Assembly: GCF_032854445.1 (NCBI RefSeq)
Contig: NC_088298.1
Coordinates: 17,689,976 to 17,753,975 of the forward strand
DNA length: 64,000 nucleotides
Source of the DNA: Liolophura sinensis
Lineage: Eukaryota > Mollusca > Polyplacophora > Chitonida > Chitonidae
Direction: 5' to 3'
Under the pieces are notes generated by a model. The model was given only the letters and a program-made list of their open reading frames with translations. It did no database searches and had not been told where the DNA came from. Made by a program: the position numbers and the translations under genes. Below are positions 1-64,000 of the stretch, piece after piece. How positions within the stretch are numbered: the stretch's first letter is position 1; the number at the start of each line of letters is the position of its first letter.

Positions 1-99
1 TTAAAATGTCGCTTATATGTTTAACGGAAGCATCGCTATCAACGCTGTCAAATGATTGAAATAAGCCAAATGTGTAGGTATATTATAAAGGTATATTAG

Positions 100-314
100 T
101 CATCAGGCTGGGGTCTATGCCACCATGCATCAAACAAGGAGGATCTATTCTGTTCAAAAAGCACATACGAGAGGGAAAGAGGAAGCCTTATTATATTTGC
201 TCTTTTACAAGTTTACCCAAGGGCTGCGGTCATAATTTTTATCCCGTGAAAACCAAGGACGTACCTGGTGATGTAACGAAGCAGGAAGAAATTTGTGATT
301 GTGTATTGGTCTAA
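100..314 (+). CDS. Possible exon fragment, GRF-like zinc-binding pattern
   Basis: An open stretch begins after an acceptor-like TCATCAG and reads GGSILFKKHIREGKRKPYYI followed by C, F and a later C. The spacing of basic residues, the YYIC and the later CGHNFY recall GRF-type zinc fingers (as at the N terminus of TTF2), but the Cys/His set is incomplete. No start, partner exon or stop context confirms it. It could equally be chance. Confidence 0.2.
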
Positions 315-847
315 CTCTCCGAATACGTTTCAGTGGTTCTCTATTATCGTGTATGATTACTGAACAAGCTGATCTTTTACTCATCATTTTATTCGAATTG
401 CTAAGCTTATATGTTAACAAGAAGAAATAATTGAGGTTCAGGCACAAGCTGTGACACATACGCATTTGAAAATTACACTTCACGACCTCCTACATGAAGA
501 ATATCGCAACAACAAAAGCAAACAACAACAACGCCATTATCCCACAGAGCTGAAGGTCGTAGTTAAGCAATGTACACATTTATATGCAATGACAAGGGGA
601 CGAAGACAAAGTTTCAGTGAAAGTGAAATATTCCAGAGTACGGCAGTAGGTAGTTTTGAATTTTCTGATAGATAAATAATCAAAAAATATATATATAGCA
701 AAAATATGCAATAATCAAACGCTCCCTCCCCAAAATGTTGGGAAGACCCTCGCAAGATGTTCGTGGAAGTCGAATATCCCTTGCTAATGCTTTCATCAAA
801 TAATGCATATCATCTTTTGCAAACACATTCTGGAAAAGATAGATTTA
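315..847. other. No gene seen
   Basis: AT-rich spacer between the possible fragment at the left edge and the 3' end of the first EF-hand gene. I see no repeat family or coding signal in it. Confidence 0.4.
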
Positions 848-1435
848 TCACAGCAGGAGCCCTTTGGGCACATCATACAGGACGTGAAATCCATTCTTAG
901 GATCATCGTTGTACCAGAAAGCAACATGCGCGTCGACAAAATCTTCACGTGAAATGACGCCATTACCGCTGACGTCGATCATTTCGAAAACCTCCGTGAT
1001 GAAATCTTCGTCGAATACTCCGTACGACTTGTAATAGTTCATCAGCTCCTCCTGAGAAATAACGCCATCTTTGTTCCAGTCGATGAAGTCAAATGTTCTA
1101 TCATACGTTGAACGAGTCTGCTTTTCGGCTATTTCAGGATCTGTCCTCCTACAGTAGGTCGCAATGCGCTGACCAGCCTCTGCTACCGTAATCTCGGCAT
1201 CCTCTTCATCTTCAGTGCCTTGCACTCCCCACCAAGTCATCAAAGTTGCTATCAAACTCTCAGCATCAGCAACATTGCCACTAGAGAGCGCTGTCATATT
1301 CTTAGCCGCCAATTCGTGATCTTCCTTACCTATGACCCCATCATTGTTAGTGTCGAGGAAGTTGAAATAAGATTCAAATTTCTTAATTCGATAGTCACTG
1401 ACAACCAGCGGCGTCTTTCGTGCAAATTTTGTGAC
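848..1435 (-). CDS. EF-hand calcium-binding protein, SCP-like, copy 1 (terminal exon)
   Basis: Probable cytosolic calcium buffer of the invertebrate sarcoplasmic calcium-binding protein (SCP/calexcitin) type. The exon opens after a pyrimidine-rich acceptor (TTTTTTTATTCCAG). It contains SDYRIKKFESYFNF, then calcium loop 1 DTNNDGVIGKED, a degenerate second hand, loop 3 DWNKDGVISQEE and loop 4 DVSGNGVISRED, and ends FWYNDDPKNG...LYDVPK plus four extra residues (GLLL). Paralogues in this window have ATG as the first codon after the acceptor; here the exon starts GTC ACA AAA, so the usual ATG is missing. The next in-frame ATG lies after loop 1. Either an upstream exon supplies the start or the copy is dying. 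The frame is otherwise open throughout. Confidence 0.7.
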   Translation of the reverse strand, partial: VTKFARKTPLVVSDYRIKKFESYFNFLDTNNDGVIGKEDHELAAKNMTALSSGNVADAESLIATLMTWWGVQGTEDEEDAEITVAEAGQRIATYCRRTDPEIAEKQTRSTYDRTFDFIDWNKDGVISQEELMNYYKSYGVFDEDFITEVFEMIDVSGNGVISREDFVDAHVAFWYNDDPKNGFHVLYDVPKGLLL

Positions 1436-1559
1436 CTGGAATAAAAAAAATATAAATCATACGCTTTAAAATAAAAAAAATAAGCGCAACACGAATTTCA
1501 CCTTTGAATCGGGAGTTTTGTGAGGCAGATGGCTATTCTTGCCGGGGTTTTTATTGTTT

Positions 1560-1800
1560 TAATGTGATTATATATTAAATATGATAGTAAAACACTATTT
1601 TAAGTAATTCTGTAACTGTGACGTCTAATACATAGCAACTAACATCGATGTTTTTTTTTTTTGCCTAATTTTGCTTAATCCATGATGTTATGAGTGAGGC
1701 CCGATTTCCCCGGTTAGAAATGGCCATTTGTCAACAATCAAGCTGTCGTCACTACTCTGCTCTCTTTGCTATAAGTTTACTATATTTGTAAGCCCTAACT
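1560..1800 (+). repeat. Dispersed repeat R1, degenerate copy
   Basis: R1 is a family recognised by comparison within the window. Hallmarks in order: GTAATTCT...GTGACGTCTAAT, TTTTGCCTAATTTTGCTTAA, TTTCACCGGTTA and CCATTTGTCA...TGTCGTC...CTGCTCT. This copy lacks the middle ATTTACATGAACAGTTA block. No coding potential; class unknown. Confidence 0.6.
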
Positions 1801-2514
1801 CCGAGCACCGTAAACAATGTGCAAAAATTCCGTAGTGTGTTCAACATCAATCCAGCGAATAACGCATATACGTATATTTTACAGTTAATTTAGTTCACGC
1901 AATGTTATTCTGGCAGTAAAATCTGCCTTCCTACCTTATAGCTGCTCTGTCTGTTCCCCATTCTGTGTGACTCTCTCTTCAGTCTCTACATGCCTTAATA
2001 CTTTATACACTGCACACATATATATTTCTCTTCTTCCAGAAGCGACTACCAGGTCAGTCAACCACAAAATTTGTCACGGTAAAAAATGACCCGATGATTG
2101 CAGAGTGTGATAATCCCAGTATAAACAGTACTGTACATCGGATTCACCAACGTAAACCTTACTCCAGGCAATGTTGATATATAGGCCTTATAAATAAGGG
2201 TACCACTCTTACTGTACTACATGAGGGTGCGGCAACATTTTGTGTTGGGGACTGTAGCAAGAGCGAAAAAATAAATGATTTTTTGTATAAATCCGCCAAC
2301 GATCCAACCACCAGTAGCGTTTTATTTTTTTTTCTATTACTTTGGCCTTAACCATTGCAACGGGTGACTATTTTGGCTCATCTTCATGCATGGTCGATTG
2401 CCCCTATACGTGTGGTCTCCGGGGTGAAAGGAACAGCAGGCTACCCCAGCCCTCTAGGCAAGATTGACGTAGAAGAAGACTCTCTTGTTTGTGCCCTGAG
2501 AGCAGAATAGGTCA

Positions 2515-2735
2515 TCTTCGCTGTAACAAATTTTTAACTCCAATGGGAGCAGAATGTGTTCATCACTACACTTCTTTACCTAATATCTGCTCAAGCCATG
2601 GTGCTAGGTATTGTGTAATGTGCTATTTTGTAAGCATAGTAAAGAGACCGTATTTCACCGATTACGTGTGACCATTTGCCTCCTATCACCCTGTCGTCGA
2701 TCCTCTGGTTTTGCTCTCTATGCTGTATGTCTTTA
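2515..2735 (+). repeat. Dispersed repeat R1
   Basis: Shares AAGCCATGGTGCTAG, GTATTTCACCGATTACGTGT and GACCATTTGCC...CTCTATGCTG with the other R1 copies. First of three R1 copies lying in a row in one orientation. Confidence 0.6.
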
Positions 2736-2799
2736 TTATTGCATTCTTGCATAACTTAGGATTATTAGACCGCGATACGTCACACTTCTGCGTTGTTTT

Positions 2800-3000
2800 C
2801 GTGTGCTTGTTTATTAAATACACCATTTTGAGTATTTCTAGACCAGTGACGTCTATAAAATTGCATTTAACAATTTGGTTAAGCCATGGTGCCAGGGAGT
2901 AGTGCAATTTGCTATTCTTAAAGCATACATGAACAGTTAGCGTGAAAACCTTATCTGAAGTAAATTAACAAGAGACAATTGTATTGTATTATAACCACGA
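2800..3000 (+). repeat. Dispersed repeat R1
   Basis: Carries TTCTAGACCAGTGACGTCTA, GGTTAAGCCATGGTGCCAGG and CATACATGAACAGTTAG. Second of three consecutive R1 copies. Confidence 0.6.
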
Positions 3001-3044
3001 TTCTGCTGGTGGACTAAGCATTCCCTTAGCATTGTGTTAATGTT

Positions 3045-3255
3045 GGTTTATGTTAAATGTTAAACACTTTGAGTAATTCTAGACCGGTGAAGTCTAGAAA
3101 TAAATCAATAAATGTGCGTTTTTTTTACCTATTTCTATTTATGCCATGGTACAACCGGGGGCGTGTAATTTGCTACTCTTTAAACATTTACATGAACAGT
3201 TATAATAAGAGGCTGTATTTCAGCTCTGGTTTTACTTTCTATGTTGTACGTCTTT
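3045..3255 (+). repeat. Dispersed repeat R1
   Basis: Carries GAGTAATTCTAGACCGGTGA, ATGCCATGGTACAACCGG, ATTTACATGAACAGTTA and TTTTACTTTCTATGTTGTAC. The ATG-initiated frame inside it is not a gene. Confidence 0.6.
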
Positions 3256-4084
3256 AATTCTATCCAATGCATTCTGTGGCACTGAAGAATGCTTTGTTAC
3301 CTTTGACGTTAATGTAACGGTGACCAGTTTTATTAAACACCGAAACAGTTAGTGATGTAATTATATATAGTAGGCCTTCGTGAGGAATGGTACTACAGAG
3401 AGTAGAGATCTCAAGATCGCTCGTCTTTAAACTGTACTTGTATTTGAGCGTTTAGTTCTTCAACGAAACATTTCAAGGACATAAATGTATGAAACGCTTA
3501 ATTTTGATTTCTTAATTCAGAGTTTGCCATGTGACCTCACATAAAAGTATAAAAACACTTTCTTCTTGGGGCGAAAATATGGCTTCAAACTATAGTTTTT
3601 CTAATACCCCAGTACTCATTCCGGTCGTGGTGAGGTCAAGGTGATAACTGTCAAAACAACTTTGTTTGGGGGATTGCCCGAACTGACGAGCGGTAAAGCT
3701 GGTCCCGCGTTACCAATATGTTCATCGGTGACGTCATACCAATAAACATAAAATAGATTGTTTTTTAAAAAAAGGTAAAATAGCCTTAAAAATGAAACAC
3801 ATATGTATTGTTTTGGGCAAGTTTTTCTGCATTTTTCCTAAAACCAAACTCTTCGTTCTGTAGTAACTTGTCTAGTATTTTTTACGCATCCACATCCAGT
3901 AGATGGCTAAACTTTTTACAATCCACAGCAGTACTTTTCTTCAGAATGACTGTGCTTCTTATAGTAATTTCATTAGGAGAGTAGCTGCAAGTTTGGCGGT
4001 GTAGCTTCTTGACCACGCCATAAAGCGAGTTTTGTATGGGGATTTATGCGTTATTAAAATCCACTAATAACTGTTTTCACATAC

Positions 4085-4300
4085 ATATTATTACTGCTTT
4101 TTTTTACCAAATTCTGCTTAAGCCATTGTGCTAGAGGGCGTGTAAATTGTTACTGCTTGTGCGTTTACATGAACAGTTAAAACAAAACCCTAGCTGAGGT
4201 AAGTTCGCAAGAGGCCGTATTTCACCGGTTACGTGTGACAATTTGCCAGTTATCCCATCGTCGTCGATGCTATGTACACTGTTTATGCTGTACGTCTTTA
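4085..4300 (+). repeat. Dispersed repeat R1
   Basis: Carries AATTCTGCTTAAGCCATTGT, TTTACATGAACAGTTA, GAGGCCGTATTTCACCGGTT and TGCTGTACGTCTTTAA. Confidence 0.6.
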
Positions 4301-4429
4301 ATCATATTGGTTTAGATATGGTGGACTGCATACACAATTTTGTCTTTACTAACTGAAGCCAAGTCTCAAGTATTTAAGGTTCTACCCTTCGTTTAGATCA
4401 GGTTTTGGCAATTTTTCAAGCGCCGCAGG

Positions 4430-4617
4430 GACAATTTCTGATTAGCTCTTATCTCATATACGTACTTGGGAAGGTCTGCGAGCAAAGTTGCGGATGGTCT
4501 TAGTTTTCCCCAGGACTCTACCTGGTTTCCTGCCACCATAATGCTGGCTGCCGTTGTATATGTGAAATGTTCTTGAATGCAACGTAAACTAATAATCAAT
4601 TAATAAGAAAATAAATA
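4430..4617 (+). mobile_element. SINE-1 copy, 5' truncated
   Basis: SINE-1 is a tRNA-derived element. Its body in this orientation reads ...CCATAATGCTGGC[TC]GCCGT, then a block ending in GTAAAACACCAATCAAATAAA. This copy keeps GGAAGGTCTGCGAGCAAA, GCCACCATAATGCTGGCTGC and an A-rich AATAAATAAA tail. Confidence 0.75.
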
Positions 4618-4864
4618 AAATACATGTATAATTCGTTAAAGATGTCTGAGTACGCCTTAAAGCACCAATCAATCCATCGCCTAAACAAGTTCATGTTTAG
4701 TAGCCAATCTATGTTATGAATTTACTTGGCATGTGGATTTCATAGATAGGATTTACAATGTAAATCAAAGTGTAAATAAGGTATAGCGTTGAGGGAAAAG
4801 ATCAACACAATGCTCTCCCAAAGAACGAGTCTGATTTTGGTCAAGTGAGCCTAAAACTGCCCTT

Positions 4865-5030
4865 GGCTAGGATTACGGCATCACGTTCTCCATATTGTAG
4901 GTCCAAGCAACACGTTTCGCCTGCGAATGGTCGTGTTTCCTCTCACAATAATGCTGGCCGCTGTCGTATAAGCGAAATATTCTTGAGTTAGGCGTATAAC
5001 ACCAATCAAACGAATAAAATAAAATTGTGC
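4865..5030 (+). mobile_element. SINE-1 copy, 5' truncated
   Basis: Contains CACAATAATGCTGGCCGCTG, AAATATTCTTGAGTTAGGCG and AACACCAATCAAACGAATAA. Body and tail are kept; the tRNA-like head is missing or too diverged to see. Confidence 0.75.
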
Positions 5031-5212
5031 TTCAGTCCTACAGATGCACATTGCCCAGATAGAACAGCACACACAGTGAATGTATGCCGTGCTCTGTCAG
5101 CTACACGGACCAGCAATTAGACCAACGTGCTTCCACATTTAACCAATACAATGCTATAATACAGGAGAACACGAGTAAAGCCATGTGGATAAATTTCCCA
5201 TGCTGTACATCG

Positions 5213-5335
5213 TTATTTATTTGATTAGTGTTTTACGCCGTACTCAAGGAATAGCGTATTTGGTGGAAAGAAACCGGGCAGAGCCCTGCAAAAGCCCACG
5301 CCCTTCCACAGGGCGCTGGCAGACTTCAAATATGA
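5213..5335 (-). mobile_element. SINE-1 fragment, minus strand
   Basis: On the plus strand it reads TTATTTGATTAGTGTTTTAC, GCCGTACTCAAGGAAT and GAAACCGGGCAGAGCCC, the reverse complement of the SINE-1 3' half. An internal deletion removes the block that normally reads ACGACGGCGGCCAGC. Confidence 0.75.
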
Positions 5336-5735
5336 AGTCGTCATACACTGTATCTGTACCCTAAATAACCCTTTTCAAAAACTTAATATGTTAATTCTAA
5401 GGCTTTATGGACAACCTTTACAATGTTGGGCGTATACCTGACCTTAAATACATGGCTAATAGCAAACATTTATCGTCAGTGTTCAAGACTTGTAATATGG
5501 CCCCAAACCACCTTAAATGTTAAATACTTTAATGCATTTATTTTTGCTGACAAAAAGCTTTTGTAAAGCAATGAAGATATTTTAGTTAACAGTTGTAATG
5601 AGTATTCCAGACAACCTTGGTTTCTCTATATATTATCTTTTTCCTTTAGGTTATTCACAAATTCTACACAACTGCGAAAGAATCCTTTTTGGGGTCAGCA
5701 TTATAACTGTATTTGATCGTATCTGATGTAGTATT

Positions 5736-6310
5736 TTATTTGGGCACTTCAAACAGGAAGTGACATCCATTCTCAGGGTCATCGCTGTACCAGAAGGCGA
5801 GATGTGCCTCCACAAACTCCTCGCGTGATATAACGCCGTTTTCTCTGGTGTCGATTCTATTGAAAACGCCGTTGATGAAATCTTCGTCATGTACTCCGTA
5901 CGAATTGTAATAAATCTGCAGTCCTTTTGGGGAAATGACGCCATCTTTGCTCCGATTGATAAGGTCGAATGTCTTCTCGTGAGTTGATCGAGTATATCTT
6001 TTGGCTATTGCTGGATCAGTAGTACTGACATACACAACACTACGCTGTACGACATCCGTTATAGGAACTTCATCTACATCTTTTTCCCGTCACGATACAT
6101 TTCCCACCACCCCGTCAGCACCTCTGCCAACCCGTCAGCCTCCTCAACACTTGCGTTGGATAGTCGTGCCATATTCTTAACCGCCGCATCGTAATTTTCT
6201 TTACGAATAAATCCATCATTGTTAGAGTCGAGAAACTTAAAGTAAGAGTTGAATTTCTCTCGTCGATAATGGCTGACAGCCTGGGGAACTTGATGTGTTT
6301 TTTGTGGCAT
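5736..6310 (-). pseudogene. EF-hand calcium-binding protein, SCP-like, copy 2 (one frameshift)
   Basis: ATG at 6310 directly follows acceptor TTTAATTCAG. The first frame reads MPQKTHQVPQAVSHYRREKF, loop 1 DSNNDGFIRKEN and WWEMYRDGKKM, then stops. Homology continues in another frame from about 6075 with EVPITDVVQRSVVYVSTTD, loop 3 region NRSKDGVISPKG and loop 4 DTRENGVISREE, ending in FWYSDDPENG and FEVPK. Against paralogues the break equals one missing base in an A5 run near 6080. It may be a real frameshift or an assembly homopolymer error. If real, only the first hand would be made. Loop 3 starts with N instead of D and ends in G instead of E, so calcium binding there would be weak. Confidence 0.75.
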
Positions 6311-8373
6311 CTGAATTAAAGGGGAAAATGTAGGTTATAAGAAAAGAACAAAATTAAACTATGGTGTGGATAGAATGTTGGTACAATTTTACGCACAAGA
6401 AAAACGTCGTTTTCATCATGACTGGAAAAAAAATCACGAAAGATTCTATGTCCGCTTTCATGAAACTAATTTTTTTTTAAATATCTCGTAAATGACGTTT
6501 CCTACGGCGCAGTAGACAAGACAAAGCCAGGCCAGCAACGATAATGTCATACTTTTCAAATGATGATCCCCTCTCTTGTCCATTTTTTTCTTACTTTTCA
6601 TGGTACCTTGTCTTGAAGGCAGTTAGGTGAAAAAGAATGTAGCAATGTTAACAACAGTATGTTAACTCCAGGTTGTCAAAGATTACAGCATGAGGAGTAA
6701 AAATAGAGCTTAGACGACATTGTGGTAGTTGGCAAACGGTAACACTTAACGGGTGAAATCTGGAAATCTGAAAGATGACCACGGCTTGTATGAAAACAGC
6801 CAGGGCTTTAACTCGCGTCAAATGTATGACAAAAGAGATGCGTTCCAAACGTACTACAAACGTAAAAATAACAAGGAAACAGAAATACTCAGTTATTTTT
6901 TTACATAGAGCCTCGTTGACGGCTTTCTACAGATTTAAGCCACTAGAACATTGATGTCTAAGTAACCCAATAACATAATACAGCCCCAGCTAAGCAGCAT
7001 GGAATCTTACCTTAAATCGACAACGTCTGTCCCGATCTCATCAACCGCTTTGTTGATAATCTCTCTGTTCAAATCTCTTCAGCTTATGTGACTCAGTTTG
7101 TGCTCAACTGTCGATCCCGACTAGCACTTGTCCTACGCCTGTTTGAGTACATAAGGTGTAGTTCAGGACACATTTAACTATCGCACTGTATAGTCACCGA
7201 TACATAATATGCTCATCGCTGTGTAGTGTGACTCAAACAAGAATAGTAACATGCTAGTCTGCACTACAATAAGAACATAGATGCACAGAAAGTTCATCTA
7301 TTTTTGGTCTGTTGTGAGCAAAAATCGCAAAGAAGGAAAATAATGTTTCTGCTCAGTGAGAACCCCTGGGAATAAATATTCTGGGTGTCAAAATAAGTTT
7401 GTCCATAAATATAAATGACTATAGTATGGAAAGTAAAGCCAGAGAAGCGACGACAGTGTGATAGTTGGCAACCCGTTACACATCATCGGTGAAATACGGC
7501 AACCTGTCAGTTTACCTCAGTTAGGCTTTTAATCTAATTGTTTATGTAAATACTTAAATAGGGCGCCACTTATACGTCCGCAACAAGACAAAGCTTTTAC
7601 TAATTGGTATATAAATATTTTACAAAGGGAAGGTGAATTATCCCGGGTTCCTCCACCTACAATAGTGATCAATATCTTGTGTATTGAAGTAAAAATTCAT
7701 ATTTATGGTGTTAAAAACGATAGAAATATACAACAAATATAAAATATATTTATAGAAGTAATACAGGAGTAAGATATTATATAAAACTTATGAAACGAAT
7801 ATGTAATGGTTGACTTCCTCCAAGCTTCAGGCGAAAAGGGTCTGTAGCCAAGTGGCTAGCGGGTCATCTGGGGTGGACAAAAGCTCTGGCGGACAAAATC
7901 TCCGTGGACAAAAACGTTGGCAGAAATAAGCACCCTCGATCAGTATTAAGGGTATATATTAATTGACATACGTTGTTTGCTTGTTTTAGAAAACCTAGAA
8001 TGTTCTCCCTGAAGTAACGTTTCGGATTTTAATACACATTTTATTGCAGTCAGTAGAAGTCCTTCTAACTTGTTCAAACTCCATGTAGTCTCTAACCGTT
8101 TAGTGACGAGATGGGAAAGAGCTATATATCTGCCATAGGTATACAAAATGTCTGACCTCTATTCATCGCTTATCCACACAGTAAAGAAGTCTACCATTAT
8201 GGTATACAATTACTCTTTTGCAGCTTGTGTAAGACCTTTTTTTGACCTATTCTAAGATCGCATTCATGACAAAAGGCCTATTATATTTCCGGGATAGAAA
8301 ATCAGTTTGTAGCTTATGTAAGACTTTTTTTCTATTGTAAGAACACAACATATTTCACTGAGACTGAGAACTT
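6311..8373. other. No gene seen
   Basis: Spacer upstream of copy 2. An inverted R1 fragment lies at about 7485-7570 (plus strand reads GTTTACCTCAGTTAGGC). A stretch near 7838 (TAGCCAAGTGGCTAGC) resembles a lone tRNA A box. The 5' exon of copy 2 must be here or farther up but I could not place it. Confidence 0.4.
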
Positions 8374-8578
8374 ACCGAATGCAAGTAAGCCACACCGCCC
8401 GAGCCATTATACTGATGCGGGTCAACCAGTCGTTGCACTTTCCCCTTCATGCTGAACGCCAAGCAAGGAAGTTACAACTTCCTCTCTTAAGGTCATAGGG
8501 GTGACTTGAACCAGGAATGATTCTTGATCTACCGCCCCCGATGAGGGCGCTCTACCAACTGTGCTATCCGGGCTGGTT
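8374..8578 (-). mobile_element. SINE-2 copy (tRNA-derived), 3' truncated
   Basis: The reverse complement begins AGCCCGGATAGCACAGTTGG (Pol III A box TAGCACAGTTGG, a full match to TRGCNNAGYNGG). It continues to a B box GGTTCAAGTCA and a body with GGAAGTTGTAACTTCCTTGC and TATAATGGCTCGGGCGG. The same body recurs at 12403-12750, where the 3' end is longer. Confidence 0.75.
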
Positions 8579-8819
8579 CATGTATATTTGAAGCTCATCG
8601 ATTTACCTTCCTTTCTTAAAAATGGATACATAGAAATACGTCCTCCCATGACAACTTGTTTAACATCATAAACTATTTTCCTCGGTGTTAAATCAAATGA
8701 CAGAAGGATTTTAATCCAGCTGTATTACATATTAACATATTCAGTTTGAAACCCTACATCTATCTTTCCTTGAGCATTGCGACATGACAACAACTTCAGC
8801 TCTTAACATACATAGTTAT

Positions 8820-9015
8820 TGTATGTTAAATGTGATGACATTACAACATTTGTTCATATTTCTAGACACATCATGTCTAATCAATTGCAGTTAACAGGAG
8901 TGCATTTTTTTATCTCATTTGCTTAAGCCATAGTGTTAAGGGCGTGCCATTTTCCATTGTTTATACATTTACATGAACAGTTAGTATAAAACCCTGACTG
9001 AGGTAAAATGACAAG
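8820..9015 (+). repeat. Dispersed repeat R1
   Basis: Carries GTATGTTAAATGTGATGACA, AATTGCAGTTAACAGGAGTG, ATTTACATGAACAGTTAG and CCTGACTGAGGTAAA, in the R1 order. Confidence 0.6.
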
Positions 9016-9354
9016 ACGCAGAGTTGAATTACCTTCATGAAAACTTGAAAGGCAATGACAAAGAAGTGTGCACAAATATTTTGGAAAATTTGAGCTTAAC
9101 TTTTAAGATTAGTTTTTATCCCTTGTTTATTCAACAGATTTTTGGCTTGCCTTAGCTATTTAAAGTATAGCCTAAACACATCTAAAGGCCTACGTGTACA
9201 GCATCGACGAAGCGGCAACGAGTTTTCCGAACGTAAGGAGGTGATAGGTTAAATTTTCAAAACGACAAAAAGCAGCAAATTAAGGGAAAATAAGTTTTGT
9301 AAATTAGCGACTTTGTTTTTTATTTGGGTCATATCACAAGGGTGATTCTTAATC
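9016..9354. other. No gene seen
   Basis: AT-rich spacer between an R1 and a SINE-1 copy; nothing recognisable. Confidence 0.4.
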
Positions 9355-9550
9355 ATTTGTTTATTTATTTCATTTTATTGCTGTTTAAGCAAGAATATTT
9401 CACTCGTATGACGGCGGCCAGCATTATCGTGGGAGGACACCGGCTAGTGCCCGCAGAAAAAAGTACGACCATCCGCAAATTGCTAGCAGAGCTCGACCTG
9501 AACTCAGAGCCACCGCATTTGGGTCATTTTACTGCACTCGCTGCCTGTCA
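9355..9550 (-). mobile_element. SINE-1 copy, minus strand
   Basis: The plus strand shows AAGAATATTTCACTCGTATG, ACGGCGGCCAGCATTATCG, GACCATCCGCAAATTGCT and, from the tRNA-like head, GACCTGAACTCAGAGCC...GGTCATT. Near full length. Confidence 0.8.
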
Positions 9551-10136
9551 CCACCAGGTCATGGAGGCTAACATTATAGCAGGCCGCACTGTATGCCGGC
9601 AAAATTACGATACTTCTCACTGATCGCCATGCCAAAGACAGCAGGCACCACACCCGACCCAGTCACATATACTGGCACTGGGCCTGAGCTGAAAGCTAAG
9701 CTTCGAAATGCCAAGACTACAGGTGCTACATGAAAAGATATCATAAAAGGAAAAAAGATTATCAAAAACAATGAAAAATATATTTTCAAGCATATTTTAT
9801 GTGTATTAATTGCTCCTCTATTTTATGCATATTCTCCGTTAATGGTTGGCTATATTCCAAAATGACGAGACCAACCTACCGCCCCTAACTTTGCTCCAAC
9901 AAAATTGTTTTTTCGATCAACGTTGACGTTTAAAGCCATTTTCACGTTCCAAGAAGAAAGTTGAGAGGCTTTTTTTGTACTATCACATAATAGACCACAT
10001 CCTAAATTTCATATTAAGAAATAAAAACCAAGCGTTTCTTGTATGCTGTACAATCTTAGGGATGATTCGATTCGAGATTCTGTCGTCTACCATTTACGCT
10101 TCTATTCACTATACGTCGCCGAATTCGGGACTCACT

Positions 10137-10235
10137 TTATTTGATTTGTTTATTTTTTTGGTTGATATTTTACGCCGCACTCACGAAAACTTCACTTATA
10201 CGACGGCGGCCAGCATAATTGGGGGAGGGGGAACT
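10137..10235 (-). mobile_element. SINE-1 3' fragment, minus strand
   Basis: The plus strand reads TTTATTTGATTTGTTTATT, TTTTACGCCGCACTCACGAA and ACGACGGCGGCCAGCATAAT. Only the 3' third is present. Confidence 0.75.
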
Positions 10236-10669
10236 GTGGGAACGAGACTTACTTTAAGAATCATTTTCGTCAATTCAATGATATTTACTAGTTCTAGTTA
10301 GAAGGTCTGGACCTAAGGCTTGGGGGCTTAACAAGATGGTAACCTGCTGGTATTTTGAAAAGTTTCAACGTCTTCAGACAGGTTATGCTTCACTTACCAC
10401 TGTTTATGTGTCAAACTGTCTTGACAGTGCCGCCTTGAACAGTGGACTTCAAGCATGAAGTAACCTGATTAGTCAGCCACCAGACGATATCTGGTCTTTT
10501 TCGCGGGAGGTGCTTAAACAGTCGAATACTGGAATTTGCGTATGGAAAGGATACCTAACCGGGACACAGCAATAATAAGGTAATACGCCTGGAGAATCAA
10601 TAAATTTATTTCGAGATTTTAACTCAACATATGCAGTTTCCTAGTGCTAAGAAATGGCACTCTTTGCAT
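10236..10669. other. No gene seen
   Basis: No domain, tRNA or repeat family recognised. Confidence 0.4.
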
Positions 10670-10935
10670 TGTTTTACATTTTTGTGTATTAAATGTGATG
10701 GCATCAAAGGCTTTTGAGTAATTCTTGACCAGTGACCAAATAACATTACCGCATTTTTAAACCTAATTCTGTGTAAGCAACAGGGCTAGGGACGTGAAAT
10801 TTGCCACTATTTAAGCATTTACACGAACAGTTTGAATAATATCCCGACAGGAGGCCGGATTTCACCGGTAATACATGTGGTTTTAACATCCATCACATTT
10901 TCGTCACTACTTTGGATTTCACTCGCTATGCTATT
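10670..10935 (+). repeat. Dispersed repeat R1
   Basis: Carries GTATTAAATGTGATGGCATC, GAGTAATTCTTGACCAGTGA, ATTTACACGAACAGTTTG, GAGGCCGGATTTCACCGGTA and a degenerate 3' end. Longest R1 copy seen. Confidence 0.6.
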
Positions 10936-11205
10936 ACCTTTTATATTCACTTCCAGCACCAACAGATCAAAAATGGTGGTCATTTGTGCTCTTCTTTTTT
11001 TTTTAATGTTGTAGAAAAATTATGTGTTGTCTGTGGTGGAATTGCCTTGCACGCGCACAAGTTTGGCTATATACAATTTACTGCACAAATGTTATCTCAA
11101 GGCCAGAGGAGCAATGATCTTTGTCCTGAAGTACTTCCTTATATGTAATCAAGGCCTCGGTGAATACAACTAGATTTATCGTCATTGTGGAGAAAATTAA
11201 CTATC

Positions 11206-11294
11206 CTTGGGCCCGTTTGTTCAAAACTGATTTTTAATTTAATATGACTTAATACCAGTATTAGCTAATACACTTTCGATCATTTGGGCCCAAG
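11206..11294. repeat. Short inverted-repeat element
   Basis: CTTGGGCCC at 11206-11214 is exactly inverted as GGGCCCAAG at 11286-11294, enclosing 71 AT-rich bases. It may be a very short MITE. A GGGCCCGT motif also starts the AT-rich block at about 63095. Confidence 0.4.
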
Positions 11295-11794
11295 TGTGCA
11301 GCTAATACATAGGCTACCTTCCTTCCTTCTACCATTTGGTGTCCTCAATAGCGATGCCGTCCTGATCAGTGACAACCTGAGTGAAAGGAGACAACCTACC
11401 TCGTTCGAAATGCCCACCCACTTGAAGACCAACTGACGAATTTGTCCAATGGTGGCGGCGTTTACGAAGATTGCCAACGTTTGAGCAATCACATGCGTCG
11501 GAACAAAAGTTCTCTGGATTTCTCGTCCTCGCCTTGGAATCCGATTGCCTTAAGTTTTCAATGCACGTGGTCTTGAATAAAGTGAATGAATGTAACGTAT
11601 ATTGCTCGGCAGGCTACCTGGTCATGTGGTACATGCCATATGAAAATGACGTACAGAGAAATATCCATTGCACTGTAATGCCCAAAAATTGAGGAATAAA
11701 TGTATACTAACGCAGTTCACACTTTTTTCATTTGATATATTTCGTGCCTTTCCATATCTTTCGCTTTTTGAAAGTACTTTGTTTAGTTTTATTC

Positions 11795-12301
11795 TTAATA
11801 CGTGCCAATAAATTCAAATCCTACCATGAATTCGTCGATCCTGACTATGATGGAGTTATTACTGACGAAAACCACGCTTCGGCGATAACGAATATGGCAC
11901 GGCTATCCAATGCCAATGCTTGGGACATTGAAGATATGCAAAGGTACATGATATCATGATGGGAATTTTTTTGTGATGGGAACGACAATGTTTGTGAAGT
12001 TGCAATTCCGAAGGTTGCACAGCGCGCCATGACATTCTGCACCGTTAAACATCCCACAGATGCACAGGAGAAAATTTGTATAGGATATGGGAGAACGTTT
12101 GATTTCATCGACCAAAACAAAAATGGCGTTATTTCCTCAGAGGAGCTAGCAATTTATTATTTAAGTCATACGGAATGCATAATGAAGACTTTCTCAAGAA
12201 TGCTTTGAAAAGACTTGATGTGAAAGAAAATAGTGTAGTATCACGTGAGGAGTTTGCGGGGGCTCATGTCGCCTTCAGGTACAGCGATGATCCTGGATAA
12301 C
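11795..12301 (+). pseudogene. EF-hand calcium-binding protein, SCP-like, copy 3 (dead, inverted)
   Basis: The only EF-hand copy on the plus strand. It starts without an ATG at about ANKFKSYHEFV, with loop 1 DPDYDGVITDEN and then TNMARLSNANAWDIEDM. A TGA stands where the paralogues have the first Trp of WWE (near 11957). Homology resumes in the same frame with WEFF, AIPKVAQRAMTFCT and loop 3 DQNKNGVISSEE. It then changes frame at about 12160 to reach KSYGMHNEDFLKN, a damaged loop 4 (DVKENSVVSREE, Gly6 lost) and a stop after YSDDPG, before the usual C terminus. One nonsense codon, one frameshift and an early stop make this a clear pseudogene. No acceptor-ATG junction is present, so its 5' boundary differs from the other copies. 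Confidence 0.85.
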
Positions 12302-12402
12302 TTGAAATACGTCTATATCTGTTTATCGTTTATATCTGTTTATCGTTTATATCTGTATATCTGAAATTATAATGTAACACAGAATACATTACCGATAAAA
12401 CC

Positions 12403-12750
12403 GACCCTGATAGCTCAGTAGAGAGTACGGTTCGGGAGAGGTAGATCCACAGTCAATCCTGGGTCGAGTCACACCTAAGACCTTAAAAGAGGACGTTGTA
12501 ACTTCTTTGCTGGGTGTTCAGCATGCAACGAGAGTGCAACGACTGGTTGAACCGTATGAGTATAATGGCTCGGGCGGGGTGGCTTACTTGGCTTCGGCAA
12601 GTCGTATCAGTGAAGCAGCACTAGATAAAAAAACGGTGGAGATCCGTCCTGCAACAAGGAGGCACATTACATGCACTCTAAGGATTCCTTCGTCGTCATA
12701 TGGCTAAAAAATGTTACGTGGGACGTTAATCCCCAAGCACTCACTCATTC
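12403..12750 (+). mobile_element. SINE-2 copy, near full length
   Basis: Head CCCTGATAGCTCAGTAGAGA (A box) and TGGGTCGAGTCAC (B box). The body shares TGTAACTTCTTTGCTGGGTG and AATGGCTCGGGCGGGGTGGC with the copy at 8374-8578. It ends GACGTTAATCCCCAAGCACT CACTCA. The open frame across it is a repeat artefact. Confidence 0.8.
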
Positions 12751-13079
12751 ACATTACTGGTAACATTAAAAGGCGAAGGTTTTCAGAGTATTTCGCAGCA
12801 TTAAGCATATTAGACCATAGTTAATTGCCTTAGATTGTTTTGTTTTGTATTTTGGATGTTATGTGGACGTTTTGAAAGGTACAAGACTGAAATTTGTCCA
12901 ACAATTAGTGTACCATCTTGCAGCTTCATGATCCGGGGGCCTGACACCTCCATGACCCTAGGCTTTTACACGTTCATGTTCTTTGGATATGGCGAGGTAA
13001 ATGTATTCTTAGGTTACAAAGTTAGTCCTTTGTTTGAAATATACTTATGTTTGTCATCAGTCAAACTATGAAACAGGCC
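12751..13079. other. No gene seen
   Basis: Spacer between SINE-2 and the LTR. The LTR start is uncertain and may lie anywhere up to about 13135. Confidence 0.35.
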
Positions 13080-13218
13080 GTGTCAGTTGTATTTCCTTGT
13101 GAAAGTGAAGTTCACTAATAAACCATATGGTATGTGCACAACTGCCGTCAGCTTCTAAATTTAGCTTGCCACTGTTTACATATGCTGAGTTCAGGGCCTG
13201 TTGTCTGCCTCTGCCTTA

Positions 13219-13297
13219 GAATGTTCCAGAATACGCTCAGTTCGGGGCCTTTTTGTTTACAACAAGTGTTCAGGAATTTTCTTATTCTAGAAAATTC
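13219..13297 (+). promoter_or_regulatory. Three perfect heat-shock-element triplets in the LTR
   Basis: GAATGTTCCAGAA at 13219-13231 (GAA-2-TTC-2-GAA), TTCAGGAATTTTC at 13269-13281 (TTC-2-GAA-2-TTC) and TTCTAGAAAATTC at 13285-13297 (TTC-2-GAA-2-TTC). Each is a full three-unit binding site for trimeric heat shock factor. The third ends 8 bases before the TATA box. Sites 2 and 3 are separated by 3 bases, so they are two trimer sites rather than one register. Confidence 0.7.
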
Positions 13298-13305
13298 CAC
13301 CAGTC

Positions 13306-13312
13306 TATATAA
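13306..13312 (+). promoter_or_regulatory. TATA box of the LTR promoter
   Basis: TATATAA, placed between the heat-shock elements and the expected transcription start near 13335-13340. Its position relative to the downstream AATAAA fits the U3/R boundary of an LTR. Confidence 0.65.
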
Positions 13313-13668
13313 GACCTAAGAAAGCAGCTCAAAGGAGGAGAAAGGAGAATTATTGAGAGTTTTGGATGCTTTCGCTGTGTGTTACTTTAGTAGGCCTTTT
13401 GTGCCGAATTTTGGTGTCTTTATAGCCTCTGGCTTTGTTATATCCTATCTCCACCGAGCACTTATTCAGTCTGAACTTGTATATTTAATTTGTGCTCTTG
13501 TGTACACACTGCTTATTAGTACACGGACCCTGTCTGTGGAATTTTGTGTATATTTCGTCATACACTCGGTTATACTGTGGATTTTCCCTCTTATGAATAT
13601 TGCCTCTGTGCAATTTTTAAGCACTGTGGAGTATATACGTTCGTTTGGACTTGACACCCTTGTACATG

Positions 13669-13766
13669 TAAGTACTTTAGTATTTGTATAGATACTGTTA
13701 TCCTTTCTTGTTAAACTTAAGTACTTTAGTATTTGTAAAAGTTTTGTTATCTGTTCTTGTTAAACC
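13669..13766 (+). repeat. 49-bp direct duplication inside the LTR
   Basis: TAAGTACTTTAGTATTTGTA begins at 13669 and again at 13718, each copy running to CTTGTTAAAC. It lies in the R region just before the polyadenylation signals. Confidence 0.8.
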
Positions 13767-13880
13767 CAATAAATTGTTGTAGAATAAAAATCTGCTGGTT
13801 TTGGTTTTATGCGGCTAAACTGTCGTGTATTTCGAACAAGCCATCTCTTTATAATACAGACAGTTTGGGTCGTAACAAAT

Positions 13881-13898
13881 TGGGGGCTTGTCCGGGAA
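13881..13898 (+). other. Primer-binding site, tRNA-Pro type
   Basis: TGGGGGCTTGTCCGGGAA matches the tRNA-Pro primer-binding site used by many retroelements (TGGGGGCTCGTCCGGGAT) at 16 of 18 positions. It lies 3 bases after the LTR end, where reverse transcription would start. Confidence 0.75.
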
Positions 13899-13995
13899 GT
13901 GCATTTGAATTGGAATTGAAAGGATTTTGAGTAAGTTGTGTCATTTTTCTAGTCTTTGACTTTGTAGTAAATTTTGCCAGCAGATTTTATTCATC

Positions 13996-15276
13996 ATGTC
14001 GGATTTTAAGCCCGACGAGTTTATGGAAGCGCCAGATCAGGATATTTTTGACGTGTTAAATAAGCATGATTTGTATGCTTTAAGCAAGTACCTGAATCTT
14101 AATATCAAAAGATCCTTACGCAAGAAAGATATGCAGTTTAGTATTGCTAAATGTTTGGTAGAATTACAGGAGTTTGATGAAAGTGCATTAGATGCGTACA
14201 GGCCTGAGGGCGATGATTCCACTGTAATAAGACTGAAAGAGTTAGAACTGAAGGAAAAGGAAAATGAAAGATTGTTTAAAGAAAAGGAAGATGAAAGATT
14301 GTTTAAAGAAAAGGAAAATGAAAAAAAAGGTTGTTTAAAGAACGGGAGAATAAAAGAGTGTTCGATTTGGAGAAATTGAGACTTCAGAGCGAAATTAAAG
14401 CGAGGAAACTAGAAGGAGATAGGTCTGGCTTAAGTTTTTCTGATATGCCTCTAAAATTTGACGTCGCTGGAAACATAAGATTGGTGCCACAATTTCGTGA
14501 GACTAATGTAGATAATATTTTCTACAGTTTGAGGAGATTGCTCAAAATTTAGAGTGGCCTAAAAAGTTTGGGACTACCCTTTTACAGCGTGTGTTAACCG
14601 GCAAAGTTATGGATATATACACAGTTATCAACAGAACAGGCTGCAGATTATGATTTTGTGAAAGATGTTATCTTAAAAAGATATGAGCTTGTGCCAGAAA
14701 TTTAGAAATTTTGAGAAAAGAGATCAGACTTACATTGAATTTGCTAGGCAGAAGGAACAGTTGTTTGAGCAGTGGTGTTCTGTTAAAAGTGTAGATAAAG
14801 ATCATGAAAAGTTAAAAGAGATCATTTTGATTGAAGACTTTAAAAGGTGTATTAATGATGATGTCAGAACTTTCATTGAGGACAAAGAGGCTGATACATT
14901 AGAAGTAGCAGCCACTATGGCTGATACTTACACCGTTACACATAAGGTCTTTTTTCAGAAAAAGCCGTCTACATTTAGAAAGCCTCAACCATTTTCCAGC
15001 AGTTCATTTAACTCAAATTCAGGCCCACCGAAACAGACTCAAAATTTTGACAAATCAGGTGAGCAAAGAAGGCCTGTTAATTCGAACACTACTCAACGAA
15101 GGTCTGGTCATACATTTACTGATAGACAGTTTAGCAGGGTTACATGTAATTATTGTAGGAAGCCAGGCCATGTTGTTTCAAATTGTTATGCTTTAAAGAG
15201 AAGGCAAGAACAGGAGGGTGGCTCCAAGCCTACTGGTTTGTGTGTTACCGCTAAAAAGTCTGATGTAGTGGTGTAA
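13996..15276 (+). pseudogene. Broken gag of the LTR retrotransposon
   Basis: Gag would build the virus-like particle. The first frame opens at 13996 with MSDFKPDEFMEAPDQDIFDV and becomes a lysine/glutamate-rich coil with short tandem repeats. It breaks at an A8 run near 14325. Matching pieces continue in other frames (14331-14552, then about 14540-14680), and the last opens at 14683. That last piece has a helical capsid half (residues 5-88) resembling the SCAN-like gag of Gmr1-type Ty3 elements, and a CCHC zinc knuckle (C155, C158, H163, C168). At least four frame breaks make it non-functional. No protease, reverse transcriptase or integrase follows, so the element is cut off after gag. Confidence 0.8.
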
Positions 15277-15754
15277 CGAGGTCTATGTCAAACAAACTTT
15301 CTGATGACGGCAAAAACACAGTAACGGACTTACAAGAAACATTTCTTACACAAATGTTTACTCAAGGCGACTGCATTAGTAATGATAAATCAGACCATTG
15401 TGACATACCACCATACCGTTGGTTTGTTAGATGACTTTGTCCTTGTTTGGCTCTGTCCAATCCAGCTGTCGCTGCTTAGGCTGCGGTTTGGAATGAGGAG
15501 ATTTGTCAGTTACATGTCGGGACAGTGAAATCTTGACTACTTACCAATTTGATGTGGACGAGCAAGAAAAACCATTATAAGCTTGTTTCATGGATGTGAG
15601 AATAATTGCGACGTTCTTGTTTACACCTTTTATTTAGTTATGTTGTATTTCATGCAGCACTCCTATAGGAGGACTAACTAGTACATGTGTGGGACTTCTA
15701 CATGGCACCTTTACAGACCGGTACTTATTACAGTCTAACCGATCAGTACATCTT
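15277..15754. other. Gene-free stretch after gag
   Basis: No pol motif is visible in any frame. Around 15710-15760 motifs of the following minisatellite begin (GACCGGTACTTATTACAG). Confidence 0.4.
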
Positions 15755-15965
15755 ACATCCTGACAGAGCTGTTAATCGTACACCAAGAAAGGCCGGTGCA
15801 TATAACATCTTGACAGATTGGATTATCGTGCACCACGAAAGGCTGGTGCATATAACATCTTGACAGATTGGATTATCGTGCACCACGAAAGGCTGGTGCA
15901 TATAACATCTTGACAGACCGGATCATCGTACACCACGAATGGCGGGTGCATGTAACATCTTGATA
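15755..15965 (+). repeat. 50-bp minisatellite, left arm
   Basis: Units start ACATCTTGACAGATTGGATT and end CACGAAAGGCTGGTGCATAT. ACATCT recurs at 15805, 15855, 15905 and 15955, an exact 50-base period. Confidence 0.9.
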
Positions 15966-16539
15966 GCGTGCAATGAAAGTCCGTTGTTTCGCTTTTATGG
16001 TTTTACATCACCCGGGAAAGTGTTGCGGCGCGATGTGAACTTTGACATTGACAGACAACATGTGGTCGACTTGTTGACATTATGAAAGCGGTGTAATGGT
16101 CTACAAAACGGTATTTCAAATGCACTGACATCCCATGTGTTTCGTAAAGATATGTTCTCTCCTCGCCTCTGATATTTGCACGCGACAGACAGCTATGTTC
16201 ATTGAAAATAATTGTTTCATTAACTCTGTTCTTTTCCGCCAAAAATCGCACTGCAACTACAACATATCGTAAATGTAATCAGTTTTATACAGTAAGTACA
16301 GTTAACATTAACGGCCGCCTGGCGCCTACATTCTATGGCATATATCAAAAGCGCGTACTAAGTGAAGGCATCTTATGCAGGTTTATGTTTGTTTTCTTTG
16401 CAGTCAATCGAATATATGTGATCACAATTATATGCGGGTTCAGGTCTTGTTCAACTGCTGTACCACGGTTCAAGCTTGTTCATTAACATCGGTGATATTC
16501 TGGGAACAACGATTGGCGGTAAGCTGTTACATACAGATG
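15966..16539. other. No gene seen
   Basis: Sequence between the two blocks of the left minisatellite arm. Short open frames on both strands have no recognisable domain. Confidence 0.4.
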
Positions 16540-16736
16540 GCACACCACGAAAGGCCGGTGCATGTAACATCTTGACAGGCCTGTTCATCGTACATCACGA
16601 AAGGCCGGTGCATGTAACATCTTGACAGACCGCATCATCATACGCCACGAAAGGCTGTGTATGTAACATCATGACAGACCGGATAATCGTACACACCCTG
16701 ACAGACAGGTGCATCATACACCCTGATAGATCGGTA
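16540..16736 (+). repeat. 50-bp minisatellite, left arm continued
   Basis: About four degenerate units with CACGAAAGGCCGGTGCATGT and AACATCTTGACAG, ending in TACACCCTGATAGATCGGTA immediately before the LINE 3' end. Confidence 0.85.
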
Positions 16737-16955
16737 CATTTTTTTTTTAATTTAATTTAATTCTTTATTTGTTTACTGAGGATATCCCACAACCCATGGG
16801 TCACTAGGGGGTCTCCTCAAACTTATATACATCATATATTTATATAATCAAAAACTTGATAGTGAAGAATAACATATTTACAATACACATAACATATTTA
16901 CAATACACATAGGCGTCCAATATTGCACACACTCATATACTTCATTAGGTACCAA

Positions 16956-17866
16956 TTATATAACAGGTTTAAGAATGGGTTTCAGTCTTAGCACTTTGTA
17001 CCTTAAAAGGAGCTTGTTTGAACTACTTGGTGAGTACGATGGATAAATCTTCGAGTATCTTGAATGAATTTGTGCACAGAACGTAAAGTAAAAAGTAAAA
17101 AGTAAAATATTTGAGATATGTTTTGAGCAATGCGGAAGGAAAATAGATAAGTGAGCATTTGGAGAAATCGTTTTAGTAAACCTGTGGAACATGTGCTTCC
17201 TTTGAGCGGCATATGCGGGACATTCAATAAGAAAATGATGAGAATTTTCACATCTGTAATTACATTTATGACAAGACTGGTCATCTGAAAGGCCATTTGT
17301 AAATAAGTCTGCGTGAAGAACGCTCAGTCCCATCCTACAATGCAGTATCGAGGAAAATGTTACAAAAGAATCGTACAGTACGGAAATAGTAATGCTGTCA
17401 ACAAAACTAGGTTTGAGATAGGATTTAAGCTTTTCTAGAGAGTCGTGACGAAAGTGGAGAAGTATTGAATCCCAATCTTTAATTGTTTGGGGAATAAATG
17501 ACGACATGTACAACTGGATACGACCTTTGGGAAGACGGATGTTGTGCTTATTTCGTAGATTGTATGTACTGGCGACAGCTTCATTTCCGCATGGTAGTAA
17601 TTTTTCAAATAAGGAGGCGATAGCCCATTTATAATTTTATGGAAGAGAAGAATTCTGTGGGATCTACGTCTCACATAAAGCGGTTCCCATCTTAGTTCGT
17701 TTAATAATTTACTATACGATGTCCGACCTAGGCCCCCAGAACAGAGAAGAGCAGCTCTTCGCTGAATTGTTTCAAGTTTTTGAGACAACACTATACCGCA
17801 ATTGTCAAACAGGATGTCACCGTATTCGATGGTAGATCTTATTTGACTGAAGTATAGAGTTTTCAA
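16956..17866 (-). pseudogene. LINE ORF2, C-terminal part with zinc-binding tail
   Basis: The first piece (17866-17435) reads FSQIRSTIEYGDILFDNCG, the thumb region after the reverse transcriptase. A frame change at about 17435-17513 leads to SCHKCNYRCENSHHFLIEC, a Cys/His cluster near the C terminus of many CR1/Jockey-type proteins that may bind template nucleic acid. Stops between 17866 and 17908 separate it from the reverse transcriptase. Confidence 0.75.
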
Positions 17867-17907
17867 ACATTTTCGGGTAAGGCATTTCTTACGTGGGTTG
17901 AGAATAC

Positions 17908-18828
17908 TCAGTTTTTGTTACATTTATTAACTAAGTTTCTAATGTGTTCGTCCCATTTCCCATTGTGTTGTAAAAAGATCCCAAGGTGTTTGTGGGACTG
18001 AAGGATCTTCACCGCCGTGCCATTAAGATACAGTTTGGGATAGGAAGGATTTCCCTTTAATGATACAAGTAAATAAACTGTCTTAAGAGCATTGAATGTG
18101 ACACACCATTGATTTGCCCACGATGCTAACTTGTTAAGGTCACGGTTCAGTCTAGTTTCTGAGACTGGTAGTTCTTTAATTTCTTCTAACAAGGATGTGT
18201 CGTCAGCAAATATATTTATGTCACATTCAATATTAGTATTTGTATCATTTATGAAGATAAGAAACAACAAAGGACCAAGTACAGAGCCCTGGGGAACTCC
18301 TGAGTACGTAGGATTCGAGCTAGATTCTTTACCGTTGAGGCAAACAGAGATTGATCGATCAGATAAGTAATCATTTATCCACGCCAGTAACATTCCTCCA
18401 ATACCCATCTGCCTCAACTTAAATAGTAAACCTGTGTGCCAAACCTTGTCAAAGGCTTTGCTCACATCCAAGAATACCAAACACATATCATTACCGTTGT
18501 CTAAACCTTTATAAATATTATGGACGATTTTAGTTAGTTGACAGATAGTTGAATCACCACTTTTGAATCCTGCATTGTGAGGAATAAGAATATTGTTTAT
18601 CGTAAGATATTGATATAAATGTTTATAGACGACTTTTTCAAATACTTTGGATATCGATGGTTGAAGACATACTGGTCTGTAGTTAGAAATACAATGTCGA
18701 TCACCTTTTTTAAATACTGGGCAAACACGGCACCTTTTCCACGCGGACGGAAAGACGCCATTTTGTAATGAAGAGTTAAATAGTTTTGTAAGCGAGGGTA
18801 CTATACTTCCTGCTGCAATCTGCAACAT
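17908..18828 (-). pseudogene. LINE ORF2, reverse transcriptase part
   Basis: Canonical motifs appear in order: NYRPVCLQPSISKVFE, FLDVSKAFDKVWH (first catalytic Asp), SGVPQGSVLGPLLFLIFIND and NIFADDTSLL (catalytic FADD). These belong to the polymerase that copies LINE RNA at the nicked target. All catalytic residues are kept in this segment. The segment is cut off from the endonuclease by a frameshift near 18925 and from the C-terminal part by stops near 17890. Confidence 0.85.
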
Positions 18829-18920
18829 AAAATTACTGATCCCATCCGGACCTGATGCCTTCCTTGTATTTAACGAACTGAGACACTGACCAACTTCCTT
18901 TTCAGTTATTTGTATACTGT

Positions 18921-19997
18921 TTAAACGAGTTGTAGTAACGAGAAGGAGAAGTCCAGCAAGTCGGGGACAGGAGATGGAAGGTCAGAATGTGATGCAAAGA
19001 ATGCACAGAAAGCATTGGCCTTATCAATATCCCTGGACACATTTATTCCATTTACGAGTAGTGGTGGTATTGGAGGTTTTGCTTTAGAACCCAACAGTGA
19101 TTTCATTGAAGACCAGTAAGTCTTGGTATCTAGATTTGGGTCAGATAGTTTGGTCTTTAGACGTGTAGCGTAGCGACGAATTGCCTCTCTTTTGGCTGTG
19201 TTGGCCTCCCTTCTGGCTATATAGAAGCGAAATTTATCTTTTTCGTTTTTAGATCTTTTATACTTTTTAAAGCATCTATTTCGAATTCGTAACTCATATC
19301 GCACATCATTGGTCACCCAGGGCTTGTCGCGAGGTCTCACGGTAATTTCTTTATTTGGGATAGCTTCCTTACAGCATGATAGAAAAAGATTTGACCATGC
19401 ATACACTTTGTCATTTATATCAGTGAAAACGTCACATATATCCCAGGGTGAGACAGACAGTAAGTTACGTAGACGGTCTATATCAGCACATTTAAGGTCC
19501 CGTACATGTCTTTTAAAAGATTTAGGTTTATCATTGCACAGAACATCCAGTTTACAATAGATCGTGCAGTGGTCAAGATTAGCCATGGGACAAGCCACTC
19601 CGTAATCTATTACATATCTCATATTGTCAGTGATTATTAGATCTAATAAATAAGCACTGTCTTCCGTATATCTTGTCGGCTCATTCAGTATTTGAAATAA
19701 ATTTTTCCCAGCCAAAAGGTCGGAAAGTTTCATTTTTAATTCACTCTTTTCATGGTATTTATTCCAGTCAGTGCAGCGATCGTTAAAATCACCAAATATT
19801 AGTAAAGCATGTGGGTTTTCTGATATAACAGAAGTGAGAGTAGAATCAAAGTTATCAATAAAAAGATCCCGTGATTCCGTTGATTGGTTAGGAGGGCGGT
19901 AACATACAGCAACTAATACACTTCTATTGAACAATTCAATTGTAATCCATAGCATTTCATTTTCATTTTCAAGATCTAATCTGCGTGTGATATTCAA
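18921..19997 (-). pseudogene. LINE ORF2, endonuclease part
   Basis: Contains VAVCYRPPNQS, LLIFGDFNDRCTDWN (the GDFN motif of the exonuclease/endonuclease/phosphatase fold) and MANLDHCTIYCKLD (the catalytic -DH- at the domain end), then KPWVTNDVRYELRIRNRCFK of the linker. It nicks target DNA to prime reverse transcription. The first part of the domain is in the neighbouring frame at 19994-20512; the shift lies in a GGGG run near 20025. Confidence 0.8.
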
Positions 19998-20512
19998 TGA
20001 TGACTTACAATAAATGGCAACACCCCACCATGCCTATCTCTGTCTTTCCTTATAATGTAGTACCCTTCTATATTAACTCTTTCATCTGGTATGGCAGAAC
20101 TAAGCCAAGTTTCTGTTACACAAATAATATCGTAATCATGTTCTATTACAAGTACGGTCGAGACTTCGTCTAACTTAGAATATGATGACATTTGATCATC
20201 AGACTGAGCCAGAAGGCTCCTAGCATTAAAATGACAACATCTTAAGTTATGCGAGCTTGGTGGTCCCGGATTTTTATGTATATCTCCGCATCGCAGCAGT
20301 AATGCGATATTGACAATTAAAACGTAATTCAAATTGTTTAACATACAAAGAATACCTATAATAACACAAAATAGTAAAGAGTCAGTAGCATTACAAATCA
20401 CTGTTAATTCATTCAGCAGGTTTATAAGTTTGATTAGGTGTACCCTACTTTTACAGCACACAAAGTTATACCAAGTCCCGATTGCCACACGATATTGACT
20501 CAGGTAATCCAT
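19994..20512 (-). pseudogene. LINE ORF2, N terminus with 2A-like motif and start of endonuclease
   Basis: A hydrophobic segment (about residues 47-73) leads into LLLRCGDIHKNPGP (G76 to P84), the form of a 2A translational-recoding peptide, with His where canonical 2A has Glu. The endonuclease start follows: CCHFNARSLLAQ and ICVTETWLSS. In this LINE group such N termini may act as a signal or self-separating leader. The frame is lost after DRHGGVL. Confidence 0.75.
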
Positions 20513-20749
20513 GACGTAACAACATTTAAGAACGAAAGAAGCACATGTTCTAGCCTGGTTACCATCGTACTCACTTTATAACAGCTCGAATTTTTGTTTA
20601 TTACGCATGTCGTTTTCGGTAAGATCACGTGTAACATAGTCCAGTACATACAAGTAAGAATTTCAAAATAAATCAAAAAATATGAGAAGTGAGTGCGTAC
20701 ATAGTACGTCCTCAGAAGCACCAGTCCCAGACAGAAGCGTATAGGGAAA

Positions 20750-20885
20750 GGTGGGTTACATGTTAAACCCTGTCAAATGTAAGATGCACTGGTCTGTCAT
20801 ATTGTAACATATAACGGTCTATCGGGGTGTAAAATGTGCCAGTTTGTCAAAGAGTAACATGTACCGATCTATCAGGGTGTAATAT
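20750..20885 (-). repeat. Minisatellite, right arm in opposite orientation
   Basis: The plus strand reads ACCGATCTATCAGGGTGTA at about 20857, the exact reverse complement of TACACCCTGATAGATCGGT at about 16715. TGGTCTGTCATATTGTAACA and GGTCTATCGGGGTGTAAAA are further inverted units. The arms face each other across the LINE. Confidence 0.8.
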
Positions 20886-21715
20886 GGCGAAATAATCTTC
20901 CATATATTTCCAGACTCAAATTTTCCAATTACAGTTTTCTTTTAAGTAGATGTGGGCAAAGTGTCCACAATTTCTGGCACTCTGCTTAATAGCTATCTAA
21001 TTCAGCTTTACTCGGGACTGGGGGGCTGTATATTCATCATGTTGAGCTTGATCACTACGTTGGATATATGAACAGTTCTAATACACCGATGTATTCTCGC
21101 GACATTAGCCACACACCCATAATGACTCGCTAGCAACACAGCAGGTAGGACAAATGAAGTAAACATGGCGGAATAATCAAATTTTGAACACATACCAGAA
21201 TTTTTTTCATAACAGCAAAAAATAACCAAGCGCTCCAGGGAAAGGGGATATAACTTCTGCATAAATGGCTATGTTCACGCCATTCAGCTTTTCGTTTTGC
21301 AAAAAAAATGGAAATAAATATAAATTTGATGGAAATAAGCGTAAAATGCTATCGCTCTATGTGGGAAAACGAGTCACCACATAAAATCAACATGAAGTTG
21401 AGTATTCCAGAAGAGTTTGATCTGCGACACTACCGCTTTGTACAGCTGTTGTATAAATTATATATAACCTAAGGACAACGTTTTAGTTTGCCAATTTACA
21501 GGCGTACAATCTGTATATAACGTTTCTTGATGGCACTGATCGATCAAAGAACAACAAGAACGTATACTGTAGGCCTACCTGCACATGTTTTGGCCAACTG
21601 CTTTCCGAATGAATAAAAATGAATCTTTAATGAAAATAAAGCAAATATCGTATCTTATGTGGACATTTTTTAATATGGCTTATAAAAGCTTTAACATAGA
21701 TTTAGTACACCTAAT
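20886..21715. other. No gene seen
   Basis: No domain or known repeat in either strand. Confidence 0.4.
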
Positions 21716-21720
21716 ACAGA

Positions 21721-21878
21721 TATATTTATTTATTTATTTATTTGATTGGTGTTTTACGCCGTACTCAAAAATATTTCACTTCTACGACGGCGGCCAGCAT
21801 TATGGTGGGTGAAAACCGGACAGAGCCCAGGGGAAACCCAGGACCATCTGCAGGTTGCTGACAGACCTTCCCACTAGT
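21721..21878 (-). mobile_element. SINE-1 copy with target-site duplication
   Basis: The plus strand reads TTTATTTGATTGGTGTTTTA, CTACGACGGCGGCCAGCATT and CAGGTTGCTGACAGACCTTC. It is flanked by ACAGATATA at 21716-21724 and 21879-21887. The tRNA-like head is missing, so this is a 5'-truncated insertion, as expected for LINE-mobilised SINEs. Confidence 0.85.
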
Positions 21879-22098
21879 ACAGATATAGGTACAGAGTTTG
21901 ACAAGTAGATATGTAATTTACTATTTAGTAATGGTAATGGGATGTATTTTCATATTCACAAAGCTTTCAAACAGAGCTAATATGCCGTAGTATTTTTACA
22001 CGGGCATTTCCTCATTCTGGGGAATCACTTCGGTACTGTCGTCTGCTTTTGTGATGCTGAGAACTTTTTTGATTTAATTTCAAAGGAATCTGTCGACT

Positions 22099-23170
22099 TC
22101 AGTTTTTGCCTACGTCATACACTTTTCTTTCGAGTAAAGTTTGGAAATGGGTTGAATTTCTTGCCTTCCCATACATGGGAAGATCATCATCAGGACTCAG
22201 CTGGCCCAGCATGGTCACACATGGAGAAGACGCACCAAGCCTGTCTACAAGAGATTTCTTTAAATTTTTACCAAGTGGCATGCTCTCTGCCAGTACTGGG
22301 TTGGTCATCTGTGAAGTTTTTCATATCTCTTACTAGGTTAAACTGACTTAACTTCTGTTTACTATATTTAAAAGTGGTTCGTTACTCTGTAGAACACAGC
22401 TTAAACAAGCAGATATTGTCACCAATGGCTTGGAAATGGGTGTCAGTCTTCTGGGTTGCGCCAATGTATGTAGGTATGTAGTTTTATCAAATGTCTTTAT
22501 GGCTCGTTCGCTTTGGGCTAACCACCTTGTGCCCTTTGCGCTGGGATGTACGAACATGTCTTTTCCTAACAACCTGTCTCTTTTAATTGTGATAAAATGA
22601 ATTCAAACCATCTAACAATACATGTACCTCGGTTCTCAGTCTACTACATTTCACAGTATTTTTGAAACCAAATTCCAAACGCTGATTTACACAATGGAAG
22701 GGTAAAATAACAGATATTTCTTCTTTGCTGCAGGCCCATCTGTAGCCAGTTCAACACAGTTGTTTTTCACATTAATCTGAAGGTTGTCGAAAACCTGGAA
22801 GAAGGCATATTTAGGTCCTGATGTGACACGACCAGCCATACTGTGTATTTTGATTAAATGTACCCATGGCATAAACTTCTCATCCGCATAGGAGACAAAA
22901 AAAGGATTCTTTCTCCTGATTGGCTGAATGTATGGCACCATCGAGTACTACACCTATGAGCTCGAAGTAGATTTGCTCATTTTCTGCTTCGGCAATATAG
23001 CCAAACCTGAGCCAGCTTATCACCATTGTAATTTTGTCAAACTTGAGAATTTTTCTTTCACAATATTCTTTCCATTTAACTTGACAAAGTCCTTGAATGG
23101 CTTCTTATGTACAGGAAGAAAAAAGCTATCCCGAATGGATTTGTCTGTTCTCCATGCCCGTTTTTTTTTC
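22099..23170 (-). pseudogene. Unrecognised decayed coding stretch
   Basis: Several adjoining minus-strand frames look protein-like although none is long. At about 23165-23040 one reads IRDSFFLPVHKKPFKDFVKL. Another, at about 23025-22885, includes WLRFGYIAEAENEQIYFELI. A third (22941-22687) reads VSYADEKFMPWVHLIKIHSM and GPKYAFFQVFDNLQINVKNN. Frame changes and stops separate them. I cannot assign a family. It could be a dead transposon or phage-like gene, or chance. Confidence 0.3.
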
Positions 23171-23387
23171 TGAATTCTCTGCAGTAATTAGAGATCATAA
23201 TGCACTGGGTAACAACTGGTAAAACACCCCCCCCCCCCCAAAAAAAAAGAGATAAATTTTGAGCAGAGTTTGGTTAATCATGTTATAAATCTGTTAGAAA
23301 AATTTTATTACAACGCATACTGTATCGCGTCATTCCATAGATGGCCTGTGGCTTATGTTTAAAGTACTGTCTGTTTGTAGGTTAGTT

Positions 23388-23924
23388 TCACTTGGGCACA
23401 TCATAAAGGACCACATGAGCCTTCACATACTCTTCACGTGATATCAACCCATCTCTGTCCTCATCCATTCTTTTGAAAACAGCGTTGATAAAATCTTCGT
23501 CATGGACTCCGTACGATTTGTAATAAATACGTAGCTCTTCTGCTGTGATAGATCCATCTTTGTTCCGGTCTACAAGGTCAAAGATCGGTCCAAAATCTGC
23601 TCGAGTTTTGTTTTGTGCTTCTGTGAGGTCTTTAGTAGTGCAGAAGGCTATGGCGCGTTGAACAACCTCTGGAATGGGAACTTTGGTAACACTTTTCTTC
23701 CCACCACGATAAAATTCCCACCAGAATGTTGCGATTCTTTCCATGTCCTCAACATCCTTAGGAGTGGCATTGCAAAGCTCAGTCATGTTCTTCAACGCCA
23801 ATTCGTGATCTTCTTTAGTAATAAATCCATCATCATTAACGTCGAGAAACCTGGAGTAAGATCTGATTTTGTTGATACGATAGTCGCTCATGCCAGTAGA
23901 CGCCTGCGTAGACATTTGTGCCAT
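23388..23924 (-). CDS. EF-hand calcium-binding protein, SCP-like, alpha copy of unit 1 (C-terminal deletion)
   Basis: 178 codons, open from ATG at 23924, which directly follows acceptor TTTCTTTCAAGTAG. Begins MAQMSTQASTGMSDYRINKI. Loop 1 is DVNDDGFITKED, the second hand is degenerate (EFYRGGKKSVTKVPIPEVVQ), loop 3 DRNKDGSITAEE and loop 4 DEDRDGLISREE, so three hands should bind calcium. After EYVKAHV the sequence jumps to VLYDVPK: 13 codons that paralogues use for the FWYSDDPENG segment are missing in frame. That tail packs against the domain core in SCPs, so the protein may fold less well. It is otherwise nearly identical to the copy at 33309-33884. Confidence 0.75.
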   Translation of the reverse strand: MAQMSTQASTGMSDYRINKIRSYSRFLDVNDDGFITKEDHELALKNMTELCNATPKDVEDMERIATFWWEFYRGGKKSVTKVPIPEVVQRAIAFCTTKDLTEAQNKTRADFGPIFDLVDRNKDGSITAEELRIYYKSYGVHDEDFINAVFKRMDEDRDGLISREEYVKAHVVLYDVPK

Positions 23925-24149
23925 CTACTTGAAAGAAATACACCCACGGGTTAAGAGCACAGAAGCTCAAATGAAAGTGTGATAGGTGAAAGTGTCATGA
24001 CATTCAGTTTGAAACACGTGATTCTACACATCTGCTACAGTTTATAAACGTGTCATGGTGTTTTTTGATAAGCAATCCAAAAGATGTGTTTATTGTAGTA
24101 ATATGGTGGATATTTTTAACAAAAAACAAACAACCCACTAAAAATGGCT

Positions 24150-24335
24150 TTAATGGTCTATTTACTTGATGTTTTACGCCATACTCGATAATATATCGCT
24201 TACACGATGCAGCCAGCATTATAGGGGGAGGAAACCGGGATGCTGGCAGGCGTTCCCGCGTATGACCAGAAAAAAAATTCAGCATGAGCTCAGAGCGATC
24301 GCATTGGTTAGATGGCCGTAAGTCCCGCTAACCAC
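24150..24335 (-). mobile_element. SINE-1 copy (diverged), unit 1
   Basis: The plus strand reads TTTACTTGATGTTTTACGCC, ATGCAGCCAGCATTATAGGG and, at the head, GCATTGGTTAGATGGCCGTA. The same insertion is at 34115-34310, so it predates the duplication of units 1 and 2. Confidence 0.75.
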
Positions 24336-24599
24336 TAAATATGGCTTTGTTATTAAGTGTGAAAGGTAAATAAACATGTACAAGTGTCTGATTAACAAAA
24401 AGTCATGTTCACTGCATTATGTTTGTTTATTTAAAATATCTAGCACATCACTATATCACTACTTCACGTTAACAATACATCTTTCTAATTGCTAAACATC
24501 CTTTTTATGAAAAACAACAGATATGTGCACGCCAAATGCAGGACGCTTCGGTATAATTTACAATGTTAACGTTGCAGCTATACCGCTTGTGGTAAAATC

Positions 24600-24715
24600 G
24601 AAACTGTCCCTCTTCTCGAGGCCAGCATGATATATGTCAGCGGGCGGAGCCTGGAGGAATTAAGCCGACGACCATCTGTAGTTTGGTGCCAGACCTGCCA
24701 ACGTTAATTTATTCC
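24600..24715 (-). mobile_element. SINE-1 fragment
   Basis: The plus strand reads CGAGGCCAGCATGATATATG, GCGGGCGGAGCCTGGAGGAA and GACGACCATCTGTAGTTTGG. Body only. Confidence 0.6.
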
Positions 24716-24889
24716 GCAATACGCTCACATTTACACTAAAAATTAGTGTTCCGTTTATAAACACATTTCTGTTATAGTTTATGAACGCGTCACGCTGTTT
24801 CTTAAGGTTTATATTTAGCAATCAAAATGATGTGTTTATTTTAGTAATTTGGTGGATATTTTCAGTAAAACCAAATAATCCAGTAAAAA

Positions 24890-25105
24890 TGGCTTTATTT
24901 ATTGATTTATTGATTTACGCCATACTCGAGAATACACCATTTGTGCAATGCGACCAACATTGTGGGGGGGGAGGGGGGGGGGACCGAACCGGTCAAGGCT
25001 TGGGTTGTTAGCAAATCTTCCTACGTACGACTGGAGAAAAAGGCAGCGTAATCTCACACCGGTCGCACTGGTAAGATTGCCCTAGGTCACGCTAACCACT
25101 AAATA
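24890..25105 (-). mobile_element. SINE-1 copy (diverged) with G-run
   Basis: The plus strand reads TTGATTTACGCCATACTCGA, GCAATGCGACCAACATTGTG, a run of G (24962-24980) and a head TCGCACTGGTAAGATTGCCC. The open frame ending in GGGGG is an artefact of this repeat. Confidence 0.7.
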
Positions 25106-25167
25106 TGTTTTTGTGTCATTAATTGTAAACGACCAATAAACATGTACAAGTGTTTACTATAGGGACA

Positions 25168-25375
25168 TATGTCACATATTTACTATAGTAACCACTGACA
25201 TATGTCACATATTTACTATAGTAACCGCTGACATATATCACATATTTACTATAGTAACCGCTGACATATGTCACATATTTACTATAGTAACCGCTGACAT
25301 ATGTCACATATTTACTACAGTAACCGCTGACATATGTCACATATTTACTATAGTAACCGCTGACATATGTCACTA
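25168..25375 (+). repeat. 33-bp minisatellite, about 6 to 7 copies
   Basis: The unit starts ACATATGTCACATATTTACT and ends ATAGTAACCGCTG, 33 bases, with palindrome GACATATGTC. Because 33 is divisible by 3 the minus strand reads a spurious YVSGYYSKYVT repeat. At the matching places 32380-32445 and 34625-34690 only one to two units are present. Confidence 0.9.
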
Positions 25376-25864
25376 TAATAAAGACTAAAGGTTTTATCGG
25401 CGTTTCACACAAAATAACACTTAGTCATATTTACTGCACTACAAGTGTTTACTGAAAACATCTTGCACATAGCTATGTAGCTGTTTCACATGTTTATAAT
25501 AGTAAATATATGCCTTTAATCGCTAAGCATAATCCTTATGATAAAAACAGGACTAGGTTATAATCTGTAACAGAATGTGTTAATGAACGAAACACTTTTA
25601 TTCAGTGTGTTCATTTAAAGAATTTGGTGTTCCTCAGATTTCATGTTGGCTCTGTTGCCTATAATATAACAGAATCTAGGCGTCAAGAACAGCCCCAAGT
25701 CAGTAACGACCCAGTACTTTACACTCAAGCTACTGAAACACTCTCAACTAGTGTTAAAAAAGAAAACTCAATACATAAAATGTGATAGAATTTTGACCAT
25801 ATACTTTTTTCGGGAGGGGGAAATTTTGAATAAACTGTATGAATTCCCACATGTTGGTGCTGTT

Positions 25865-26100
25865 TAAATGCTGGATCAGTGAAGTCCAATCAATTGTAAT
25901 TAACTGCAATTCACTGCATTTTTGCTTAATTCAATTGAAGCTGTGTTGTTAGCCATTGTTAAAGTATTTACTATTTAAGGCTTTATGTAAAATTAGAATA
26001 TAATCATGAGAAAAACTAATTTCACCTGTCACGCGTGACCATTTGTCAAGTGTGTCACTGTCGTTGCTGCTCTGGTTATACTCTATTATATGTGTTTGCT
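25865..26100 (+). repeat. Dispersed repeat R1, unit 1
   Basis: Carries AGTGAAGTCCAATCAATTGT, GAAAAACTAATTTCACCTGT and CATTTGTCAAGTGTGTCACT. Orthologous copies lie at about 35110-35345 and 32870-33145. Confidence 0.6.
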
Positions 26101-26759
26101 GTAACCTCTAAGGGAGCGATAGTTACGCCGCCTGTACTGGCGCATTCTTAAATACCACAAGAACTATCTATCCTCACATCGACATCAAGTGAAAATTAAT
26201 CTATAAAACATTTCGAATGACCTCATTAATATTAAACCCAAATTGGGCTAGGAATGTGAATAAGTATGTAAGTCTTAATGTTGTTTACTGCACAAAGTCT
26301 TACCTTGCTGATGTTTTCCTTTCACTCCAAACTGGATTCCCGGCTTACTCAAGCAACTGGAATAGACTCTTCTGCAGACTGGCACATACTGTCTGAGCGA
26401 CTTCACAGTTAACCGTGAAATTCAGGCTGATAAATCTTTTTATTTTTAATTCATGCAGGATCTTACTTAACATTTAGATGCAAGTGTTATGACTCAGACC
26501 TAAATCATGTTAACTGAAGCATAACCTGCTTCAAACATACCTATCATGTCAATTTTTGTTCAATCATAATGTAAGCCTGTTGAGAAATTCCTCACATATT
26601 TTCTGGATTAATTACACGGATAAATAGTAGTCGTTGTGATGTTTGCAAACACTGCTGTGTCTTGTTTGTTGGATAGTACATTTTGAACACCTCCAAATAA
26701 CAACTGAAATGTCTCATCTAAAGCCAATTTTGAGACATAAAAAACCATCTCAACCTTTC

Positions 26760-27060
26760 AGATGAGTTTCCCTGCCAGGACTGTCTCGCTTGTTTTTCAC
26801 CAGCTATAACGAGGCCAATAGGGTGAAGATGTGTAATCGTCGGCCAATAGCTGGAGCAGTGACTGATGTGGTTTCTTGCCTGCCGTGGTTACCAGGGTGT
26901 TCACTGCATACTAGGACTGGCTGTTTCGTTACCTCATCTTCATTAACCAGTCCGGATGCCTCGCGATACGGTTTTGCAATGTACCCGTATTTTTTAACAG
27001 GGGCGGACATCGCTGGCCTTCTGAGTTTTCAAACGTGATTGTTGGGAAACCGACACCATA
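26760..27060 (-). repeat. Conserved block present in all three units (copy 1)
   Basis: The minus strand keeps an open frame starting MSAPVKKYGYIAKPYREASG at 27010. The block recurs at 35910-36190, where the same frame is open but ATG has become ACG, and, more diverged, at 45890-46290, where the frame begins MSTPVETHGYTPKWYRNASG and then stops. A GAG/GTAACG donor-like site lies within. It may be an unrecognised exon or simply a conserved duplicate; the plus-strand frames are no better. Confidence 0.35.
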
Positions 27061-29532
27061 TGGTAGAGTTCAACTTATTTTTTGTAAGTCACAACTTTTT
27101 AAGTACTTACATGAACAGTTAGAATAAATCCTTCAGATAGAAGCCGATTTCAGTTTAACAATACTGATCAGAAATTAGGATGACAGATGTTTGGATACGC
27201 TCTAATAACGGCTGTTTAACTTCTAGATGGAGACCCCGCCGTACGTTAATGGGCAATGAGCAGATTGCGGTGAACAGCTAAGGACACTCCGTATCCTTTA
27301 AGGCAGTTGCCATTTGGCTCGTCCTTTACAACGGGTTACAGGAACACTTGAATTCGTCAATGAAAGTCGAACTTCTTGAGTGCATAATTCATTTATTTCA
27401 GATTGTGTTAGATACTATAAACGACCCAATTCCAAAATAATATTGCGAATAGATCTCATGCAAAAATAAGAGAATATCAATGTTAAAAAACTCCGCCTAA
27501 GGGGGAGGGGGGGGGGGCGTTCCCAAACTTGTACTCATCCGTTCAATTACATAGCGGCTATCTTGAAAATACGGCGGTACCAAATAGCTTGGATGCTTTA
27601 TCCTTAGAAATGCTACTCAGATGTGTTTAGCGAAGAGTTGGGGAAGATGTTCTCATGGGAAGTCTTTACATCTGTAATAAAATAATATGTTGTTAAAGTA
27701 TAAACGAATACTCTTGCATGTTTGTATTTATTTTGTATGTGATAGTTGTAAAACGCCATACTTCGGATAGTATACCTGTAACTTGCAATAAATATCTATT
27801 CTTTTTGTCAACATAAATGTTATAAAACCAAATTGACAGTCCTTATTTTAATTTGTTGTATTAAAACACCAAAAAGTGAGATTTTGTTTCACATCAATGG
27901 GCTGTATACTTATGAAGAGCGTGACATAGATATAAGCAGTTTCCCAGTGTGTTTACATGGATGATAAACCCATCAGTCTCCACTACATTGAGAAGAGAAG
28001 AGTCGGACGAAGGTATATCTAGGTTTACAGGGATGTCATACACGCATATCTTTTCTGAAGCTGAAAATGAATTCACTTTCAGTTTATTGAGCTCAAATTA
28101 AGACGACCAGGGCAGTCCCCTGCCCATGTCCATTTACCGCTTTATGTATGAGGACACAGCAATTGGGCAGTTCAAAAAGGGCCGAAAACCTATCCAAAGT
28201 GTATCTTTTGTCCACATTATGCCTACGATTTGAGGTGTACATTTATTTGCTTAACTGGACTTGGGAGATTTGTGTGTCAAAGATATTCTGTAAAATGTTT
28301 TCACTTAAATTTTATAATTAGTATAGCTGTTTTGTATGTATGCTGTATGTAAATATGGACGAAGCAACCTGAAAATCTACCTCATAAATGTGTCTCATTT
28401 CCCTTAACTCCGAGCATTATAGTCATTGTATTGAACCGGTATATATAAACACTTTCAATCAAAGATTCTCCAATCAGTTAAATTTTGAAGACCTTCAGTT
28501 GGAAAATCCAAAAGAGGCTTCCAATAATCATTGTTTTTGTTGAGTTTCGCAAATTAGTTTTGGGAATCCTGCAGTTTTTGAGACCATTCGACTTTTGGAA
28601 AATGATTTTTGCACAACTGAACTGAGGCTATGATTCTGGACTAATGACTGATCGCTAGATTATTGGAGGGGACTTCAGGTTACAAACTAAAACACAACAG
28701 AATTTACAGAACTGAACATCTACACATAACTGAAACTAAAACTGTTGAGACCTTTTAATTTATCATCTAAACCAAGGATCAATAGTAAAGTGGGGGTTAT
28801 TTCATATTCGAATTAATTCATCATTGAAGTTTCCTGGTGATTTTCTGCATGGACCTTATTTGTTATTACTTCGATCACCCAGGGGATATAACCCACCTGT
28901 AGCGGTGTCTCCAGTTAAGTTACCGGACGATTTTGAGTAATCGAAGAGTGTAGACGCATAGATTCATAACCTTTACACGCCAGGGTACTCGTGGTGGTTT
29001 TTTACCCCAAGGCTAGGCCTCTACACATACATGTATATACCTTGTACTTTGTTGACAACTGGTATTCGAATGTTTGTTTCGACGCACTGAATCGTACCCC
29101 TCGGATTAAACAAATCGTCACGATCGTAAGGTTAGGATTCAAAGATTCATTTTAGTTTCTCTGACACATGGTTTGCTCGTCTACAGAGATCCATTAGACA
29201 AAGAGTCCCATTAAACTTTCTTTAGAGACGGGTGCTCTATCGTAGCATTTAATTGTTCCTGTTTCCCACATGTAGGAGTAAAAGGAAAAATCTGTCACAA
29301 AATACTTGTACTCACTTGGGAAATATACAACGTTAAGACATCCCAAAATTAGAGGGGAACCTAGTTTGTAACACATTCCAGACTGTCAGAATCTGAGCGT
29401 CATTCACTGTATCACAGGTCAATGAGAAGATTATGATTTCAATGATCCACCCAAAATAAAAGTACCATCTGTCACTACATATCTGAGGGAAAGAGATACG
29501 TGGTTGTACTTGATAGTAACTCACATAGTTTT
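27061..29532. other. Gene-free stretch within unit 1
   Basis: Contains a G-run at about 27505, a SINE-1 scrap at about 27740-27780, and a block at 27894-28110 repeated at 36557-36800 whose minus strand reads GIPVNLD or DIPVNLD and NTLGNCLYLCHALHKYT in both copies. No family recognised. Confidence 0.4.
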
Positions 29533-30330
29533 TCACCTGGACACGTCATACAGAGAGCGACAGTCATTCCCAGAATCAGCGCTGTTCCAGAAGGTCAGAT
29601 GTGCCTTCACAAACTCCTCGCGTGAAAGCACGCCATTTCCATCCACAGCTATTCTCTTGAATGGGTCTTTCACAAAATCTTCATCTACTACTCGGTACGA
29701 ATTGTAATAAATTCTGTTTTCTTCTGTAGAAATGACGCCATCTTTGTTCAGGTCGATAAGGTCAAACATTCTCGCATTTTCCCTGTGCAGTAAGTTATGG
29801 CTCAAGTAATGGCAAATGAAATTGGAACTTTAGTAATATTTTCTTTTCCATCACCGGGAAGCTGGTTAGCGCGCCAACTCAGCGTAAAAATCCCGGAGCC
29901 TCTCACCACTGCGGTCGCTGTGAGTTCAAGTCCAGCTCATGATGGCTTCCTCTCCGGCAGTAAGTAGGAAGGTCTTGCGCAACTTGCGGATGGTCGTGGA
30001 TTTCCCTCGGGGTCTGCCCGCTTTCCTCACACCATTATGCTGGCCGCCGTCGTATAAATGAAATATTCTTGAGTACGGCGTAAAACACTAATCAAATCAA
30101 TAAATAAATTTTCCATCACAATACACTTCCCACAAATGCAGCAGAAATGTTCGCAAACTTTCAGCTTCTCTACCACTCGCCTTGGGCTGCCATGCCATAT
30201 TCTTCACCGCCAGTTCATGATCTTGCTTAGTAATAAATCCATCATTGTACGCGTTGAGGAACATAAAATGCGATTTGATTTTTTGATAATTACTGATTGC
30301 TGAGGTTGTCTTCACATACGTTTAAGGCAT
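29533..30330 (-). pseudogene. EF-hand calcium-binding protein, SCP-like, beta copy of unit 1 (SINE-interrupted)
   Basis: ATG at 30330 follows an AG, but codon 3 is TAA where the unit 3 beta copy has CAA. The first half keeps KTTSAISNYQKIKSHFMFL and loop 1 NAYNDGFITKQD. A SINE-1 then splits the gene at 29855-30108. The second half has loop 3 DLNKDGVISTEE and loop 4 AVDGNGVLSREE (position 1 Asp lost), ending in LYDVSR. About 45 bases are also missing between the SINE and loop 3 relative to the unit 2 beta copy. Nonsense codon, insertion and deletion together show a dead gene. Confidence 0.9.
29855..30108 (+). mobile_element. SINE-1, near full length, inserted in an EF-hand gene
   Basis: Head GCTGGTTAGCGCGCCAACTC, B box GAGTTCAAGTCC, body CACCATTATGCTGGCCGCC and tail AATCAAATCAATAAATAAA. 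It is flanked by an exact 11-base duplication TTTTCCATCAC (29844-29854 and 30109-30119). The unit 2 paralogue has the same 11 bases once, at 38018-38028. Confidence 0.95.
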
Positions 30331-30852
30331 CTTGTTAAAAGAAAAACAACAGTAGGTAGAGATCATAGAAATGGTAATTAAATGTTGACTGTGTTGACTA
30401 TAATAAATCAGAGCGGTAAATCAGACACGGCAAAGTACTAAATCCATGCGTCGAAACAGACTTTCGTATATCAGCCATCAACCAATAAGGACGTTTTGGG
30501 TCAATAATCACAAGGCCAATTCCCACAAACCGCGCATAACACAAAGAACTAAGAAGGTATATAAAGTACGAAAATTGGACAGAATAATGCAAAGAGAAGA
30601 AGCCAACAGTTTTCAATGACGTTTGAAAGACGCGGGGCGACTGAGTGAAATCGGTATTCAAATCATGTACCATGGGAGAATATCAGTTGTCGATAACAAT
30701 ATATGTATCTCAGTTGCCCTTTGATTGCAACTGTTCATATATCCAAAGTGGCGATCTAAATCAACACACTTAAGCCACTGAAACATTGTATTACATTTCG
30801 TCTAGTGTTAAGCATAAAAATCATTGCACAAAATGAATCCTGAAAATCTTGA
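30331..30852. other. Upstream region of the beta gene, unit 1
   Basis: Non-coding sequence shared with about 38270-38700 and 44040-44480 (for example AAATCCATGCGTC, TTTGATTGCAACTGTT) and found inverted at 43600-43890 and 46440-46700. It probably includes the ancestral promoter/5' exon region of the EF-hand genes. A TATAAA-like motif lies near 30560 (minus strand). Confidence 0.4.
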
Positions 30853-31028
30853 TTTATTTATTTATTTATTTGATTGGTGATTTACGCCGTACCCAAGAAT
30901 ATTTCACTTATACGACGGCGGCCAGCATTATGGTGAAAGGAAAGCGGGCAGAGCCCGAAGAAAATCCACGACCAACCGCAAGTTGGTGCCAGACCTTCCC
31001 ATGTACGGCAGGAGAAAAAGCCAGCATG
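30853..31028 (-). mobile_element. SINE-1 with 12-base target-site duplication
   Basis: The plus strand reads TTTATTTGATTGGTGATTTA, ACGACGGCGGCCAGCATTAT and GACCAACCGCAAGTTGGTGC. It is flanked by TGAAAATCTTGA at 30841-30852 and 31029-31040. Units 2 and 3 lack it. Confidence 0.9.
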
Positions 31029-32139
31029 TGAAAATCTTGACTCGTACACTTCAAAAAAGAAAGCCATAAGCAAAGTATACGGATTGCAAATTGATACGGA
31101 CCTAATAGTTAAATTATCTTATTTACAGGTTCATAACACACTTTCCGTGTTGAGAAGGTTGATATGCGTCAATAGTAAAGAAAAACTTAAAATTACTGAA
31201 TAAAAACGTCATTTGGTTTCTCTTAAAGCGTTTAACTTCAATATCTGCTGTATCCGCCGTGTGTCTGGATGACAGCTTGAACCCTCCTCTTCATACCACC
31301 TGTCAGCCACCTGATACTCTGAAGGAGAAGTCATTGCTATTCCTCGTGCAGGGCAGCTCCCAACTGAGCCAGATCAAATTTGCAGCTGGATCCCTTGCCT
31401 GCACACAACAGCCGTCTGACCCAAATGAAAGCTGCCTAACACGAGGAATAGCAGCAATACGTGGTATGATTAGAAGGGTTGTCACTGTCGTCGCTGCTCT
31501 GGTTATACTCTTCGATGCCTGTTTCCAGCAACCACCAAGCAGAAAATATTTACACCTCTTTTACTGGCCTTCTCGTGCAAAATTTTAAATATCACACAAT
31601 CTATCTATCCTCATGCCGGGATAAAGTGAAAAATAACCTTTGCAACATTTCAAATGACCTCGTTATTGTTTAAACCATTTTGAAGTAGGGGTGTGAATAA
31701 GTATTTAAATCATAATGTTGTTTTTTGCCCAAAGTCTACCCTTGTTGATGATTTTTTCACTCCAAACTGACTGCTGACTCAGATTACTGGAATAGACTGT
31801 TCTGTAGACCAACGCCAACTGAGAGAGCGAATTCTCAGTTTCTTTCAACCGTGAAATCTATGCCTTCAAATTTTAATTCAAGGGGGACCTTATTTTGGAA
31901 GGCACTGAAGTGAAAATGTAATGACTCAGATATAAATGGTGTTAAGTGAAGCATAACCTTTTCGAAAATATATACCTATCACATGAATTTTAACTCAGTC
32001 ATTTTGTAAATCTGCTGAGAAATTCCCCCCAAAATTTCTGAATTACTTTCACGGACTGATATTAGTCGAAGTGACGGTTGCTTTGTACTCATTGTAAAAC
32101 ATACGAAACGGAGAAAGGGGTTTGATGGAATAACCGCTT

Positions 32140-32285
32140 ATTTGTTCTACACCACACCTAAGAATAAAGCATTTCGGAGGGAGGAAAGCGGACAGCGCTT
32201 GCGTTGTTGGCCACCTACCACTGGAGAAGAAGCCAGCATGGTCGCACTGTTAGATGGCCTTAGGTCCCGCTAAGTACAAATGTGG
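32140..32285 (-). mobile_element. SINE-1 copy (diverged)
   Basis: The plus strand reads TTCTACACCACACCTAAGAA, GGAGGAAAGCGGACAGCGC and GCACTGTTAGATGGCCTTAG. Much of the middle is shortened. Confidence 0.6.
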
Positions 32286-32977
32286 CTTTATTATTAAGTG
32301 TAAAAGGCCAATAAACATGTGCAGGTGTCTGATAAAGTGTCTAATTAACAAAAATCATGTTTACTGCAATATGTTTGCAAGTGTTTACTGTAGTGACATA
32401 TATCACGTATTTGCTATAGTAACCACTGACATATGTCACTATAATAAAGACTAACAGTCTTATCGGCGTTTTACACTTAATAACACCAAGTCATATTTGC
32501 TGCACCACAAGTGTTTACTGGAAAGATCTTGCACATAGCCTGTTTCACATGTTTATAATAGTAAATATATGTCTTACATAATCTTTATGAAAAAACAGGC
32601 CAAGGTTAAAAATTGTAACAGCAATATGTTTATGGACGAAACACTTTTTTTAGTGTGTTCATTCGAATTTGGTGTTGACTCTGTTGGCTATAATAAAACT
32701 GAATCTAGGCGTCAAAAACAGCCCCATGCTGCAACGACCCAATACTTTAGACCCAAACTGTTGAAACACTCTGAACATAGATTGTCATAGACTTTTGACC
32801 ATATTGACCACTTTTGAATTTCAATAAACTGTACGAATTGCCACATGTTGGTGTCTTTTAAATAAGAAAATTACTTCATTCTGGTTCAGTGACGTCTAAT
32901 CAATTGTAATTAACTGCAGTTAACTGCAGTTTTTTTTACTTAATTCGATTGAAGCTCTGTTGTTTGGCATCGCAAAA

Positions 32978-33035
32978 GTGCAAGTGAGTGCTTGGGGTTT
33001 AACGTCGTACTCAACAATTTTTCAGTCATATCGTT
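32978..33035 (-). mobile_element. SINE-2 3' tail fragment
   Basis: The plus strand reads GTGAGTGCTTGGGGTTTAAC then GTCGTACTCAAC, the reverse complement of the SINE-2 end (GTTAATCCCCAAGCACTCAC in the copy at 12403-12750). Inserted inside an R1. Confidence 0.7.
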
Positions 33036-33308
33036 AAAGGTTTTACGTTTAAGTTTATGCTATACAGCCCTAACTGAGAAAACCTGATTTCATCGGTGAC
33101 GTGTGCCTATTTGTCAAGTATATCACTGTTGTCGCTGCTGTATCAACGTGCTGTGCAATCCCCTCCCCCCCCTCTCCTCCCCCTCAACTTTTGGTTAATC
33201 ATGATTTAAATCTGTTAGAAAATTTTTATTACAACGCATACTATATCGCGTCATTCCATAGATGGCCTGTGGCCTATGTTTAATGTACTGTCTGTTTGTA
33301 GGACAGTT

Positions 33309-33884
33309 TCACTTGGGCACATCATACAGGGCCTCACATCCGTTCTCAGGATCATCGCTGTACCAGAAGGCAACATGAGCCTTCACATACTCTTCACGTG
33401 ATATCAGTCCATCTCTGTCCTCATCCATTCTTTTGAAAACAGCGTTGATAAAATCTTCGTCATGGACTCCGTACGATTTGTAATAAATACGTAGCTCTTC
33501 TTCTGTGATAGATCCGTCTTTGTTGCGGTCTACAACGTCAAACATCTGTCCAAAATCTGCTCGAGTTTTGTTTTGTGCTTCTGTGAGGTTTTTAGTAGTG
33601 CAGAAGGCTATGGCGCGCTGAACAACTTCTGGAATGGGAACTTTAGTAACATTTTCCTTCCCACCACGATAATATTCCCACCAGCATGTTAAGGTTCTTG
33701 CCATGTCTTCAACATCCTTAGGAGTGGCATTGCAAAGCTCAGTCATATTCTTCAACGCCAATTCGTGATCTTCTTTAGTAATAAATCCATCATCATTAAC
33801 GTCGAGAAACCTGTAGTAAGATCTGATTTTGTTGATACGATAGTCGCTGATGCCAGTAGACGCCTGCGTAGACATTTGTGCCAT
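33309..33884 (-). CDS. EF-hand calcium-binding protein, SCP-like, alpha copy of unit 2 (intact)
   Basis: 191 codons with no break. ATG at 33884 is the first codon after acceptor TTTCTTTCAAGCAG; upstream in-frame codons (from 33920) are intron, so the longer frame is not used. Begins MAQMSTQASTGISDYRINKI. Calcium loops: DVNDDGFITKED (residues 28-39), DRNKDGSITEEE (119-130) and DEDRDGLISREE (154-165); the second hand is degenerate. Ends FWYSDDPENG...LYDVPK. Expected role: soluble calcium buffer or sensor in muscle or nerve, by analogy with invertebrate SCPs of similar length. A 5' exon upstream must exist. Most complete copy together with 40349-40924. Confidence 0.87.
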   Translation of the reverse strand: MAQMSTQASTGISDYRINKIRSYYRFLDVNDDGFITKEDHELALKNMTELCNATPKDVEDMARTLTCWWEYYRGGKENVTKVPIPEVVQRAIAFCTTKNLTEAQNKTRADFGQMFDVVDRNKDGSITEEELRIYYKSYGVHDEDFINAVFKRMDEDRDGLISREEYVKAHVAFWYSDDPENGCEALYDVPK

Positions 33885-36800
33885 CTGCTTGAAAGAAATA
33901 CACCCACGGGTTAAGAGCACAGAAGCTCAAATGAAATGTGATAAGTGAAAGTGTCATTACATTCAGACTAAAACACGTGTTTCTACACATCTGCTACAGT
34001 TTATAAACGTGTCCTGGTGTTTTTTGATAAGCAGTCCAAAAGATGTGTTTATTGTAGTAATATGGTGGATATTTTTAACAAAAAACAAACAACCCACTAA
34101 AAATGGCTTTAATGATCTATTTACTTGATGTTTTACGCCATACTTGATAATATATCGCTTACACGATGCAGCCAACATTATAGGGGGAGGAAACTGGGAA
34201 GCGCTTGGGTTGCTGGCAGATTTTCCCACATATAACCAGAAAAAAAGTCAACATGAGCTCAGAGCAATCGCATTGGTTAGATGGCCGTAAGTCCCGCCAA
34301 CCACTAAATATGGCTTTGTTATTAAGTGTAAAAGTGTCTAGTTAACAAAAAGTCATGTTTAACGCATAATGTTTGTTTATTTAAAATATCTAGCACATTA
34401 CTATATCACTATTTCACGCTTACAATACATCTTTCTAATTGCTAAACATCATCTTTATGAAAAACAACAGGACCAGCTTAAAAACTGTAACAGCAATGTG
34501 CTTATGAACGGAACACTTCAGAAGAACTTAATTAAGCACCTTCCTGGTTTACTGGTTAGATGGTCATTAGTCACGCTAATCACAAAATATGGTTTTGTGT
34601 TTTTAAGTGTAAAAAGCTAATATACAAGTGTTTACTATAGTGACATATGCCACATATTTATTATAGTAACCTCTGACATATGACTGACTATAATAAAGAT
34701 TAACGGTTATATCGGCGTTTTACACTGAATAACACCAAGTCACATTTACTGCACTACAAGTGTTTACTGGAAACATCTTGCACATAACTATGTAGCTGTT
34801 TCACATGTTTATAATAGTAAATATATGTCTTTAACAAAATCTGTATGAAACAACAGGACGGGCTTAAAAAGTGTAATAGAAATGTGCTTATGAACGAAAC
34901 GCTTTTATTTGCTGTGTTCATTTAAAGAATCTGGTGTTCCTCAAATTTCATGTTGACTCTGTTGCCTATAATAAAACAGAATATAAGCGTCAAAAACAGC
35001 TCCAAGTCAGTAACGACCGAATATTTTACACTCAAGCCATTGAAACACCTTCAACTAGTGATAAAAAGAAAACTCAATACATAAAATGTGATAGGATTTT
35101 GACCATGTACTTTTTTCGGGAGGCTGGTTCAGTGAAGTCTAATCAATTGTAATTAACTGCAATTCACTGCATTTTTTTTTACTTGCTGTGTTGTTAAGCA
35201 TCGTTCGAGTATTTACTATTCAAGCATTTATGTGAAATTAGAATATAATCATGAGAAAAACTAATTTCACCTGTCACGCGTGACCATTTGTCAAGTGTGT
35301 CACTGTCGTTGCTGCTCTGGTTATACTCTATTATATGTGTTTGGTGCAACCTCTAAGCGAGCGATAGTTACACTGACCGCACTGGCCTCTTCGGTCGCAT
35401 TCTTAAATACAAGTGAAAATTAATCTATAAAACATTTCAAATGGCCTCTTTATTATTAAACCCTAATTGGACTAGGAATGTGAATAAGTATGTAAGTCTT
35501 AATGTTGTTTACTGCACAAAGTCTTACCTTGTTGATCTTTTTCTTTCACTCCAAACTTTCACTTCGCGGCTTATTCAAGCAACTGGAATGGACTCTTCTG
35601 TAGACCAGCACATACTGTGCGAGCCACTTCTCAGTTAACCGTGAAATCCAGACTTATATAAATCTTTTTATTTTTAATTCATGCGAGACCTTACTTAACA
35701 GTGCATTTAGGTGCAAATGTTGGGTGCACTCAGACTTAAATCAGGTTAACTGAAGTATAACCTTCTTCAAACAATATGATGCTTGCAAACACTGCTGTGT
35801 CTTGTTTGCTGGACAGTACATTTTGAACACCACCAAATAACAACTGAAATGTCTCATCTAAAGACAATTTTCAGACCTGAAAACGACCTCAACGTTTCAG
35901 CTGAGTTTTTTTAACCAGGGCTGTCTCCCTTGGTTTTCACGAGCTATAACGAGGCCAATAGGGTGACCGTGTGTAATCGTCGGCCAATAGCTGGAGCAGT
36001 GACTGATGTGGTTTCTTGCTTGCCGTGGTTACCAGGGTGTTCACTGCATACTGGGACACGCTGTTTCGTTACCTCATCTTCATTAACCAGTCCTGATGCC
36101 TCGCGATATGGTTTTGCTATGTACCCGTGCGTTTTAACAGAGGCGGACGTCGGTGGCCTGCTGGGTTTTCAAACGTGATTGTTGGGAAACCGACACCATA
36201 TGGTAGAGTTCAACTTATTTTTTTGTAAGTCACAACTTTTTAAGTACTTACATGGACAGTTAGAATAAATCCTTGAGATAGAAGCCGGTTTCAGTTTAAC
36301 AGTACTGATCAGAAAGTGGGCTGACAGACGTTTGGATACGCTCTAATAACGGCTGATAAACTTCTAGATGGAGACCCCACCGTACGTTAAAGGGTAACGA
36401 GCAGATTGCGGAATTTGCCTTGTCATTTAAATCGGGTTAGATGAACACTTGAATTCGTCATCAAAAGTCGAACTTCTTGAGTGCATAATTCATTTATTTC
36501 ATTTTGTGTTAGATACTATAAATAGCCCAACTCCATAATAACATCGCGAAAAGATCTCATGCAAAGATAATGCAACAGAATAAGATAATCACTGTTACAA
36601 AACTTACTTTCCCAAACTTGTAAAATTGAGATTTTGTTTCACATCCATGGGATGTATATTTATGAAGAGCGTGACATAGATATAAGCAGTTCCCCAGTGT
36701 GTTTACATGGATGAAAAACCCATCCGTTTTTACTACATTGAGAAGAGAAGAGTCGTACGAACGTATATCTAGGTTTACAGGGATACCATACAAGCAGATT

Positions 36801-37689
36801 TTTCTGAAGCTGAAAATGACTTTATTTTCAGCATACTGAGCTCAAATTGAGACTACCAGGGCAGGTTACAAACTAAAACACATTAGAATTTACAGAACTG
36901 AACATCTAGACATAAGTGGAAATAAAACTGTTGAGACCTTTTAATTTATCATCTAAACCAAGGATCAATAGTAAAGTGGGGGTTACTTCATATTAGAATA
37001 AATTCATCATTGAAGTTCCCAGTTAGTATTCTATATGGACCTTATTTGTTATTACTTCGATCACCCAGGAAATATAATCCACGTGTAGCGGTGTCTCCGG
37101 CTAAGCTGCCGGAAGATTTTGAGTAATCGAAGAGTGTAGACGCATAGATTCATAGCCTTTGCACGCCTGGGTACTCGTGGTGGTTTTTTACCCCAAGGCT
37201 AGGCCTCTACACATATATACCTTGTACTTTGTTGACGACTGGTATTCAAATGTCTGTTTCGATGCATTGAATCGTACTCCTCGGATTAAACAAATCGTCA
37301 CGATCGTAAGGTTAGGATTCTAAGATTCATTTCAGTTTCTCTGACACATGGTTTCTAGTTTGCTCGTCTACAGAGATCCATTAGACAAATGAAATGTCTC
37401 CCATTGAAGTTATTTTAGAGACGGGTGCTCTTCAGCAGCATTTGATTGTTCCTGTTTTCTACCTATAGGAGTAAAAGGAAAAACCCTCCACAAAATACTT
37501 GTACTCACTTGGGAAATATACAACGTTATGACCTGGCAAACTTAGAGGGGAACCTAGTTTGTAACACATTCCAGACTGTCAAAATCTGTGCGGCATTCAC
37601 TGTATCACAGGTCAATCAAAAGTTATGATTTCAATGATCCACCCAAAATAAAAGTACCATCTGATAGGAACTGACATAGTTTTTCACCT
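33885..37689. other. Gene-free stretch within unit 2
   Basis: Contains the SINE-1 at 34115-34310, two minisatellite units (34625-34690), an R1 (35110-35345) and the conserved blocks 35910-36190 and 36557-36800 discussed for unit 1. No other recognisable gene. Confidence 0.45.
34115..34310 (-). mobile_element. SINE-1 copy (diverged), unit 2
   Basis: The plus strand reads TTTACTTGATGTTTTACGCC, ATGCAGCCAACATTATAGGG and GCATTGGTTAGATGGCCGTA. Orthologous to 24150-24335. Confidence 0.75.
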
Positions 37690-38236
37690 GGACACGTCAT
37701 ACAAAAAGTCATTCCCGGGATCATCGCTGTTCCAGAAGGTCAGATGTGCTTGCACAAACTTCTCACGTGATATCACGCCATTTCCGTCCACATCTACTCT
37801 CTTGAATCCATCTTTCATAAAATCTTCGTCTTCCACTCCGTACTAAAAAAATTCTGTTTTCTTCTGTACAAATAACGCCATCTTTGTTCAGGTCGATAAG
37901 GTCAAATATTTTCGCATAGTTTAGGCGAGTTTTCTTCCTTTGTTCTTTGGAGTCCCCCCCAGTGCAGTAGATTATGGCTCAGTGTGTAGCGTTTGAAATT
38001 GGAACAGTAATATTTTCTTTTCCATCACAATACACTTCCCACCAATGCAGCAGAAATGTTTCAACTTTCAGCTTCTCTACAGCTGTGCTTGGACAGCTGT
38101 GCGAAATTTTTCATCGACAGTTCATGATCTGACTTACTAAAAATTCCATTATTGTTCGCTTTGAGGAAGTACGATTTGATGTTTTTGCTACGGTAATCAC
38201 TGATTGTGAGGTCGTCTTCACATATATTGAAGCCAT
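37690..38236 (-). pseudogene. EF-hand calcium-binding protein, SCP-like, beta copy of unit 2
   Basis: ATG at 38236 follows acceptor TTTTCTTTTAACCAG. MASIYVKTTS is readable, then a small deletion shifts the frame before the SDYR helix. Loop 1 sequence is only recognisable at the DNA level. Lower down, loop 3 and loop 4 remain recognisable by homology, with a further deletion near 37843 (CCGTACTAAAAAAATTCTG) that removes the KSY helix. A C7 run near 37962 adds another likely frameshift. It preserves the uninterrupted TTTTCCATCAC site where unit 1 carries a SINE. Confidence 0.85.
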
Positions 38237-39599
38237 CTGGTTAAAAGAAAAACTACCATAGGTAGAGACCATAGAAATGTTAATGAATTATATGTCGACT
38301 GTGATGGCTGTAATATACCAGAGAGGTACTTCAGAGACGGCAAAGTACTAAATCCATGCGTCAAAATAGACATTCGTATACCAGCCATAACCAATAAGGC
38401 TGTTCCAGGTCAATAATCACAAGGCCAATTCCACAAACCACGTATAACACAAACCAACAAAGAACTAAGAAGGTTTATAAAGTACAGAAATAGGACAGGA
38501 TCATACAAAGACAAGCAGTCAGCAGTTCTCCATGATGTTGGAAAGGCGCAAGGTATGTTCTTGGCGACTGAGTGAAATCAGTATTCAAATCGTGTACCAT
38601 GCGAGAATATCAGTTGTCGATAACAATATATGTATCTCAGTTGCCCTTTGATTGCAACTGTTCATATATCCAAAGTGGCTATCGAATTTAACATACTAAA
38701 GCCACTGAAAGTATATGGATTGCAACTTAACATTGAACTAATAGTTAAATTATCTTATTTACAGTTTTATAACTCACTTTCCGTGTTGAGAATTGATATG
38801 CTTCGATAATAAAGAAAACGTGAAGTACAGATCTAACAGCTATTAAATATATTTACTCAAAACACACGACCACTGGAAGTGGCAGAAGTGTGCATTGTTA
38901 TCAAAGATACTACTTTGAAACATCAGAATAGCCGGTGTTAAACTCTTAATGAAAGAGACTGTGAGAAAAAGATGTGTACACATTTCAAACTTTTACAACC
39001 TTTTCTTGCTCGACGTTAGGGCTTGTCACTTGAGGAGTTTGGGGGCGTTCTTTGCATATTCCCACAGAACTCCAGGATGGCCCCTGTATTCGACTGGGTA
39101 AAAGACCAGTTGGCAGAAGAACAACACAGCAACGAGATCAATCGGAGACGAGGTGTTTCAGTATGCAGACTACACGCTCCCCATTGCTTTTATTCATTTC
39201 TTCCTAAGAGGTACACACTTGACATGGGTGCATGTACCAATCACGCATTAGAACCAAGGTCACTAGGATTACTTGTACATTGACCACACCAGTGGTCAGC
39301 ACTTATGTTGACCTGTGTCAAGGCAAGGGGCGTATCTGCCCGCTAGATATATAATTACACTGCAGTCCGCATTTAAAACGTTCATACCATAACGACATAT
39401 ACACAAAATATGATGAACTGGTCAAACCACTCAGTGCTGGCAGAACAAAGATAAACTGAACGACGGAAACCTACTGCAAGTGGGCGTACATACTCTGACA
39501 CACATTAGTACCTATATGTATACACATACCGCATGCGCAGTTCAAACCACACCGAAATTATAATAATTTCTACAACATGCGTACAAAGAAGCACCATAA
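38237..39599. other. Upstream region of unit 2 beta gene and spacer
   Basis: 38270-38930 is the shared upstream region. 38930-39599 has no counterpart and no recognised gene; an 86-codon open frame at 39023-39283 has no domain. Confidence 0.4.
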
Positions 39600-40250
39600 T
39601 TTTAATCGTGTTATGAATCTGCTAGAAAACTTTCATTACAATTACTGTATCAATTCCTGGGGACCTGTGTCCTACTGTCTGTTTCTAGGACTGTATAAAA
39701 CACCAGTGAAACAAATCAAATAAAGCTTTCTTTGAAAAGGAGTTCGGCTAATCATGCCATAAATCTGTTGGAAAACTTTTATTACAAGGCAGACTGTATC
39801 TATTCCTTTAGTGGGGACCTGTGTCCTACTGTCTGTTTCTAGGACTGTATAAAACACCAGTGAAACAAATCAAATAAAGCTTTCTTTGAAAAGGAGTTCG
39901 GCTAATCATGCCATAAATCTGTTGGGAAACTTTTATTACAAGGCAGACTGTATCTATTCCTTTAGTGGGGACCTGTGTCCTACTGTCTGTTTCTAGGACT
40001 GTATAAAACACCAGAGAAATAAATCAAATAAAGCTTTCTTTGAAAAGGAGTTTGGTTAATCATGCCATAAATCTGTTGGAAAACTTTTATTACAAGGCAG
40101 ACTGTATCGCTTCCTTGCATAGAGGGTCCGTGGCCTGTGTATAATATACAGTCTGTTTGCAGTACAGTGTAGAACACAAATAAAATTAAACCTTTCTTTA
40201 AAAAAGAGACAATTCAGTTTTGATCAGAGTTGGGTTAACCATGCTATAAA
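39600..40250 (-). repeat. 154-bp tandem repeat made from an EF-hand gene 3' end
   Basis: Identical landmarks recur exactly 154 bases apart (for example TTTCTAGGACTGTATAAAAC at about 39683, 39837 and 39991), with partial or diverged units on both sides. Read on the minus strand each unit contains GCCTTGTAATAAAAGTTTTC, with an AATAAA signal. It resembles the 3' untranslated region that follows the stop of the alpha gene at 40349 and its paralogues. So it is an amplified 3' UTR. Confidence 0.85.
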
Positions 40251-40348
40251 TCTGTTAGAAAACCTTAATTACAGGTCTTACTCTATCACGTATTTTTATA
40301 GAGGGCCTGTGGCCTATGTGAAACGTCCTGTGTGTTTGTAGGACAGGT

Positions 40349-40924
40349 TCACTTAGACACGTCATACAGGTACTCACATCCATTCTCAGGATCATCGCTG
40401 TACCAGAAGGCAACATGAGCCTCCACATACTCTTCACGTGAAATCAGTCCATCTCTGTCCTCATCGATTCTTTTGAAAACAGCGTTGATAAAATCTTCGT
40501 CATGGACTCTGTAGGATTTGTAATAAATACGTAGCTCTTCGGCTGTGATAGATCCATCTTTGTTGCGGTCTACAAGGTCAAACATCTGCCCGTGAGCTGC
40601 TCGAGTTTTGTTTTGTGCTTCTGTGAGGTCTTTAGTAGTGCAGAAGGCTATGGCGCGTTGAACAACTTCTGGAATAGGAACTTTAGTAACATTTTCCTTC
40701 CCACCACGATAAAATTCCCACCAGTGTGTTAAGGTTCTTTCCATGTGTTCAACCTCCTTAGTACTGGCGTTACAAACCTCAGCCATATTCATCACCGCCA
40801 ATTCGTGATCTTCTTTAGTAATGAATCCATCATTATTAGCATTGAGAAACTTACAGTAAGATCTGATTTTGTTGATACGATAGTCGCTGATGCCCGTAGT
40901 CGCTTGCGTAGACATTTGCGCCAT
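40349..40924 (-). CDS. EF-hand calcium-binding protein, SCP-like, alpha copy of unit 3 (intact)
   Basis: 191 codons, no break. ATG at 40924 directly follows acceptor TTTCTTTTAACTAG. Begins MAQMSTQATTGISDYRINKI. Loop 1 is NANNDGFITKED (residues 28-39), with Asn instead of Asp at position 1; loop 3 DRNKDGSITAEE (119-130) and loop 4 DEDRDGLISREE (154-165) are canonical. The second hand (about residues 70-88) is degenerate, as usual in SCPs. C terminus FWYSDDPENGCEYLYDVSK. It differs from the other alpha copies at scattered codons, mostly conservative, which suggests selection. Its own 3' UTR is followed by the 154-bp array carrying extra AATAAA signals. Confidence 0.87.
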   Translation of the reverse strand: MAQMSTQATTGISDYRINKIRSYCKFLNANNDGFITKEDHELAVMNMAEVCNASTKEVEHMERTLTHWWEFYRGGKENVTKVPIPEVVQRAIAFCTTKDLTEAQNKTRAAHGQMFDLVDRNKDGSITAEELRIYYKSYRVHDEDFINAVFKRIDEDRDGLISREEYVEAHVAFWYSDDPENGCEYLYDVSK

Positions 40925-43599
40925 CTAGTTAAAAGAAATACATTCATGGGTTAAGAGCAGGGAAGCTCAAATGAAATATGATATACGATAATATATTCCT
41001 TAGTACGCTTACATTCAGACTAAAACACATGTTTATAAACACATTTCTTTCACAATTTATAAACGTGTCATAGTGTTTCTTCAAAAGCTATATATCTGGC
41101 AAGCCAAAAGATGTTTATATTATAGTAATATGGTGGATATTTTCAGCAAAAAACAAATAATCCAGTAAAAGTGGCTTATTTATCTACTTACATAATGTTT
41201 CACACCATACTCGACAATATATCGCTTGGGTTGCTGGCAGACTCCCCCCCCCCCCCCGATGTATGACAGGAAAAGAAGTCATCATGAGTTTAGAGTACTC
41301 GCATTGGTTAGATTGTCCTAGGTCCCGCTTACCAATTAAATATGGATTCGTTATTAAGTGTAAAAAATCCAATAAACATCCACGGGTGTCTGATAAAGTA
41401 AACACTCACATTTTATCGGAAATTTACACTTATTAACACAAAGTCATGTTTACTGCATTATGTTTATTTACTGGATATATCTAGCACATTATTGCATAAC
41501 CATTTCACATGTTTACAACACATCCCTCTAATTGCTAAACATAATCTTTGTGAAAACCAACATGGCCAGCTTAAAAACTGTAACACCACTGTGTTTATGA
41601 ACGGAACACTTAAGAAGAACTTAATTACGCCCCCACGCGCCGCCGCTTCCCCCCCCCCCCCAACTTCTGCTTTACTATGGCAATTTTGTACACATGCGAT
41701 TAATGTTATTCTGTATCAAGAGACTGTAAAATGTGTCTGGCTGTAAACTGTGTGACCTATTGACTAACAAAAAACGACAAAATGACTGGAAACCATGTGT
41801 GTTTCAATGATAACACACATTCACTTCTGTCATCAGTGGTTTTAATGTCAAACAATGGCTTTACAACTATGGTTGTGGGGTGAACAATGTTGAGGCAGTG
41901 ATTAAATTTACTCAATAAAAACATCATTTGATATCTCTTAAAGTGTTTTACAACAATATCGGCTGTATTCGCGGTTTACCTGGATGACAGCCTGAACCCT
42001 TCTCCTTATTCCGCCTGTCAGCCTCCTGATACTCTGAAGGGAAAGTCGCTGCTATTCATCGTGCAAGGCAGCTCCTAACTGGTCCAGATCATGTAGAGTT
42101 TGGTCCCCTGGAATGGCAGCGACTTCCCATCAGAGTATTAGCAGGCTGACAGGTGATATGATTAGAAGGGTTCAGGCTGTCTGGTTATACTATACACTAC
42201 CTGCTTCCTCCAGCCAAAAAACGGGAGATATTTACACAGTCTTTACTGGCCTCTGCTTGCAAAATTCAAATATCACACGAACTACCTACCCTAATGCCGG
42301 GGTTAAGTGAAAAATAACCTTTGGAACAATCTAATGACCTCATTAAATGACCTCATTATTATTTAAGCCATTTCAGACTATTCGTGTGAGAAAGTATTTG
42401 AGTATTAATGTTATTTATTGCCGGAAGTATTACCTTGTTGATGAGTTTTTTACTCCAAAGTGGGCTTGCTGTTCACTCATGCTATTAGAGTAGATTGTTC
42501 TGTTGATCAGCATATAATGAGTGGGCGAATTCTCAGTTTCTTTCAACCGTGAAATCTATACTTTTCATTTTTAAAATGCAAGACCTTACCTTGGAGGGCA
42601 CTGAGGTAAAAATGTCATGACTCAGACATAAATTATGTTAACTGAAGCATAAACTTTTTTTCAAACCTACTGTTGTAGGTCTGTTGAGAAATTCCCCATA
42701 TATTTTCCGGATTTATTGCACGAATTAATATTAGTCACTGTTACGCTTGCTTTCTAATACGGTTTAGAGCCTATATCTACTGTGTCATATTGGAAACTAC
42801 ATCTTTAACACATTTGAACAGATCCGAATAAGAGTTGCAATATATCTCAGCTCAGGTAATCAGACGTAATAAGGATGGATGCACAGACATGAATATTCTT
42901 GCCTATTTTCAACCTGAGCTATTAGTTAAACAGATGTGACCTCCTTTCTTCAAGAAAAAACTGATTTAATATTATAATCCAAGACTGACTGCATAGAATG
43001 TAAAGGTCATAAGGTCATACGTAACCGGTAAGATAGGGCCTCTCGGCAGTTTACATCTATCAGGATTTTATTCTAACTGTTCATGTAAATGCTTAAATAG
43101 TAGCAAATTACACGTTCCCTAGCACCATAATTAGGTTTATTCATTTAGTAAATTTAATTGGTTAAGACTTATGCATCATGCTGTGTTGTCATCACATTCA
43201 ACATACAGTCACATTAACAAGCCAAAGGGGCCAGACCTCAGGGATGCTTAGTCGACCGTAAGAATCCTGGTTTAAGCCGGAATACAATATAAAACTCTCT
43301 CCAACGAGTAACGTAACAGAACAGACGTCATCAAGTGGTGGAGATGTAAGAGATTTAAACTTTGCGATTTATGAAGTATATGACGTTCCTCCGTATATGA
43401 CGTGTACGTATCTCGCCTTGTAGCATTTGTACGATCCTGCGTGTTGTGTGACGACTTCACAAGTTATTACTGCAAAAACCAGTGTGTCAAGGTTATTCCA
43501 TCAAGTTTTGCAATAAGTATAATCCTCTTGTAAGTAAATAGGAACATAATTTTGATACTGTCATGAATTGGGGCTATTGACTCGATATAATAATCGTGT
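40925..43599. other. Gene-free stretch within unit 3
   Basis: Contains a SINE-1 (41170-41345), C-runs at about 41246 and 41650, the block 41900-42700 shared with unit 1, and an inverted R1 (about 43020-43210; plus strand TTCTAACTGTTCATGTAAAT). No gene recognised. Confidence 0.45.
41170..41345 (-). mobile_element. SINE-1 copy (diverged), unit 3
   Basis: The plus strand reads CATAATGTTTCACACCATAC, TATATCGCTTGGGTTGCTGG and GCATTGGTTAGATTGTCCTA. The middle of the element is replaced by a C-run. Confidence 0.65.
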
Positions 43600-43890
43600 T
43601 GAATCATTTTTGGATATAGGAATTGTTGCAATCGAAGCGCAACTGCGACACATATTGTGTTATGGACAACATGTATTCAGCATGGTACACGATTTGAATA
43701 TTGATTTCACTTTGACGCCTAGAACATGCCATACGTCATTGTAACATCTTTAAAAATAGTTGATTGCTTCTCTGTGCATGATTCCGTCAAATTTTCATAC
43801 TTAAAACATTTTTTTCATTCTCTGGTGGTTTGTGCTATACATTGTTTTTTTTTAACTGGCCTTGCGATTATCGATCTGGAACGTCCTTAT
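43600..43890 (+). repeat. Inverted copy of the EF-hand upstream region
   Basis: Reads TTTGGATATAGGAATTGTTG, CATGGTACACGATTTGAATA and TTGATTTCACTTTG, the reverse complement of the upstream region seen at 30560-30780 and 44100-44420. Its inner end abuts the truncated beta gene at about 43890-43905. A similar inverted copy lies at 46440-46700. Confidence 0.75.
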
Positions 43891-44010
43891 ACGAATGTCT
43901 GTCTGAGATCCATCATTGTTCGCGTGGATGAATTTGAAGTAAGATTTGATTTTTTTTTTGATGCGGTAGTCGCTTATTGCTGAGATCGTCTTCACATATA
44001 TTTGAGCCAT
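43890..44010 (-). pseudogene. EF-hand calcium-binding protein, SCP-like, beta copy of unit 3 (truncated)
   Basis: ATG at 44010 follows acceptor TTTTAACCAG. It reads MAQIYVKTISAISDYRIKKK then KSYFKFIHANNDG, and stops being homologous in the middle of calcium loop 1, where the inverted upstream copy begins. Everything after the first half-loop is gone. The codon-3 CAA here shows the ancestral state of the TAA in unit 1. Confidence 0.85.
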
Positions 44011-44484
44011 CTGGTTAAAATGAAAACAACCATAGGTAGAGATCATAGAAATGTTAATGAATTATGTGTTGACTGTGTTGGCATAATATACCAGACCGGT
44101 AAGTAAGAGAAGGTAAAGTACTAAATCCATGCGTCGAAACAGACTTTCGTATATCAACTGTCAACCAAAAAATTTCCCCTAAAATCGTGTAACACAAACC
44201 AACAAAGAACTCAGAAAGTATATTAAGTACGAACATAGCACAGAATCATGCAAAGAGAAGCAGTCAACAGTTTTCAATGAGGTTGGAAAGACACAAGGTA
44301 TGTTCTATGAGTGAAATCAACATGGTAAAATATCAGTTGTCATATAACAAAATATGTATGTCAGTTGCGCTTTGATTGCAACTGTTTATATATCCAACGC
44401 GGCCAATTAATTCAACGAACTAAAGCTACTGAAACATTTCATTACCTCTCGTCTAGTGTTAAGCAGAATATCATTGCACAATGA

Positions 44485-44509
44485 TATACGAGCCTGTCCG
44501 GCTCGTATA
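44485..44509. other. Perfect 10-bp hairpin
   Basis: TATACGAGCC at 44485-44494, loop TGTCC, GGCTCGTATA at 44500-44509. Absent from the matching sequence of units 1 and 2. Function unknown. Confidence 0.5.
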
Positions 44510-45624
44510 CTTAAAAAAAGAAGGCTAAAAACAAAGTAAGATTGATTGCAACTTTAACATGGAACTAATAGTTAAATTATCTTATTTACCGTTTCATAAC
44601 TCACTTTCCGTGTTGAGAACTGATATGCTTCGATAATAAAGACAACATGAAGTACAGATCCAACAAGAATTAGATATGTTTGCTAAATCGCACGACCACT
44701 TGAAGTGGCAGAAGTTCACATTGTTATCAAATATATAACTGCGAAACATCAGAATAACATTAATGGTAGTCAGTGAGCGAAGTCTTACCTTGCTAATGTT
44801 GGTCCTACTGCCAGCTATATCTGTATCTCTCCCTGGCTTTTGGTTTGCCTGCTCCCAGTGTGTTTTAATACTAATAATCAAGCCTGTGACAAATTGTCTT
44901 GAAATTGACTCGAGCTCACATACCGCTAAACCAATAGGACATGTAACAAAAAAGGTTGTTACCTGAATCATGACCTGCCTAAGGCATATATATGTGACTT
45001 GTTCTAAGCATACAGTGATGTCATGCCGCAGACAGTATTGTAAGGTTTTGTGGGTGTAGCTATTGTAAAAAAACAACAATTGTTTTTTTAATAATTACGA
45101 CGTCCTCCCAGGCAATGAATTCGTGGTGTTAAAACAAAAGTTAGTGGAAATTAACATAATGAAGTAAAAATACTACCATAACTGCATTTTATGTACAGTA
45201 ATATGGACATCCAACATCTAGAAACACAGGGCTTGTGGTATTACGCTTCTCTGACGAAAGGCAATCTTGGTATAGAGTTTTAGTAATTTTACAGACAGCT
45301 GGCTATGGGCGACGAGTTAAAAGAAAAAGACTATAGAGTAATTGGTCATTCCATTAGGGCTGAGCGCCAGGCAAGGAAGAACATTTCCTTAAGGGGTTGT
45401 CTAAGTTGCTTCTTTTTAAGCCTTGAAATGAATTGTTAGAACAGAACACGAGGTAAAATAAAAACGAGGCCAGATTTCACCCTCTGCCAACTACTACATG
45501 TAGTTTTCGCGGCTCTGGTTTTACTTTCTATGCTGTAGTAATTTATACCATATACATACCACACTTGTCAAATTTTCGTTCAGCTCATTCTGGATTTCTT
45601 TAGGGTCGGACTAGAAAAGATGCA

Positions 45625-45735
45625 GACCCAGGAACCTGTAGATGGTCGTGGGTGTCCCCGGACTCATTTTCCTCACACCATAATGCTGGCCGATGTACTG
45701 GGTAAAACACCAATGTATGAATCAATCAAGTTTTG
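45625..45735 (+). mobile_element. SINE-1 fragment
   Basis: Contains GTAGATGGTCGTGGGTGTCC, CACACCATAATGCTGGCCGA and GTAAAACACCAATGTATGAA. 3' half only. Confidence 0.7.
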
Positions 45736-47007
45736 TTTTGAAAAAAAAACAACAAAAAAAAACAAAAAAACAAACAGATAAATGGTGAATTTTATTAATT
45801 ATGCTATAAATTTGTAAAGAAATCTCTCTGATTTGTCTAGTTTAAGTCTAGCTTAAAACCAATTGGCAGACAACAATGACCTCTCTTTTTGCAGTTTGGT
45901 TTCCCACTGGAATTGTCTCCCTTGTTTTTCACGAGCTATCACGAGGCCTAGGGTTATTGAGGGGCCATAGGTGATCGTCGGCCGTTGGGTAGAGCAATGA
46001 CTGGCTCATCCCGTTTTGTTACATTCGGCCCGTTTTGCAAAGCTATTAGAATATAAAGTGCATTAGTCATGGTGACGAGTTTCTGCACAGTGTGTTGTGA
46101 TAGAAATTCTGCTAGACGCAGTTTGCGACTGTTTCGTGAAACAGGCCGCTCACCTACACTATCCGGATGCATTGCGATACCATTTTGGTGTGTAACCATG
46201 TGTTTCCACAGGAGTGGACATCAGTGACCTTTTGATATAGGGATTTCCAAAAACTAACTGATCTCCGTCAAACGTGATTGTGAGGGAACTAACCAAAGTG
46301 TTGTTTGCACCTTCCATTTCAAAGAGAATGACTACGTTACATATGACACTGTAACATTATTATAACTTGAATTACTCAAATTACCGTGTTGTCATCACAT
46401 TTAGAGACACGATATGGTAGGCCTTAATCCTGGGCTAGGTATTGTATGGTCATCGTGTTGAATTAGATCGTACAGTTGGATATATGAACCGTTGCAACCA
46501 AAGCGCAACTGGCATACATATATCTCATTCATTTGCCTAGAACGTTTCTTGCCCCTTTCCATCACCATTAAAAACTGTTGACAGCTTCTCCTTGCATGAT
46601 TCCGTCCTAATTTCGGACGTTATAGACTTTCTTAGTTCTTTGCGTTGAACGTCGATAAGAGAATTAGCCTAGCAATTCTTGATGTTATGCTAATGTCTGT
46701 TTAAACGCATTGATTTGACATATTTGTTTCTAATTTATTTTTATTTTGCAGGAATGATCGTTTTGAGGTTGCTACTTTTAAGCATTTACATGAACGGTGA
46801 GAAGTACTAAGTGATATTGACCGACGAGACCGAATTTCACCGGATTAGTCAAATATCACACCTGCTCTGCTCTTGTTTTCTATGCTGTGGTATTTTAATT
46901 TTCATGAACTTTTCAAATTCATAAATTTTAATTAACCATGTCTCCATTATGGAATAATGGCGTACTTCAACAGAAGATATCTATAACTTGATGTATACAC
47001 AATCTAA

Positions 47008-47255
47008 GATTTATTTATTTATTTGATTAGTGTTTTACGCCGTACACAAGAATATTTCACTTATACGACGGCGGCCAGCACTATGGTGGGTGGAAACCGG
47101 GCAGAGCCCGGTGGAAACCCACGGCCATCCGCAGGTTGCTGACAGACCTTCCCACTTACGGCCGGAGAGGAAGCCAGCATGAGCTGGACTTCAACTCACA
47201 GCGACCGCATTGGTGAGAGGCTCCTGGGTCATTACGCTGCACTAGCGCACTAATG
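47008..47255 (-). mobile_element. SINE-1, near full length, minus strand
   Basis: The plus strand reads TTTATTTGATTAGTGTTTTA, ACGACGGCGGCCAGCACTAT, CCGGAGAGGAAGCCAGCATG, TCACAGCGACCGCATTGGTG and CATTACGCTGCACTAGCGCA. One of the least diverged copies, probably young. Confidence 0.9.
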
Positions 47256-47402
47256 ATTATTCAGGTGTTTAGTTATCAGCACTTCCTTAAGACAATGGCC
47301 CGGAAGTGTATATGATGCATTTTCTGGGTAAACTGTGCCTTGGCAGGTCAAATGGAGAGACGAGAAATAGAGGGGTGATCTGGTTATGCTCTCTGTCCAT
47401 AG

Positions 47403-47597
47403 ATGCTAACACCAAAACGTCATTTTGTTACACTAGGTCATAGATGGTATGAAAGTCCATTAAAATCAACACGATGTATTGCAGAAAGAGCATTTAGAGC
47501 GCTGAAATCGCGTTTCCGGTATTTAAATTTTATTGCTAACACATCATTTGACGTTTCTTTTGGATGTTTAACTGTATTAATTATTCTGAGCATTTGA
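47403..47597 (+). pseudogene. PIF/Harbinger-like nuclease fragment
   Basis: Reads RCIAERAFRALKSRFRYLNF, like the conserved (R)xxIERAFGxLKxRFRxL end of the DDE nuclease of PIF/Harbinger transposons and their domesticated relatives (HARBI1). Only about 50 codons survive, between two SINE-1 copies. The rest of the nuclease is absent. Confidence 0.5.
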
Positions 47598-47828
47598 TTT
47601 ATTTATTTATTTGATTGGTGTTTTACACCGTACTAAAGAGTATTCCACTTATATGGCGGCGACCAGCATTATGGTGGCAAGAAACCGGACAAAGCCCGGT
47701 GGAAACCCACAACCATCGGCAGGTTGCTGCATGACCTTCCCACGCACGGCCAAAAAGGAAGCCAGCATGAGCTGGACTTGAACTCAACGACAGCATTGGT
47801 GAGAGGCTTCTGGATCATTAAGCTGCGT
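47595..47828 (-). mobile_element. SINE-1, near full length, minus strand
   Basis: The plus strand reads TTTATTTGATTGGTGTTTTA, GCGGCGACCAGCATTATGGT, GAAGCCAGCATGAGCTGGAC and AGCATTGGTGAGAGGCTTCT. Second SINE-1 within 600 bases, same orientation. Confidence 0.9.
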
Positions 47829-47938
47829 ATCAGATGAAATACAGCCTCTTCTCCAAGGACGGGGAAATGGTCCATCGATGTGCATTTTGTGCACGAGTGC
47901 GGTCTGCCTTAGAGTGACCCGCTGCTTTTGGGTATGCT

Positions 47939-48400
47939 TTGCGTCGGTTAGGTTGTTTAGAATTTGTGCGTGTTGGAAGTACGGAAATGAAAGAACACAC
48001 CATGTTTAATCATCTACAGACCCTTGAAGCTGCTATCGCTCATGCTGTTGAGTATGAAACTGTGAAAGGGCTGAATAAGCCTGTGTACAAACCACAGTTT
48101 TACACACAAACTGGCGTGGGATATGTCAGGGTTGTGAGAACTGCTGATGCATTAATGGTAGGAAGTGTTGCTGAGCAACTTCAGGAGCACATAAGTAGGT
48201 TATCCCTATCCATTGAGCAGCATCTCCGGAGATCGGCAGAACTTCAGAAAATTATCAGGTTTAAAGAGGGTAACAATTTGAATTTCCGTGACAAAGAGTG
48301 CTATGTATGTCACAAAAAGGGTCATCTGTCCTACGACTGTCCCCTCAAGCAGGCACCGGTGAATGAACTGGACGACAATAGGAACGCACCTTTAAACTAA
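47939..48400 (+). pseudogene. Ty3-type gag C terminus with zinc knuckle
   Basis: 153 open codons. The CCHC knuckle CYVCHKKGHLSYDC (C121, C124, H129, C134) would bind element RNA. Upstream AAIAHAVEYE is typical of the end of the capsid region of such elements. Its true start is lost. Confidence 0.75.
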
Positions 48401-48479
48401 ACCGGGCTGTGTCTGTGGCCAAGGATAGACACTGTCTTCCTCTTCTAACAGGCCACGCTGCAGCGTTGGCGCAGTAATG

Positions 48480-49054
48480 GAATCTTGTCTCTCTGGCAAA
48501 GTGGAAATCGCTGGTATCACTGTGGATAGATACAGCATCTGCCACAAGCTTGATGTCGTCCACGGTCTATGATCAGTTGGGGGTGAAAAAGCCATTGTTA
48601 GAAAAAACAGATGTGGTGCTAACCAATGCTAATGGAAGAGCTTTAATGATTTTGTACAAAGCTCACGTGGACAAACAGTCAAGTGTTTGTACATAAATTC
48701 GTCGTAGCTGCCTTAGAGATGCCTGGAATGCTGGGGATAGACTTTCTTCAGCAAAATAACTTTGATGTCAGTGTCGGTAGAAGAGATTTGATCATGGGAT
48801 GGGGGTGGGGTGGGTGTCAACGTATTTCTGTAACAGGTAGGGCTAGCTCGCACTCTGTTAGGATCAGGTTAGCCTCAAAATTTGTTATTCCAGCTCAATC
48901 CGAAGTGCCATTAATAGGCTATATTGTTGGAGAGGTTGAACCAGGTGAGGTACAGTATTTTATAGCTGAAGGGTTAGTTGGAATGGTCAGAAAAGGTTTG
49001 TTGGTCTCACAAGCCCTTGTTAATCCAGAAGAAGTTTGTCTTGATTGTTATTAA
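48480..49054 (+). pseudogene. Ty3-type aspartic protease remnant
   Basis: The flap and second half (MPGMLGIDFLQQNNFDVSVG, at about 48718-48780) is the GxDFL motif of retroelement proteases. The active-site region upstream is broken by a small insertion near 48525 and its third active-site position is Ala rather than Gly. Non-functional. Confidence 0.65.
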
Positions 49055-49419
49055 TGTTACACATAAACCTATATACATTAAGGAAGATGACCATATAGCT
49101 GGAGTGCATGCAGTAGTCGATGTTCCCGTGGCCGAAGGCAAGGAGGGTAGAAAGAAGGTCAACCTTCCCGCCCACCTCGAGTCATTACTGAAGAGAGGGT
49201 CTACTTTTCGGGGTAATCAGCAGACCTTTCAGTTGAAGGAAATGATTTGTCAGTATCAGGATGTCTTTGTAGCTCCTGATGGGAAGCGTGGAAGAACCCA
49301 GTTAATCAAGCACTCAATACGGAGGATGCCAAGCCCACCAAAGTTCCTTCTGGCCGACCACCAATGGCCCAAAGAAAGATCGTTGAGGAATAGCTGGAGA
49401 AAATCTTAAGGGACGACAC

Positions 49420-49910
49420 AACTTAGCCTAGTAGTAGCCCCTGGTCTTCCCCGGTTTTGCTAGAGGCTAAGCGAGATGGATCTACCCGTTTTTTGTGTCG
49501 ATTATAGGCGTTTGAATGCCGTAACGATAAAGGATGCTTATCCCCTCTCACGCGTTGACGACTCCTTAGAAGCTCTTTCTGCTTCGTGCTGGTTATCTAT
49601 TCCAGATCTTGTCTCAGGATATCGAGCCGTGAGTAAAAAGATCGAAAGAAGACGACCTTCTCAAACCATAAAGGGCTTTTTCAGTTGAAAGATATGCCAT
49701 TTGGCGTGTGCAGTGCACCAGCGAGTTTTGAACCACTCATGGATTTGGCACTTAGAGGGTTGTATTGGGATCGATGCCTGTATTACCTGGATAATATTAC
49801 TGTGTTTGGTAAATCTTTTGATTCTGCCTTAGATAACTTGAAAAATGGTCTTTAACATGATTCGAGGGGATAAAGCTTAAGCCCTCAAAATGTTCCCTAT
49901 TTCGGAAGAA
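49420..49910 (+). pseudogene. Ty3-type reverse transcriptase remnant
   Basis: FCVDYRRLNAVTIKDAYPLS, LSIPDLVSGYRAV, then in another frame DMPFGVCSAPASFEPLMDLA and YYLDNITVFGKSFDSALDNL. The catalytic box is YLDN instead of YLDD, so the polymerase would be inactive even without the frame breaks. The C-terminal catalytic region continues into the next segment. Confidence 0.8.
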
Positions 49911-50700
49911 AGTGGCATATTTGGGTCATGTGGTTTCTGAGTCTGGCATAAGTTGCGATCCTGCTAAAGTGGATCAAGGGATCAACGGGTCAGTCCCAGA
50001 AAATGTATCTGAAGTCAGAAGTTTCCTTGATCTTGTGGGGTATTATAGACGCTCTATCCCCTCTTTTTCTACAGTTGCCAATCCTCTTATCTGTCTGACA
50101 AGGAAGTCTGCGAAGTTTCGTTGGGGCAAGGACTGTCAGGGGACATTTGACGCTTTGAAGAAATTAGTAACATCTTCCCCCATTCTGACTTATCCTATGC
50201 CGGAGGCAAAATTTATCCTCGATAAATGCTAGTGCGACAAGAATCAGCGCGGTATTATCATAGGTTCAGAATGGTAAGGAACATGTAATCGCCTACGCTA
50301 GTAAAACACTAAATAAACATCAGCGAAGTCATTGTACTACAAAAAAGGCGCTCTTGGCAGTGGTCACATTCATCAAACATTTTCGCCATTATTTGTGTGG
50401 TAGGAGTTTCTTGCTAAGGACTGATCATGCCAACTTGAGGTGGCTGAGGAACTTTAAGGAGCCGGAAGGCATGATGCCGAGGTTGATTTATGTCCTGGAC
50501 ACATGTGATTTCGTCATAGAACATCGTAAAGGTAACAGGCATGATAACATGGATGGGCTCTCTCGTCAATCGCACAGGATATGCAAAAGGAAGGACTGTG
50601 AAGGTTGTGAGGGTTTATTCAACATGCAGACAAGCCACCAAAGAACCTCGAGACGTGGTAAGCCTTTGGGCATTGTCTGAGGCTTTAGAGGTAAAGAGAG
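49911..50700 (+). pseudogene. Ty3-type RT connection and RNase H remnant
   Basis: YLGHVVSESGISCDPAKV and VRSFLDLVGYYRRSIPSFST are the end of reverse transcriptase. HVIAYASKTLNKHQRSH and LLRTDHANLRWLRNF are RNase H. NRHDNMDGLSR marks its C-terminal end. One stop near 50230 and later frame changes. Confidence 0.8.
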
Positions 50701-50769
50701 GTGTCCTCTATTATCGTCGGTATCAGAAGATGTATCCTAAAGTAGTTTACTGCTGGTTGCTCCGCCTGA

Positions 50770-50912
50770 TGTCGAAGAGTTTTATGAATTACACTGTAAC
50801 CGCACATCTGGTCACTTAGGTAGAAACAGAAGCCTCCGTTCAATTCGTCAGAGGGTATACTGGCCGGGTATGACAGCTAACATAGCCCGCTGGTTGCGTG
50901 CCTGTGATTTAA
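50770..50912 (+). pseudogene. Integrase N-terminal zinc domain, cut off
   Basis: Reads YELHCNRTSGHLGRNRSLRS then RVYWPGMTANIARWLRACDL, the HHCC domain of Ty3-type integrases, ending just after the first Cys. The following sequence belongs to a different gene family. Confidence 0.75.
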
Positions 50913-51475
50913 AGGTAAGGTTAAAGCATTTAAGCTTCTGTTAAATTCACCAACATACAAAATATCATTTTGTGAGCTTGGCAAAGAGTGGTGCGTACCT
51001 CTAGGTTTACAGGAAGAACTGGAACAGTTTGTCTGTGATCTTTATGGATAGAAGGACTGTAGTGATATTAACACTGTTAAGTATAACTGGTTCCGACTTG
51101 GACATGTGAGTGATACAGCAATGCCACCAAACCACGACAGCTTGGCATTGCACATTATGAGGGCCAATTATGACGCAAAACTTCGCAGATCTTGTCTTCA
51201 GGCACAATCCCGTCCCCCAAATCCAGACGGGTATGGTTGGGAGATGACAGACACAAGACTTCGTATTAAATTGAACACTTTGGCGATTGCACCTGACTCT
51301 ATTCTGAATTGTATAAATTGTTCTTGTAGAAAGACTCTGTAAGACTCTAACAAATGCTTTTGTAAGAAAGAGGGGGTATTGAGTGCACAGACTTGTGCAA
51401 GTGTAATGACTGTCATAATCGAGTACCACAGGTTAATAGTGACAACACAAGTGATGATGAAACTGCCTAATTACA
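50913..51475 (+). pseudogene. Fragment of a multi-copy cysteine-rich protein family
   Basis: Reads FCELGKEWCVPLGLQEELEQ, VKYNWFRLGHV, LALHIMRANYDAKLRRSCL and PPNPDGYGWEM, then a Cys cluster (CSC, CFC, and CKCNDCHNR in a shifted frame). I recognise this order from a large uncharacterised family abundant in marine invertebrate genomes: (H)xLRANYQAxIWRRS ... PxGxGW ... CxCxxxC. Function unknown to me. A TAG follows LYG near 51048, a TAA lies near 51341 and a frame change lies in the Cys cluster, so it is dead. It begins right where the integrase fragment ends. Confidence 0.6.
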
Positions 51476-51740
51476 GATGTATACATAGGATGAGTAAGGA
51501 GGACTGATGGTTGGAGACACTCCCACCAAAACAATGCATTGTCTTTCCGAGGACATCATTTGGTCAAGTGTTATTCAGTATAAGCTGAGAATCAGTGATA
51601 TAATATATTGTGCTAATGCAGATTACCGGTGTAAAAGTAAATTGTTGTCAACAAACAAAATGCATTTATAAAAAAAGATTTCATTCCTGTGTTTATCATC
51701 TCATTTATTATTCAATGTTATCTATTCATATTCGTACTGA
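51476..51740. other. No gene seen
   Basis: Spacer with no recognised feature. Confidence 0.4.
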
Positions 51741-51990
51741 GAGCCTCAGTGGCCAAGTGGTTATCGTGCCAGCACAACACTGTGACTAGGAAGTCTCTCG
51801 ACAGTGTTGTCGCGTTGAGTTCAAGTCTGGCTGGTTTCCTCTCCAGTCATACGTGGGAAGGCCTACCAGGAAAATATGATTGGTCTTGGGTTTCGACCAG
51901 GATTCCTCATACAATATTACTGACTGCTGTCATACAAGTAAAATATTCTGGAGTACCACATGTAACATAAATCAAATATATAAATAAACA
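51741..51990 (+). mobile_element. SINE-1, full length with Pol III promoter boxes
   Basis: A box TGGCCAAGTGGT at 51750-51761 and B box AGTTCAAGTCT at 51818-51828. They are 68 bases apart, as in a tRNA-derived promoter with a long variable region. The body and the AAATATATAAATAAA tail follow. It shows that SINE-1 is tRNA-derived. Confidence 0.85.
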
Positions 51991-52511
51991 CCTATACTAT
52001 GCTGGCTGATTTCATGGACGCACTTGTATTACTAAACTATTCAGGTCATCCGTTAAATTTTGTCAAGGCAGATTTTTCGCCCGCAAGTTTCTTGACAATA
52101 CAAAAACTTTGTTGCAAGTTCAATTCTATTCCTTATCAATTTGTCTTCTATTTGTTGGCAAATATAGACCCAATCATTTGTCAAACAGGATTCATCTAGG
52201 TGTGGTTTAGTCCAATGTTGTTTGTAACCTCTTTGCAAAATATCAATAATCACGATCCATTTAACACATCCACAAATGTGACAATCCGCAAAAAATACCA
52301 TTAGTACTTTAAGCTCATCAAACTCTAAAGCAAGCAAATATTTTTGGTAGAGCATTGCTGATTTAAAGCAAGCATATAATGAGGAAGAATTTGATATATA
52401 GTTCTCCCCTTCACCTTTTATGCTGAAGCAAATTGTTTTTCTAGGCCACTTTTTTACCTACGGCCCACGGCTTACATTCCCTCAGAGTGATACACCGAGA
52501 GACTATTCTTC
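51991..52511. other. No gene seen
   Basis: AT-rich spacer. Short open frames on both strands at 51999-52355 have no domain. Confidence 0.4.
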
Positions 52512-53070
52512 CCGGCACTGCCACTGATCTACAGTGCCTTGCTTGAAATTCTCAGTGACATTATTTCTTGCCAGTGACGCACAGTACCCAGATGAAATTC
52601 TCAGTAACATTATTTCTTGCCTGTGACGCACACTACCCAGATGAAATTCTCAGTGACGTTATTTCTTGCCTGTGACGCACAGTGCCCAGATGAAATTCTC
52701 AGTGACATTATTTCTTGCCAGTGACGCACAGTACCCAGATGAAATTCTCAGTGACATTATTTCTTGCCAGTGACGCACAGTACCCAGATGAAATCCTCAG
52801 TGACATTATTTCTTGCCAGTGACGCACAGTACCCAGATGAAATCCTCAGGGACATTATTTCTTGCCAGTGACGCACAGTACCCAGATGAAATTCTCAGTG
52901 ACGTTATTTCTTGCCAGTGACGCACATTACCCAGATGAAATTCTGATTGACTTTATTTCTTACCAGTGATGCACAGTGCCCAAGATGAAATATTAGGTGA
53001 CCTTTATTCTTACTAGTAATGCTCAGTGCCCAGGATGTAATAATCGGTGACTTTCTTTTTCACCAGTGCA
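52512..53070 (+). repeat. 49-bp minisatellite, about 11 copies
   Basis: The unit starts TTATTTCTTGCCAGTGACGC and ends CCAGATGAAATTCTCAGTGACA. TTATTTC recurs at 52561, 52610, 52659, 52708 and onward at a constant 49 bases; the outer units are degenerate. It lies 350 bases upstream of the RecQ-like gene. The period is not a multiple of 3, so it is not coding. Confidence 0.92.
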
Positions 53071-53424
53071 TGTGACATTTGTCACGGTGGGTGTTTCTCT
53101 CCATAACTTTAGTAAAAGCGTTGTTCGAATGACCGTTACCCACCTATAAAGTATAATTTTAACTATTCTTGGTAAATTCAGAAACTTCTGTAATAACTCT
53201 ATTTAATCTGATACATTACGTTTATGTTGACTATCAGTCGTGAGGTACGCTCATAACATCAGTGGGTATACCTCAGCAGGCTTTCACCTTATCCGTTGAT
53301 AAAGGTAGCAGCATTTCTCGTTACTGAGCCTGAAATGACCGAAATGACCCGGAGATAAGGAAAACCCTTACACTAAATGTTATTGGATGGTTTAGTCAAG
53401 TGATGAACTAACCACTAGTACAAC
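53071..53424. other. Upstream region of the RecQ-like gene
   Basis: Between minisatellite and start codon; no TATA box or other clear promoter signal seen. Confidence 0.35.
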
Positions 53425-55875
53425 ATGGCCGACTCAGGATGTTACAAGCTGGGGGAAGGAGTAGTAGAGTAGATTGAACAATTTTTCAACATTAGTGAAT
53501 TGAAAACCTTTCAAAAAACTGTTCTCGCAAATGCAGCGGTACTGAAATATGATAGTCTGGTGTGTGTACCGACTGGCAGTGGGAAGTCATTGTGTTTTGT
53601 AACGCTGCCTATCATATATGATAAGCAATGGGCCGAACGTGAAGACACAACCACAACAACGGGCAAATCTGTTCATCCACCGCATCAGAGATCAGTAATT
53701 ATCAAAATATCCCCACTTATCAACCTTATAAACATGCAGGTGGAGAGACTTATACACTGTTTGTGTTTATGTTACAGATATTTGGTAGGGAACCTAGAAA
53801 GTTACCTTGACTCCAAGTTCATCAGCAGCCTTTTCAAATCTGGTGTCTATTAGAAGAGTGTCGCAGCATTAGTTTTTGATGAAGTTTATACGGCTATGTC
53901 CTGGTAAGAATCAGCTTTTATTTTATGTTAATCTCTGATTAACATAATGAATGATCAAGCCCAGTGAAGACTAAGGCTGTTATTTAAATAATTATCACAG
54001 TATTATTTAAAACATCTTAATGTACATACAATGACTTCAAAAAATATTTTCACATGATCTTCCTTAGAAGAACAGACTGAAATGGTCTTCTAGATATTGC
54101 ATACTTTGTGCAGATGTGACCTGTTCTTTGTAGATAGGTAACCTACTTTGTCAAATGTATAATCGTATAAATCTACTTTGGAACATAATATAAATTAGTA
54201 CATACAGTTTTAATCCAAAATGACAACTTAAATATGTTGATATTTGTTATTATGCAATGTCTACGGAAACGTCCGGTTGTGATACAAATACCAAATCAGA
54301 TAAACTCTATTTGGGCGTTACTATGAAGGTCTTGTAAGGAAAGTTTACCCACAGCGGAATGATGTGTGATCGCAGCTAAGTTGATTAAACACATGATTAC
54401 GTTATCTTGGTGAGGACTTTTTTCTGGCATCAAATGGTTGATCACTTCCAGAATAACCTAGACTGAACTTACCAGTATCAGTTTGGTCCAGTATGTCTTC
54501 CTGCATGAAAAATACTAGCTTGTTTACAGCTAGCAAGGCTGGGTTATTATTGATGACGTAAAGCTGTTGAAAGCAATGATTTATCAGAATTATTCATAAT
54601 GTTGTGATACGAATAATGTTGACAATTATTTATGTATGCAATTGCTTATGATTTCTTTCTTCTTTTCTTGAAGGGGACTTTCTTCAGATGGTAAAAAGGC
54701 ATTCAGAAGCTTCTTCTCAAGACTTGGGTATTTGCGAACAAAATTTCCTGAGGTTCCAGTCATGTGCCTTACTGCGACATCCAGCAAAGCAACACTGTTA
54801 ACTGTGAGACAACTTTTAGCTCTGATAAAGCCATTTGAATATCTTGAATCCCCAGAACGCCCAAACATAAGGCTGTGTGTGAAAAAAATTAAGACAGGTC
54901 ATGAAGCAGTACAATGGCTTGTCGAAGGAATTCGCAGGTATGGAAATACATATCCGAAGACCATAATTTATTGCAGGAGTATTCGAAAATGCTCTGAGTT
55001 ATATGCACCCTGTGAGGAACATCTTGGTAAAAACCCTGTGGACATGGACATACGACAGTTTGACATGGTACATTCCATAACAATGCCAGATGTCAATACT
55101 AGTATTGTTGATCGGTTTATGCGCAGCACCGCACTACTAGTTGTTGTCTTTGCTACCAAGATTCTTTGGATGGGAATCGATATTAGACGTTCCCAGGTAG
55201 TGCATGATGGTCCTCCAGGAACCGTTGATGACTATTTGCAGCAGATTGGACGAGCTGGTAGAGATGGGCAACAGGCTCATGCTGTTCTGTTGTTTCATGG
55301 CAAACACTTGCGGAACCTTGATGGTGCGCTGAGGTGTGTTGTTAGGAATTTGGACAATTGCATCAGAGAGATTCTACTGGAAGGTTTCCCCGGTGAAACA
55401 CAACCCATAAATGACAAACATTTGTGCCGCAATATTTGTGCCTCAAAGTGCAATTGCGCGCAGTGCAGTGTGTACGAGAGCATGTATGAATGTTTTGTAC
55501 GGGAGCATGAAGAACAAGAGGAGGCAGACAGTGGTGACGAGGAGGAGGAGTACAGGCAATTGTTAGAGGGCCGGGAACATCGGCTACTCGTGGAATTTCT
55601 ACAAGACCGACTTGGACATGCAGACCAGTTCAGAACATCCACTCCACGCTGCACCTTCCCTGTTGCATGGACTGGACAACAGTGTCATTGAGGAGTTCTT
55701 AGAGAAGGCAGCTGAAATTTGCAGTGTAGATGATGATGTAATTATAAATTTTGTACAATTCCTTTATATAGTACAGCTTGCCACGTTGTGGAAGCTTTGG
55801 CAACAGTATTTAGTAATATGGATGTTGATTTTGAGTTCAAAAATTAGTGTGCTAAGCATTTCTGTTTCCTTCTGA
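53425..55875 (+). pseudogene. RecQ-like DNA helicase, two exons, broken
   Basis: ATP-dependent 3'-5' DNA helicase of the multi-copy RecQ-like group of marine invertebrates. ATG at 53425 has a good context (AACATGG). Exon 1 (to 53903) has the Walker A VPTGSGKS, ISPLINLINMQVERL and motif II DEVY (normally DE[AV]H). The intron is 53904-54673 (GTAAGA...TTGAAG). Exon 2 restores W-GLSSDGKKAFRSFFSRLG, then motif III LTATSS, IIYCRSIRKC, DYLQQIGRAGRDG (motif VI) and a Cys cluster HLCRNICASKCNCAQC. In-frame TAG stops lie at 53470 and 53851. About 30-40 residues expected between the Ib-like segment and YLVGNLESYLDSKF are missing. A frame change near 55620 leads to the C-terminal piece LLHGLDNSVIEEFLEKAAEI (stop at 55875). 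Probably inactive; the two stops could also mark unrecognised introns. Confidence 0.8.
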
Positions 55876-57635
55876 CAGTAAAGTTATGCAAAAATACAAT
55901 GGAATAGGTCCTGTTTCTTCATTCGTTACATTTCATTGAACAGTCCATGATGTTCATACTTGTCAGCTTTTAAGCGCGGATAAAAGGTCTTGCTGATTTG
56001 CTTGTTACATGATGTTAACGCGGAACTTTTTTCACATCCCACTCCCACACTGATTGTTTTACTAGGACAGGTTTCCAATATGTTCATGTACATTCTACCT
56101 ACCTGTGATATATAACAGCTGTTACAGTTAACGTGTTACGTGTAATATGTACAGGTGGTTAAAGCTCTAGCTCACTGTGAGTTTGTGAATATCAGATAAT
56201 AAATCTAAAACCAATGTTTTTAGTTCCAAACAAACTGTTTATTTTTTCAATATACTACTAAAGGAAATGGTACTAGCATACCTGGAAGCATGGGTCAAAA
56301 GCACATGTGTTATGGTGTAGAATTATTGCAAACGGATACTGGAAGTCCTAAAATGTGATCCCATGATCTTGGGTATTCCTTTATGGATGAACAAAATCAT
56401 AGCAAAAAAAATCTATTTTTTTCATTTGTATCCACTCATTAGACCATATTTGTTTCACTTCATACTGCTAGTTACATATCCTTTAAATATTTCTTTAATA
56501 AAAACTAACTATTAACTGTATGCTATGTTCTTTCGAAATAAATGTATCATGATTTTAGTTATTGGTGATAAGATGTGCTTCAAACTGAAAGAGTTCAACA
56601 TTAACACAACAAATTGCAACTTGTATGACTTCAAAACGATCAACACATGGCGATGTACATGTAATTTGTATGTCACAAAAGATAAAAATTAGTACGTCAT
56701 GCAGAACAATGAGCACATTGCATAACATCATATGTTTAATAAAAATATGACCAAATTTCTTCTTATATCACACTTTAACAGTTTGGGATAACAAGATTGT
56801 TAGCCTACACACACTGAAGTCACACATTGAGACCGACATTATCATTGAACATAATAAAAACGATATTCTACTTCCTATGATGTGGGAGAAAAAAAGCTGA
56901 CATTTAAGTCATTCATCACTGAAGTTATCATCTCAATAATGCCAGATGTTATGAGGTTGCATGAGTTATACACCCTGCACAAGTTAAAGACATCAACAGA
57001 TCAAAAAGCAGGTATGAATTCAATCGTGTAGGATACCATTAGTAGTGAATACAATCCTTTGTCTCCTCATAGCAATGTACATGCAATAGTAAGTCAAAGC
57101 AGACACAATGTAACATCTGTGGTATGTTGCAGAATGATGACATAGCATAGGATCATATGTTTAATAAAAATATTTTAAAAAATTCTTCATTTATAAAGAT
57201 ACACCTTGTGTCCTCTGCACAAAATATGTGCCACACTTAAGAGCTTGTAACGTGGGAAAACAATCAATTCTTGCAACCCACAAACTATTTCAAGAAACAC
57301 ATTGGGACCTTCGACAGTATTACAAATATCATGTTATACTTTCCATGTTGTGCTTTTCCTTTCTTTGGCCAAAAAAACCCCATGAAAATAAAGTGACTTA
57401 AACATCATTTCACTAATGTGAAACATATGATATACGGCCAACCCAGGTGAAGTATAAGAAACTTGAACACACCATTAGATGACAATCTGACACGAGAGGT
57501 TAATGACAAGTTGGAACATATGTGGCCAACATGTCAACAATGTGCAGAGGACATGTGACACCTAATCATAATTTCACTGGCTTGATGTCCACTGTCTTAT
57601 CACATTAAAACTGCATTTATCCCTTGTTTTTTTGG
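55876..57635. other. No gene seen between convergent genes
   Basis: AT-rich 3' flanks of the RecQ-like (+) and DUF6589-type (-) genes. A short near-repeat (CATCATATGTTTAATAAAAATAT) occurs at about 56725 and 57146. Otherwise nothing recognised. Confidence 0.4.
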
Positions 57636-58406
57636 TTACGCAGCCAATCGTTGAATTTCACCAAGTTCACTGAGCTTAGCTAAGTCATTTGGAAAGTTTG
57701 GGAAGTTGGCATGCTCACGTGTTGCTTGGTGGTGAATATTCCCCATGTTAAGCAGGGCAGAAGACATCTCGGTCACGTCTTCAATTTTATGTCGTGTGTA
57801 GTCTGCATGTCTGCCACTGACAAAAGAACCCATCTCAACCAGAAGGGACTGAACCGTGCCCAAACACTTGCATGCCCGACGAACAGCTTCATAGGACACA
57901 TTGGCGCCTTGGGCTCGCATCATCTCTTTAATTTTATGCACATGGATCTCCACCAAATTGTCATTCGCAATACAACTACGAATACCGCCAACAACATTCA
58001 CAGACATGTTCTAACGATAGGCATACCTCTCATCTTCTGAAAGAATATCAAGGTCATACGCCAACATACGCCACACCCACAATCGATATTTGAAGAGTAC
58101 GCTTTGGTCGAAGTACAACAGCAGGAATTTGAAATTTCTGAACAACCTGTTTCCATCACCCATCTTATAGGCATCCCTGATGTCATGAAGCAAAAGGGCA
58201 ACTTTCATGAAAGATACTGGGTAATTGTTCACACCATCATAGTGTTCATTTGACTCCATCCTTACAGCAACTGTCACGCCCTCTACTACAACGCCATGTT
58301 TCTTCTTCATGTGGCGCTTCAACCATCCCGAAGCACTGTAAGTTTTCCCACAGTTAGTTACATTACAGTAGCATTTTCCTGTTTCTTTCTGCTGTTTCTC
58401 TCCATC
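57636..58406 (-). pseudogene. DUF6589-type protein, C2H2 finger and C-terminal domain
   Basis: In one frame from 58406: a C2H2 zinc finger (CNVTNC...WLKRHMKKKH; Cys-4-Cys, His-4-His), then VALLLHDIRDAYKMGDGNRL and FRNFKFLLLYFDQ, the recurrent DUF6589 core, and after a TAG at 58013-58011 the same frame continues NMSVNVVGGIRSCIANDNLV, EIHVHKIKEMMRAQGANVSY and a C-terminal tail ending GEIQRLAA. A TAA at 58409 precedes the finger. Function unknown; the family is dispersed and multi-copy in animals and fungi and is suspected of being carried by mobile elements. Two in-frame stops suggest decay. Confidence 0.65.
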
Positions 58407-58584
58407 TTAATCTATGTTCTGAAGATTTTCGCTGGGTTTTAGTGGTTGTCCATGGAGGACATACATGTCTGCAGTGTCTGTGGCCATCTTCGTTAAAGAT
58501 GAAAATGCTATATCTCTATCTGTCTCGTCAATTCCCAGTAGAAAGTTTTTTTCTGGGTTTCTCGTTAAGATGATTCATTCCGAG

Positions 58585-58845
58585 TTAGTCCAAGCAGCAA
58601 GCAACTATATGCGAGTCCAACACATCATCAATAAGGTTCTTGGCCTGATTATAGCCATTTGTCATGTCCAGTGTGATATTTCTCCTGTCCACCAGTGTTT
58701 TCAAATGATATAATGTTCCTATGACACGTGTGGAACTGTAGAAGGTCTCCAGAATGTAGAGGCATGGATTCATGCACAAATGTAACCCTTCAGTTCTGTG
58801 CAAGATTCCCATTAGCCTTGATGAAGAGTTGATCCCATTTGCCAT
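58585..58845 (-). pseudogene. DUF6589-type protein, middle segment
   Basis: Open frame reading LHLCMNPCLYILETFYSSTR, VIGTLYHLKTLVDRRNITLD and NLIDDVLDSHIVACCLD. GTLYHL(R/K)xLxxRRN followed by HIVA is a hallmark of DUF6589 proteins and normally precedes the segment at 57636-58406. The frame is lost in between. Further upstream (58846-59060) KILGEWRHC-like scraps in other frames may belong to the same domain. Confidence 0.65.
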
Positions 58846-59060
58846 ATTCAGTTGCGCAGAATAAGCCCTTTCATATGTTATCTAGTCTGAATTCTGATGA
58901 GAAAGATGTACAACAGACTGCCACAGTGACGCCATTCCCCCAGAATTTTCAGAAGTTCAAATTTGTTGAGGTGCGGGGTGAGGTGTCTCTTAAAACAGAA
59001 TGTCTAAGAGCTGAGCAGAGATATGCACGCTGGCTGTCCAGTTCCCGTAGTATCTTCTCT

Positions 59061-60196
59061 TCTAGTAATTCCCTACAAGTACAGATAGTAAAGATTTAAT
59101 ATAAGTTGTTCAATATTTATTAAATATTACACCTGAACTAATGTTACTGAAACTGGAAGAGGCGATTTTCCTATTCAAATGATCACGAAAACTGGAAAGA
59201 TATGCCATGTCCTTCACTTTAGAAAACTTCAGAGATGTAAATGTAGACTCTCTAATTAAGTGACGTGCTTTATTAACAGCCGCTTCATTGTTTATTCGGT
59301 ATTTCTTGACATGTTATGCAGCACATTTTACATGAAAGTCCCATTTCACAAATATTTAACGATAAAGCATTACTTAAATCATGCACAAATTAGTATATGC
59401 ATGCAGCTCAACAACATGCGCATTAAGTTAATACATGTACCTTACAACAAATATGAACTTTAAAATTTTAATGACACATAACTATTTCGACTGTGGAAAA
59501 TTATGTAAATTAGAACTATAACCAATAAGGAAATATGCCAGTAATAACTTTGACATACTGTCTCTCCTTACAATCCATTATAGAACATGCAAAAACTGTA
59601 ATTATTAGACTGTTCAAAGGGACTTTAAAATGATTATGGCGACACCTTAACCATCATGCTCAATACATTTTACACAAATCAAATACGAGATTACATTAAT
59701 AATTATTGAAAGGTATACCAGAGGTCCAATTCCAGCCAACATCAGCTGACAATAAGACTTCTTCAAATAACTGCTTTGCAGAGGTATGGGCTGGTTGTTT
59801 ATGGACAGCAAGGTTCTCTTTATCAAGCGATGGCTGGCATATAAAGAAATAATACAGCTATAGTCACTATACTGATCAGTTTGAATACTGGGCAATTACT
59901 TCAAAAGCACATCAAGCAAAGTGCTAGATGATATAAACATTTGATAAATTGGCATATCAAGTTATGACAGTTACTACAGCAATAGCAATATTGATAAATC
60001 ATATTAGATTTTAGTTTGGTAAGTGCATAGATTTTAATTAAGCCACTTAATCCACATGTAATGGAGTGAAGAAACAAAATATATAGAAAAACACATATAC
60101 TGATATCAACAGAGAATTTCTATTCATCAACATTTCGGGACTGCTGGAAAAATATGTGAAGTGATTAAGCAGGGTTTACAATATGGTAAATAACTG
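59061..60196. other. No exon recognised
   Basis: Would be intron or lost exons if 60399-61198 and 57636-59060 are one gene. AT-rich, no domain seen. Confidence 0.35.
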
Positions 60197-60345
60197 GGAA
60201 GATCTCTCAGCAAACTGCGGATGGTCATGAGATTTCCCCGGGCTCTGCCTGGTTTCCTCCCACGATAATGCTGGCCGCCGTCGTTTAAGTGAAATATTCT
60301 TGACTAAATATTCTAAAACACCAATCAAATAAATAAATTAATAAA
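60197..60345 (+). mobile_element. SINE-1, 5' truncated
   Basis: Contains GGTTTCCTCCCACGATAATG, GCTGGCCGCCGTCGTTTAAG and ACACCAATCAAATAAATAAA. Lies in the presumed intron of the DUF6589-type gene. Confidence 0.85.
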
Positions 60346-60398
60346 ACATGGTAAATTTCAGAGTATTTCAGTTCAAGTTTCAATCACTTTCAATTTTC

Positions 60399-60932
60399 TT
60401 AACTCCCCTTATTTGAGCTGATTCTCATTAGTTTCAAACCAAAGGCAGTTTCCAGTGGCCCATTGTGTCTGATTGTAAATGTATTTTGGAGATGACTTTG
60501 TCTCCCATTATTGTTACTAGGGTTTTTGAGGTCAATGGAAAACAAAGCATATCTATTATTCATACATGGTGTTACCTTGACAACTTGTGAACGCTTTGGA
60601 ATCTTTCTTCTCACTAGAATCTGTGAAAGTGACACGTCCAGCCCTGGACCATGGCGGCTATGGACATGATGGATTGGGGATAGCTCGCTGCCCCTAGTGA
60701 AAGGGCTGAAGCCAACCGAACGAGGAATTTTTGAGGAGTGTCTTGGGGTGCGGAGGATCTGGGTATGTTGTGTTGTGGAGATTGTTGACGTGGGCCTACA
60801 TGGTGCCGTCAAGCTGTGTGAACTAGGCCTATTTGTACCAGCGTCAGTGAATGAGACCCAGGATCGAGGACTAGCGGATAAATAGTTCCTTTCGAAGTAG
60901 CTCAATGAGTCTTGTACCTTTACCTTTTTCAC
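60399..60932 (-). CDS. Ser/Pro-rich linker exon, probably of the DUF6589-type gene
   Basis: 178 open codons, low complexity in Ser, Pro, Arg: ASPRSWVSFTDAGTNRPSS, TQHTQILRTPRHSSKIPRSV, SQVVKVTPCMNNRYALF. In DUF6589-type proteins a disordered Ser/Pro-rich stretch with a SPxVKV-like motif follows the N-terminal CxxC domain, as here. A donor-like GGGGA/GTTAAG overlaps the stop. There is no own start codon (first codon GTG), so it is an exon or a broken frame. Assignment rests on order and composition. Confidence 0.45.
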   Translation of the reverse strand: MKKVKVQDSLSYFERNYLSASPRSWVSFTDAGTNRPSSHSLTAPCRPTSTISTTQHTQILRTPRHSSKIPRSVGFSPFTRGSELSPIHHVHSRHGPGLDVSLSQILVRRKIPKRSQVVKVTPCMNNRYALFSIDLKNPSNNNGRQSHLQNTFTIRHNGPLETAFGLKLMRISSNKGS

Positions 60933-60964
60933 CTCTAACTGGGCTTTTCATATTTCCAGTTGTA

Positions 60965-61198
60965 TTAGTTGGATACTTTATTTGTACACGGAGTGCAAAC
61001 AAACAAAGTTCGAACATGCGACAGAGTCAGTACTTCGTCATAGAATTCTGTGTCCGTTATTCGCATTACTTCATGTAGGGTGTCACTTGTGTTGAAACAA
61101 AGACGTCCCCAGAACGACTGGCCCTGTTTTCCGAAATTAGCGCAGCAAGAACGGCAGATGTTGGAAATGTTGGCAGCACCTCCCGAAGAGGTAGCCAT
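60965..61198 (-). CDS. N-terminal CxxC...CxxC (ZAD-like) domain, probable first exon
   Basis: ATG at 61198 in a good context (GCAAGATGG). Reads MATSSGGAANISNICRSCCA, then TLHEVMRITDTEFYDEVLTL and TLFVCTPCTNK. Two Cys pairs (C15/C18 and C68/C71) about 50 residues apart resemble the zinc-coordinating ZAD-like domain that opens many DUF6589-type proteins. A donor-like AAA/GTATCC lies before the stop. The next frame begins only about 30 bases away, too short for an intron, so a frame break between this exon and 60399-60932 is possible. Confidence 0.5.
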   Translation of the reverse strand: MATSSGGAANISNICRSCCANFGKQGQSFWGRLCFNTSDTLHEVMRITDTEFYDEVLTLSHVRTLFVCTPCTNKVSN

Positions 61199-61287
61199 CT
61201 TGCGCGCCCGTAAAACTTGTCACATCCCCGTTGTCTTAGTAAATATTGTTCGACCAAACAGCCTATGTGACGCAGTGAGGGTACGAT

Positions 61288-61315
61288 ATTACTGAGTTGT
61301 CGGCCACTCAGTAAT
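61288..61315. other. 9-bp perfect hairpin
   Basis: ATTACTGAG (61288-61296), 10-base loop, CTCAGTAAT (61307-61315), just upstream of the ZAD-like exon. Possibly a binding site; no direct evidence. Confidence 0.4.
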
Positions 61316-61448
61316 TTAGATCGAATCTGTGATAATTCGTCTATTTTGCTGTTCAATCTATGTGTCTGGAATTCTCCTTAAATAACACCTTACGTATGCA
61401 GAACACTTCTTCATATGTATACCCTACTTGTGGCATCCAAAGTGTATG

Positions 61449-61472
61449 TAGGTAACAACAGCGCCATCTATG
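61449..61472 (+). promoter_or_regulatory. CTCF-like motif, copy 1
   Basis: GCGCCATCTATG at 61461-61472 matches the core of bilaterian CTCF sites (GCGCCMYCT), inside a 24-base sequence repeated exactly at 61728-61751. It lies between the divergent ZAD/DUF6589-type (-) and THAP (+) genes. Confidence 0.4.
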
Positions 61473-61727
61473 ATGTCGATTTTAAAAACGTCATAGTAAC
61501 CTGACCTGATTTCAACTTGTTTTGTGTTTAGTCAAACAAACCGTGCATTGCATAATACCTAGGTAAAATGGAAAAAATAACGCTCTTTTCGTGGTTTGAG
61601 CAGGATTGCCATTTCGTTTCGCCAAACAAATAGTGATCTTTAATGTGTAAGTTTCATCCGACGTGAAGTTTGCCATGTAAAGCCTCCAAGTTGCAAAAGA
61701 ACCCTACCAAGAATCCAAAAATGTAAA

Positions 61728-61751
61728 TAGGTAACAACAGCGCCATCTATG
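61728..61751 (+). promoter_or_regulatory. CTCF-like motif, copy 2
   Basis: GCGCCATCT core at 61740-61748, preceded like copy 1 by TAGGTAACAACA. The same orientation and 279-base spacing suggest a duplicated element. Confidence 0.4.
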
Positions 61752-61937
61752 TTGTCAATTTGTACACCACAATCCAGGACTTTTGTTATGGAGTCTTTGC
61801 CAGTGTGTGTGAGTTGTGGCAAAGTTGGGGAAACTGCTCGCTGTGTGTGTGTCATTCCAGTGGTTCGCGCTTGGTTGCGTTGCCAGATGTGCGCGAAATT
61901 CAATGGACGTGAAAGCCACAGCCAACATTGTTTAAGC

Positions 61938-62144
61938 ATGCCTCAATACTGTTCGGCACAAGGTTGTAGAAATTCTGGTGGACATAAGACTCCACTTGAT
62001 TACAACCTTCGTCTGAAATGGAGAGTTGCTGTGAGGAGGATAAATCCCAAGACGATAAATCTTTGGATCCCAGGAGTGAATGACGTGATGTGCAAAGTGC
62101 ACTTTAAGCCCGATGAGAACACAGACACAGTGTTAGGTTGGTAA
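61938..62144 (+). CDS. THAP-domain exon (partial gene)
   Basis: Reads MPQYCSAQGCRNSGGHKTPL, LRLKWRVAVRRINPKT and VMCKVHFKPDE. This is a THAP-type C2CH zinc finger: C5 and C10, the central W, and C-x2-HF. It binds DNA and occurs in host regulators and in P-element-type transposases. The frame runs upstream to 61749 but that part has no family match; MPQYC is the usual THAP start. A donor-like TTG/GTAACC overlaps the stop at 62144, so further exons may exist beyond the window or be lost. The usual AVPTAF box is not clear, so it may be degraded. Confidence 0.6.
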   Translation: MPQYCSAQGCRNSGGHKTPLDYNLRLKWRVAVRRINPKTINLWIPGVNDVMCKVHFKPDENTDTVLGW

Positions 62145-63090
62145 CCATGAGGAATTCTTTGTGAAATATTTCCGTTAAGACTTGTTGCTGATGTTCTACC
62201 AAAAACCAAAATATAGCGGACTTGCAGAATTTCTTCGGCGACGAATTTTGTGATTATAAGTCTGTGGCTGTAATATGCTGGGCTAGGATATGGCTGTGTT
62301 TTTTCTTTCTGTGGTTGTTGTGTTCAGAAGTACAAAAACACAGTTGTGTTGCACCGGGCAATAAACAAGTATGAAAGCAAAAAAAAAGTACCGTACAACC
62401 ATAATGGCTACTATACGATGTATTTGTATATCTTTTTCCCACTTTTCCTGTTGCTTTGTTGTTTATTTCCCTTTTTCTTCCCAGGCATTGCTGCTATTTG
62501 TCGCCCTATTGAGACCCAGTACCCTTACTAAGTGAAATATTCTTTTATAATCCTGTAAAACCAGGCATAATATTGTTCTTGATTCTGACAAGAGCAGTGT
62601 GTTGAAAACTGGTAAATTTTGTAATTGTGAACACCAATTTTAAAATCAATAAATCTCATGGTGTATAAGTATATAATAGCATAACAAGGAAATAAATATG
62701 CACCCAAAAAGTTGTTTTTAATTCTCATCACATTTTGCGAGTTATTAGTAAGCCATGTATTAGAACTGCACATATTTTTTCTAGTCAGTAGGACTAGAGG
62801 TGAAGGTAAAATAAACATTACATCAGCAATACCCAGGTAACAGGTAACACCAATCAAATAAACACCATTCAATTGAAAGTCATGAGTTTACTGTACAGAT
62901 ATGTTTGGTGTAAAACAGGTCAATTTTTGAAAGTAGTGAATGATTGTAGAATATGTCATCACAAGGGCGTAGACAAGTTTTCATGTTTAGGAGGTGGGAT
63001 GGGGGGGGGGGGGGGGGGGCGGCTAATGGCGGATTGACTATCACAGCCAAACTATGTGAGGGTCAGGGGGCCGCCCAGACCCCGTAAGCT
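62145..63090. other. Gene-free stretch
   Basis: Pyrimidine-rich tracts near 62430-62490, a run of about 19 G at 63001-63020 (potential G-quadruplex), and no recognised gene. Confidence 0.4.
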
Positions 63091-63250
63091 CCTGGGCCCG
63101 TATTCATAAAGATTCTTAAGATTCAGCTAAGAATTTATACTTAAGTATGGAAGTTACTCTTAGCTAAGAAAATATTTAAGAATGCATTCATAAAATTTCT
63201 TAACACGATTCTTAGCGAAGAAAATACTTAAAAGATAAGTTTTTCTCAAA
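63090..63250 (+). repeat. AT-rich block beginning GGGCCCGTATTCATAAAG
   Basis: Contains repeated TTCTTAAG/CTTAAG and TTCTTAGC motifs in both orientations (for example TAAGAATTTATACTTAAG and ATTTCTTAACACGATTCTTA). It looks like the end of a DNA transposon or MITE. It directly precedes the Myb/SANT-like exon. Confidence 0.4.
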
Positions 63251-63357
63251 CGCGTGTCCCGTAGCAACGAGAGAGGTCTCTAATAATAAAGATAATTTTG
63301 GTACGTCATAATGTCACGTGAGCAGCAGACGACATTTCGATGTAAACACAATCTGAC

Positions 63358-63636
63358 ATGGAGGAAAAAAGGAAAAGAAAGCCGAAGTGGTCAAACGACC
63401 AGTGTTTGAGCCTCGCCAATTACATGGCACAATACAAGGACATACTGAGGGCAAGCTGGGTCCAGGATTGACCTCAGAATAGAAAAAAAATACATGGAAG
63501 TAGGTGACGGGCAGGTTGAAGGCTTCGTTCACAGCCGTCAAGCGGTCAAAGGAAGAAGTGGAGAAAAAGTGGCACAATATTTTCTCCCAAACCAAATCTG
63601 AAATCTCGGCCTACAAGAAAGCGCAGTGTGCGACGG
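63358..63636 (+). pseudogene. Myb/SANT-like DNA-binding exon, decayed
   Basis: ATG at 63358 gives MEEKRKRKPKWSNDQCLSLA then NYMAQYKDILRASWV, the start of a trihelix Myb/SANT-like domain (as in NAIF1 and in the Myb-like protein of Harbinger transposons). That frame stops at about 63471. The next frame holds the rest: KNTWK, VKRSKEEVEKKWHNI and FSQTKSEISAYKKAQ, with TAG stops at 63480-63482 and 63501-63503. A strong donor CGG/GTATGT ends the exon at 63636. One frameshift and two stops make it non-functional as it stands. Confidence 0.65.
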
Positions 63637-64000
63637 GTATGTAAACTTAAATTATTTTATGTAAAATATTTAATTGGAATATCATAACGGTATTTAATAT
63701 TTATAATATTAAATCAAGTCTCGCTAAACTTTAGTTTCCGTAGTTATTTTGGAAATAATCAACCGTCGAAACTGCCTTTGAAAACTAATCCAATTCAACT
63801 GTTTGTACCCGGAATTCGAGAGCTGTTGGCTCGATTATGTCTCATAAAAGCAGCTAAACATTGACTAGGATTTAAACATTGTACTAAAACAAAAATGGCA
63901 GAGTATAATTAAAACCATAGTTCTTACTTGAAGCTAAGGGTGTATGGAGTGTAGTGCACTGGAAAAAATAATATTGCAAATGATCAAAGTGAACGACACA
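63637..64000. other. Window edge, presumed intron
   Basis: AT-rich sequence after the donor; no further exon seen. Confidence 0.35.

What the first reader, a model, noticed from the sequence alone, without database searches (positions are those of the whole stretch)
13219..13312. LTR promoter with three perfect heat-shock elements
Seen: GAA-TTC-GAA at 13219-13231 and TTC-GAA-TTC at 13269-13281 and 13285-13297, all with exact 2-base gaps, the last 8 bases before TATATAA. Known: heat shock factor trimers bind such triplets, and in plants the ONSEN retrotransposon is switched on by heat through LTR heat-shock elements. Inference: this animal retrotransposon family is, or was, stress-induced by the host heat-shock factor.
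Basis: partly seen in the sequence, partly recalled or inferred. Interest (0 to 1): 0.8.

Follow-up and report, generated by a model that had tools for sequence, protein, structure and literature searches.

The report
Chiton retrotransposon with heat-shock promoter
A jumping gene present in hundreds of copies in a seashore chiton's genome carries, just in front of its own start signal, clustered docking sites for the animal's heat-shock regulator, so it was probably built to switch on under heat or other stress, as a known plant jumping gene (ONSEN) does, although no expression data were available to prove it.

Summary
Observation confirmed. The window is Liolophura japonica (chiton) scaffold_12. 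The site is the U3 of a 750-bp LTR (13128-13877, TG..CA) of a Ty3/gypsy-type element with integrase ahead of RT/RNase H (Gmr1-like order). The three perfect HSEs are the only ones in 64 kb (0.77 expected; 0 of 300 simulations cluster them so). They belong to the family, not just this copy: genome-wide, exact HSE1+HSE2 occurs at 554 places (reversed-pattern control 1), HSE1+HSE3+TATATAA at 172 (control 0), and an HSE within 25 bp of TATATAA 808 times (control 24). HSE1 and HSE2 are shared by both subfamilies. HSE3 is perfect only in the window's subfamily; the other has GAA->GAC in its middle triplet. A related, higher-copy family (74% identical RNase H) has no HSE in its U3, so the feature is lineage-specific. 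The host has an HSF1-type DNA-binding exon, and its hsp70 promoters carry fewer perfect HSEs than this LTR. Most likely an HSF-driven LTR promoter, the ONSEN strategy in an animal. Heat induction is inferred, not shown.

The parts
13128..13877 (+). LTR (U3-R-U5), 750 bp, TG...CA
   Evidence: Homology in 30 fetched copies starts/ends here; several single LTRs are flanked by 4-5 bp direct target-site duplications
13128..13305 (+). U3 part upstream of the TATA box
   Evidence: position relative to TATA
13219..13231 (+). HSE1 GAATGTTCCAGAA (three perfect alternating triplets)
   Evidence: intact in 32/40 A1 and 18/21 A2 copies
13269..13281 (+). HSE2 TTCAGGAATTTTC
   Evidence: intact in 33/40 A1 and 18/21 A2 copies
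13285..13297 (+). HSE3 TTCTAGAAAATTC, perfect in the window's subfamily A1; GAA->GAC in subfamily A2
   Evidence: intact in 22/40 A1 and 0/21 A2 copies
13306..13312 (+). TATATAA core promoter box; predicted start of transcription about 13335 (inferred)
   Evidence: aligned in both subfamilies
13768..13788 (+). two AATAAA poly(A) signals (13768, 13783), near the predicted end of R
13880..13897 (+). primer-binding-site-like TTGGGGGCTTGTCCGGGA, resembling a tRNA-Pro PBS (from memory, tRNA not checked)
   Evidence: sequence; similar in other 5' LTR copies
13960..15276 (+). gag remnants: stop-bounded frames 13960-14379 and 14677-15276, the latter with SCAN-like capsid and CCHC knuckle
13878..15401 (+). 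internal part of the element kept in this copy; an internal stretch is missing and the rest, including the 3' LTR, is absent from the window
   Evidence: alignment with other copies; no second LTR in window

Best explanation
The sequence is the U3 promoter of a multi-copy LTR retrotransposon of a chiton (Ty3/gypsy type with integrase placed before RT/RNase H). Two or three HSF-trimer sites lie about 35-115 bp upstream of the predicted start, the last one next to the TATA box. When the host's heat-shock factor trimerises under heat or other protein-damaging stress, it most likely binds these sites and drives transcription of the element's RNA, coupling its amplification to host stress. Shown: site architecture, presence across the family, absence from a related family, host HSF and hsp70 HSEs. 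Inferred: HSF binding, heat induction, and that this helped the element spread.
For: Three perfect HSEs within 79 bp where 0.0012 are expected. Exact HSE1+HSE2 at 554 places vs 1 control; HSE2+perfect HSE3 at 208 vs 1; HSE2+GAC-type HSE3 at 378 vs 0; HSE1+HSE3+TATATAA at 172 vs 0; HSE within 25 bp of TATATAA 808 vs 24. HSE1 and HSE2 have no fixed triplet difference between subfamilies whose HSE spacers and other U3 bases do differ (0/18 vs 2/12 and 8/139). The youngest LTR pair measured (1.06% apart) has all three HSEs and TATATAA in both LTRs. The host has an HSF1-type DNA-binding exon (ASFIRQLNM). Three intronless hsp70 genes have one perfect HSE each about 130-145 bp upstream of TATAAA plus imperfect ones nearer, so the LTR has more perfect sites than they do. 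In Brassicaceae COPIA elements, predicted 3P/4P HREs in LTRs correlate with heat response (PMC5059998).
Against: No expression, binding or heat-stress data for this species were available. Triplet columns decay at the same rate as other U3 columns among close copies. Constraint on internal branches is only suggestive: HSE1+2 2 internal/18 terminal changes vs 46/177 in other U3, p=0.20. HSE3 is degraded in the subfamily that holds the longest open pol frames and RT-encoding copies. The related family without HSEs shows at least as many RNase H matches and longer open frames, so HSEs are not needed for success.
Confidence: 0.72

Rival explanations
1. The HSEs are bound by HSF, but mainly for expression in gonad, embryo or general stress rather than heat (HSF1 is also active in germ cells and development).
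For: From general knowledge HSFs drive germline and developmental genes, and an element needs germline expression to be inherited. The host has several HSF-domain loci.
Against: The compact, TATA-proximal array resembles inducible heat-shock promoters. No tissue data were available.
Confidence: 0.15
2. The HSE cluster is a neutral relic of one founder sequence, copied by amplification without ever being used.
For: No excess conservation of triplets among close copies; HSE3 varies between subfamilies; high copy number alone multiplies any motif.
Against: Three perfect sites are very unlikely in a founder by chance. HSE1 and HSE2 stay unchanged across two subfamilies while their spacers change (small numbers).
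Confidence: 0.1
3. The triplets are sites of another factor with related half-sites (for example STAT-type TTC..GAA or TEAD-type GAATG sequences).
For: GAATGTTCC contains other known half-sites (from memory; not tested by a motif scan).
Against: STAT sites use 3-4 base spacing (from memory); here all nine triplets have exact 2-base gaps in alternating orientation, the HSF-trimer rule, at all three sites.
Confidence: 0.03

Closest known systems
ONSEN / COPIA78 of Brassicaceae (PMC3907296, PMC5059998)
   Same: LTR promoter with clustered nGAAn arrays; present in some lineages and lost or absent in relatives; solo and degraded copies lose sites; other LTR regions equally conserved
   Different: ONSEN is Ty1/copia, in plants, with a four-unit HRE and proven HSFA2 binding and induction; here Ty3/gypsy-type, in a mollusc, separate three-unit sites, hundreds of copies, no functional proof
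Drosophila copia heat-shock sequences (as discussed in PMC3907296)
   Same: animal LTR retrotransposon with heat-shock consensus sequences and heat-increased RNA
   Different: [quoted passage not shown] here up to nine perfect triplets next to a TATA box
DIRS-1 of Dictyostelium (cited in PMC2685390)
   Same: terminal repeats contain a heat-shock promoter
   Different: tyrosine-recombinase retrotransposon with inverted repeats, in an amoeba; function shown
Caenorhabditis Helitrons with HSEs (PMC6927752)
   Same: animal transposon spreading HSEs through a genome
   Different: rolling-circle DNA transposon; HSF-1 binding and heat induction shown
Gmr1-type Ty3/gypsy elements (described in PMC6238403)
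   Same: integrase upstream of reverse transcriptase/RNase H
   Different: RT phylogeny not tested here; many copies lack most of RT

Membership tests
LTR retrotransposon | LTRs with TG..CA, target-site duplication, PBS, gag and pol | tested here: met
   5'/3' LTR pairs with 1.06-4.7% divergence
Ty3/gypsy, Gmr1-like | integrase domain upstream of RT and RNase H | tested here: met
   gag, then H2C2+rve, p58_C, RVT_1 (L061), RT_RNaseH in that order
Ty3/gypsy, Gmr1-like | RT grouping with Gmr1 elements in a phylogeny | not tested
   no reference Gmr1 sequences at hand
Heat-responsive (HSF-driven) LTR retrotransposons | three or more adjacent nGAAn units in the U3 | tested here: met
   not among close copies; suggestive, not significant, on internal branches
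Heat-responsive (HSF-driven) LTR retrotransposons | HSF binding and heat-induced transcription | not testable with these tools
   no RNA-seq or binding data
Ty1/copia superfamily (to which ONSEN and Drosophila copia belong) | Ty1/copia-type RT and INT-RT-RH order | tested here: inconclusive
   order INT-RT-RH fits, but the RVT_1, RT_RNaseH, Integrase_H2C2 and p58_C models matched are those typical of Ty3/gypsy and no copia-type model (RVT_2) was hit; no tree was made

The most novel reading that the evidence does not exclude
A Ty3/gypsy-type retrotransposon of an intertidal animal gained an HSF-driven promoter absent from its related family, spread mainly through an RT-less, non-autonomous form, and left more than 500 heat-shock promoters across the genome, some of which now make host genes heat-responsive.
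Probability: 0.2. Interest if true: 0.75.

Novelty: new member of a known kind. Interest (0 to 1): 0.5.

Why it matters
Heat-inducible LTR retrotransposons with strong HSE arrays are well documented in plants but poorly so in animals. This family offers a clean animal test: hundreds of HSE promoters, a third site that differs between two subfamilies, and an HSE-free related family in the same genome as internal control, in a shore animal that regularly meets heat. If functional, it would show that the ONSEN strategy arose independently in animals, and would supply a large set of ready-made heat-responsive promoters.

Tried and rejected
Fixed differences between subfamilies: HSE1+2 0/18 vs 8/139 in other U3, not significant (p=0.37). 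U3 homology between the HSE family and the related family: weak (P=0.053), so gain versus loss of HSEs cannot be polarised. Origin of HSE1/HSE2 by duplication, as proposed for ONSEN: a 22-bp direct repeat 51 bp apart precedes both (P=0.0006) but does not include the HSEs, so not claimed. Searches for published heat-stress work on chitons and for animal LTRs with HSEs gave no direct precedent in a mollusc.

Full report
WHERE IT IS. The window is G000:C4:17689976-17753975 in a genome of 609,464,459 bases in 632 contigs. Contig count, longest contig 96,433,062, N50 37,343,639 and a 25,057,479-bp scaffold_12 match the published Liolophura japonica assembly (PMC11068029; contig lengths).

THE OBSERVATION. 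They are the only perfect three-unit HSEs in the 64 kb. Simulation gives 0.77 per window and none of 300 windows with three within 90 bp; for the 178-bp U3 the mean is 0.0012 and three never occurred in 20,000 draws. HSE2 and HSE3 are out of register by one base, so they are two trimer sites.

THE ELEMENT. Searching the genome with the region gave 40 scored matches (1157 first-look candidates), with homology starting near window 13128 and ending near 13877 for most, and extending into the leader for some. Ends are TG..CA, followed in 5' LTRs by AATTGGGGGCTTGTCCGGGA or close variants; many single LTRs have 4-5 bp target-site duplications, that is, solo LTRs. Internal pieces of several copies contain gag (SCAN-like capsid, CCHC knuckle), integrase (H2C2, rve, p58_C), RT in some copies, and RNase H, in that order. 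Integrase ahead of RT is the Gmr1-type arrangement noted in PMC6238403. No RT tree was made. The window copy is a 5' LTR plus a damaged gag region that aligns to other copies up to about 15401; no 3' LTR is in the window. LTR-pair divergences of three copies are 1.06%, 4.16% and 4.69%; nearest-neighbour divergence of sampled LTRs is about 3%. So activity spans a range of ages and the family is mostly not very recent.

FAMILY-WIDE HSEs. Exact pattern counts in the whole genome, with the pattern read backwards as control: HSE2+HSE3 208 vs 1; HSE1+HSE2 554 vs 1 (the pattern is its own reverse complement, so forward and reverse are the same places); HSE2 with GAC-type HSE3 378 vs 0; HSE within 4-25 bp of TATATAA 808 vs 24, some copies counted twice; HSE1+HSE3+TATATAA 172 vs 0. 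Most listed matches are recognisably this LTR.

SUBFAMILIES. Adding 3' LTRs found through RNase H gave 61 LTRs in two groups plus one unplaced. A1, the window's group (40 sequences): HSE1 intact in 32, HSE2 in 33, HSE3 in 22, GAC-type in 8. A2 (21): HSE1 18, HSE2 18, HSE3 0, GAC-type 19. A2 includes copies with long open pol frames (875-1078 aa) and RT-encoding copies L061 and L062. So two perfect HSEs are the common state and the third is a subfamily trait; which HSE3 state is ancestral is not known.

CONSERVATION. Among the 30 closest copies triplets are no better kept than other U3 bases (0.967 vs 0.972). That test has little power, since these copies record neutral decay after insertion. 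Between subfamilies, fixed differences are 0/18 in HSE1+2 triplets, 1/9 in HSE3, 2/12 in HSE spacers and 8/139 in other U3. Internal versus terminal changes are 2/18 for HSE1+2, 4/17 for HSE3, 6/13 for spacers, 46/177 for other U3. HSE1+2 against other U3 gives p=0.20. Direction as expected under constraint; not significant.

RELATED FAMILY WITHOUT HSEs. A high-copy family with 72-76% identical RNase H and open frames up to 1613 aa has no three-unit HSE in its U3, even allowing one mismatch, in the 10 of 12 fetched copies in which that U3 could be read; its TATATAA is present. L066 and L067 lose homology within the U3, before the TATA box. The HSEs are therefore lineage-specific, and not required for success.

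HOST SIDE. Three HSF-domain loci were found. One exon (L088) is closest to HSF1 over 32 residues including most of the recognition helix; another (L086) is closest to HSF5, then Drosophila HSF and HSF1. The three hsp70 upstream regions read have one perfect HSE each (TTCCGGAACATTC or TTCCGGAAGCTTC) about 130-145 bp before TATAAA and imperfect sites nearer. The LTR thus has more perfect sites than these host hsp70 promoters.

MECHANISM. Most likely: stress -> HSF trimer -> HSE1/2/(3) -> TATA-dependent transcription from about 13335 -> RNA ending after the AATAAA signals at 13768/13783. The steps from HSF binding onward are inferred. Rivals are listed with their tests.

KNOWN KIND. ONSEN and other Brassicaceae COPIAs (PMC3907296; PMC5059998), DIRS-1 (cited in PMC2685390), Drosophila copia (discussed in PMC3907296) and Caenorhabditis Helitrons (PMC6927752) are the nearest precedents. 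The library holds only open-licence papers, so an unseen animal precedent is possible.

VERDICT. Real, family-wide and well fitted to HSF control; function untested. New member of a known kind, with an unusually strong HSE set for an animal LTR element.

Noticed in passing
L032, L033, L036-L059 (G000 copies of the family): 22 of 30 copies found through RNase H share the same gap: p58_C to RNase H is about 220-252 nt instead of about 1150-1177 nt in RT-bearing copies (L051, L061, L062, L064), an in-frame loss of most of RT (about 308 aa). Copies L039 and L045 still have 1078- and 1029-aa open frames, so an RT-less, non-autonomous lineage seems to have amplified. The query itself came from an RT-less copy, so the proportion is biased.
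   Followed up: partly
G000 C1:10849726, C1:32769930, C1:71728956, C8:10283266 and five more: A second repeated HSE-TATA module, TTCTCGAAGCTTCGATGAcaaTATATAA, at 9 places and unlike the LTR described here; the element carrying it is unknown.
   Followed up: no
window 13181-13202 and 13232-13253: 22-bp direct repeat 51 bp apart, one copy just upstream of HSE1 and one upstream of HSE2.
   Followed up: partly
window 16956-20575, - strand: Remains of a non-LTR retrotransposon (endonuclease-like and reverse-transcriptase-like frames, judged by eye) shortly downstream of the damaged LTR element.
   Followed up: no
window 15725-15995 and 16537-16657: About 50-bp tandem repeat units with a further copy about 0.7 kb away, just after the element's remnant ends.
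   Followed up: no
window 23243-44700: Several kb-scale duplicated blocks (about 74-89% identical); one includes an EF-hand calcium-binding-like frame at 23388-23924.
   Followed up: no
window 9349, 10141, 21725, 30852, 47009, 47594, 60345: Dispersed short repeat family with the core ACGACGGCGGCCAGCAT, possibly a SINE-like element.
   Followed up: no
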